Virus record (IMG/VR): IMGVR_UViG_3300020463_002464
Span: 1 to 34,563 of that record
Length of the DNA: 34,563 bases
DNA from: a virus
Reading direction: 5' to 3' (one strand)
The notes under the pieces were generated by a model. It was given only the letters and a program-made list of their open reading frames with translations. It was not told the origin of the DNA and searched no databases. Every line of letters begins with the position of its first letter. Position 1 is the first letter of the stretch. Below, piece after piece: positions 1-34,563 of the stretch. Made by a program: the position numbers and the translations under genes.

Positions 1-722
1 CCAGGACAAACACAGCCGCCATCAGCAATAATATGTCCACCAAGACCATGAGCAGCATCAGCACACTCCACGACTGCGGACAACTGCGGATAGCCCACAC
101 CAGTTTGTAAACGGGTAGTACAAACACTACCAGGACCAATGCCAACTTTAATAATATCTGCTCCACTTAGTATTAACTCTTGTGTTTGATCTCCAGTAAC
201 TACATTACCTGCAATAATAACAATATCACTGAACTGTGCTCTTAGTGTTCTAATAAAGTCTGCAAACCTTGTACTATATCCATTTGCAACATCTACACAA
301 ACATATTTAATGTTTCCGTTAGTCAGTTCCATAACTTTTAGAAACTTTTCCATATCCTTGTCCATGATGCCCATGCTATATGCTACATTTTCTACACGCC
401 TTTTTAGTTTATCAAAGTCTTCCGGATCAAAGAACTGTACAAGCTCATTTACTTCATATGTTTTTACAAGACAAGTAAACATTCCCATACTACTTAGTGC
501 ATCTGCCATGTCAAATGTACCAACTCCATCCATGTTACTTGCCATAATAGGAATGCCTTCATAATGACGTTCATCAGTTTCACCTGCTAGTATATTGGGT
601 TGATAGTGTCTAAATGTGTAACGTCTATGCAACCTTACTTCTTTACGACTTCCAAGTGTACTACGTTTAGGCCTCAGTAACACATTACTATAATCAAGTT
701 TAACATCTGATTCTATTCTCAT
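1..722 (-). CDS. guaC: GMP reductase, partial (3' end outside window)
   Basis: GuaC reduces GMP to IMP with NADPH in purine salvage. The visible N-terminal ~240 residues start [21 protein letters not shown], matching the bacterial GuaC opening (DVLIRPKRSTL), and later show the conserved [25 protein letters not shown] (catalytic Cys) and [10 protein letters not shown] segments, then the [13 protein letters not shown] glycine-rich region. The reading frame is open to the window edge, so the C terminus is missing. The ATG at 722-720 overlaps the stop of the upstream exonuclease gene (ATGA), so the two are translationally coupled. IMP dehydrogenase is the alternative, but the N terminus goes straight into the barrel without a CBS insert and looks like GuaC. 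In a phage it probably recycles host guanine nucleotides for DNA synthesis. Confidence 0.93.
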
Positions 723-1258
723 TTTAATACTAGTCCTAACTGTTGAACACATTGTTGTACACACAAAGCCTGTACTTTACAATCTTCTAGTGCATTGTGT
801 GCTTTAAAATTAATCTTTTTACGGGGATCTTCTGGCATAATACCAAATAACGTACGACTGTCTTTTACTATCCAAAACGGCCACGGACATATGAGATCCC
901 ATTGTTTGTACATATGTTCCATAATAACAACATCAAATGCAGGTCCTTGACACCAAAGTGTATCAATTCCTACACACCACTTTTTCAATGCTTGTAATAT
1001 ATCTACTACTGGCGTTCTATTAGCATCACCAAATGCATCTTCTTGAACATCTTTTGGCTGCGATGCCCACCATGCAAGTGTACTATCGTCTACTTCTCGT
1101 CCACGTTCACTTTGCTCATCAACGTCAAACTTGTAGTAAAATTCTTGGAACGGATCACTAATTGCATTTGGATTAAACTTTACTCCGCCAATAGTTAACA
1201 CCGTAGCATCAAAGTTCGTTGCTAACGTTTCCAAATCAATCATTGCATGTGTAGTCAT
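719..1258 (-). CDS. DexA-like 3'-5' exonuclease (DEDD/RNase H fold)
   Basis: A 179-residue DEDD-family exonuclease resembling T4 DexA and the Rv2179c-type nucleases. The first metal-binding motif is DLE at residues 8-10 (MIDLETL). The aromatic-rich middle includes STLAWWASQP, a typical DexA-family feature, and the last motif is HNALED near residues 154-159, which supplies the catalytic His and Asp. Such enzymes trim single-stranded DNA or RNA 3' ends; in T-even phages DexA takes part in host DNA breakdown. It is first in a two-gene unit with guaC, and a TTGACC-17-TACTAT promoter lies just upstream (1287-1315). The family assignment is firm; the true substrate (DNA or RNA) cannot be read from sequence. 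Confidence 0.88.
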   Translation of the reverse strand: MTTHAMIDLETLATNFDATVLTIGGVKFNPNAISDPFQEFYYKFDVDEQSERGREVDDSTLAWWASQPKDVQEDAFGDANRTPVVDILQALKKWCVGIDTLWCQGPAFDVVIMEHMYKQWDLICPWPFWIVKDSRTLFGIMPEDPRKKINFKAHNALEDCKVQALCVQQCVQQLGLVLK

Positions 1259-1286
1259 TTGTACTTTCCTATATTACATTATTTCT

Positions 1287-1315
1287 ATAGTAACATATAA
1301 AAGTCAAAAGGTCAA
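1287..1315 (-). promoter_or_regulatory. sigma70-type promoter for exonuclease-guaC
   Basis: On the minus strand a TTGACC box (1315-1310) is followed after 17 nt by TACTAT (1292-1287), about 30 nt upstream of the exonuclease ATG. It sits in the 59-nt gap after the stop of the preceding gene. Confidence 0.5.
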
Positions 1316-1317
1316 GC

Positions 1318-1953
1318 CTAAACTGCACCTTTTTTACTACTTGCTAGTTTTATTGTTTCGTCTAGTGGGGAATATTCTACAAAGTGCATGTACTTTGTAT
1401 TAGCATCGTCTTTTAAAATATCATCTAATAAACTAACATCGTGATCCATAGTAATAATACCAAGTTGATCTTCGAGTGTTTCTAAGTATCTAACTCCATA
1501 TAAGTTTAAAAGTTCTTGGCTTGCATATACTACTTTTTTATCGTCAAAAAAATCCATAGCATCTATAAACATTGGAGTTGTATGTTTTTCTCTAACACGT
1601 TCTTGCTGATGTTTTAAGATATTTTGATCTCTACCAATTATTAGATACTTTACTTTAGCATACTGCATAGCATGTTTATGAAATAATTTGTAATTTGGTA
1701 TTGTTTCAACACCGTCGTCAAAGTAAGGACAACTAATACTGGTATAGAAATGTTTGGATTGTGTCCAATCAAAATCTTTAAGTAAACTAGGATCTTTCCA
1801 ACACTCAGCAAAAGGCTCCATGTCGTGCCCTTCCCAGTACTTTTCTTTTAATGAATCCCAACCTTTAACGTCTTGTGTTGCACTAAATGCTTTTGCAAAC
1901 AAGTGATTACCAGAACCTTGTGGTCCTGTAGCAATTATCAATGTAGGTTTCAT
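1318..1953 (-). CDS. P-loop NTPase/sulfotransferase-like protein of unknown function
   Basis: A 211-residue protein opening with a beta strand and a Walker-A-like loop, LIIATGPQGSGNHLFAKAF (GPQGSGNH at about residues 10-17). The loop ends in Asn-His where kinases have Lys-Ser/Thr, an arrangement closer to sulfotransferase-type P-loops than to classical ATPases. No clear Walker B motif is visible. It is translationally coupled to the upstream oxygenase-like gene: the stop of that gene and this start share base 1953. Together with that gene it may act on a small metabolite or on cell-surface material, but this is inference from neighbourhood only. Confidence 0.6.
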   Translation of the reverse strand: MKPTLIIATGPQGSGNHLFAKAFSATQDVKGWDSLKEKYWEGHDMEPFAECWKDPSLLKDFDWTQSKHFYTSISCPYFDDGVETIPNYKLFHKHAMQYAKVKYLIIGRDQNILKHQQERVREKHTTPMFIDAMDFFDDKKVVYASQELLNLYGVRYLETLEDQLGIITMDHDVSLLDDILKDDANTKYMHFVEYSPLDETIKLASSKKGAV

Positions 1954-2690
1954 TATACAGTAAGTAAAATTTTGTCTTTGTGTCCGTTGGCTAAAATTTC
2001 TCTAGTACGATCTGTTTTTAACCCAGTAACTTGTAGTGTTGGACGTGGATGACTACTTGCATTACAAGTTGCATGAGGTACGTTTGACCAGTCAAATATA
2101 TGTGCTTCGCCTGCTTTCCAATGACTGTAAACATGTGTTCCATACATATAAAATTGTCCTGGTTGCCAGTCCTCTAGCATAATTGTAATACGAGCTACTT
2201 TTTCTGGATCTTCTGGACAACGGTCCCAAAGTTTATCAATATGATAATTAAACATCTGTCCTGTTAGTTGCACATGGGCACGTTTTTTAGCACCGTTTGT
2301 ACCAACTTCCATTCCAAAGAAATCCATCATTTTGTAAAGTGTTGGAAATTCTTCCCAATCATCTACAATGTTTGTTAACAAAAGATCCTTTGGTTTTCCG
2401 CCACCTTTGGCAATGTCATACTCTTCTTGTACTAACATAGGAGATTCTTTGTCGGTGTTTCCAAAGTACTTTCTTGTTTGCCAATTAATTGGTTTACTGC
2501 GTTCTACTAGCCTATCTGATTCTTCTTTCCAGTCACCTTCAAATCTGCCAATAATATCGTACCATTCTCCTGGCTTATCTGCAATATTTTTGTCAAAATG
2601 ATATTCACTGTGTGCAACTGTCCAGTCCCAACTTGATTGATATGCATCTGTTTCTTCTAATTGTTTATTCCAATTTGTATTATTATACAT
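1953..2690 (-). CDS. 2-oxoglutarate/Fe(II) oxygenase-like protein, copy A
   Basis: A 245-residue protein with a plausible facial triad: His150-x-Asp152 in FNYHIDKLWD, distal His206 in NVPHATCNAS and Arg216 in HPRPTLQVTG as candidate 2-oxoglutarate anchor. This order and the Trp-rich core (MLEDWQPGQF, YSHWKAGEAHIFDW) fit a double-stranded beta-helix dioxygenase of the aspartyl/asparaginyl-hydroxylase type. Substrate unknown. It lies directly downstream of TctA (start overlaps its end by 8 nt) and has a perfect TATAAATA box about 31 nt upstream of the start. A paralogue with altered triad residues lies on the other side of the transporter genes. Confidence 0.65.
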   Translation of the reverse strand: MYNNTNWNKQLEETDAYQSSWDWTVAHSEYHFDKNIADKPGEWYDIIGRFEGDWKEESDRLVERSKPINWQTRKYFGNTDKESPMLVQEEYDIAKGGGKPKDLLLTNIVDDWEEFPTLYKMMDFFGMEVGTNGAKKRAHVQLTGQMFNYHIDKLWDRCPEDPEKVARITIMLEDWQPGQFYMYGTHVYSHWKAGEAHIFDWSNVPHATCNASSHPRPTLQVTGLKTDRTREILANGHKDKILLTV

Positions 2691-4191
2691 AATCTAATCC
2701 TTTATCTTTTCTAACGATACTATTTATAAATATGCCCACTGCGATTAAAATACAAACTACAAAGATAGGATGGTTGTAAATGTTAAATAAATCTAACCAT
2801 CTAATATCCGCCCATGCCGCATATCCTGCTTTCCATTGCTTGTAGCCATATAACTGTAGTGTTCCCCAAAAGTATTGATCAATTTTAAATGCCACAACGT
2901 ATGCAACAAGTATTGCTGGTCTACTAATGTTGAAATATTTACAAACACAACCAATTGCACTTAATATTGTTAACAATGCTAAGTCTTCCCAACCACCTGT
3001 GTATTGCATATTTGCATAAATGATTACTGCTAAAATAAATGCGGCATAAATCCAAAATGGAACTTCTAATACTTTTAGGATATATTTGTAACAGAATATA
3101 CTTAATAATGCTACGCCAATTGTTCCAAAGATGTATCCAAATGCTAAACTATTTGTAAAGTTTAAATCATTTAATAAATCTGGTGTTCCAATTTCCATAC
3201 CAAAGTACATACAAATTGCCATAACCATAGCGGCAAATGGCGCGGCTGGAATTCCAAACAAACATGCAGGAATCATACTAGATACCTTTTGTGCATTGTT
3301 TGCTCCTTCGCAACCTAATAATCCTACTGGATTTCCTTCACCAAATGGAACTTCTTGATTCTTTTCTTTATGTGCGGCCTTAGTTGCTCCGTATGCCAAA
3401 AAGTCTCCTACGGCTCCCCCTACACCTGGTAGTAGTCCTGTGACAAAACCAATTAGTCCGCCACGGGCCATATCTCGCCAATTCTTTTTACAATCGCCAA
3501 ATCCTTCTCGTAAACCATCAAAATAGTTTCCATTCATTGGCGGTGCCGCTGATTTGATTTTTCGTCTGAATCCATCTAATAACTCTGGAACTCCAAATAG
3601 TCCTGATAGTAAAACTACCATACCAATTCCGTTTTGTAAGTATTCCCAACCAAAAGTTAGTCTAGGCTTACTGGTTACAGTTTCTCCAACCATACCAACT
3701 GCTAGTCCAAATATAATTGCAATAATACTTAAAAATACATTTTTACTTGCTACAAAGCCTACACAGGCTAGAGCCATCATCATAAAGCCCAAGAATTCAG
3801 GGCGTCCAAATAATACTATAATCTTTCCATAATAAGGAAGTAGGAAGAAAGTTAATGCCGCGAATATGACACCATTAAAGGTTGAGTCAGTAATAGCAAT
3901 ACCCATTGCTCTTGCCGCTTGACCTTTCTTTGCCATAGGATAACCGTCAATAACACATGCCGCAGTAGTACTTGCACCCGGAATGCCTGTTAGAATACTT
4001 GTGTAACTATCTGCACTTGCACAACTTGCTACAATTGCAGTAAGAAAGACCAACCCCAAGTAAGGATCGGCCATAAAATAAGTACCCATGCTAAAGACAG
4101 TTATCAGGGCGGTAGTTACACCTGCAATAGGTATAATACCAACTAGCATTCCATACATGGTGCCAATTAAAGCCCAGATAACATAGTCCAT
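2683..4191 (-). CDS. tctA: Tripartite tricarboxylate transporter large permease, TctA-like
   Basis: A 502-residue polytopic inner-membrane protein of the TctA family (PF01970), full length for the family. Family features include the N-terminal GMLVGIIPIAGVTTAL loop, SILTGIPGASTTAACVIDG with its Gly-Ile-Pro-Gly element, and the second half GFVTGLLPGVGGAVGDFL followed by IPACLFGIPAAP. About ten or more hydrophobic helices are evident. TctA carries the ion-coupled transport of carboxylates handed over by a periplasmic TctC protein. Its tctC-like partner lies 12 nt upstream, so the two form one unit. No TctB-like small four-helix subunit is present nearby. A complete TctA in a phage is unusual. 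The transported substrate cannot be deduced. Confidence 0.92.
   Translation of the reverse strand: MDYVIWALIGTMYGMLVGIIPIAGVTTALITVFSMGTYFMADPYLGLVFLTAIVASCASADSYTSILTGIPGASTTAACVIDGYPMAKKGQAARAMGIAITDSTFNGVIFAALTFFLLPYYGKIIVLFGRPEFLGFMMMALACVGFVASKNVFLSIIAIIFGLAVGMVGETVTSKPRLTFGWEYLQNGIGMVVLLSGLFGVPELLDGFRRKIKSAAPPMNGNYFDGLREGFGDCKKNWRDMARGGLIGFVTGLLPGVGGAVGDFLAYGATKAAHKEKNQEVPFGEGNPVGLLGCEGANNAQKVSSMIPACLFGIPAAPFAAMVMAICMYFGMEIGTPDLLNDLNFTNSLAFGYIFGTIGVALLSIFCYKYILKVLEVPFWIYAAFILAVIIYANMQYTGGWEDLALLTILSAIGCVCKYFNISRPAILVAYVVAFKIDQYFWGTLQLYGYKQWKAGYAAWADIRWLDLFNIYNHPIFVVCILIAVGIFINSIVRKDKGLDYV
2721..2728 (-). promoter_or_regulatory. T4-like late promoter box TATAAATA
   Basis: A perfect TATAAATA on the minus strand inside the 3' end of the TctA gene, about 30 nt before the start of the oxygenase-like gene. 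This is the T4 late-promoter consensus and fits the NATAAATA box of T4-like marine phages. It would allow the oxygenase and P-loop genes to be expressed late without TctA. Confidence 0.5.
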
Positions 4192-4203
4192 TAGTTTAGT
4201 CCT

Positions 4204-5256
4204 TTACTTTAAAAGTTCAGGCTTGTAGATTGATGGAAAGCCATATGCTTCTTGATTCCACTTAACTGCATCTTTAAGAGCTTTCTCTGTAATCAATGAT
4301 TTAAGTGCTTTCAATAATGCTGGTCCATCCTGGATCCAAGGATACACACCTGTCTTTGCATAAATTTCCTTACTTGCAACTGGATCATTGATCATTGCAG
4401 TAACAGCCGCTTTAATCTTGGCCGCATTAGGATTACCTTTGTTTACCCAAAGCGACTTTTGAATTGCATCACGCCAGTTACGAGTAAGTTTGTATGCATT
4501 GTACAAGTCACCTTTTGGTGCTTCACCCCATAACTTTGCATATACGTCTTCAAATTGTGTATTTGGAAAGTTTGGATCTGCTATTTGTACATTGTTTTCT
4601 AAGTCTAGGATACCATGTGTGAACCAAAGTTCATTACCTTTGATACCTGTATAAAAACGCTTCCATGCCGCTGGTGATTCACGAGCTACATCAAATTCTC
4701 CGTTTTTAAAACCAAGACGTTTTTCTCCGCCTGATACACCGTTTACCCAAACAAAACGCTCTCTCCAACATGCTAGATATGCTTCAACTGTACCACCTGG
4801 TTGTGGACCACATACCAACATAGCCGCTGCGGCCGCATCTGGTTCAAAACCTGATCCGCCAGCAATAGTCCATGTACCAGTCTTTTCATCCTTACCTTCT
4901 TGTTTACCAAGAACGATATCGTTGTTCATTGAACCCATAAGCTCATAGTCAAAGTAGTTGTAATCAATCTTATCTAGTAAGTATGATACACCATTTCCAC
5001 CATGTGCAACCATGATTGTTTTGTCATCAAAACGTAGGCTTTTATGGAATTTGTTAAAACCTGGAATATCTCTTGCTCCAGGAATATGACGAACCACTAC
5101 TGGCTCACCAATAAATTTTTCTAAGTTCTTTGCAATGATTTCTCCCCATACACTAGTGCCTTTGCCTGGTGCTTGTGGAACAATCAAAGTATAGTCTGCC
5201 ATGGCACTAGTAGCCATAAACATCGAGGCGATTAAGCCTAAAAATAGTTTTTTCAT
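4204..5256 (-). CDS. tctC: Periplasmic solute-binding protein, TctC/Bug family
   Basis: A 350-residue secreted binding protein. A signal peptide (KKLFLGLIASMFMATSAMA, cleavage before DYTL near residue 21) is followed by the TctC/Bug opening LIVPQAPGKGTSVWGEIIAKNL and GEPVVVRHIPGARDIPG, equivalent to the family's PGGxxD and VVVENRPGAGG segments. TctC proteins bind carboxylates in the periplasm and deliver them to TctA. It is the first gene of a two-gene unit with the permease 12 nt downstream. The leader is about 150 nt and holds a GATAAATA late box. Compared with typical Bug proteins the ligand loop (APGKGTSVW) is divergent, so the ligand may differ. Confidence 0.88.
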   Translation of the reverse strand: MKKLFLGLIASMFMATSAMADYTLIVPQAPGKGTSVWGEIIAKNLEKFIGEPVVVRHIPGARDIPGFNKFHKSLRFDDKTIMVAHGGNGVSYLLDKIDYNYFDYELMGSMNNDIVLGKQEGKDEKTGTWTIAGGSGFEPDAAAAAMLVCGPQPGGTVEAYLACWRERFVWVNGVSGGEKRLGFKNGEFDVARESPAAWKRFYTGIKGNELWFTHGILDLENNVQIADPNFPNTQFEDVYAKLWGEAPKGDLYNAYKLTRNWRDAIQKSLWVNKGNPNAAKIKAAVTAMINDPVASKEIYAKTGVYPWIQDGPALLKALKSLITEKALKDAVKWNQEAYGFPSIYKPELLK

Positions 5257-5410
5257 TGTTGAAATTTCCTCTTAAGATTAGCTAGTCATAATATCACAAT
5301 TATAGAGATAACTGCTTACACAAGTTGTATAATATGAAATTTTATAAGTATGATAGACTCTTTTGAATAGATGTTACGATAACCGTATGCCATCTAAAAG
5401 TATTTATCAT
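5257..5410 (-). promoter_or_regulatory. Leader region of the tctC-tctA unit with late box GATAAATA
   Basis: A 154-nt non-coding stretch. GATAAATA (complement of 5401-5408) lies right after the stop of the upstream gene and fits the NATAAATA late motif. A TATAAT hexamer is present (complement of 5299-5304) but no good -35 box stands 16-18 nt before it. A weak imperfect hairpin (arms TACG/CGTA) lies near 5380. No small gene was seen. Confidence 0.4.
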
Positions 5411-6142
5411 CTAAACATCAATAACAATCATTTCTGAATTAGAATCTTCTATTAATTGTTTTGTATGTTCAGTGACATATCCGGTTAACTGTAGCATAGG
5501 ACAAGAATACCAACCAGTGTTGACCCAACTGTAAGGTACATTAAACCAATCCCATGTTATACAATCGCCTTTGCTCCAGTGTGACCAAATTTCTGTGCCA
5601 AGACACATTACTTGTCCAAACTTCCAATCGTCAAGTGCAATCATAAATCTTGACATTGTTTCAGGTTGTTCATCCATTTTTACAACCTTAAACGAATTCT
5701 TTCTTTCTCTACGAGCCGCTAAGTTATCAATGTGTAAATGAAATATATGCCCAGTTCTTTGATTCTTAAACATTACATCATAATCTCTTAAACCAAGTTG
5801 CTCTGCCATATTATTAAATATGTCAACATCATCAGCAACACAATGTTCGAAAATAGGAGCCTGTGGATTTGCTCCTGCCCTTAGTAAATCCATTTGCTCT
5901 GACCTACCACTAAACACTGGCTCTTTTTTATCATATGGTCCGTATACATGATGATTTCTATTTGCCCAGTTTACTTCTAAGCATCTATCAAACATGTCTT
6001 GTAGATCCCATTCGCCATCAAATTGACAAACTTCAATGTAATCTTCTGTTTCTTGTTTTGGATCAAAATGGAAGTTACTACGTTTCCTAGTAAAGTTCCA
6101 CCTACTATCGTTGTAATTTTCAAATTTATTTAAAGGTTTCAT
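5411..6142 (-). CDS. 2-oxoglutarate oxygenase-like protein, copy B, with altered active site
   Basis: A 243-residue paralogue of the protein at 1953-2690, sharing the His-x-Asp motif (FHLHIDNL, His137/Asp139) and the WSHWSKGDCITWDWFNVP core. At the place of the distal His it has Tyr (NVPYSW, Tyr204), and the candidate 2-oxoglutarate Arg is Cys (YSCPMLQLTG, Cys214). It may therefore be a non-catalytic or changed-chemistry copy. The start is taken as the ATG at 6142-6140, which overlaps the upstream stop as ATGA; an ATG 12 nt further upstream (6154) is possible. It lies just upstream of the TctC/TctA pair. Confidence 0.6.
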   Translation of the reverse strand: MKPLNKFENYNDSRWNFTRKRSNFHFDPKQETEDYIEVCQFDGEWDLQDMFDRCLEVNWANRNHHVYGPYDKKEPVFSGRSEQMDLLRAGANPQAPIFEHCVADDVDIFNNMAEQLGLRDYDVMFKNQRTGHIFHLHIDNLAARRERKNSFKVVKMDEQPETMSRFMIALDDWKFGQVMCLGTEIWSHWSKGDCITWDWFNVPYSWVNTGWYSCPMLQLTGYVTEHTKQLIEDSNSEMIVIDV

Positions 6143-6360
6143 ACATACATCCAAACTAACATAGGTATTATAATAGCAAATTGTGGAAGAAAGTTAAGAA
6201 TAATTGCTTTCTCATTCCAACGCCAACCTACATATATCCAGCCAGCGGCGCCAATCATCTGTAGTATGCTATTCCACGGCGTTGCACCTGCCACATGCAG
6301 TATCATTGCTAATAATATAGTTATAGCACTTCCGTACTTGATTACTGTAATGTGATTCAC
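6139..6360 (-). CDS. Small membrane protein (about 73 aa)
   Basis: A 73-residue hydrophobic protein with two or three helices: residues 8-26 (KYGSAITILLAMILHVAG), 30-48 around PWNSILQMIGAAGWIYVGW, and 52-72 at the C terminus. The central PWN...GAAGWIYVGWRWNEKAIILN resembles small DUF6552-like membrane proteins of marine bacteria and phages, but I am not certain of the family. It is coupled to both neighbours: its start overlaps the nucleotidyltransferase stop and its stop overlaps the next start by ATGA. It is too short to be a TctB subunit. Confidence 0.7.
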   Translation of the reverse strand: MNHITVIKYGSAITILLAMILHVAGATPWNSILQMIGAAGWIYVGWRWNEKAIILNFLPQFAIIIPMLVWMYV

Positions 6361-6752
6361 AGTTCGCCTTTTGATCTCATTTCTGCACGAATCTTAGTTG
6401 CACTAATATTATGCACACGTTCACCTAAGTCATGTTCTGTAAAAGTATATCCTACACCTCTACCATAACTTATGTCTACAATATTAGGTACTAACATTAC
6501 TTCAAAGTCTTCACCAATAATATATCCTTTTGTATATAAAACGCCAGCTATATCGTTACTTACTTTGTCAAAGTCAAATGGGTTGTCTGTATTACCCATA
6601 CCAGCATCAACACCTTGTACATCTCGTACCATAATTAAGACTTGTCCTGTAATTTCATGTGCCTTTTCAAAAAGTTGGCTATGTCCATCGTGCCATGGTT
6701 GCCATCTTCCTAACATTTGTACTGTAGGTTTTTTGTAGTCGAAAACGCTCAT
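6357..6752 (-). CDS. HIGH-superfamily nucleotidyltransferase (NMNAT/cytidylyltransferase-like)
   Basis: A 131-residue single-domain nucleotidyltransferase. It shows the N-terminal GRWQPWHDGH motif (residues 15-24), equivalent to GxFxPxHxGH, and the C-terminal ISATKIR motif (about 116-122), equivalent to ISxTxxR. These bind the nucleotide triphosphate. Enzymes of this size include nicotinamide-mononucleotide adenylyltransferases of the NadM/NadR type and glycerol-3-phosphate or phosphopantetheine nucleotidyltransferases; the GRWQPxHxGH form is closest to NadM/NadR. It is coupled to the upstream APS-kinase-like gene by a 4-nt overlap, hinting at a joint pathway such as NAD salvage or sugar/lipid head-group activation. 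Confidence 0.75.
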   Translation of the reverse strand: MSVFDYKKPTVQMLGRWQPWHDGHSQLFEKAHEITGQVLIMVRDVQGVDAGMGNTDNPFDFDKVSNDIAGVLYTKGYIIGEDFEVMLVPNIVDISYGRGVGYTFTEHDLGERVHNISATKIRAEMRSKGEL

Positions 6753-7192
6753 AATCTCTCCGTTGGTAAGCCTTTTTGTGTTCTTATATAATTTTCTACA
6801 ACTTTAGTAAGTTGTTGGTCAGTATCTTTAAACCATTTCTTCACATGATAATTTACTTTTACAGGCGGCTGAAACATTCTATTTGTATCTTCATACGCAC
6901 CTTCTTTGATAGTATCCATCCATACTGTGTAATCAGGTACAAATTCTAATCTTGCATTTTCAGTAGGACATATAAAGTCCGCTACTGCAATACCTCCTGC
7001 ACTTACAACACCATCTGCTAAGTATCGCATACGTTGTGCTTGCCTCATTCTGCCTTCTTGTGTAAAGTCCCAATCATTATATTTTGTTCTAACTTCATCA
7101 GCATTGATATGTACACCGCCAACTAGTTTAGCAAAAGGCTTTGCTAATGTAGTTTTACCACTTCCTGGTAATCCAAATATTAATATTTTCAT
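6749..7192 (-). CDS. Adenylylsulfate-kinase-like P-loop kinase
   Basis: A 147-residue kinase. The Walker A motif GLPGSGKTTLAKPFAKLV (residues 7-14) is followed by INADEVRTKYNDWDFTQEGR, MRQAQRMRYLADGVVSAGG and VADFICPTENAR. This order and spacing match APS kinase (CysC: DGDNVR, RxxNIxRxxEVAxL, FISPxxxxR). It is shorter than typical CysC (about 200 aa), and several substrate-binding residues differ, so phosphorylation of another small substrate is possible. It overlaps the downstream nucleotidyltransferase by 4 nt and the upstream hypothetical by 4 nt, making a tight gene string. Confidence 0.72.
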   Translation of the reverse strand: MKILIFGLPGSGKTTLAKPFAKLVGGVHINADEVRTKYNDWDFTQEGRMRQAQRMRYLADGVVSAGGIAVADFICPTENARLEFVPDYTVWMDTIKEGAYEDTNRMFQPPVKVNYHVKKWFKDTDQQLTKVVENYIRTQKGLPTERL

Positions 7193-7545
7193 CTTGTTGC
7201 TATCATTGTTAAACTTAGTCCACAGACTCGTAACTTGAGTCTACCTTTATGTTCAAATACTACTATCTTAGCACGTTGTCCATTTGTAGTTTCGTATTCG
7301 CAAATATAGTCGTCAGGAATATTAACTCCACCTTTTGCAAGTGTAGTATGTACACAATTCTGTAATTGTTCTTTGTATTCATTATCTACCCAACTACGAG
7401 CAAGAGCTCTAGCAAGTATGTCAGGTAATTGTTGCTTTATTTCAGCAGTTGTGTTTAGATCAATATCTTCGTTAACCAGTTTAAACTGGTATACATATTC
7501 TATTGGAAGTTTAGGTTCTTCATATTTTACTAATGCAGTTTTCAT
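7189..7545 (-). CDS. Hypothetical protein (118 aa)
   Basis: Family not recognised. A soluble 118-residue protein, with a helical N-terminal half (DLNTTAEIKQQLPDILARAL) and a beta-rich C-terminal half (GQRAKIVVFEHKGRLKLRVCG). Its start shares a base with the stop of the upstream small gene and its end overlaps the APS-kinase-like start by 4 nt, so it is part of the same transcript. Confidence 0.7.
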   Translation of the reverse strand: MKTALVKYEEPKLPIEYVYQFKLVNEDIDLNTTAEIKQQLPDILARALARSWVDNEYKEQLQNCVHTTLAKGGVNIPDDYICEYETTNGQRAKIVVFEHKGRLKLRVCGLSLTMIATR

Positions 7546-7733
7546 TAAAAGTCAACATCTCTGCCATTAATACTATAAGTGCTTCCATTAAATCCTTGTT
7601 TTAATTTTTCCTCATCCGACATATTCTCGCTGTTCATGCGGGTCCTTGGATCGAACGACTTCTTCTCCACCTGCTCCACTTGAGGATTCTTTTTCTTCGG
7701 AAAGAATTTTTTCAATAGTTGATTTATAATCAT
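7545..7733 (-). CDS. Small basic protein overlapping the upstream gene by 122 nt
   Basis: A 62-residue open frame beginning MIINQLLKKFFPKKK and ending STYSINGRDVDF, with the stop abutting the start of the next gene. The first 122 nt are shared in another frame with the 3' end of the zinc-ribbon gene at 7612-7941. Precise abutment downstream argues that it is real; the long overlap argues for caution. The shared part of the upstream protein is low-complexity and acidic (EEKESSSGAGGEE), as expected if only one frame is constrained there. Confidence 0.5.
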   Translation of the reverse strand: MIINQLLKKFFPKKKNPQVEQVEKKSFDPRTRMNSENMSDEEKLKQGFNGSTYSINGRDVDF

Positions 7734-7941
7734 TCTTTTCCCTTTGTTCTATTGTTACTTCTTCTAGCCCTAACTCTGTGCATTCCATTAACCTTCCTTG
7801 TATCCAGCGTCGTTCGCCGGGTACTAATGTATAAGGGTCTTTGATTGTTAACGTACCACCACATTTTGTACAAAAAGCATAATTACCAAGGGCACTGGTA
7901 ATTGCGTAATTATGCCCAAAAATTCTACACATTAAACTCAT
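7612..7941 (-). CDS. Zinc-ribbon small phage protein (DUF1660-like N terminus)
   Basis: A 109-residue protein whose first 30 residues, CRIFGHNYAITSALGNYAFCTKCGG, hold a CxxxxH...CxxC zinc-ribbon pattern like that of small prophage DUF1660 proteins. The rest is hydrophilic: a charged helix about 70-85 and a disordered acidic tail. Its start overlaps the NqrM-like stop by 4 nt (ATGA). Its last 122 nt overlap another frame. Function unknown; nucleic-acid or protein binding through the ribbon is the usual guess. Confidence 0.65.
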   Translation of the reverse strand: MSLMCRIFGHNYAITSALGNYAFCTKCGGTLTIKDPYTLVPGERRWIQGRLMECTELGLEEVTIEQREKNDYKSTIEKILSEEKESSSGAGGEEVVRSKDPHEQREYVG

Positions 7942-8120
7942 TTTTCTTTACCTTTTGTCGCGGTCTTCTTTCCTACATTTTCGTTTTCACATACAGTGCA
8001 AACGCCTGTAACACCACCGCAACTTCCTTTCACACGTCGGCCTTTCAGGAGGCCTATAGACATGATGGCCGTAATGGCCAAAAACAACACCAAGCATAAT
8101 CCTAATACCTCTAAATCCAT
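7938..8120 (-). CDS. NqrM-like protein (Na+-NQR maturation factor family)
   Basis: A 60-residue protein with one N-terminal membrane helix (about residues 5-25) followed by RRVKGSCGGVTGVCTVCENEN. The layout, one helix then GSCGG and two further cysteines (Cys34, Cys41, Cys44), matches NqrM (DUF539/PF04400), which is needed to insert iron into the Cys4 site of NqrD/NqrE in the sodium-pumping NADH:quinone oxidoreductase. The C-terminal KKTATKGKEK tail is also family-like. No Nqr subunit gene is in the window, so the phage protein would have to act on host Nqr or another membrane iron protein. Short length limits certainty. Confidence 0.6.
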   Translation of the reverse strand: MDLEVLGLCLVLFLAITAIMSIGLLKGRRVKGSCGGVTGVCTVCENENVGKKTATKGKEK

Positions 8121-8878
8121 TTTCTATAAAAGTTATTTAATCGTTCAAATTGTTTATTATACTTACCTTCGATAATATCGTCGGCAAAACCTAAACTTGT
8201 AAACGGCTGAACTCCAGCACTTAAATATATACCTTCGTTCTTATGTGTGTTTCCAGATAATGCAATAAACTTACATTTTGCTTTAATAGCCGCATATGCC
8301 TCGTGATGTCTTCCTGTAATGAGTAAATCACAATGCCTTAGCCTATTTACAATCTCGTTCCATTCTTGTTTGAATATGTTAATTTTTGGAACCGGTGGAC
8401 TTAGATCCTGTTCGTTGTAAAACCATTGTCCTTGATATACTTTATTCCATTCATATTTTTGATATGGTACTTTAGGAATAATACTGCGATCAGGTTTTAT
8501 TACACTATCAATATTGTGTTTGTCTTTTAATTCTTTTTGTGATAAGACATCTCTAACTTCAATTACACTACATTTTTTTAATACTTCGTCAAACTTTATA
8601 GTCATATCTTGCCAAACAGTATTTACAAGTTGTGTTTCGCAACCTGCCGCTTGTGCTTGTTTTAGTGCTTCTAAAAACTTCAAAGGGTTTTGTCTGTTGT
8701 CACTACGGGTATGATGCATAGTACCTTCGCCATTAAGTATAACTTTTGTATACTTTGCAAAGTTTACATCTACTTGTCCGTTAGTTTCAATGCTATCATC
8801 AAAGGCAAATGTTTCAATAACTTTTGCACAACCATAATGATATTTTCTAGTGTCATTAAGTAATAGTGTTTTATACAT
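8111..8878 (-). CDS. Polysaccharide pyruvyltransferase-like protein
   Basis: About 255 residues. NDTRKYHYGCAKVIE near the start, VILNGEGTMHH, the VIEVRDVLSQKEL segment and the C-terminal DLLITGRHHEAYAAIKAKCKFIALSGNTHK match the layout of the polysaccharide pyruvyltransferase family (PF04230: NxGD, GGG, RDxxS, GxRxH). In the family this fold attaches ketal pyruvate to surface glycans. The ATG at 8878 is preferred; the open frame extends 9 nt further only to a TTG. It overlaps the NqrM-like gene by 10 nt and the clpS end by 8 nt. In a phage it could modify host surface sugar or virion glycan. Confidence 0.7.
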   Translation of the reverse strand: MYKTLLLNDTRKYHYGCAKVIETFAFDDSIETNGQVDVNFAKYTKVILNGEGTMHHTRSDNRQNPLKFLEALKQAQAAGCETQLVNTVWQDMTIKFDEVLKKCSVIEVRDVLSQKELKDKHNIDSVIKPDRSIIPKVPYQKYEWNKVYQGQWFYNEQDLSPPVPKINIFKQEWNEIVNRLRHCDLLITGRHHEAYAAIKAKCKFIALSGNTHKNEGIYLSAGVQPFTSLGFADDIIEGKYNKQFERLNNFYRKWI

Positions 8879-9185
8879 CTTCCTCAATACGAACTTCTAA
8901 AGGATAACCGTCTCGCCTGGCGGCAAGTGTTACTTCAACTCCTTTTTGTTCAGCAAGTTCGTAAGGATAAACTGCAACAACTGCACTACCATCTTCGTGT
9001 ATCTTTACCATCATGTCTGTGGCTTGTTCTTCTGACATAGCAAAGTATGTGGTGAGTATCATTATGACAAATTCCATTGTAGTTGTTTCGTCATTAAGAA
9101 GTATTACTTTCCAAAGACTAGGCTCTTTTACTTCAACCTCTTCAGATGTTTTTATTTTAACTTCTACTTCTACTTCTGTTGTCAT
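8871..9185 (-). CDS. clpS: ClpS, ATP-dependent Clp protease adaptor
   Basis: A 104-residue ClpS. After a charged, disordered N-terminal 20 residues comes the ClpS core WKVILLNDETTTMEFVIMIL, with Asn31-Asp32 and His63 (KIHEDGSAVV) in the places of the N-degron-binding residues of bacterial ClpS. YPYELAEQKG and the final VTLAARRDGYPLEVRIEED are also typical. ClpS delivers N-end-rule substrates to ClpA and inhibits delivery of ssrA-tagged ones. The phage also encodes a tmRNA (18058-18328), so both proteolytic tagging routes may be under phage influence. Confidence 0.93.
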   Translation of the reverse strand: MTTEVEVEVKIKTSEEVEVKEPSLWKVILLNDETTTMEFVIMILTTYFAMSEEQATDMMVKIHEDGSAVVAVYPYELAEQKGVEVTLAARRDGYPLEVRIEEDV

Positions 9186-9189
9186 TTTC

Positions 9190-9660
9190 TTACTCTTTTA
9201 TCAAATGTTCTGGCACTGGTAGATCATGCATTACTAGCTCTGGTTCGTCTACTGTACCTTTACCAAGTTTGTTCTTTTCCTTTAAAAACTCGCCTTCTTG
9301 CGGAATTCCTTTTTTTACTTTTTCTCTTGATTGCTCAAGTTTCTCTTTATTTTTCTTAGTATTCTTTATAGTATACAGTCTTGTCCCGTCTTTGTCAACG
9401 ATTAAAAGGTCAATAGTTTCTTTTTTTACAATATGAGTCACATACATCCATTTACCAATTGGTTCACTTGCATAAGGTCTTCCCAATGTGCGTTCAAGAT
9501 CAAACATTAAAAATGAAAGTGCAAGTAAAGATATTGGAACCATTGTTGTTGCAATTTTCCAGTTAACTTTCATATACACCAATGTAAGTAGCACTACAAC
9601 AAGTATTGGCCATCCAACTATATGGTTGAACCACTGCTCAAAGAAAGTTAAATTAAACAT
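9190..9660 (-). CDS. Membrane protein of the ExbB/ExbD-like cassette
   Basis: A 156-residue protein with two N-terminal membrane helices (about 15-29 and 35-53), then a charged cytoplasmic or periplasmic tail rich in Lys/Glu (KKNKEKLEQSREKVKKGI). Not recognised as a family. Its start overlaps the stop of the ExbD-like gene by one base and it ends 4 nt before clpS, so it is co-expressed with the channel-like pair and is probably a third component. Confidence 0.7.
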   Translation of the reverse strand: MFNLTFFEQWFNHIVGWPILVVVLLTLVYMKVNWKIATTMVPISLLALSFLMFDLERTLGRPYASEPIGKWMYVTHIVKKETIDLLIVDKDGTRLYTIKNTKKNKEKLEQSREKVKKGIPQEGEFLKEKNKLGKGTVDEPELVMHDLPVPEHLIKE

Positions 9661-10295
9661 TACGGTGCCCTTGTGTCTCTGTGTTGATTATATTGATTTT
9701 GCAATTCTTGTATTACAAGACCTCCAGAATAATTATCTACATCATATACTGAGTTTGTTTCGCTTACCTTAAATGATACAATACCAATTTCTTGTCCATA
9801 TTTTTTAAGGATTACTTCTTTTTCTACAAGTGTGCGATAAGGATCAAGTGATCTTATTTTTACTGTAACCTTATGTGGACCTTTTTCAGTTCTGTTATTG
9901 TACATATGTACCGAAACGTAATAAGTACCAGGTTGCAATGTTTGTATATGTATTACTTCGTTATTGTTAGGATTAGTAACTTTTTTGCCGTTAACCCATA
10001 CTGTATCATTACTAGCACCCAAATCGTCCTTTTCTAAGTGGGCACCAGGTATAGTTTTATTTTGAAAACTTAATATTTGTTGTGCAGGATCCATCATCCA
10101 TAGATCAATATCAGCAATACTTGCTTTTGTCCAACGTGCTTCAATTATAATTTTGTCAGGTGGTGTAATTATGCCTTGCTTGGCAATAGGATTGATGAGC
10201 ACATATGCAATAAAGAATAGGAATACAAAACCTACTAGTAAGTTAAATAAAAGATCTATGAATCCAAATGTACTTTTGTATCTAGGAGATTCCAT
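9660..10295 (-). CDS. ExbD/TolR/MotB-like single-span membrane protein
   Basis: A 211-residue protein with one N-terminal helix (about residues 12-36, FGFIDLLFNLLVGFVFLFF) that holds an Asp at its start. This matches the ion-conducting Asp of ExbD/TolR/MotB helices (DxxxxLLxFF). The remaining ~170 residues look beta-rich (PGTYYVSVHMYNN, HKVTVKIRSL) and would be periplasmic. No OmpA-type peptidoglycan-binding motif is visible, unlike MotB or Zorya ZorB. The start overlaps the ExbB-like gene by 14 nt, so the two are made together as expected for stator pairs. Confidence 0.65.
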   Translation of the reverse strand: MESPRYKSTFGFIDLLFNLLVGFVFLFFIAYVLINPIAKQGIITPPDKIIIEARWTKASIADIDLWMMDPAQQILSFQNKTIPGAHLEKDDLGASNDTVWVNGKKVTNPNNNEVIHIQTLQPGTYYVSVHMYNNRTEKGPHKVTVKIRSLDPYRTLVEKEVILKKYGQEIGIVSFKVSETNSVYDVDNYSGGLVIQELQNQYNQHRDTRAP

Positions 10296-10746
10296 TCTTA
10301 GCCTCAGTTATAACCAATTGTGTTTTTAAATGTAAACTTGAAATAAGGCCAACTAAGGTAGTACTAAGAGCCGTACTCATGCCGGTAGCCATAGATGACA
10401 ATGCAAGTGTAAGACTTTCAGTGTTTGAAACATCAATGTTATTAAATGCTGAAAATAACATAATTAAGAAACCACATACTGTACCAATTAATCCTAATGA
10501 TACCATAGCCTCGCTACTGAACCATAACAAGTCTCGGTTTATTAAGATTGGTTTATATGCATGTAATATTACACTTAAAGAACTTATGGCCCATAATGCT
10601 AAAATGAAAAAACTAAGTTTAGTTTGATCAGCATTATATAATGCAGTCCACATATCAAACATGTGGAGGACAAAAATTCCAAATAGGGTGATGCTAGTAA
10701 GCACTACCCACTTAAATGTAATAAATTTTAACATAAAAAGCACCAT
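10282..10746 (-). CDS. TolQ/ExbB/MotA-like proton-channel protein
   Basis: About 154 residues with three or four hydrophobic helices. The C-terminal half, MVSLGLIGTVCGFLIML followed by LALSSMATGMSTALSTTLVG, matches the MotA/TolQ/ExbB signature (LGLLGTVxGMI ... ALxxTAxGLxxAIPA). The open frame begins with TTG at 10767 inside a strong RNA hairpin, so the ATG at 10746 (or 10734) is a better start; no clear ribosome site marks any of them. Paired with the Asp-bearing single-span protein downstream, it would form an ion-driven stator-like complex. The usual cytoplasmic domain between helices is short. Confidence 0.68.
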   Translation of the reverse strand: MVLFMLKFITFKWVVLTSITLFGIFVLHMFDMWTALYNADQTKLSFFILALWAISSLSVILHAYKPILINRDLLWFSSEAMVSLGLIGTVCGFLIMLFSAFNNIDVSNTESLTLALSSMATGMSTALSTTLVGLISSLHLKTQLVITEAKNGIS

Positions 10747-10759
10747 AACAGTAATAGTA

Positions 10760-10786
10760 GTAGACAAGGCTCTATGCCCTGCCTAC
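10760..10786 (-). promoter_or_regulatory. RNA hairpin between hsp20 and the channel cassette
   Basis: On the minus strand GTAGGCAGGGC and GCCTTGTCTAC form an 11-bp helix (two G-U pairs) closing a 5-nt loop. The G-U pairs work only in minus-strand RNA, so this is the functional strand. No U-run follows, so it is more likely a processing, stability or attenuator element than a terminator. A CATAAATA box (complement of 10787-10794) directly abuts it upstream. Confidence 0.5.
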
Positions 10787-10794
10787 TATTTATG
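10787..10794 (-). promoter_or_regulatory. Late promoter-like box CATAAATA
   Basis: CATAAATA on the minus strand just after the hsp20 stop (10801), upstream of the channel cassette; fits NATAAATA. Transcripts starting here would begin inside the hairpin at 10760-10786 and lose its 5' arm. Confidence 0.4.
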
Positions 10795-10800
10795 TCGGTA

Positions 10801-11247
10801 TTATTTGATTTCAATAGTCTTTGGTTTCATTGCCTCTGGGACTATCTTTTGTAGGTGTATGCTTAAGATGCCATTATTTAAAGCGGCGTCTTTCACTTCA
10901 ACATATTCTGCTAGGTTAAAAGTTCTTTCAAAGTTTCGACTGCTAAGTCCTCTGTGTAAGTACTCATATCCGTCTGCTTCTTCTTCCGTACCGTCTGCTT
11001 TTTTAATTTGCTTTCCGCTTACAGTCAAAGTTCCATTTTCCATTGTAATTTCAATGTCAGGTTTTAAGAAGCCAGCGGCCGCAATTTCTATAAAGTAATG
11101 TTCATCATCTTTACGAATTATATTATACGGCGGATAATTTTGGTGTGTGCCCACTTCCATATTACTAGCAATTTGATCAAACAAAGTGTTGAATCCAATT
11201 GAGTTACGATAAAATGGGTTTAGGTCTAGTGAGGTAATTCTTGTCAT
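10801..11247 (-). CDS. Small heat shock protein Hsp20/IbpA family
   Basis: A 148-residue Hsp20. The N terminus LNPFYRNSIGFNTLFDQI is IbpA-like; the alpha-crystallin domain runs from about residue 38 (YPPYNIIRKDDEHYFIEIAAAGF) to about 135, including EITMENGTLTVSGKQ and the dimer-loop segment GYEYLHRGLSSRNFERTFNL; ALNNGILSIHL is the conserved A-x-x-x-n-G-v-L motif. The C-terminal KPKTIEIK holds an IxI/V-type anchor. Holdase chaperones of this type occur in marine T4-like phages. The gene has its own sigma70-type promoter and a structured, ROSE-like leader. Confidence 0.94.
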   Translation of the reverse strand: MTRITSLDLNPFYRNSIGFNTLFDQIASNMEVGTHQNYPPYNIIRKDDEHYFIEIAAAGFLKPDIEITMENGTLTVSGKQIKKADGTEEEADGYEYLHRGLSSRNFERTFNLAEYVEVKDAALNNGILSIHLQKIVPEAMKPKTIEIK

Positions 11248-11334
11248 TTTGTTTCTCCTTATAAAAGCAAGATTTATATTTTGGAACCCTATTAGGCGTT
11301 CCGGTTACAACAGTCAAAACCATTTCTAACTGTT
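11248..11334 (-). promoter_or_regulatory. hsp20 5' UTR, ROSE-like RNA thermometer candidate
   Basis: The leader folds as three hairpins in minus-strand RNA: AACAGT/ACTGTT (about 11308-11333), GGAAC/GTTCC with inner CCT/AGG (about 11281-11300), and a weak terminal one in which UUGCU (complement of 11266-11270) faces AGGAG, the ribosome-binding site (11255-11259), across a 6-nt loop. UGCU opposite AGGA with a G-G mismatch is the hallmark of ROSE thermometers, which control hsp20 genes in Alpha- and Gammaproteobacteria. Confidence 0.55.
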
Positions 11335-11340
11335 ATAATT

Positions 11341-11370
11341 ATTATATACTATTATTTATCAGTTTGTCAA
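11341..11370 (-). promoter_or_regulatory. sigma70-type promoter of hsp20 with overlapping late box
   Basis: TTGACA (complement of 11365-11370), 18 nt, TATAAT (complement of 11341-11346): consensus hexamers on the minus strand. A GATAAATA box (complement of 11353-11360) lies inside the spacer, so both early and late transcription may enter here. Confidence 0.65.
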
Positions 11371-11390
11371 CCATAATATTAAAAAAAGTC

Positions 11391-11419
11391 AAAAAAACCG
11401 CCTAGTAAATATACTAGAC
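11391..11419 (-). terminator. Rho-independent terminator after rpsU
   Basis: In minus-strand RNA CTAGTA/TACTAG (complement of 11402-11417), extended by a G-U and a G-C pair, closes a 4-nt loop and is followed by GCGG and a run of seven U (complement of 11391-11397). It separates rpsU from hsp20. Confidence 0.75.
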
Positions 11420-11472
11420 GAACGTGTTGGCGCCTTATCCCAACTTGCGAATTCTTTTAACAATGTTATTTA

Positions 11473-11718
11473 TCATTGACCTTCAATTAGTGCTTTTTTC
11501 TTCTCCCAACGTTTACGTCCTGCTTTTTTGGCTAATCTACGTTTTTCACTGGGTTTTACGAATCGTTGCTTTTCTCTATAGAGCTGAATAACTCCTTCGT
11601 TAGCAACCTTCTTTTTAAATCGACGTAATGCACGAGCAAAATCCTCGCCTTCACGTACTGTTACATATAATCCCTCTTTGGGTTTGTCGAATCTTGGTCT
11701 TGGGTTAAATCTTGACAT
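11473..11718 (-). CDS. rpsU: Ribosomal protein bS21
   Basis: An 81-residue bS21: GLYVTVREGEDFARALRRFKK, the conserved N-terminal VxVxExExxxxALRRFKR block, then EGVIQLYREKQRFVKPSEKR and a Lys/Arg-rich tail (RRLAKKAGRKRWEKKKAL). bS21 sits on the 30S platform next to the anti-Shine-Dalgarno region and favours initiation. Phage-borne bS21 genes are known in pelagiphages and other marine phages, where they are thought to tilt translation towards phage mRNAs. The start abuts the stop of the upstream gene and a terminator follows the stop. Confidence 0.96.
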   Translation of the reverse strand: MSRFNPRPRFDKPKEGLYVTVREGEDFARALRRFKKKVANEGVIQLYREKQRFVKPSEKRRLAKKAGRKRWEKKKALIEGQ

Positions 11719-12116
11719 TAAGCCTCCGTGTTGTCAATGTGTTGTATAAAACTTGTAAGTAGTTCTACGGTATATTTAGTATTGATAGGTTGTGCCATCT
11801 CTAAATTGTGAAATACGTTTGCTCTACCAAGTATCCACCCTATCAAAATTGGATCTAGGTTAGAACATTTACTAACAAATACGAAATTACTTTGGTTAAC
11901 TGAATTAGCAATCCAGTCATAATCAGTTACATCTTGTGTGACACATGTAATACTAACTCTTTTATTAAACTTTTCTACTACATCTAACAATGGCTCTAGC
12001 TGAGGAGTATCAAGCACCAATGTAATTTTATAGTCTGAGTTATGATTATAATCAGGATATGTTACAATTGTGATGTCATTTTTTATGGCATTCACCATAT
12101 CCCTCGTTGCTCTCAT
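11718..12116 (-). CDS. Hypothetical protein (132 aa)
   Basis: Family not recognised. Alternating hydrophobic strands and helices (DITIVTYPDY, YKITLVLDTPQLEPLLDVVEKF, RVSITCVTQDV, NFVFVSKCSNLDPILIGWILGRA) suggest a small Rossmann-like alpha/beta domain. The start overlaps the upstream coiled-coil gene end by 4 nt and the end shares a base with the rpsU start, so all three are on one transcript. Confidence 0.7.
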   Translation of the reverse strand: MRATRDMVNAIKNDITIVTYPDYNHNSDYKITLVLDTPQLEPLLDVVEKFNKRVSITCVTQDVTDYDWIANSVNQSNFVFVSKCSNLDPILIGWILGRANVFHNLEMAQPINTKYTVELLTSFIQHIDNTEA

Positions 12117-14071
12117 TTTTTCAAAAAGTCTGTCATCTCTTGTTTTTCTTGCTCAGATAAGTCATCAAGTTCAGTTTCACCTTTTGCAACTGCTTCTACT
12201 AGATGTCTAATATAATCTTCTGTTAAGTAACTATCGGTGCCATCCTTGTCAACGTTGATCCATTTCTTATCATTCCATTTATATAATACATGTGGAAATA
12301 CATCAGTTTTTGTAAACAACTGTCCATTTGTTGGATTATCAGGAAATACACTTCCAAATGCCGCTGGCGGAATTGTATCATCTTCATCATCAGCAATAGG
12401 CATAAGTGCTTCTTCTGGTATAATAGACTCTAGTTGAGTATCAGGTGTTGCTACTGACTTATTGAGTTCTTCTTTTGGAATTAACTTATATTTTTCGTTA
12501 AGTCTTTCCATAGCCGCATCACGAGCTTTTACTTGTTTTTCTAGCTCTTTTGCTTCTGCTTCTTTTTGTCTGCGAAGTTCTTCTGCCGCTTTAATCTTAG
12601 TTTCATCTTCAATTACTTTTTCAACTTCAACTTCAACTTCTTTAATTTCTGGCTCTCTGTTTAAAAGTTCTTCAATTTTAGCTCTTAGCTCTTCGATTGT
12701 TTCTTCTTGTTCTGCAATCCTAGAGTTTAACTTACTTTCTTTATCTGCCATTAATGCTTCAAGTTCTGTAATTGCCTTTTCTTTGTCTGCATTTACTTGT
12801 TCAATTGTTTTTTCAAGCTCTTCAATATGACTTGCTTTTGCATTGTCGTCTGCTACTAGTCTATCAAGCTCTGCTTCAAGTTTTTGTAAAAACTCGTTGT
12901 ATTCTTCGATTTTCATTTCCAGCTCCTCAATTCTGTTTTGCCTGTTTTCAGGACTGTTTTTGATTTTGATTTTTTCTTCTCTAATCCATCTTATTTGCAT
13001 ACTAGCCGCTAATACCAGCATAATAGCAAGTGGATCAAATACTACTACAATAATAATTATTACCCAACGTACTGCTTCTTCTAATAAATTACGATCGGCA
13101 TCTTTGCCATATATAAATTCAGCAATATATTTAATAGGTCCAACTTCTGCTTCAAGTTGTCTATAAGAACTTTCTATATTGTTTTTCTCTAATCTAAATT
13201 GATCAACTATTTTCTGTTCTTCTAAAACAAGTTTTTCTAACTTATCTACTCTGCCATCAATATCGTCAGTTTTTGTGTTTGCTTGATTCCGTAGATCGTT
13301 GATTCTTTTTGTTATTGTTTGTATTTGTCCAGAATACTTTTTATCTATTGCATCTAGTTGGTCTTTTAATACACCTTGTATTTTTCTAATTTCACGTTGT
13401 GCTGAACTGGCAACACTTATTTCGTTTTTATTTGCTTGGTCAATTTCTTTTGCTTTAGAACTGCTACTAAAACTATTCTTGTACTTTATTTCAATAGCGG
13501 CAAGTGTGTCTTTCTTACGTTCTTTTGCTTGTTGTATACGATCGTTTTGTAACTTTATATTTTTATCAGATTGCACTCTAGCACGATCTTTTTCTTTGTC
13601 TATTCTTGCATATAAAGCATCAAGTTGTTTTTGCTCTTTGTCTACTAGGTTGTCAACTCTAGTATCTACACCTTTACTAATACGGTCAATTTCACTTGTC
13701 CATCTATCAACTTTACCTTGTGACCTTTCGATATTACCTTTGATTGTTTCAATTTTAGCAATTTGGTCTTGTGATTGTGCAGTTTGTTCAATATGACTTT
13801 TACTTAAAAAACCAAAAATACCCATGCTTGTTATGAACATGAGTATTACAACTGCACTAGTTAGATATATTTTAGTTAGACTAGGTGCTTTTTTCCAAAA
13901 TGTATGTAACCATACTGTAGCAGTAATTTTTCCTATTTCTAGCACTACACCCATAAGAATAATAGGCAAAACTGCGGCGGCAAATATTGCGGCCAAACCT
14001 ACAATACTGTAGTATGCGGCGATAGCACTAATACTTAGTGCTACCAATAGTGTTAATAGTGCAAATATCAT
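12113..14071 (-). CDS. Large membrane coiled-coil protein (DUF4407-like)
   Basis: A 652-residue protein. Three hydrophobic helices lie in the first ~92 residues (1-22, 24-46 with LMGVVLEIGKITATVWLHTF, 72-91), then about 235 residues of coiled coil rich in Lys/Glu/Gln/Asp (to ~325), a fourth helix WVIIIIVVVFDPLAIMLVLAAS (about 337-358), and a second long coiled coil (about 370-540). The C-terminal ~100 residues hold FPDNPTNGQLFTKTD...LYKWNDKKWINVD, a small beta module seen in other marine phage proteins. The architecture resembles DUF4407 membrane proteins. It may span the inner membrane with long cytoplasmic arms; a role in lysis or host remodelling is only a guess. Confidence 0.7.
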   Translation of the reverse strand: MIFALLTLLVALSISAIAAYYSIVGLAAIFAAAVLPIILMGVVLEIGKITATVWLHTFWKKAPSLTKIYLTSAVVILMFITSMGIFGFLSKSHIEQTAQSQDQIAKIETIKGNIERSQGKVDRWTSEIDRISKGVDTRVDNLVDKEQKQLDALYARIDKEKDRARVQSDKNIKLQNDRIQQAKERKKDTLAAIEIKYKNSFSSSSKAKEIDQANKNEISVASSAQREIRKIQGVLKDQLDAIDKKYSGQIQTITKRINDLRNQANTKTDDIDGRVDKLEKLVLEEQKIVDQFRLEKNNIESSYRQLEAEVGPIKYIAEFIYGKDADRNLLEEAVRWVIIIIVVVFDPLAIMLVLAASMQIRWIREEKIKIKNSPENRQNRIEELEMKIEEYNEFLQKLEAELDRLVADDNAKASHIEELEKTIEQVNADKEKAITELEALMADKESKLNSRIAEQEETIEELRAKIEELLNREPEIKEVEVEVEKVIEDETKIKAAEELRRQKEAEAKELEKQVKARDAAMERLNEKYKLIPKEELNKSVATPDTQLESIIPEEALMPIADDEDDTIPPAAFGSVFPDNPTNGQLFTKTDVFPHVLYKWNDKKWINVDKDGTDSYLTEDYIRHLVEAVAKGETELDDLSEQEKQEMTDFLKK

Positions 14072-14095
14072 TGTGTATTATTTAACCATTTTGTA

Positions 14096-14647
14096 TCAAT
14101 CCCAACGATAGAATATATGTCTATCAATTTGACCAATTAGGTGTAGTTTCTTTCTCCAGTCTGGACTAACATAGTCAGCATGGTAGTGTGTTGCACCTTC
14201 CATTAAGCCAGCCCATTGTCCTAACTTAACAACAAATATTGCAATTTCTTGTGCTTGTCTCCAGCCAATACTATTCTTTGGAATATCTTTTCTGCCATCA
14301 CAGTACCAACTAAACTGACACATATTTCTTACTGGATAAAATACTGCGTCATTTGGGTCAGCAGTGGCTTGTGTTTTCCAACTTTCACGTACTGGTCCTT
14401 GATAAACAACTTCGCATACAGTATTAGGGTAACGGGTATCTTTTACTCTGTTCATTGTAACAAGTGCTACGGCAACTTTTCCCATATAGCTCTCAGTTCC
14501 TGCTTCAAAAAATATGTTTTGTGCCATACAATATAAGGCAGGGTCTTTATCTTTGTTAATAATGTTTGGAATGGTATATGCATCAGCCATTGCTGATTGT
14601 ACTAATCCGCTCAGAATAATAACAGCCGTGATTAAAAAATTTCTCAT
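14096..14647 (-). CDS. SleB-like cell wall hydrolase (Hydrolase_2), secreted
   Basis: A 183-residue protein. A signal peptide (about 1-21, NFLITAVIILSGLVQSAMA) precedes a Hydrolase_2 (PF07486) domain: YCMAQNIFFEAGTESYMGKVAVALVTMNRVKD carries the catalytic Glu of FEAG, then TVCEVVYQGP, QFSWYCDGR and a late ATHYHADYVSPDW. This family cleaves peptidoglycan (SleB/CwlJ lytic transglycosylases). As a secreted wall hydrolase it could serve as endolysin exported by the host Sec pathway, or as an anti-superinfection factor. It has its own strong promoter. Confidence 0.9.
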   Translation of the reverse strand: MRNFLITAVIILSGLVQSAMADAYTIPNIINKDKDPALYCMAQNIFFEAGTESYMGKVAVALVTMNRVKDTRYPNTVCEVVYQGPVRESWKTQATADPNDAVFYPVRNMCQFSWYCDGRKDIPKNSIGWRQAQEIAIFVVKLGQWAGLMEGATHYHADYVSPDWRKKLHLIGQIDRHIFYRWD

Positions 14648-14682
14648 AGTATTCTCCTTTGTTAACTTTCAAATACTTACTA

Positions 14683-14711
14683 AGTATATACAAATTTTCT
14701 TGGTCTGTCAA
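14683..14711 (-). promoter_or_regulatory. sigma70-type promoter of the SleB-like gene
   Basis: TTGACA (complement of 14706-14711), 17 nt, TATACT (complement of 14683-14688) on the minus strand; near-perfect consensus. The start codon follows after about 35 nt, with AGGAG as ribosome site. Confidence 0.7.
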
Positions 14712-14727
14712 CCTAAAAGTATGGCAC

Positions 14728-14753
14728 AAATGCAAATGTTTCCAATTGCATTT
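14728..14753. repeat. Inverted repeat upstream of the SleB-like promoter
   Basis: Perfect 8-bp arms AAATGCAA and TTGCATTT separated by 10 nt, lying about 17 nt upstream of the -35 box. Could be an operator or an RNA hairpin after the nuclease gene. No U-run follows on either strand. Confidence 0.35.
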
Positions 14754-14805
14754 TACCAATATTTTGTAATGTACATTAAATTGATAGGAGGCCTTGTCGT
14801 TACTT

Positions 14806-15231
14806 TCAAAGAGTAACCTTGCCTTCACTGATTAGACGTTGACGATTTCGCATGTGTTGCTCCTGTACATCTTCCTTTGCCTGCCCCCAATATTCAACGG
14901 CATGGCCTTCTTCTACTAAAATTTTTGCTACTGTACTATCTTCGTAGACAAAATCTCCTAGTATACGACCAAATTTACCTTTCATATCTTCACCATCTTT
15001 GTTTACTTGTGTTCTTAAGACAGTATCTTTTCCAAGCATTTGTTTAAGCCGGTCTTTTGCCGCATTTCCAAAGACTTTTTCTTCTTTATCTCTTGTACGG
15101 CTTTCCGGAGTGTCTATACCCATAATTCGAACTCTTTCGTCTTTGAGCCATATGCCAAAACCTAAGTCAATATCGACATCAACTGTATCTCCGTCAATAA
15201 CCTTAACTACTTGTGCTTTATACTCATACAT
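14806..15231 (-). CDS. Thermonuclease (staphylococcal nuclease family)
   Basis: A 141-residue SNase-domain protein without signal peptide. Conserved elements include VVKVIDGDTVDVDID (metal-binding Asp), ERVRIMGIDTPESR with the catalytic Arg, then KGKFGRILGDFVYEDSTVAKILVEEGHAVEYWG, which supplies the second Arg (GRILG) and the ILVEEGHA signature. It is a Ca2+-dependent phosphodiesterase acting on DNA and RNA. Such nucleases are common in T4-like marine phages and could help degrade host nucleic acid. The ATG has a GAGG ribosome site. A 158-nt gap to the next gene follows. Confidence 0.9.
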   Translation of the reverse strand: MYEYKAQVVKVIDGDTVDVDIDLGFGIWLKDERVRIMGIDTPESRTRDKEEKVFGNAAKDRLKQMLGKDTVLRTQVNKDGEDMKGKFGRILGDFVYEDSTVAKILVEEGHAVEYWGQAKEDVQEQHMRNRQRLISEGKVTL

Positions 15232-15253
15232 TTTGTGATCCTCGTTTTATATT

Positions 15254-15511
15254 TTATTTTGAACTTGATTTGAAGTAATCTCTACCTGCTACCTTAATAA
15301 AACGTTTGTTAGTTTCGTTTGTGTTTGGATTAGGTATAGTTACAACTACGTTGCGACCTCTCTTGAATGCTTTTAGTTGGTTGAACTCACGATCTCCGCT
15401 TACCATATACTCTCTACGAAGTTCTTTGCTAATTTTTTTACCCATAGAATTTGGATTTTGATTTACTGTTCCTTTTGAGGTTTGTGTCGCTCTACTTCTT
15501 TTCTTTCCCAT
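15254..15511 (-). CDS. Small basic hypothetical protein (85 aa)
   Basis: Family not recognised. An 85-residue basic protein (GKKRSRATQTSKG at the start), with a Ser/Thr/Asn-rich N-terminal third that is probably disordered and a beta-like second half (GRNVVVTIPNPNTNETNKRFIKVAGRDYF). Similar small basic proteins occur in T4-like marine phages. It lies 4 nt after the SGNH-like gene, so it is co-transcribed. Confidence 0.65.
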   Translation of the reverse strand: MGKKRSRATQTSKGTVNQNPNSMGKKISKELRREYMVSGDREFNQLKAFKRGRNVVVTIPNPNTNETNKRFIKVAGRDYFKSSSK

Positions 15512-15515
15512 TTGA

Positions 15516-16271
15516 TTATCCTATTAATACCCGAAGTTGTTCTAATTGGGGCTTTATTATATTATCAGCCCAATCCTTATGGGCCTCTTCTGGCGGGTGA
15601 TATGCTATCCATTCATAACCTTTATCGTTTGTCATTTGCCATAGTCCACCATATCCTTTCCAAAAAACCCAATTGTCCCAATTTACTTGTTGCCATAATT
15701 TTTTGGCAAATTTAAGTTCATCTTTGTGTCTACACTTTTGAAAGAAAGTTTCAACGTTGGTTTGTTCTTCTATTGACAGTGTTCTCCTTCTTTTAGCATT
15801 ACTTTGGTTTACTCCAATGCCATAAGCATTATCCATATCCCAATCCTTATAATTAATATCACCCATATGACAGTTGACTAATGGTATACCTATTGCTTTA
15901 CACATATGTTGTATCAGTAAAATGTATTCTAGTGTTTTTGCAAATTGATTAAAGTCACTGTAAAAATACTTTAAGTAATTTTGCTTTGTACCTGTAAAAC
16001 TTGCGCCTTCTGCCTTGTATGCATTCATTAATGGATCATAAAAGTCATATCTTTCTACTGTACTCCACATAACAACCACTGCTTCAAGTGGCTCATCTCT
16101 TCTCTCTACATTTTCAAGTATTGTTCTTGCAATACGCCTGTTACCTGCTCCTCCTACGGCTACATTATGTGATCTAGGTATGAAGTCTGGCCAATGCTTA
16201 TAATCTACATCATTACCTTCTTCATCTTTATGAGATCCAATCGTAAAACTGCATCCACTACATAATATCAT
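15516..16271 (-). CDS. SGNH-hydrolase-like phage protein
   Basis: A 251-residue protein opening MILCSGCSFTIG, the block I GCSFT form of SGNH/GDSL hydrolases found in phage and capsule enzymes. VAVGGAGNRRIARTIL fits the Gly block (NxGxGN) and WIAYHPPEEAHKDWAD near the C terminus fits block V (the His before HK-type helix). Such enzymes remove acetyl groups from sugars. The middle is aromatic-rich. The start has a GATAAATA late box 23 nt upstream (16294-16301), which points to a late product, perhaps a virion- or surface-related sugar esterase. Confidence is moderate because the Asp of block V is not obvious. Confidence 0.6.
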   Translation of the reverse strand: MILCSGCSFTIGSHKDEEGNDVDYKHWPDFIPRSHNVAVGGAGNRRIARTILENVERRDEPLEAVVVMWSTVERYDFYDPLMNAYKAEGASFTGTKQNYLKYFYSDFNQFAKTLEYILLIQHMCKAIGIPLVNCHMGDINYKDWDMDNAYGIGVNQSNAKRRRTLSIEEQTNVETFFQKCRHKDELKFAKKLWQQVNWDNWVFWKGYGGLWQMTNDKGYEWIAYHPPEEAHKDWADNIIKPQLEQLRVLIG

Positions 16272-16293
16272 TTGTTTACCTTATCATATCATG

Positions 16294-16301
16294 TATTTAT
16301 C
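16294..16301 (-). promoter_or_regulatory. Late promoter box GATAAATA
   Basis: GATAAATA on the minus strand, 23 nt upstream of the SGNH-like start and just after the terminator of the preceding transcript. Confidence 0.5.
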
Positions 16302-16322
16302 GTTTTTTTGGTGTTTTTCCAT

Positions 16323-16354
16323 AAAAAAAGCCCCTGACTTTTGCCAAGGGCTTT
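16323..16354 (-). terminator. Rho-independent terminator
   Basis: In minus-strand RNA AAAGCCCTTGG (complement of 16344-16354) pairs with TCAGGGGCTTT (complement of 16327-16337) as an 11-bp helix with a 6-nt loop, running into a U7 tract. It ends transcripts coming from 16467 and above. Confidence 0.85.
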
Positions 16355-16466
16355 GTGTTGTAATGTAATTTTTTCTAAATGTGCTTTTGTATATGTCTTC
16401 TATTCGTCATTGGTAAAAGCCAATGTACAATTAAAAATATTACTTTTGTATATGTTATTTATAGTT
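16355..16466 (-). ncRNA. Possible short untranslated RNA between gene stop and terminator
   Basis: A perfect TATAAATA (complement of 16456-16463) lies directly after the stop of the gene at 16467. Between it and the terminator are a hairpin ATTGG/CCAAT (about 16419-16434) and a 13-nt direct repeat ACATATACAAAAG (complements of 16443-16455 and 16384-16396). No gene is visible. A late-promoter-driven RNA of about 100 nt would fit; the motif could also be chance in AT-rich DNA. Confidence 0.3.
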
Positions 16467-16655
16467 TTATTTTTCTAGTCTATAAATTATGTATGGTTCG
16501 CCATGCTCTGGTATAATAGTAATAGCAGGTGTACCAATTGGTGCATTTTTTCCTACATAATTCCATGAATAGCCTTGTTTAAGTTGCTCACTACTTGTGT
16601 CGATGAACTCCTTGTTATCGATAGCAAATAATGCCGCGATTGCAATTAATAACAT
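16467..16655 (-). CDS. Small protein with N-terminal hydrophobic segment (62 aa)
   Basis: A 62-residue protein not assigned to a family. Residues 1-12 (MLLIAIAALFAI) are hydrophobic and could be a short anchor or signal; the rest is soluble with a beta-like end (PAITIIPEHGEPYIIYRLE). A GGAG ribosome site precedes the ATG and a good terminator follows downstream, which supports it as a real, last gene of its transcript. Confidence 0.6.
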   Translation of the reverse strand: MLLIAIAALFAIDNKEFIDTSSEQLKQGYSWNYVGKNAPIGTPAITIIPEHGEPYIIYRLEK

Positions 16656-16682
16656 TTGATACTCCTTTGTTTTTATTATTGA

Positions 16683-16889
16683 TTATGTACCACTATGGGC
16701 TGAGCCCAATATTAACTCGTAAACACGATAGTTTTCTTCAAAGCCTTTTTCACGTAGATATGCTTCATTGTTATTCCACAAACGTTTAAAATAACTATTG
16801 TAGGACGCTTCTATCTGCTCTGGGGGTATCTTTGTTAAGTCACCCTTGACCATATAATAGATGCGACATTTTTCTTTGAAATTTATCAA
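16683..16889 (-). CDS. Hypothetical protein (68 aa)
   Basis: A soluble 68-residue protein of unknown family, mostly helical by appearance (PPEQIEASYNSYFKRLWNNNEAYLREKGFEENYRVYELIL). It lies just after the tRNA genes with an AATAAATA late box (complement of 16909-16916) 20 nt upstream of the ATG and a GAAGAT-type weak ribosome site. Confidence 0.6.
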   Translation of the reverse strand: MINFKEKCRIYYMVKGDLTKIPPEQIEASYNSYFKRLWNNNEAYLREKGFEENYRVYELILGSAHSGT

Positions 16890-16908
16890 TCATCTTCCTT
16901 CGTTGTAT

Positions 16909-16916
16909 TATTTATT
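16909..16916 (-). promoter_or_regulatory. Late promoter-like box AATAAATA
   Basis: AATAAATA on the minus strand between tRNA-Arg and the 68-residue gene; fits NATAAATA. Confidence 0.4.
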
Positions 16917-16921
16917 AATTT

Positions 16922-16998
<77 letters not shown>

Positions 16999-17019
16999 GT
17001 TATTCTTTACTTCTAAATT

Positions 17020-17093
17020 TGGCAGGCAAGCAAGGAATCGAACCCTGGTCCTCAGGTTTGGAATCTGATATGTTACCACTACACTACTCACCC
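17020..17093 (-). tRNA. tRNA-Trp (anticodon CCA)
   Basis: A 74-nt cloverleaf with encoded CCA and discriminator G73, as in bacterial tRNA-Trp. Acceptor GGGTGAG/CTTGCCT (three G-U pairs), D stem GTGT/ACAT, anticodon arm TCAGA-TTCCAAA-CCTGA, T stem CAGGG/CCTTG with loop TTCGATT. The anticodon stem has an A31-C39 mismatch next to the loop. Reading the loop one base off (Gly TCC) breaks two more stem pairs, so Trp is preferred. Confidence 0.85.
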
Positions 17094-17404
17094 TCTATAA
17101 TTCTTTGTACTAGTTGTTGACTGCTTCACTGACGTATTCATCTTTGTTAAGTTTAGCATCTCCACCTCCAACAACTTTCGGGTAGTACACTCCGGGCTAC
17201 TTGCTCCTCGAATCCTGTTTCGTAGTAGTTTGCTACTTCATCATCGGTGGATTAGGTCCGACTAGTTAGGTACCATCTAACGTGGTAAGTTTTACTTGGC
17301 GTCTAGATCTCGGCATGCACTTGTTTCAATCTAGTAACTTAGCCTACCCTTATATCAATAAACAGCATGACTGTTGGGCCTTTGTAGGTACCAAGTTTTA
17401 TTTG
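17094..17404 (-). ncRNA. Highly structured RNA of unknown family, next to the tRNAs
   Basis: A gene-free 311-nt stretch, more GC-rich than its neighbours, with many nested complementary segments (plus-strand coordinates): a closing helix 17391-17396/17294-17299 (ACTTGG/CCAAGT) enclosing 17384-17388/17343-17347, the hairpin 17361-17365/17371-17375, and 17329-17334/17303-17308 (CTAGAT/ATCTAG); then 17249-17256/17206-17215 (CCTAATCC with GGATT..AGG), the hairpin 17225-17236; and a 3' domain where 17106-17119 pairs with 17169-17176 plus 17184-17189 (14 bp interrupted by a 7-nt bulge). It is not a tRNA, RNase P, SRP or 6S RNA by motif. Strand is inferred from the flanking tRNAs. Confidence 0.65.
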
Positions 17405-17641
17405 TTATGCAACTAAATCAAATTTTGGATTTGAGTTGTATGGAACAGGTTGAAAACCAAAAACTTTATTTGCATTGGCAATATTTGCTAACGGCTTGTT
17501 AAGAACATTATCCTCAGCATACTTTGTTGCAGAATCTTTTGTAGCAAAAGACATTGGAACAGTACTGTTTGGATTACATACTACTTGACGAACAATACAA
17601 CTTTTAAGTGACACTAAACATTTTAACATATACATAAGCAT
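17405..17641 (-). CDS. Hypothetical protein (78 aa)
   Basis: Not recognised. A 78-residue protein with a short hydrophobic N terminus (MLMYMLKCLVSLKSCIV) that may be a signal or anchor, then a soluble part (MSFATKDSATKYAEDNVLNKPLANIANANKVFGFQPVP). The ATG at 17641 has an AGGAG ribosome site 6 nt upstream, and a TTGACA-16-TATTAT promoter lies at 17670-17697. The structured RNA begins right after its stop, so both may be on the same transcript. Confidence 0.6.
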   Translation of the reverse strand: MLMYMLKCLVSLKSCIVRQVVCNPNSTVPMSFATKDSATKYAEDNVLNKPLANIANANKVFGFQPVPYNSNPKFDLVA

Positions 17642-17669
17642 TTCTCCTGTTTTTTTAACTTACTGTTAT

Positions 17670-17697
17670 ATAATAACAAAATTACAGGATTTGTCAA
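17670..17697 (-). promoter_or_regulatory. sigma70-type promoter
   Basis: TTGACA (complement of 17692-17697), 16 nt, TATTAT (complement of 17670-17675), upstream of the 78-residue gene and the structured RNA-tRNA block. Confidence 0.6.
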
Positions 17698-17701
17698 CCT
17701 T

Positions 17702-17974
17702 TTATTTACTACCATTGCCAGAAAATTTTAACGGCTCTGGTTGATTAGGCGTATCACAAGTTACACTTTTAAGTGTTACTTTGTAACCATCTTTAAACAT
17801 TTCTTGAAAAGAACTAAGTCCTTTACCGCGAATTAAAAATTCATAATCTTTAAGAAATTGCTCGCATTTGGCCTGTGACTCAAAGTTTTTACTATAAACG
17901 TTAATGACCTCATCTTGTAAACCACCTTCTGGTGTAGCAATTGCAAGATTAAACAACAACATAAACGTATTCAT
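17702..17974 (-). CDS. Small, probably exported hypothetical protein (90 aa)
   Basis: A 90-residue protein of unknown family. The N terminus MNTFMLLFNLAIATPEGG looks like a short signal peptide; the remainder is soluble with two Cys (KCEQFL, VTCDTP) that could form a disulfide in the periplasm. It has its own TTGACA-16-TATATT promoter at 18015-18042. Confidence 0.6.
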   Translation of the reverse strand: MNTFMLLFNLAIATPEGGLQDEVINVYSKNFESQAKCEQFLKDYEFLIRGKGLSSFQEMFKDGYKVTLKSVTCDTPNQPEPLKFSGNGSK

Positions 17975-18014
17975 CTTTCTATCTCACTTCTGTCCTATAA
18001 AAACAATATTACTT

Positions 18015-18042
18015 AATATAACACAGAAACAAGGCCTGTCAA
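18015..18042 (-). promoter_or_regulatory. sigma70-type promoter
   Basis: TTGACA (complement of 18037-18042), 16 nt, TATATT (complement of 18015-18020), just downstream of the tmRNA gene and about 40 nt before the 90-residue gene. Confidence 0.6.
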
Positions 18043-18057
18043 CCGTTTAAGCCATGA

Positions 18058-18328
18058 AATAACAACTTTTCTGTTGCTAGGTAAGTTGCCAACCCCCACG
18101 TGCCTATTTTAGGCCGCTAATGCCATTTCTGGCTCATAATTGTCATTTGCAATTATAGTTTTGTTCGCGTTAACCGAGCTTACATCCGGACAACTCCACA
18201 CTCCTACTAATCTGCCTGTCGATCCTATTTCGCCCCCATCATAAGCACACTCAGTAAATGTGTTTATGGTGGAGGCGCAGGGTACCGCCCCCTGGTCCAG
18301 TTCAGTGTTTGAATTGCTTCAACATTGT
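18058..18328 (-). ncRNA. ssrA: Permuted two-piece tmRNA
   Basis: The acceptor piece comes first: T-arm CAGGG-GGCGGTA-CCCTG (complement of 18278-18294), acceptor strand CGCCTCC, A, encoded CCA ending at 18267. A 29-nt spacer (18238-18266) follows, then the coding piece starting GGGGGCG at 18237. GGGGGCG pairs with CGCCTCC over 7 bp and puts a G3-U70 pair in place, the alanyl-tRNA synthetase identity element. The resume codon GCA (18150-18148) opens the tag reading frame ANDNYEPEMALAA, stop at 18111-18109. The ANDN...ALAA tag is typical of Alphaproteobacteria, which have such circularly permuted ssrA genes. Ends are approximate. The T-loop departs from UUCRA. tmRNA rescues stalled ribosomes with SmpB and tags products for Clp proteolysis. 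Confidence 0.92.
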
Positions 18329-18334
18329 GTCTTA

Positions 18335-18363
18335 TTTATAACATATATTAGCATATAAGTCAA
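18335..18363 (-). promoter_or_regulatory. tmRNA promoter: TTGACT-17-TATAAA overlapped by late box TATAAATA
   Basis: TTGACT (complement of 18358-18363), 17 nt, TATAAA (complement of 18335-18340). The -10 box is part of a perfect TATAAATA (complement of 18333-18340). Predicted transcript start is near 18328, a few nt before the acceptor piece. Confidence 0.7.
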
Positions 18364-18374
18364 TAAATATATGC

Positions 18375-18719
18375 ATGATACAGAAGATAAAAGACAAGTG
18401 GAAACAATGTAAAGACAAGTGGACTATTGATCATACTATTGATGTAATAGTCGATATTACCCTATTACTGATTGACGTAATTATGTCACCTGTGTTAATA
18501 GTTGTCAGACTTGTAAGGTATGTAATTGGAGATTGGATTGCAGATAAACTTAAATGGATTATTAAGTTAATAGTACACTGGTATCAAAGACAGCACCAAA
18601 TAGTACGAAGATTAATAGTAATAGTCTTCTTTATAGCATTACCATTTTTACTTATTATTCTGTGGGCGTTTTCTGAATTTTGGACAATGTATTGGGAATA
18701 CAATTGGGGCGACAAGTAA
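18375..18719 (+). CDS. Membrane protein on the plus strand (114 aa)
   Basis: One of only two plus-strand genes. A 114-residue basic protein with two hydrophobic segments (about 24-50, VIVDITLLLIDVIMSPVLIV, and 80-104, LIVIVFFIALPFLLIILWAF) between Lys/Trp-rich stretches. The stop abuts the stop of the convergent gene at 18720 exactly, which supports it as real. ATGs at 18371 and 18375 are in different frames; the latter is in frame. No clear ribosome site; an AATAAATA box (18362-18369) is too close to serve a start here. Two-helix architecture with charged ends would fit a holin-like protein, but this is a guess. Confidence 0.55.
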   Translation: MIQKIKDKWKQCKDKWTIDHTIDVIVDITLLLIDVIMSPVLIVVRLVRYVIGDWIADKLKWIIKLIVHWYQRQHQIVRRLIVIVFFIALPFLLIILWAFSEFWTMYWEYNWGDK

Positions 18720-19034
18720 TTAAACTACAAGACTTGGTGTACTTGGAGTTAAAACTGAACTTGTATTTGCTAGATATGCTTGTTTGATTTGATTATCTGG
18801 TTGTGCAGTCATTGTTACACCTTGTTTATAAATGAATACTGGATTATTCTCCCAATCTGCACTAATCATCATAGGTGCTAATGCTGGTCCTTTTTCTTGT
18901 AAAATAACTGTAAGTGGTTTATGTACTTTGTAACTGTCGGTTGAGATTTCAGTTAATTTTGCAATTATTTCTTCGCCTGTATTCAGTCTAAAAACAATAA
19001 CATCATCAACTTTAAAGTTTGAAGTTGCTAACAT
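18720..19034 (-). CDS. LSm-like small beta protein, T4-like phage family
   Basis: A 104-residue protein starting NFKVDDVIVFRLNTGEEIIAKLTEISTDSYKVHKPLTVIL. The pattern (V..RL.TGEEI.A.L.....D.Y.V..P) is that of the small Sm/LSm-barrel-like proteins found next to the ribonucleotide-reductase genes of T4-like marine phages. The C-terminal third is low-complexity (TSSVLTPSTPSLVV). It overlaps the glutaredoxin gene by 23 nt. Function unknown. Confidence 0.65.
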   Translation of the reverse strand: MLATSNFKVDDVIVFRLNTGEEIIAKLTEISTDSYKVHKPLTVILQEKGPALAPMMISADWENNPVFIYKQGVTMTAQPDNQIKQAYLANTSSVLTPSTPSLVV

Positions 19035-19284
19035 CGATATTTCCTAATCTTTCATTGAGTTGTTGTTTGCCTAATGCCCGCAAACCATCATAGCCACCTT
19101 CGACTAATAGTTTGCCGTTATTATAAATCTGCGGAATTGATCGATGTCCATTTAGTTTTATGAATTCTAATGCTTCTACATTATGTGTTATATTCTTTTC
19201 TTTAAATGGAATGTCCCATTCATTCAATAACATTTTTGCTCGTGTACAGTATGCACAAAGGTCGCCCGTATAAAGTGTAATCAC
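19012..19284 (-). CDS. Glutaredoxin
   Basis: A 90-residue glutaredoxin with the redox motif CAYC (residues 10-13) after the first strand (MITLYTGDL), cis-Pro segment HRSIPQIYNNGKLLVEGGYDGL and a C-terminal helix. It supplies electrons to class Ia ribonucleotide reductase; the gene overlaps nrdB by 4 nt, the same pairing as in other T4-like phages. Confidence 0.93.
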   Translation of the reverse strand: MITLYTGDLCAYCTRAKMLLNEWDIPFKEKNITHNVEALEFIKLNGHRSIPQIYNNGKLLVEGGYDGLRALGKQQLNERLGNIDVSNFKL

Positions 19285-20408
19285 AGACTAAATCCTTTGA
19301 ATGTTTCATCACTGACATCTTGCTTTGTTCCGCCAATTACATAACTACTAATTTCAGTTTCTTGTGGTGCTACTTGTACTTCTGCTCCACTGATCCACTT
19401 TTGTGTCCATGGCAATGGATTACTACTACCTTTGTACGGACTTGTTAAACCAACTGCTGTCATACGACGGTGTGCAGTCCATTCAACATATTCTTTAAGT
19501 AGTTGTGCATTTAATCCAATCATACTACCGTCTTTAAACAAGTAATCTGCCCATGCACTTTCCTGTTCAACTGCATCTGTGAACATTTTTGTACATTCTT
19601 CTTTTGTTTCTTTTGCTATTTTAACAAAATCAGGGTCATCCTTTGGCAATAATTTTAATAATGTTTGTGTACTTGCTAAATGTACGTTTTCATCACGACA
19701 GATAAATTTAATAATTTTAGCATTACCTTCCATTTTTTTAAGTTCAGCAAATGCCCAACTACATGCAAAGCTCACATAAAAACGTATACCTTCTAAAATG
19801 TTAACACTCATAATTGCTAACCAAAGTGCTTTCTTTACTTCATACTCGTCAACTACAACCTTCTTACCATTTATTGTGTGTTTTCCTGTACCAAGTAATT
19901 GCAGTTGTAAACTTTTTTCATTAAGATCATCATAATAAAAACTAATGTCATCTGCACACTCAACAATCTCTGGAATGTCCATTAATTCATCAAACACTTT
20001 ACTTGGGTTTGCATATACATTACGAATAATATGTGTATATGAACGGCTATGGATTGTTTCGCTAAATGTCCAAGTTTGCACCCAACACTCTAGTTCTGGA
20101 ATACTAATAAGTGGACCAAATGCTTCAGTTGGTGCTCTACCTTGTACACTATCTAACAAGATCTGTCTCTTAAGGTTGCTTGTAAAAATATGCTTTTCGT
20201 GTTTAGTTAATTCTTTGAAGTCTTTTGAATCTTTGCCTATGTCAACTTCTTCAGGTCGCCAGAAGAAACCTAACTGTTTATCTGTTAATTTATCAAACTG
20301 CTTGTACTTTAATGTATCAAACCTTTGTACTTGAACACCTCCATTTGGGTCCAAAAATGCTTTACTTTCTATGTGATTCTTTTTTATCTTACTATCAAAT
20401 ACTGACAT
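19281..20408 (-). CDS. nrdB: Ribonucleotide reductase class Ia, beta subunit
   Basis: About 375 residues from the ATG at 20408, which has a GGAG site; the frame is open further upstream but that part overlaps nrdA and is not needed. NrdB houses the diiron-tyrosyl radical cofactor. Visible are LLDSVQGRAP (metal Asp region), WTFSETIHSRSYTHIIRN with the radical Tyr equivalent to E. coli Tyr122, and AKIIKFICRDENVHLASTQ with metal Glu/His ligands. The C-terminal tail (SDETFKGFSL) is the expected NrdA-binding end. Located 13 nt after nrdA. Confidence 0.96.
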   Translation of the reverse strand: MSVFDSKIKKNHIESKAFLDPNGGVQVQRFDTLKYKQFDKLTDKQLGFFWRPEEVDIGKDSKDFKELTKHEKHIFTSNLKRQILLDSVQGRAPTEAFGPLISIPELECWVQTWTFSETIHSRSYTHIIRNVYANPSKVFDELMDIPEIVECADDISFYYDDLNEKSLQLQLLGTGKHTINGKKVVVDEYEVKKALWLAIMSVNILEGIRFYVSFACSWAFAELKKMEGNAKIIKFICRDENVHLASTQTLLKLLPKDDPDFVKIAKETKEECTKMFTDAVEQESAWADYLFKDGSMIGLNAQLLKEYVEWTAHRRMTAVGLTSPYKGSSNPLPWTQKWISGAEVQVAPQETEISSYVIGGTKQDVSDETFKGFSL

Positions 20409-20421
20409 AATATATCTCCGT

Positions 20422-22713
20422 TTATATTGTACAACTATCGCAGGCTTCTTCGTCTTCTGCAATATCTTCTAAAGGTTGATCCATTTTACCGACGTCAATT
20501 TCTCCTTGTCCGTCATTTGTATTAAAGTAGTATAATTGCTTTCCACCATACTTATAAAACATTAATAAATGTTGTAGCATGATACTCATTGGTATCTTTT
20601 CATCTTCATAAAAAGATGGATTGTAACTTGTATTTACACTAATTCCTTGATCTATGTACTTTTGCATCACTGCCATAATTTGTAAATATCCTTCTGGCGA
20701 TGCTTGGTTCCATAGTAACTCATACTTATTTTTTAAACGACGATATTCCGGAACAACCTGTTTAAGAACACCGTGTTTACTTTGTTTTACACTTACATAT
20801 GCACGTGGCGGCTCAATGCCGTTTGTGCTATTTGAAATCTGTGCAGAAGTTTCTGCTGGCATTAAAGCCATCAACGTACTGTTACGAATACCTGTTTTCT
20901 TCAGTTGCTCACGCAATGACTCCCATGGCATTCTCTCGGTGTGTGGTACCAGCTCATCAACTTCTTGCTTGTAGGTCTGGTTTGGGGTAAGACCATCACC
21001 GTACTTTGTTTCGTCAGTCCCAGGACAAGCACCCTGCTCTTTTGCAAGATCCGCTGAGGCTTTAATTAGGTAGTAACTCCATGCTTCAGTATACTCATCA
21101 ATCATTTCTAAATTTGGGTTGGTGTAAGTCATGTCATTTTTAGCCATCCAATATGCTAAATTAATAATACCAACACCAAGAGGTCTACGTTTCATTGTAG
21201 AATTTTCAGCTGATTTCACTGGATAATTTTGATAGGTTAATAATGCATCTAATCCACGTACTGCAAGTTCACAGGGCTTTTCAAAGTCTTCTGGCTTTTT
21301 AATATTGCCCCAGTTGATTGCACTTAATGTACATAATGCAATTTCACCATCCGGATCATTAAAATCACTTAGTGGTTTTGTAGGCAGATTAATTTCACAA
21401 CATAAGTTACTTTGTTTTACCGGTGCAAGTTCTTCTTTAAAAGCACTATGACTATTTGCATTATCAACATTCATTAAGTAGATACGTCCTGTATTTTTAC
21501 GTTCTTCCATAAATGAACTAAACAAATCAATTGCACGAATAGTTTTTTTACGCAATCTTGTATTACGCTCTGCAGTTTCATATAACCTTTTAAATTCGTC
21601 GTAGTCGTTAAAAAATGCTTCATACAGTCCAGGAACATCACTTGGACTAAACAATGTAATGTTATCATTAGCAATTAAACGCTCGTACATTAACTTATTA
21701 AACTGTACCCCATAATCCATATGCCTTACGCGATTATCTTCAGTACCTTTGTTATTTTTCAATACTAGCAAATCTTCTACTTCGTAATGCCATACTGGGT
21801 AGTACAGGGTTGCCGCACCATTGCGTACTCCTCCTTGGCTACAACTTCTCGTTGCGGCTTGGAACATTTTATAAAACGGTATAACTCCAGTGTGATAGGC
21901 ATCTCCACTTCTAATTGGTGATCCCAATGCACGAACAGATCCTGCTCCAATCCCAATGCCTGCTTTCTGGGATACATACTTAACGATACTGCTAGTAGTA
22001 GCATTAATACTGTCCAAACTATCTGCAGTTTCAATGAGTACACAGGACGAAAACTGCCTTTGCGGCGTTCGTACGCCAGCCATAACAGGAGTAGGCAAAC
22101 TAACATCAAAGGTAGATATTGCATCATAGTAATCCTTTACATATTGCATACGAGTTTCTTGAGGATATTCAGCAAATAATGTTGCCGCTATCATCATGTA
22201 TGCTACTTGTGGTGTCTCAAATATTTCACCTGTTACTCTATTTTGTACAAGATACTTGCCACGCCATTGTTCCATGGCCGCATATGTTTGAACTTCATCG
22301 CGAGCATGATTTATAAAATTATCTAATTCGTTAATTTCTTCTACAGTATAACTTTCTAGTATTGCTGGATCATATGCCTTGCGTTCAATATTGTCATTGA
22401 TAATTTCCAACAGTGGTTTTGGTTCAAATTGTCCATAGACTATTTTCCGCAGATGATAGTTAATTAATCTTCCTGCTACAAACTGATAGTTTGGAGTTTC
22501 TTCGCTGATAAGATCAGCGGCACTCTTAATTAATGTTTCTTGTATTTCAGTAGAAGATATTCCTGTAAAAAATGATAGATGTGACTTAATTTCAACTTCA
22601 CTTGCACTAACGCCTGTGATATTTTCAGTTGCAAAAAATACTACATCATGCATTTTTTCTAAGTCTAGTGGTTCTGTTTCACCATCACGTTTTGTTACTT
22701 GAATGTTTGTCAT
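20422..22713 (-). CDS. nrdA: Ribonucleotide reductase class Ia, alpha subunit
   Basis: A 763-residue NrdA, colinear with E. coli/T4 NrdA. N-terminal ATP cone (QVTKRDGETEPLDLEKMHDV) for allosteric control; active-site cysteines in RQFSSCVLIETADS, QSNLCCEINLPTKPL and GEIALCTLSAIN; glycine loop RALGSPIRSGDAYHTG; substrate-site segment SNSTNGIEPPRAYVS; and the C-terminal redox pair CDSC. Reduces NDPs to dNDPs for phage DNA synthesis together with nrdB and glutaredoxin, encoded in order downstream. Confidence 0.97.
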   Translation of the reverse strand: MTNIQVTKRDGETEPLDLEKMHDVVFFATENITGVSASEVEIKSHLSFFTGISSTEIQETLIKSAADLISEETPNYQFVAGRLINYHLRKIVYGQFEPKPLLEIINDNIERKAYDPAILESYTVEEINELDNFINHARDEVQTYAAMEQWRGKYLVQNRVTGEIFETPQVAYMMIAATLFAEYPQETRMQYVKDYYDAISTFDVSLPTPVMAGVRTPQRQFSSCVLIETADSLDSINATTSSIVKYVSQKAGIGIGAGSVRALGSPIRSGDAYHTGVIPFYKMFQAATRSCSQGGVRNGAATLYYPVWHYEVEDLLVLKNNKGTEDNRVRHMDYGVQFNKLMYERLIANDNITLFSPSDVPGLYEAFFNDYDEFKRLYETAERNTRLRKKTIRAIDLFSSFMEERKNTGRIYLMNVDNANSHSAFKEELAPVKQSNLCCEINLPTKPLSDFNDPDGEIALCTLSAINWGNIKKPEDFEKPCELAVRGLDALLTYQNYPVKSAENSTMKRRPLGVGIINLAYWMAKNDMTYTNPNLEMIDEYTEAWSYYLIKASADLAKEQGACPGTDETKYGDGLTPNQTYKQEVDELVPHTERMPWESLREQLKKTGIRNSTLMALMPAETSAQISNSTNGIEPPRAYVSVKQSKHGVLKQVVPEYRRLKNKYELLWNQASPEGYLQIMAVMQKYIDQGISVNTSYNPSFYEDEKIPMSIMLQHLLMFYKYGGKQLYYFNTNDGQGEIDVGKMDQPLEDIAEDEEACDSCTI

Positions 22714-22733
22714 AAATTGATAGTCCTAGTTTA

Positions 22734-23186
22734 TTATAGATAACGCTCTGCATTGAGATCGTCGACTGTGAATTTTTTGTACACTTCAAGCTCTTTGAAA
22801 AGTGTACTGGTATTTACAGGCTTTTGAGGATTTATATTAATAGCATATTTCTCTGCAACCTGCACTGCGGATTTAAATCCTAACTTGTCTTTATATATTA
22901 CTACCTCAAGGTCCCGTTTGTCAAATCTTTCTGTCAAAAAAAGTGTATAAAATGCGCCTAGTGATATTGCAATATCACAGTACATATTTTCTGATATAAG
23001 CATCCATGGATCTGGCCATTGATCGGTATGATCTGGCTCGAGATAATAGTTTACAATAGGTGCTTTGGCCCAAAGTTTTGCTACTTCATATAGCATATTA
23101 TCTCTGTCGAGATATTGAATGTTTTGTCTAAACTGGCGCCAGGCTGAAATTCTTTCTTCAGGACGCAATTCAAAAATGTTTTGCAT
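22734..23186 (-). CDS. Hypothetical protein (150 aa)
   Basis: A soluble 150-residue protein, not assigned. Trp/Tyr-rich segments (RISAWRQFRQNIQYLDRD, DHTDQWPDPWMLISENMYCDIAISLGAFYTLFL) suggest a mixed alpha/beta fold; the aromatic DPW..I pattern is one I associate with small conserved phage proteins, without a known role. It lies 20 nt downstream of the spike-like gene and 20 nt upstream of nrdA. Confidence 0.65.
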   Translation of the reverse strand: MQNIFELRPEERISAWRQFRQNIQYLDRDNMLYEVAKLWAKAPIVNYYLEPDHTDQWPDPWMLISENMYCDIAISLGAFYTLFLTERFDKRDLEVVIYKDKLGFKSAVQVAEKYAININPQKPVNTSTLFKELEVYKKFTVDDLNAERYL

Positions 23187-23205
23187 GTTACCTATTAGTA
23201 ATTGA

Positions 23206-24786
23206 TTAGGTTACGAACTTTCTTATTCTATAATTAAGCGTTGCACCATCCCCGGTGCTAGTTGATGTGTATGTAATTGTTCCTGATCCAGTATCAATAA
23301 AGAAGGCTACACCACAATCTGCATTTTCACTAAAATCTTGATCTAAAGTATAACCTGCAGTATTACTACCAGCAACTTTTAATGATCCTGTACGAACTGC
23401 ATTGCCTCTTTTTAGTGTAAAATCAATGATTGAATTTTCAGGAACTGATTCATCAAAGTCAATACCAGTTGTACTAGATGGTGAATTGTTATCTGCTAAT
23501 GTTAATTCCTGCCCTGGTGATTCTCTATGTGTACCATATGCAACATGATCTGCGGCTAGAATTCCATAAACTTTCTTTTTATTATTTTCAATACGTGGTT
23601 GTGTAGCATCATCAACAGTTGTACGATCAAACGTATCACCTAAACTGTAGTTGTTATCACCATCAAAATTAATAACTGGAAATGATGGGTTACCTACACC
23701 TAGTAACTGGTTACCAACATCTTTATATGTGTTAAAAGCACTTATAAACTCTTTGACGGTAAATGTTCTTACTCCAATATTGTGTATCTTATCAAATAAA
23801 CTATGTGTAACTTTTACACCCTGTGGTCCATTTCCTGATATAATATTTTCACCACAAATAATACCTTGGAACAATAACTGGAAAACACACTCATCAAATA
23901 CAATATTAGAAATTTCTGTGTCACAATCAAAGCCAACGTTAGTACGACTAAAGTTACAACGGTTAAAAGTAATCATAAAACTTCTTGTACCAGTATCTTC
24001 TTTAGCAAATACTGCTCTGTAACGACTTCCAATATTGGTTGGAGCAGTACTATCATTTGGATGATTGCCTACAAAACTACAATCATCAAAATGTATAGAC
24101 TGTCCTTGTTCTACAAAGAACACATCATGATCGGTATTGTTTTTAAATCTAATTCCAGTAAGGAATATATTTCTAGGATAGTCTGCACCACCTAGTCCCA
24201 TACTTGCACCTACTTGTTGTCTGCTATCTGCTAGTCTTGCAACATAATCCGCTGTTGCTCCTTCGTATCTAAATGAAGTTGCTCCAGTTCCAGCACCAAC
24301 TAGTCTTGCTTCGTGTGGAATTTTTAGAGTACTTTTAATTGCATATATGCCTGGTGGAAAGTAAATTGTTTTTTTACTTTTAGCATTTGTTGCTTCACGA
24401 CAGTAAACTTGGTAGAGCATCCAATTAATAGCACCTGAATCATCTGTAGTTCCGTCACCAACAACTCCAAAGTCTTTTGCATTAACAAAATCATCAAGTT
24501 TAGTTTGTAGTGTACGTTGAACATCTCCAGTACTTTCACTTGTTTGTGCAGTATATCCTACATCAGTGCCTTTGTATACATAACTTGAAATTGACCCAAG
24601 TATATCTGTATATTGTGTTAACACTTCTGTATTACCAATTGTCGGCGCTCCTTCTTCTTGTGGACCATTTCCAATGAACAATCTACGTTCATCTACTGCC
24701 CAGCCAAATTCAGCCGCTGATAATTGTGGTAAGTCCTGTACCAGCCCTCGTCTGTGTTGTACTCTTGAAATTTGAATTACTGCCAT
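23206..24786 (-). CDS. Tail-spike-like protein: Mtd-like N terminus plus pectate-lyase beta-helix
   Basis: About 526 residues from the ATG at 24786 (MAVIQISRVQHRRG). A perfect TATAAATA box lies 30 nt upstream inside the longer open frame, so the upstream in-frame ATG at 24825 is probably not used. Residues 3-37, ISRVQHRRG..DLPQLSAAEFGWAVDERRLFIGNG, match the Mtd N-terminal-like module that joins receptor-binding proteins to the baseplate. KDFGVVGDGTTDDSGAI (about 97-113) starts a Pectate_lyase_3 right-handed beta-helix that runs to ~400, with typical FPPGIYAIKSTLKIP. The end (TLKRGNAVRTGSLKVAGS) is a small beta domain. Likely host-glycan binding or cleaving. Confidence 0.82.
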   Translation of the reverse strand: MAVIQISRVQHRRGLVQDLPQLSAAEFGWAVDERRLFIGNGPQEEGAPTIGNTEVLTQYTDILGSISSYVYKGTDVGYTAQTSESTGDVQRTLQTKLDDFVNAKDFGVVGDGTTDDSGAINWMLYQVYCREATNAKSKKTIYFPPGIYAIKSTLKIPHEARLVGAGTGATSFRYEGATADYVARLADSRQQVGASMGLGGADYPRNIFLTGIRFKNNTDHDVFFVEQGQSIHFDDCSFVGNHPNDSTAPTNIGSRYRAVFAKEDTGTRSFMITFNRCNFSRTNVGFDCDTEISNIVFDECVFQLLFQGIICGENIISGNGPQGVKVTHSLFDKIHNIGVRTFTVKEFISAFNTYKDVGNQLLGVGNPSFPVINFDGDNNYSLGDTFDRTTVDDATQPRIENNKKKVYGILAADHVAYGTHRESPGQELTLADNNSPSSTTGIDFDESVPENSIIDFTLKRGNAVRTGSLKVAGSNTAGYTLDQDFSENADCGVAFFIDTGSGTITYTSTSTGDGATLNYRIRKFVT

Positions 24787-24814
24787 TGTGATTGTACTCC
24801 TAGTAGTATTGTAG

Positions 24815-24822
24815 TATTTATA
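24815..24822 (-). promoter_or_regulatory. T4-like late promoter box TATAAATA
   Basis: Perfect TATAAATA on the minus strand about 30 nt upstream of the preferred ATG (24786) of the spike-like gene. It decides between two in-frame starts. Confidence 0.6.
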
Positions 24823-24825
24823 CAA

Positions 24826-25539
24826 TTACATAGACAAATAATACTGTTCTACTCTCACCCACCACTGTTTACGCCAGTAATCAAACTCTTCGCCCTCAAT
24901 AATGAACTCCTGATACACTGGATCTTTAATAATTTGACCCATTTCATTTGTATCAGGCTTAACACACATTAATACGACGCCTTTTTTAATATCACTTCCA
25001 TATACTTCATTATGTGCTTCTGCATATGCACACAATTGAAGTTTATAGTCATCAACCCATTCTTCTTTTTTTGGTTTGTTACTTTGCTTGAAATCCATAA
25101 TTGCAGGAGAGCCGTTGTGTATACCAACACAATCAGTCGTGCCTGCATAAACTTGTGGAAAATATAAAGGAACTTCCATTCCCCAATATTCATCTACATT
25201 GCATAATCCTTGTTCAATTACTACTTCAGCCATACGATGGCTTTGCTTACTAAAAGGATTACTACCTGGTGGTTTGATTTTATCGACAAGACAGTAATCT
25301 TCTAACCATTTATGCATACGAGTTCCACGTCCTGCGGCTTCAGTTACAATTTCTTGTGCTTTAGCCTCGCCAACTCGCTTCTTCCAATTACGGAGTGCTT
25401 GTTTCTTTTCTTCAGATTTTGTTTTGTCTAAAATTGTTGTAACACTTGGAACTGCGTTACCATCGGGGGTTGAATAGAGTCTTTTTCCGTCAACCTGTTT
25501 TCGTGTCAAAGCACGATAATTATATTTTTCTGTTATCAT
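24826..25539 (-). CDS. PD-(D/E)XK exonuclease (Cas4/RecB/MGME1-like)
   Basis: A 237-residue nuclease. PSVTTILDKTKSEEKKQALRNWKKRVGEAKAQEI and GRGTRMHKWLEDY form the helical N-terminal part with the family's RGTxxH motif; YAGTTDCVGIHNGSPAIMDFKQSNKPK holds the catalytic Asp (TTD) and D-x-K-like (MDFKQ) residues; KLQLCAYAEAHN is motif IV (QLxxYA). This is the PDDEXK layout of single-strand exonucleases such as MGME1, Cas4 and phage RecB-like enzymes. Probably acts in recombination or DNA end processing. TTGACC-17-TATAAT promoter at 25551-25579. Confidence 0.85.
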   Translation of the reverse strand: MITEKYNYRALTRKQVDGKRLYSTPDGNAVPSVTTILDKTKSEEKKQALRNWKKRVGEAKAQEIVTEAAGRGTRMHKWLEDYCLVDKIKPPGSNPFSKQSHRMAEVVIEQGLCNVDEYWGMEVPLYFPQVYAGTTDCVGIHNGSPAIMDFKQSNKPKKEEWVDDYKLQLCAYAEAHNEVYGSDIKKGVVLMCVKPDTNEMGQIIKDPVYQEFIIEGEEFDYWRKQWWVRVEQYYLSM

Positions 25540-25550
25540 GATATCCGTAT

Positions 25551-25579
25551 ATTATAGTTGGAAATACATCAAAGGTCAA
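25551..25579 (-). promoter_or_regulatory. sigma70-type promoter of the exonuclease gene
   Basis: TTGACC (complement of 25574-25579), 17 nt, TATAAT (complement of 25551-25556), overlapping the 3' end of the upstream gene and ending 12 nt before the start codon of the exonuclease gene. Confidence 0.6.
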
Positions 25580-26132
25580 GTCTTTTATCCATATAGCACA
25601 TCAGTTTATTGAAACCTTCGTAAAACTTACTGTAGTGCATAGAATTTTCACTAACCTTCAAACTACGCATACTAAACGCATCCGGGTCAATAAGCCTTAC
25701 ATGACCGTTGGCATACATTAAATTCTGTAGTTTGTAGTCGTTGTGTGCAAATATATGAACTGGTGCCATATCATTACGCATAAACGCAAATTGTTTATTA
25801 TAGATGTCCCATACTTGGTTTATAATAAAGCGTCTTGTTTTTAAATCTAACTTGGCAATTTCATTATAATTGTTTAGGGTAAAACCACCCTTCAATCTTT
25901 CCATAATAATTTTGCCGTGTTCAAGCCTATAAACATTCACTACTCTTGGATCGTAAGTGTAGTATTCTTTGTACACTTCTAGCCATTCGTATCTCCTGCC
26001 GTGTTGTTTAGTATACTTTAATTGATTGTATACATCTAAACTAACTACTTTATGAAATTCGTGTGGTTGTTTGTTATCATTATTTTGGTTCAGCTCTTTG
26101 TGAACCAACTCGCTTGATTTATGATCGATCAT
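25569..26132 (-). CDS. APH/choline-kinase-like protein
   Basis: A 187-residue protein with the catalytic core of the protein-kinase-like APH family: HIFAHNDYKLQNLMYANGHVRLIDPDAF carries the H-N-D-x-x-x-x-N catalytic loop and the I-D-P-D metal motif. The ATP-binding N lobe is reduced; only YRLEHGKIIMERLKGG suggests the hinge (MERL). It is shorter than the usual 250-300 residues, so it may be a minimal enzyme. Small-molecule substrates are usual in this family (choline, sugars, antibiotics); none can be assigned. Confidence 0.65.
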   Translation of the reverse strand: MIDHKSSELVHKELNQNNDNKQPHEFHKVVSLDVYNQLKYTKQHGRRYEWLEVYKEYYTYDPRVVNVYRLEHGKIIMERLKGGFTLNNYNEIAKLDLKTRRFIINQVWDIYNKQFAFMRNDMAPVHIFAHNDYKLQNLMYANGHVRLIDPDAFSMRSLKVSENSMHYSKFYEGFNKLMCYMDKRLDL

Positions 26133-26153
26133 TGATTACCTATTAGGTAGGTG

Positions 26154-26507
26154 TTAGGTTCTTTTCTTTAAGGCACGCTTGGCCATTTTATCAACTTTTG
26201 TTACTGGCTCTGTATCTAAGTCGGCTTTGCTACTAATTGTTGGTGATGCTTTGTCGCCTGGTAAATTAAGTATTACAGTATCTTGATTGTAGTCAGCAAC
26301 TAAATTTGCAAAGTTTGGATTACTTTGGTACAATGCATCAAAACTATCATAAGTTAAAGGAATACCAACACTCTGTGCCATGTTAGATAAACCATCCATA
26401 CTAATCTGTGCTTTGCTTCCTGTACGTTCTGCTCTAGATCGCAAAAAGACTAACAAGCTCATTAGCGTGTTTGATGCTTTATTTTCAGTTAGCTCGACGA
26501 TTTTCAT
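26154..26507 (-). CDS. Virion-type hypothetical protein with CTS-like N terminus (117 aa)
   Basis: A 117-residue protein starting MKIVELTENKASN, a short peptide like the T4 capsid-targeting sequence (basic residue, hydrophobic, ending in Glu). The rest is mixed (MSLLVFLRSRAERTGSKAQISMDGL, SVGIPLTYDSFDALYQSNPNFANLVADY) with a basic C terminus (KMAKRALKKRT). Start shares a base with the stop of the 335-residue gene upstream. No known function. Confidence 0.65.
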   Translation of the reverse strand: MKIVELTENKASNTLMSLLVFLRSRAERTGSKAQISMDGLSNMAQSVGIPLTYDSFDALYQSNPNFANLVADYNQDTVILNLPGDKASPTISSKADLDTEPVTKVDKMAKRALKKRT

Positions 26508-27514
26508 TAGATGCGTTCTTCACGATCCAAGTTGGCGTCGCCTTCTTGTCCTTCATCGCCGGCATCAATGTCCATGTCTAACTCAGTGTCAGCATCACTA
26601 TCCATGTCCATGTCCATAGGCATTTCGTCATCACCACCTGCACTAATATCTACTGGGGTTGATTCTGCAGTGCCTGTTAAAATACGACTAGCATTATCCA
26701 TGTCTCCACGAGCAGTTGTAACTGCGGCCATAAATGCTTCTAATGAACCTCTTGCGGCATTACTAAAGGCTTCTGCTTTTTCATTGCCCATTTCATCACG
26801 AATAGAATCTGTTAATGGAAGTAAATCTTCATTCATCATTTCGCCAACATCTTCTAACATGCCTTGAATTCTGTCAACCATATCTTTAGCGGCTAATACT
26901 AATTCAGCATTTTCCATTTCGCCTTCGTTAATTTGCTTTGACTCAGGAATCCCTAAAGACTTTTTAGCACGTTTGTCAATCATTTGTAACATACGAGTGT
27001 TTGCCATACCACTTGCCATTATTTCATCAACCATATCCATGATTGGCATTAATGAAGACATTAAAACTGGTGGTACAGTCTGGCCTTTTTTATACATATC
27101 TAATGCACGTCTGGCCTTAGCATAGTTAGTCGGTCCTACTAATGCTCTTAGTGCTGTGTTACGTTGTGATGTTGCTGTAGGATCTTTTTGTTGAGGGTCA
27201 ATTTTGCCATCATTTGGCTTGAATCTAGATGATTCTTCTTCTGCATCTTTATCTTCACTAATATTTAGATTTTGTTCGATAGCCCATGCTTCTAAGCAAT
27301 CTTTGGCTAACTTAGCGGCAAGATACTTCTTATCTGCTTGGTATGCAGTTACGTTTTCTTTTACTGTTGTCATTTCATTTTCTGCATGAGCAATCATTTG
27401 AACTGCACTTTTTTCAGTAACTTTATCTAATTCTAATTGAAATCCGAATCGAGTATCTAAAAGACTGTTTAGTTTTTGACTTCTCGATCTATAGTTTAAA
27501 TCATTTAATTCCAT
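26507..27514 (-). CDS. Virion-type protein with acidic repeat tail (335 aa)
   Basis: A 335-residue, mostly helical protein of a type common in T4-like marine phages (MELNDLNYRSRSQKLNSLLDTRFGFQLELDKVT). The first ~85 residues are helical, followed by a hydrophilic linker and a second helical domain (about 125-280). The tail after ~290 is strongly acidic with a Met-Asp repeat (MPMDMDMDSDADTELDMDID). A CATAAATA late box lies 32 nt upstream of the start (27546-27553), consistent with a structural or assembly role. Not identified further. Confidence 0.7.
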   Translation of the reverse strand: MELNDLNYRSRSQKLNSLLDTRFGFQLELDKVTEKSAVQMIAHAENEMTTVKENVTAYQADKKYLAAKLAKDCLEAWAIEQNLNISEDKDAEEESSRFKPNDGKIDPQQKDPTATSQRNTALRALVGPTNYAKARRALDMYKKGQTVPPVLMSSLMPIMDMVDEIMASGMANTRMLQMIDKRAKKSLGIPESKQINEGEMENAELVLAAKDMVDRIQGMLEDVGEMMNEDLLPLTDSIRDEMGNEKAEAFSNAARGSLEAFMAAVTTARGDMDNASRILTGTAESTPVDISAGGDDEMPMDMDMDSDADTELDMDIDAGDEGQEGDANLDREERI

Positions 27515-27545
27515 CTTGACATCCTAACACTGTGTTGTATGTACT

Positions 27546-27553
27546 TATTTATG
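27546..27553 (-). promoter_or_regulatory. Late promoter box CATAAATA
   Basis: CATAAATA on the minus strand, 32 nt upstream of the 335-residue gene; fits NATAAATA. Confidence 0.5.
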
Positions 27554-28001
27554 TAAGTTTTATATTTCTAAGAAGATTTGTCAGCTGAGATCTTACTGAT
27601 GCCATCCTATAAACGCTATCTTGATGACGAATATACATAAGTTCTTTTTTAAAAGGATTGTTTGTAGTTTTTTGCCTTATACCATAGATATATGCATTCT
27701 CAACTGCTCTACTATATGATGTATCATACTCTAGTATTGTTTTTGCATCCTGTTCACGGTTGTTAATAAGAGCAATACAATATGCAACTGCACTTCCTTT
27801 TAGTGTAAAATATTTCATGTTTTGTTTTTTATAACGTACTTGCCATACACCATCATCTTGCTGACAGGTATAATTACCTACATGAACTTTATCTCCGTTA
27901 TCTACAATAACTGGAGTTGTTTCAAGCCTTGATTTTACAAAGTTTTTTACTTTGTTAAATGCTACTTGCTTCTTTTTCTTTGTAATAGTAGAGGTCGCCA
28001 T
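27549..28001 (-). CDS. Virion-type hypothetical protein (about 150 aa)
   Basis: About 150 residues from the ATG at 28001 (MATSTITKKKKQVAFNKVKNFVKSR); an in-frame ATG 24 nt upstream would lie deeper in the upstream gene and is less likely. Lys-rich N terminus, then a beta-hairpin part (VHVGNYTCQQDDGVWQVRYKK) and a helical C terminus (YRMASVRSQLTNLLRNIKL). Overlaps the upstream gene by about 47 nt. Seen as a conserved T4-like marine phage type; no function known. Confidence 0.65.
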   Translation of the reverse strand: MATSTITKKKKQVAFNKVKNFVKSRLETTPVIVDNGDKVHVGNYTCQQDDGVWQVRYKKQNMKYFTLKGSAVAYCIALINNREQDAKTILEYDTSYSRAVENAYIYGIRQKTTNNPFKKELMYIRHQDSVYRMASVRSQLTNLLRNIKLT

Positions 28002-28170
28002 TACGTTTTTTCCTATATAATACACTTTTGTTTACTAACATCAAAGCCGTTTTAATTTGACTTTGTTTTACATCATTCAAGGGTATTGAATGTTTAAAAC
28101 TATTTAAAAAGTTTTGCTCTTCTTCTGAAAGCATAACTCTTACACCTGACGAAAATTGAAAATAGCCCAT
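27955..28170 (-). CDS. Small hypothetical protein (71 aa)
   Basis: A 71-residue protein with a helical middle (SEEEQNFLNSFKHSIPLNDVKQSQIKTALMLVNK) followed by a basic beta-hairpin-like end (LYRKKRNGDLYYYKEKE). The start abuts the stop of the kinase-like gene. Family unknown. Confidence 0.6.
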   Translation of the reverse strand: MGYFQFSSGVRVMLSEEEQNFLNSFKHSIPLNDVKQSQIKTALMLVNKSVLYRKKRNGDLYYYKEKEASSI

Positions 28171-29055
28171 TTACTGTTTTAGTGTCTCTTGCTTTTCTTT
28201 TTCTATCCACTTTGTGGCTTTTTTACCTACTGGTGCGTTTATAAATTTTTGTGTGTTATTATATACCTTGTCGAAGTTTTCTGAACGTGTTGGATCTTCA
28301 AGTCCTCCACTGTTATCGACAATGAAAAAATTATCAGCCTTGAAAATTTGCTGATATTTCATAATGTTCTGTTGTGTATCGTTCCAAATCTTTTCAACCA
28401 TTTCTGGAGGAAGACTGCGATTACGTTGTAAGTTTCTTTCTTGTGCCATTTCAAGATTAGTGTTAACAAATATCATGCCTACATCATATCCAATAGCTCT
28501 TAGTTTGTTTACATGTCTTTCGATTAAATTAGGGTCTTTTCCAGTACCATCAATCACTAGTCCTAATCTACCATCTATGTATTGTGCTTCTCTTGACTTG
28601 GTCATACTTTTTGCTTTAGCACGGACTTCTTGTCCTTGCGGAGATCCAATAACTTCTGGCTTTAGCTCAAGATCTTGCTTTGTCATTAAATATTCATATA
28701 CGTCGTCACTGTTGACAACTTTAAGTCCTGTGCCACCTAGTAGTTTTTTAGAGACAAAGCTCTTACCACTACCCGGGCCTCCGGCAAGAAAGATTGCTTT
28801 AAATATATGAGGATCATTGACGCCTTCGTCAATGTCATCTTCAGTTGCAATTTCCAAGTCTTGTCCAGGACGTATGGTGTTTGTTCCTGCTTGTGCTGAG
28901 GGCTTTTTCTTTTTTAATTTAGGCTTATTAGGAGTAGACATGTCAATATCAAACTTTTTCAAGTCAATTTTAACTGCACCACCATCTAATTCTAAATTGT
29001 CGCCTGCAACTCGTGTAACTTTTCCACCAATTTCGAATAAGTCATGTAATCTCAT
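28171..29055 (-). CDS. P-loop kinase (zeta-toxin/polynucleotide-kinase type) with CTS-like N terminus
   Basis: A 294-residue protein. MRLHDLFEIGG at the start resembles a capsid-targeting peptide (possible cleavage after Glu8). Residues 1-80 form a charged N-terminal region; the kinase starts with FLAGGPGSGKSFVSKKLLGG (Walker A about 92-99), then VVNSDDVYEYL, LVIDGTGKDPNLIERHVNKL and MIFVNTNLEMAQERNLQRNR, the lid arginines. This is the layout of AAA_33/zeta-toxin and T4 polynucleotide-kinase type enzymes. It may phosphorylate nucleic-acid ends or small molecules. If the leader is a packaging signal, the kinase would ride in the virion. Confidence 0.72.
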   Translation of the reverse strand: MRLHDLFEIGGKVTRVAGDNLELDGGAVKIDLKKFDIDMSTPNKPKLKKKKPSAQAGTNTIRPGQDLEIATEDDIDEGVNDPHIFKAIFLAGGPGSGKSFVSKKLLGGTGLKVVNSDDVYEYLMTKQDLELKPEVIGSPQGQEVRAKAKSMTKSREAQYIDGRLGLVIDGTGKDPNLIERHVNKLRAIGYDVGMIFVNTNLEMAQERNLQRNRSLPPEMVEKIWNDTQQNIMKYQQIFKADNFFIVDNSGGLEDPTRSENFDKVYNNTQKFINAPVGKKATKWIEKEKQETLKQ

Positions 29056-29058
29056 TTT

Positions 29059-29349
29059 TTATCTCTTGTTTAAGGCTTGTACTCGCTTACTTGCTGGATT
29101 TACTCGCATTGTTCTTTTACGCTTTAATTTCATCTTTGCGCCTAATCTAGCTTTTGTCATTTTTAATTTATGACGTTTTTTTACATCAGGTGCGGCAAAA
29201 CATGCACCAGGACTACTTACAGTCTTACCTTTTAGACGGCCAATAGTACATCGGTACTTACGAACAACTTGGTTACCTCTACGGCCCCAAGCCATCTTTG
29301 TTTCATTTATTTGTGATTCTTCATCACTAAAGAGTTCTAATATAAGCAT
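29059..29349 (-). CDS. Basic virion-type protein with CTS-like N terminus (about 96 aa)
   Basis: About 96 residues from the ATG at 29349 (MLILELFSDEESQINETKMAWGRRG); the frame extends 18 nt further to another ATG. Strongly basic, with RRGNQVVRKYRCTIGRLKGKTVSSPGACFAAPDVKKRHKLK and RARLGAK-like repeats, ending MRVNPASKRVQALNKR. This type is conserved in T4-like marine phages. The charge suggests DNA binding inside the head. The short start peptide resembles those of neighbours. Confidence 0.7.
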   Translation of the reverse strand: MLILELFSDEESQINETKMAWGRRGNQVVRKYRCTIGRLKGKTVSSPGACFAAPDVKKRHKLKMTKARLGAKMKLKRKRTMRVNPASKRVQALNKR

Positions 29350-29388
29350 AGTACTACTATTTAGCAAAGTTTTTTATGATGTTTGATT

Positions 29389-29655
29389 TTAAATGACGAT
29401 TATTAATTTATAGACTAAAAAGCCACTGGTTGCTACTAAAGTACCAATGACTGCACTTCCCCAACCTATTAATTGTTTATTGCGGTCTTCTCTGTCCTTA
29501 ATTTGTGTGTCGCGAATCTCGCTTAACACGGCTTCAATGCCAATAACACGACCTTCTAAGTTATCCAATTTCTCTTCCAACCGGGAATACCTCGCTGCAC
29601 ACAATTCAACGTGTGCTTCTAATGATTCTTTTTCAATGTCTCGAGTTATACTCAT
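29389..29655 (-). CDS. Coiled-coil protein with C-terminal membrane helix (88 aa)
   Basis: 88 residues from the ATG at 29655, which has a GAGG site 6-7 nt before it; the longer frame would need a TTG start. RDIEKESLEAHVELCAARYSRLEEKLDNLEGRVIGIEAVL is an amphipathic coiled coil, followed by a Trp-containing C-terminal helix (WGSAVIGTLVATSGFLVYKLIIVI). The layout is that of XhlA-like proteins, which assist holins, and of small T4-like marine phage proteins. A GATAAATA late box lies ~95 nt upstream (29749-29756). Confidence 0.65.
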   Translation of the reverse strand: MSITRDIEKESLEAHVELCAARYSRLEEKLDNLEGRVIGIEAVLSEIRDTQIKDREDRNKQLIGWGSAVIGTLVATSGFLVYKLIIVI

Positions 29656-29748
29656 CTGCTTCCTCAGGACCGCTACGGTCAATAGATTATTGGATGCCTG
29701 TTGATGCTGCCTAGTTTGTTGCTTTTACTCGTTGCCTTTTATTACTTG

Positions 29749-29756
29749 TATTTATC
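29749..29756 (-). promoter_or_regulatory. Late promoter-like box GATAAATA
   Basis: GATAAATA on the minus strand in the ~130-nt gap between the 252-residue and the coiled-coil genes. No gene is visible in the gap. Confidence 0.4.
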
Positions 29757-29784
29757 AAGTGATATTTTACATTATATGGTTTGA

Positions 29785-30543
29785 TTATCGACCGAACTTT
29801 TTTACTTTTACGTTACTAGCTTGTTTAATAGCTTCTTTGTCACGTACAGCAAAATACCCTGCAGCCGTTGCAGCGGCAATGCTACCCCATTTAACAAGTG
29901 AGTTATATGGACTTTTAGCATTATTTGCTCCAATGCCTCTTACACTAGTAATGTAAGGTCTGTGCAAGTCACTACCTCTTGCATAATGATTCATCATAAA
30001 TCCAAGACGTGTTGCACCTAATTTTTGTTCTTGTGGTGTTGCACGTGGCCAATCAGAAACAATACGTCTCATTGCTTTTAAGTTTGGATCTTTGATACCT
30101 AATCCACGCTCTAGTGCCATAATAGTACGTCTATCTCTGTCAGTTACTTTTATACCGTTTTGTATATCACGCAACATTTTTCTAAGTTGTGCTTTAGGAA
30201 TATTCACTACTCCTTTATCGTTCATTCTTTCTAGGCCTGCAATCATATTATGTAAATCGCTGGCTCCAGTACGAACACCGTCAAAGCCGCCAAATCTTAC
30301 TGTATTCTGTGCATACTTACCTGCTACACCAGGATCAGTATAACGCATTGCTTGTAGCGAAAGAACGTGTGCATAGATATTATGTGCAAGTTGTTGGGCA
30401 TCTGCATTTTTAAATGATGAAGGACTTCTGAATAATTTTGCCTCAGTTATTTCGTCTTTTAAAAACTCAAACTTTTTTTTAGGTTCCAAAGTGTGTCCAC
30501 CTTCCATGGTCGCCCATTCATTTGCAGTATATTTCTTTGACAT
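29785..30543 (-). CDS. Virion-type hypothetical protein (252 aa)
   Basis: 252 residues from the ATG at 30543 (MSKKYTANEWATMEGGH); a longer form from 30555 would overlap the neighbour. Mostly helical with a basic middle (RKMLRDIQNGIKVTDRDRRTIMALERGLGI, RATPQEQKLGATRLGFMMNHYARG), and a single C-terminal hydrophobic helix with Ala/Gly (VKWGSIAAATAAGYFAV) followed by a basic end. Such helix-rich proteins can be internal head or ejection proteins, but no family is recognised. Confidence 0.6.
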   Translation of the reverse strand: MSKKYTANEWATMEGGHTLEPKKKFEFLKDEITEAKLFRSPSSFKNADAQQLAHNIYAHVLSLQAMRYTDPGVAGKYAQNTVRFGGFDGVRTGASDLHNMIAGLERMNDKGVVNIPKAQLRKMLRDIQNGIKVTDRDRRTIMALERGLGIKDPNLKAMRRIVSDWPRATPQEQKLGATRLGFMMNHYARGSDLHRPYITSVRGIGANNAKSPYNSLVKWGSIAAATAAGYFAVRDKEAIKQASNVKVKKFGR

Positions 30544-30545
30544 GT

Positions 30546-31811
30546 TTACTTCCAATTCTTAGGTGTGGCAAAATTTAGTGCATTAAACTCCATACGATCA
30601 TTGAGTTTTACTGCTCCACCTTCTATTCCAAATGCTACAAAACCCTCATGATTTGTAACTTTGTATCCTGTGTCACTTCTAACAAATGTACCAATACTAT
30701 CAACTGAATTTAACTTTTCAATAAGTTTCATTTTAGCAGTAATAATACGTTTATATGTAGCAAGTACTAATAATAAGGTATTTTGGTTATCTGCTAAAAA
30801 TTGTTCTTGCTGTTGTATTTTTTCTATGCGTTTTTGTGCCGCAGGACTTTCAGCACCACCTTTTAATTTTTCTATTTCTTTGTTCATTTTGCCAGTGTAA
30901 TAATCCATAAATCTTTGTAGGAATGTCATTGGATCGCCAACTTGTTCACCACTACGCACATTGTTATTGATAAAAGGCTTGATATATTTTGCAAATTCTG
31001 CTTGTAATACTTGATCCATTTTAGTACCTGCTTTGTTAGCAGTAGCTCTACCTTGATCAATAATTGCTTTAATTGTAGAATAACCCTTTGGTGTTAGTGT
31101 TGCAACTCCGCTTACATCTTTGTATGTAGCATCATCAAACCAGACGTTTGCACTTGGCTTCAATCCGCGGACACTAAATCCAAAATTTGCACTCATTTCA
31201 GCAAGGGAATCGCCTGTATATTCAGTATGAAAAATAATACCAATTTTTGCTTTTGCAATACGTTGGCCAATTTTACTTTTCACTGGAACTGCATATGTAA
31301 TTAACTGTGGTGTAAAGGTATAACAATCTTCTCCTGCTACTTCTTCTTGACTTATGTTTCCTGGGCCAAATAAAAAATCACCTTGTACTACTGTGCCTAT
31401 TCCTAGCTCTGGTAAAAGGTTTAATGCTAACAGTAATTTTTTTGCTAAATTTTCACTGTGTCCATACCATTCTTTAACTTGCTCAGGTGTTTTGGCCGCT
31501 TTATTTTCTATTTTACCAAATACTGCTTTTGTACCTACAAAGAACTTTCCATCTGCTGGATCAACTCCACATACAATTGCTGGTGCTCCATCCCATTTAA
31601 TAGTTACTTTACCTTCAGGACTTCCACCTTTTAGCATACCTGCTACTGCATCTAAATAATCAAACGCTCTACCTGCACCTTTATATCCTTCATTAAAAAC
31701 TAGGTCTTCAATGTGTTCCATATGTAGGTTTTTGTCACCAGCGGCTTCATTTAAGATTTGCCAACTGTGATGGTAACGTGTCCATAGTTGAGTAATTTCA
31801 TTAATTATCAT
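30546..31811 (-). CDS. DUF6267-like protein with ligase/nucleotidyltransferase-type motifs
   Basis: A 421-residue protein of a type common in T4-like marine phages (HMEHIEDLVFNEGYKGAGRAFDYL ... TIKWDGAPAIVCGVDP). KWDGAPA (about 72-78) equals motif I (KxDG) of ATP-dependent DNA/RNA ligases; GTVVQGDFLFG is a motif-III-like segment; the C-terminal NHEGFVAF is like motif IV (EGxV) and AVKLND like motif V. The order matches ligases, with a helical insertion around 290-345 (KMNKEIEKLKGGAES). It starts MIINEITQLW, perhaps a packaging peptide. Ligase chemistry is inferred, not proven. Confidence 0.65.
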   Translation of the reverse strand: MIINEITQLWTRYHHSWQILNEAAGDKNLHMEHIEDLVFNEGYKGAGRAFDYLDAVAGMLKGGSPEGKVTIKWDGAPAIVCGVDPADGKFFVGTKAVFGKIENKAAKTPEQVKEWYGHSENLAKKLLLALNLLPELGIGTVVQGDFLFGPGNISQEEVAGEDCYTFTPQLITYAVPVKSKIGQRIAKAKIGIIFHTEYTGDSLAEMSANFGFSVRGLKPSANVWFDDATYKDVSGVATLTPKGYSTIKAIIDQGRATANKAGTKMDQVLQAEFAKYIKPFINNNVRSGEQVGDPMTFLQRFMDYYTGKMNKEIEKLKGGAESPAAQKRIEKIQQQEQFLADNQNTLLLVLATYKRIITAKMKLIEKLNSVDSIGTFVRSDTGYKVTNHEGFVAFGIEGGAVKLNDRMEFNALNFATPKNWK

Positions 31812-32416
31812 GCAGTTTTGCCTTCGTCTCTGGCTTTTTGTGTTAAAACACCTTGAACGTCTTTTGGTGCAGGTTGTTGTTTTTCATCTACCCACATAGC
31901 ACCTACCCATGTAAATTTACCGTTTTCTCCTGTATCGTATGTTGTACCAGTTTTTGGTTTAGCATTTATATCAAGACCTTGCCCTGTTGGTCCTTTTTCA
32001 ATGAACTTGCCAAATGTCTTATCTACTACTGCCATAATCTGTTTATCGACTACTACCTTACTACCAATCCTTAATAACTTTTTAAATCCAGCAACTGGTG
32101 TTTTTGGTCTCAAATAGTAGTTTATACTTGCTAATGCAATTAGTGGCTTAGCCATCTTAGCAATATTTTGATCATTAATTTTAATTTCTTTTGTTTTAAT
32201 CATTCTATCAATTGATTTTTCATATACATGCTCAAACCATTGGCTGAATGCTTTAAATGGTTGTGCATCAAATGCTTCTGCATTTCTATCCATTACTTTT
32301 TCAAGGTTGTCAACTGACTTTCCGTATATGCCTTTGGCTTTTACTGCCAATGCGTTTTCTTCTGTGTCTAGTTTATCATCTTTGCCAAATAAGCCAAATA
32401 ATTCATCTAATCTCAT
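31808..32416 (-). CDS. Virion-type hypothetical protein with CTS-like N terminus (202 aa)
   Basis: A 202-residue protein starting MRLDELFGLFGKDDK, nearly identical in style to MRLHDLFEIGG of the kinase upstream in coordinate order. Helical middle (NLEKVMDRNAEAFDAQPFKAFSQWFEHVYEKS, PLIALASINYYLRPKTP), and a C-terminal module GKFTWVGAMWVDEKQQPAPKDVQGVLTQKA that resembles the exposed end domains of other marine phage virion proteins. Start shares a base with the preceding gene end. Confidence 0.65.
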   Translation of the reverse strand: MRLDELFGLFGKDDKLDTEENALAVKAKGIYGKSVDNLEKVMDRNAEAFDAQPFKAFSQWFEHVYEKSIDRMIKTKEIKINDQNIAKMAKPLIALASINYYLRPKTPVAGFKKLLRIGSKVVVDKQIMAVVDKTFGKFIEKGPTGQGLDINAKPKTGTTYDTGENGKFTWVGAMWVDEKQQPAPKDVQGVLTQKARDEGKTA

Positions 32417-32655
32417 TACTTTAATCTCTTTAATCCGTTGGTAAACTTGGTACTGTCTTGTCTTTTAATTGCTAATAAAAGTTTTCTTTCCATGTCCTCT
32501 GCAATTTGATTATCGTAGCTATTACGAATCATGTCTATCAAATTCGTGGCACTGGCAATTAAATGCTCTGCACGAGATTCGATTAAATGTACACGGTCTT
32601 TTTCTATTGCAATACTATCTAATTCTTCTAATAGTTTGCGAGTTCTGCGTTGCAC
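32416..32655 (-). CDS. Small helical protein (about 79-84 aa)
   Basis: A helical protein (VQRRTRKLLEELDSIAIEKDRVHLIESRAEHLIASATNL and later ERKLLLAIKRQD). The frame begins with GTG at 32670, but a CATAAATA box (32682-32689) lies only 12 nt before that, and GGAG sits 9 nt before a second GTG at 32655, so 32655 is the better start. Family unknown. Confidence 0.55.
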   Translation of the reverse strand: MQRRTRKLLEELDSIAIEKDRVHLIESRAEHLIASATNLIDMIRNSYDNQIAEDMERKLLLAIKRQDSTKFTNGLKRLK

Positions 32656-32681
32656 TTTAAAAATCTCCACGGGTTGTATGT

Positions 32682-32689
32682 TATTTATG
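32682..32689 (-). promoter_or_regulatory. Late promoter box CATAAATA
   Basis: CATAAATA on the minus strand heading the cluster of virion-type genes below 32670; fits NATAAATA and decides the start at 32655 rather than 32670. Confidence 0.45.
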
Positions 32690-32741
32690 TAGAAAAATAG
32701 ATTAATTTGGTTAAATAGTAACAGCGAAAAGGAGCGATTAC

Positions 32742-33227
32742 ATGGGACAATTCAACAATAAAATTATGGCTGAGTTTAATCCACCTCGTAAGTGGACACT
32801 TGGTAGAGATTTATCATATACAACATCTGAATTAGATGTAGACGATATCAAAGCACTAAAAGGCGTAGGTGTAAAAGTAGTAAGAGAAACAAATAAAACA
32901 GAAACTATTACAGTACCAACAGGATTTATAACTGACTTAGCATCAGTGCCAAGAGCCATGTGGTGGTTAATTGCACCTTTTGACGTTGCTAGAGCAGCCA
33001 TTATACACGACTTGTTGTATAAAACTATTAGACAATACCGCTGGAAAGAGAAAGATAAAGAAGATAAAGATCTTATTAAAGCGGCAAAGATTGCAAGTGA
33101 CAAAGTTTTCTTATTTGGAATGAAAGATGCAGACCCAAAAATTCCAGGATACAAAATTTACTTGTCTTGGAAAGCAGTGGACTTATTTGGTAACGGTTCT
33201 ATAAAGCCAAACGAAAACAATATCTAA
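32742..33227 (+). CDS. DUF1353 family protein
   Basis: A 161-residue plus-strand gene with an AGGAG site 8 nt before the ATG. TITVPTGFITDLASVPRAMWWLIAPFDVARAAIIHDLLYKT is the DUF1353 (PF07087) signature with the conserved P-x-G-F-x-T-D-x-A-S-x-P and A-x-x-H-D-x-L-Y motifs. The family is common in phages, often close to lysis or tail genes, but its activity is not known. The stop overlaps the convergent DnaE-like gene by 4 nt. It is divergent from the virion cluster at 32670. Confidence 0.85.
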   Translation: MGQFNNKIMAEFNPPRKWTLGRDLSYTTSELDVDDIKALKGVGVKVVRETNKTETITVPTGFITDLASVPRAMWWLIAPFDVARAAIIHDLLYKTIRQYRWKEKDKEDKDLIKAAKIASDKVFLFGMKDADPKIPGYKIYLSWKAVDLFGNGSIKPNENNI

Positions 33228-34563
33228 TTAAAATATTTTCTCATGCTATACCCTTTTGCATCATAGCATTCTACATATTTTGCACCGTTACTTACTTTGA
33301 CTTTACCACTCCCAACAACTATGTCATGATCTTTGTGACCAAATGGTTTTTTAATAGTTACGTCTATATATTCACCGTTGTTTATTCCTAGTGTAATAAA
33401 TGTAACATAACGTCCTTGTGGTCCTTTAAACACTCTACCATTTGCAACAAGTCCTACAAAGTTTACTCTATCACCCCATGTTTCTTGTATAAACATCTGT
33501 GGCATAAATTCAGGTTGTGTCCAATACCCGTAACGTTTAAATTGTGTTTGTGGAGTTTCTGTAATACCATTTGGATATCCTAATTCACGTAAATCCCAGC
33601 CAGCATTTTTTGCTTCTGTTTTATGTACCCAACGTCTATAACTACCTTGACAGTGTTTAAGTGCCGCTCTCCAGAATTCCTTAGGGTTATTTGCTTTATG
33701 ATATGCTAATGCCCAAATTAATCTACCCAAATTTACTGCATGAGCTCTGCATAATCCAAAATTCCCTAGTCCGTATAATTCACTTATAATTTCTTCTTTG
33801 TCATCACACTCGCCCATTAGGCTCATAAACTCCATTACACGTTCTTCATCTTTTTTAGCAAAAGCACGACGATACATGTCTGCTTCATACATATCACATC
33901 CTACAAGTTTTGCTATCTTTTTTATAGCATCATCTTCATATACAATAGTATCTTCTAGTCTCTGTTCTGTCCAGTCTTGAAAGAATGCCGCTTTTTGTCT
34001 GCCTGTAGTTGCTACCGGTCTTATTAGTGCAGTTGCAAATACACAATCACTTTTACTTGTTGGTCGTATTGCTTGAAATAATCTTCTCATAGCAGGTGAC
34101 TCTGCTTGTGTTACTCCTATTACATTTCCGTTACACAATAACTTTTCTGTTAGTAAATCATGTTCTGGATATGCTTCTAATGGTGTATGTGGATCTATTT
34201 CTAATAGTTGCGATAATCCTCTGTTTGCTAGTATATCTATTTTTAAATGTTCTAAATCTTCAACTTCACGTTTGTCTAGTAGTATTTGTTTTTCTGCATT
34301 TATTAAACTTTTTGGTAGTTTGTGTTTTAGTATAACAACACCACCACAATGTTTTGATATTGATCTTTTTTTGCCTAATAATTTTCTTTCTATTCTCATT
34401 GCTTCTTCCTTATCTATGTTTAAGTCTTCATACTTAAAACCACGAGGAAGTCTACCAGACGCACCCAATCTACGGGCCGCTTCACGTTTTGCACTTTTTT
34501 CTTTGTACATTACATAGTTGCTTAACCTGCCACTTTTGCCAGGCCACTTTGCAAATATTTTTT
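33224..34563 (-). CDS. DnaE-family (C-family) DNA polymerase alpha subunit, C-terminal part, truncated by window
   Basis: The frame is open across the window edge (residues KIFAKWPGKSG... precede the internal Met at 34510), so only the C-terminal ~446 residues are seen. SKHCGGVVIL and DKREVEDLEHLKIDILANRGLSQL equal the DnaE STHPGGVVI and DKDDVExLGLLKxDxLGLRTL segments; GVTQAESPAMRRLFQAIRPTS matches FQLESxGMRxLLxxLxP; LYGLGNFGLCRAHAVNLGRLIWALAYHKANNPKEFWRAAL is the helix-hairpin-helix region. The end (VNFVGLVANGRVFKGPQGRYVTFITL) is an OB fold. It is the replicative or a translesion polymerase; T4-like phages usually use a B-family enzyme, so this is notable. Confidence 0.85.
   Translation of the reverse strand, partial: KIFAKWPGKSGRLSNYVMYKEKSAKREAARRLGASGRLPRGFKYEDLNIDKEEAMRIERKLLGKKRSISKHCGGVVILKHKLPKSLINAEKQILLDKREVEDLEHLKIDILANRGLSQLLEIDPHTPLEAYPEHDLLTEKLLCNGNVIGVTQAESPAMRRLFQAIRPTSKSDCVFATALIRPVATTGRQKAAFFQDWTEQRLEDTIVYEDDAIKKIAKLVGCDMYEADMYRRAFAKKDEERVMEFMSLMGECDDKEEIISELYGLGNFGLCRAHAVNLGRLIWALAYHKANNPKEFWRAALKHCQGSYRRWVHKTEAKNAGWDLRELGYPNGITETPQTQFKRYGYWTQPEFMPQMFIQETWGDRVNFVGLVANGRVFKGPQGRYVTFITLGINNGEYIDVTIKKPFGHKDHDIVVGSGKVKVSNGAKYVECYDAKGYSMRKYFN

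Follow-up and report, generated by a model that had tools for sequence, protein, structure and literature searches.

A tmRNA gene carried by a phage may be a piece of borrowed host genome, a decoy aimed at the host, or a gene that the virus itself keeps and uses; phage tmRNAs have so far mostly been explained as host-derived genes. This question is raised by a locus in IMG/VR record IMGVR_UViG_3300020463_002464, a linear fragment of 34,563 bases (34.6 kb) from an uncultured virus, here referred to as the window.

The tmRNA gene and its viral record

The window encodes NrdA, NrdB, a glutaredoxin, a PD-(D/E)XK nuclease, a DUF6267 protein, virion proteins and a cell wall hydrolase, and by this gene content it is classed as a marine myovirus of the T4-like kind, with the phages Melnitz, HTVC008M and Mosig as distant relatives. 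A comparison of its first 25 kb with 50,697 phage records gave no near match.

A complete circularly permuted two-piece tmRNA gene was found on the minus strand, running from 18328 to about 18061. A sequence-only reading had proposed a phage-borne gene of this kind at 18058-18328, a span correct to one or two bases, and had left out the strand. The gene was called as a permuted tmRNA by ARAGORN, and the Rfam alpha_tmRNA model RF01849 matched over its whole length (model positions 1-355; window 18367-18059, minus strand) with 127.6 bits (E 9.9e-35) against a curated gathering threshold of 50 bits, the upstream part of the model being aligned with mispairs and 12 missing positions in the window. 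The merged model RF04321 (tmRNA_permuted) scored 121.5 bits (18328-18109, minus strand). The RF01849 match also bears out the alphaproteobacterial type that had been proposed, and of the outcomes named as refuting the earlier reading, lack of an alpha-tmRNA match and lack of a pairing partner, neither was seen.

The permuted order can be seen directly in the letters, with an acceptor half carrying an encoded CCA, a spacer and then the coding half. The encoded CCA, the 29-nt spacer, a 7-bp acceptor helix between the halves (CGCCUCC/GGGGGCG) with the alanine identity element G3.U70, and a GCA resume codon followed by a tag had all been listed beforehand and were all present, the last two also in the ARAGORN call. 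The tag ends in ALAA, a C-terminus of the protease-signal type. The parts of the gene and its promoter are as follows.

18358-18363, minus strand: TTGACT, -35 element, 17 nt before the TATAAATA octamer
18333-18340, minus strand: TATAAATA, predicted -10 element of a sigma70-like promoter, with a predicted transcription start at about 18328
18267-18328, minus strand: acceptor piece (ARAGORN, Rfam, pair support; 5' end predicted)
18328-18324 with 18190-18194, minus strand: inter-piece helix of ACAAU with GUUGU, joining both pieces (pair analysis)
18294-18278, minus strand: T arm, within the acceptor piece
18277-18271, minus strand: acceptor 3' strand CGCCUCC (letters read directly)
18270-18267, minus strand: encoded ACCA (letters read directly)
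18266-18238, minus strand: intervening spacer UAAACACAUUUACUGAGUGUGCUUAUGAU, 29 nt (letters read directly)
18061-18237, minus strand: coding piece with acceptor 5' strand, D-region, tag reading frame and 3' pseudoknot (3' end predicted)
18237-18231, minus strand: acceptor 5' strand GGGGGCG (letters read directly)
18150-18148, minus strand: GCA resume codon, inside the resume consensus UAUAAUUGCAAAUGACAA
18109-18150, minus strand: tag reading frame GCA...GCC UAA, including the UAA, encoding ANDNYEPEMALAA* (ARAGORN, letters)
18061-18095, minus strand: H-type pseudoknot 3' of the tag (pair analysis, 3'-half swap test)
18095-18092 with 18082-18079, minus strand: pseudoknot stem of GGGU with ACCU
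18090-18083 with 18068-18061, minus strand: pseudoknot stem of GGCAACUU with AAGUUGUU

As a kind, permuted two-piece phage tmRNAs are already published (Melnitz, Mosig; PMC9004378). Buchholz et al. 2022 (PMC9004378) reported a two-piece alpha-like tmRNA for phage Melnitz and for related SAR11 phages, and counted 53 two-piece tmRNAs across phages, of which 50 stem from samples of marine or aquatic origin; the tmRNA database holds 97,179 sequences and 79 unique phage tmRNAs (PMC11915505). Like the window, Methylophilales phage Melnitz and Pelagibacter phage Mosig belong to marine T4-like myoviruses whose permuted tmRNA is of the alpha type, and their records also lack SmpB. The Melnitz tag (ANDNYVPVDYALAA) has the same ANDNY start as the tag of the window, while the Mosig tag is only GEDNFALAA. 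In Melnitz and Mosig, however, the gene lies between a PD-(D/E)XK nuclease and a gp33-like late coactivator, whereas that of the window lies downstream of nrdA-nrdB-grx, and neither phage has the ClpS gene found in the window. Melnitz furthermore has a glutamine riboswitch (RF01739) at its tmRNA gene (positions 6365-6413 of its record); a search of positions 17000-19300 of the window gave no RF01739 match at E up to 5, and riboswitch control as in Melnitz was ruled out on this basis.

Compared to the Caulobacter-type tmRNAs of RF01849, the window shares the gene order, an alpha-type T loop, the resume motif, the ALAA tag end and a 3' pseudoknot with AACAGAA, but its tag and promoter differ and it belongs to a viral clade outside all sampled cells. 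Permuted tmRNAs like that of the window are carried by the cultured alphaproteobacterial phages Phaeobacter MD18, DSS3_MAL1, Rhodobacter RcSimone-Hastad, Mesorhizobium Cp1R7A-A1, Erythrobacter L02 and Caulobacter RB23, with tags differing from that of the window (e.g. ANTNAAPMEMAIAA and ANDNVRMDAQALAA). The GenBank annotation returned for MD18, RcSimone-Hastad, Cp1R7A-A1, RB23 and L02 held no tmRNA feature. The tmRNAs of Bxz1, Wildcat, phage G and the huge phages are, we presume, of the standard one-piece form. Phage-encoded trans-translation RNA is shared by the window with these mycobacteriophages (Bxz1, Wildcat), Bacillus phage G and huge phages (PMC4131195, PMC7162821).

Selection on structure and tag, and a conserved promoter motif

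Related sequences were collected by scanning IMG/VR twice, by acceptor-stem pattern and by tag, and each scan gave at least about 120 contigs. Pairing was analyzed in 17 diverse related phage copies, with shuffled and slid controls. The proposed structure was paired in 97.2% of cells, compared to 83.5% after shuffling and at most 45% after sliding, and 22 pairs had changed on both sides; the covariation score was 0.423 (shuffled 0.166, slid at most 0.058). Compensatory changes were found in the acceptor helix, the T stem, the inter-piece helices and the 3' pseudoknot, and these changes together with the Rfam E-value exclude chance as an explanation of the match. The inter-piece helix ACAAU/GUUGU was paired in 100% of cells, two of its pairs having changed on both sides (UA/GU/AU/GC and UA/CG/AU), and the spacer itself forms a hairpin (helix 6), with 94.7% of cells paired and two-sided changes at 6 pairs. 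Pairs 4, 5 and 6 of the acceptor helix swap among G-C, C-G, U-A and A-U within the phage set, and G3.U70 and ACCA are constant in 92 of 93 phage sequences, the remaining one looking like a coordinate artefact. The 3' pseudoknot was supported by the same analysis (helix 8). Its loop motif AACAGAA is invariant, and the stem closing this loop occurs as 23 distinct stems among 40 phages with a mean of 6.8 bp, compared to a mean of 4.0 bp (maximum 4.8) when 3' halves were swapped.

As one of the two sets was fetched by its ANDNYxPEM tag, positions 1-9 of the tag are uninformative on selection there, and selection was therefore judged from the last four tag codons and from the set fetched by acceptor stem only. 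Differences in these codons numbered 1272, 294 and 3143 at codon positions 1, 2 and 3 in the ANDNYxPEM set, and 2305, 800 and 5882 in the acceptor-stem set. In the acceptor-stem set, the final Ala-Ala is kept via three or four synonymous codons each. Because the differences fall mostly at third positions and Ala-Ala is kept synonymously, the sequences indicate that the tag is selected as a peptide.

The gene is preceded by a conserved promoter-like element. The exact octamer TATAAATA was present in 50 of 59 distinct ANDNYxPEM phage tmRNAs (58 of 59 when one mismatch was allowed), at a fixed distance of 31-37 nt before the T-arm domain; it was found in 0 of 96 bacterial tmRNAs and in 2% of shuffles. 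Upstream of the octamer, TTGACA was matched at five or more of six positions in 48 of 50 sequences and perfectly in 38 of 50 (shuffles 4%), and the spacing between the two elements was exactly 17 nt in 47 of those 48. The start predicted from this arrangement, at about 18328, is the first base (5' end) of the first inter-piece helix. TTGACA-N17-TATAAATA is thus predicted to be a near-ideal sigma70 promoter, dedicated to the gene and conserved. Its -10 element is also the late-promoter octamer of T4, so transcription of the tmRNA may be early, late or both. A purely T4-late reading of the octamer was dropped in view of the perfectly spaced -35 element in nearly all relatives.

Kinship and genomic locus of the gene

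At least 119 viral contigs carry the ANDNYxPEM tag, so this group is not a rare one; the tag differs from host tags and was seen in none of the cellular tmRNAs found among 84,980 GTDB species genomes. The shorter pattern ANDNYxPE occurred in 13 contigs of the GTDB species genomes, eight of them without a tmRNA by ARAGORN. The true cellular tmRNAs among the 13 were those of three Hyphomicrobiales-type genomes, in which the tag end differs (ANDNYAPEAVAA), and two contigs (L126 and L130) are viral contigs filed under MAGs. L130 matches an IMG/VR viral contig (L198) both in length and in its tmRNA scores. L126 (PBPT01000016.1, 335,231 bases), filed in a Neomarinimicrobiota MAG, carries the phage genes of the window in order, the tmRNA and ClpS, and is probably a jumbo-size phage binned with a bacterium.

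A phylogenetic tree was constructed with IQ-TREE, leaving out the tag. One branch (97/93) separated 24 alphaproteobacterial and 6 SAR11 tmRNAs from all 46 phage tmRNAs, including four from the cultured alphaproteobacterial phages, in a tree of about 226 short-RNA columns with some long branches and poorly settled forks, in which the hosts are a sample and the tag-based fetch favours the ANDNYxPEM group. AU tests rejected grouping the window with SAR11 (p 5e-14) or with other Alphaproteobacteria (p 1e-7). The best BLAST matches in 385 alphaproteobacterial genomes covered the tRNA-like part only (top match 84%, query positions 30-111). A comparison with SAR11 had been suggested for the tag and acceptor; SAR11 tags have 9 residues (ANDELALAA, ANNKLALAA) and are unlike the tag of the window, and SAR11 was ruled out as the tmRNA donor by this difference together with the AU result.

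The position of the gene in the genome is conserved as well. The neighbours discussed here and below are listed in order of position.

8871-9185, minus strand: ClpS, adaptor of ClpAP (PF02617, 5e-29)
10801-11247, minus strand: HSP20, in a conserved block with ClpS
11473-11718, minus strand: ribosomal protein bS21 (PF01165), in a conserved block with ClpS
16922-16998, minus strand: tRNA-Arg(acg), downstream of the tmRNA on the same strand (ARAGORN, Rfam)
17020-17093, minus strand: tRNA-Trp(cca), downstream of the tmRNA on the same strand (ARAGORN, Rfam)
19012-19284: glutaredoxin, in a conserved locus with nrdA and nrdB
19281-20462: nrdB, in a conserved locus with nrdA and glutaredoxin
20422-22713, minus strand: nrdA, upstream neighbour of the tmRNA in the conserved locus

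Among the matches listed, the tmRNA followed nrdB on the same strand at a distance of 0.8-6 kb in 51 of the 53 contigs having both genes, with NrdA identities to the window at this locus ranging from 93% down to about 54%. Distances between tmRNAs and between NrdA proteins showed a weak but significant correlation (Mantel r 0.27, p 0.01, n 18).

Judged from these sequences, the tmRNA gene is alphaproteobacterial in type but has long been viral and belongs to an old virus-only lineage. Capture from an alphaproteobacterial host, which the sequence-only reading had called most likely, does not hold in that form against the all-viral group, the fixed locus and the AU rejections, and survives at most as a remote event. 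Since all phage tmRNAs fall outside the cellular clade and the groupings of the window with hosts are rejected, any such capture would be old. A large virus-only clade with its own tag, promoter and locus shows that viruses can maintain a trans-translation RNA by vertical inheritance, and the ANDNYxPEM tag can serve as a marker for such viruses in metagenomes. In the cited phage-tmRNA literature we found no description of the ANDNYxPEM virus-only lineage, the TTGACA-N17-TATAAATA promoter, the nrd locus or the ClpS link, and likewise none of the absence of phage SmpB in this group.

Unusually long tags of 22-31 residues, compared to the usual 8-15, were seen in seven viral tmRNAs. One of these (L097; ANDNALSNVTFVDFSAPVTAVNEDFALAA) sits at the same nrd locus.

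Protein partners, proposed function and alternatives

No SmpB was found in 22 phage records or on the 335-kb contig L126, and in the bin of that contig SmpB is encoded on another contig. Function of the tmRNA would therefore depend on host SmpB, whereas some huge phages encode SmpB along with a tmRNA (PMC7162821).

The ClpS/HSP20/bS21 block recurs in relatives 7-9 kb from the tmRNA, where it also contains an IMPDH/GMP reductase-domain protein. ClpS was present in 12 of 16 records with the tag of the window and in 0 of 7 other phage records with a tmRNA or the acceptor pattern (Fisher p 0.0013), the records being related and non-independent and several of them fragments. In known phages the gene is rare (15 of 50,697 records by tblastn with the ClpS of the window), and ClpS has been noted in jumbo phages (PMC7824862; PMC6102473). 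A phage that adds a tag and has its own ClpS could steer the choice of protease, because in E. coli ClpS diverts ClpAP from substrates with ssrA tags to N-degron substrates.

We favour, with a probability of about 0.82, a working phage tmRNA that relies on SmpB, AlaRS and Clp proteases of the host for trans-translation and is inherited in the virus lineage. The RNA would be transcribed from its own promoter, and host tRNA-processing enzymes would excise the 29-nt hairpin spacer, giving an acceptor and a coding piece. These pieces would be held together by the acceptor helix and the ACAAU/GUUGU helix, both steps by analogy with the Caulobacter-type two-piece tmRNA. Host AlaRS would charge the RNA via G3.U70, and host SmpB would bring it to ribosomes stalled on broken messages. 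Such messages are expected from mRNA degradation in infection, and the phage encodes a protein with a 3'-5' exoribonuclease Rv2179c-like domain (PF16473, 6e-36; 719-1258, minus strand), a possible source of truncated messages needing tmRNA, and an SNase-like protein (14806-15231). The ribosome would resume at GCA, append ANDNYEPEMALAA and be released, the ALAA end would route the product to host ClpXP-type proteases, and phage ClpS would probably bias host ClpAP toward other substrates, to the presumed benefit of the phage.

The phage RNA might instead be a decoy that, by titrating SmpB or AlaRS, suppresses trans-translation in the host rather than performing it. The lack of SmpB in the phage records would suit this, and a precedent exists in mycobacteriophage DS6A, whose RNA, a tRNA-like domain only, resembles a strong tmRNA inhibitor that perhaps works via SmpB titration (PMC4131195; PMC11915505). 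A decoy needs no reading frame, however, while the resume codon, tag and stop are kept here with synonymous drift and the 3' pseudoknot is maintained by compensatory change. As the tag frame is under selection, we regard a decoy as unlikely.

A recent capture from a present alphaproteobacterial host, which would make the gene a passenger or a spare copy of the host gene, could draw on the alphaproteobacterial Rfam type and on the 84% matches to hosts, but these matches end at the tRNA-like domain, both AU tests speak against kinship with SAR11 (p 5e-14) or other Alphaproteobacteria (p 1e-7), no cellular tmRNA of the GTDB species genomes was found to have the tag, and dozens of divergent viruses have the gene at this locus and behind this promoter, all of which leaves a recent capture very improbable. 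Hardly credible at all is a relic of integration, in which a piece of host ssrA was taken up by imprecise excision of a temperate phage. Although phages often integrate at ssrA and fragments of that gene can occur in prophages (PMC9004378), the window has the whole gene, with a promoter of its own, within a block of T4-like replication genes; none of the window ORFs stood out as an integrase, and compensatory changes point to continuing function.

Beyond the working tmRNA favoured above, we tentatively propose a wider role, which we consider possible but doubtful: a virus-owned rescue and tagging module, of an old lineage apart from all cellular ones, with its own degron and a sigma70/late promoter, in which ClpS redirects host ClpAP, leaving it to the virus to choose the unfinished proteins to be destroyed and the protease that destroys them. 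Such a module may also restore translation after host defences have cut mRNA or tRNA. Addition of the tag during infection and a shift of protease choice by ClpS are testable predictions.

Apart from the tmRNA, the window encodes a TctA permease of a tripartite tricarboxylate transporter (PF01970, 1e-85; 2683-5256, minus strand), an unusual nutrient transporter gene for a phage, to which known phage records gave weak matches only (<30% identity). It is followed by a gene for a probable substrate-binding protein without a Pfam match. A protein with a zeta-toxin-like/AAA_33 P-loop kinase domain is encoded within the virion-gene region (28171-29055, minus strand).
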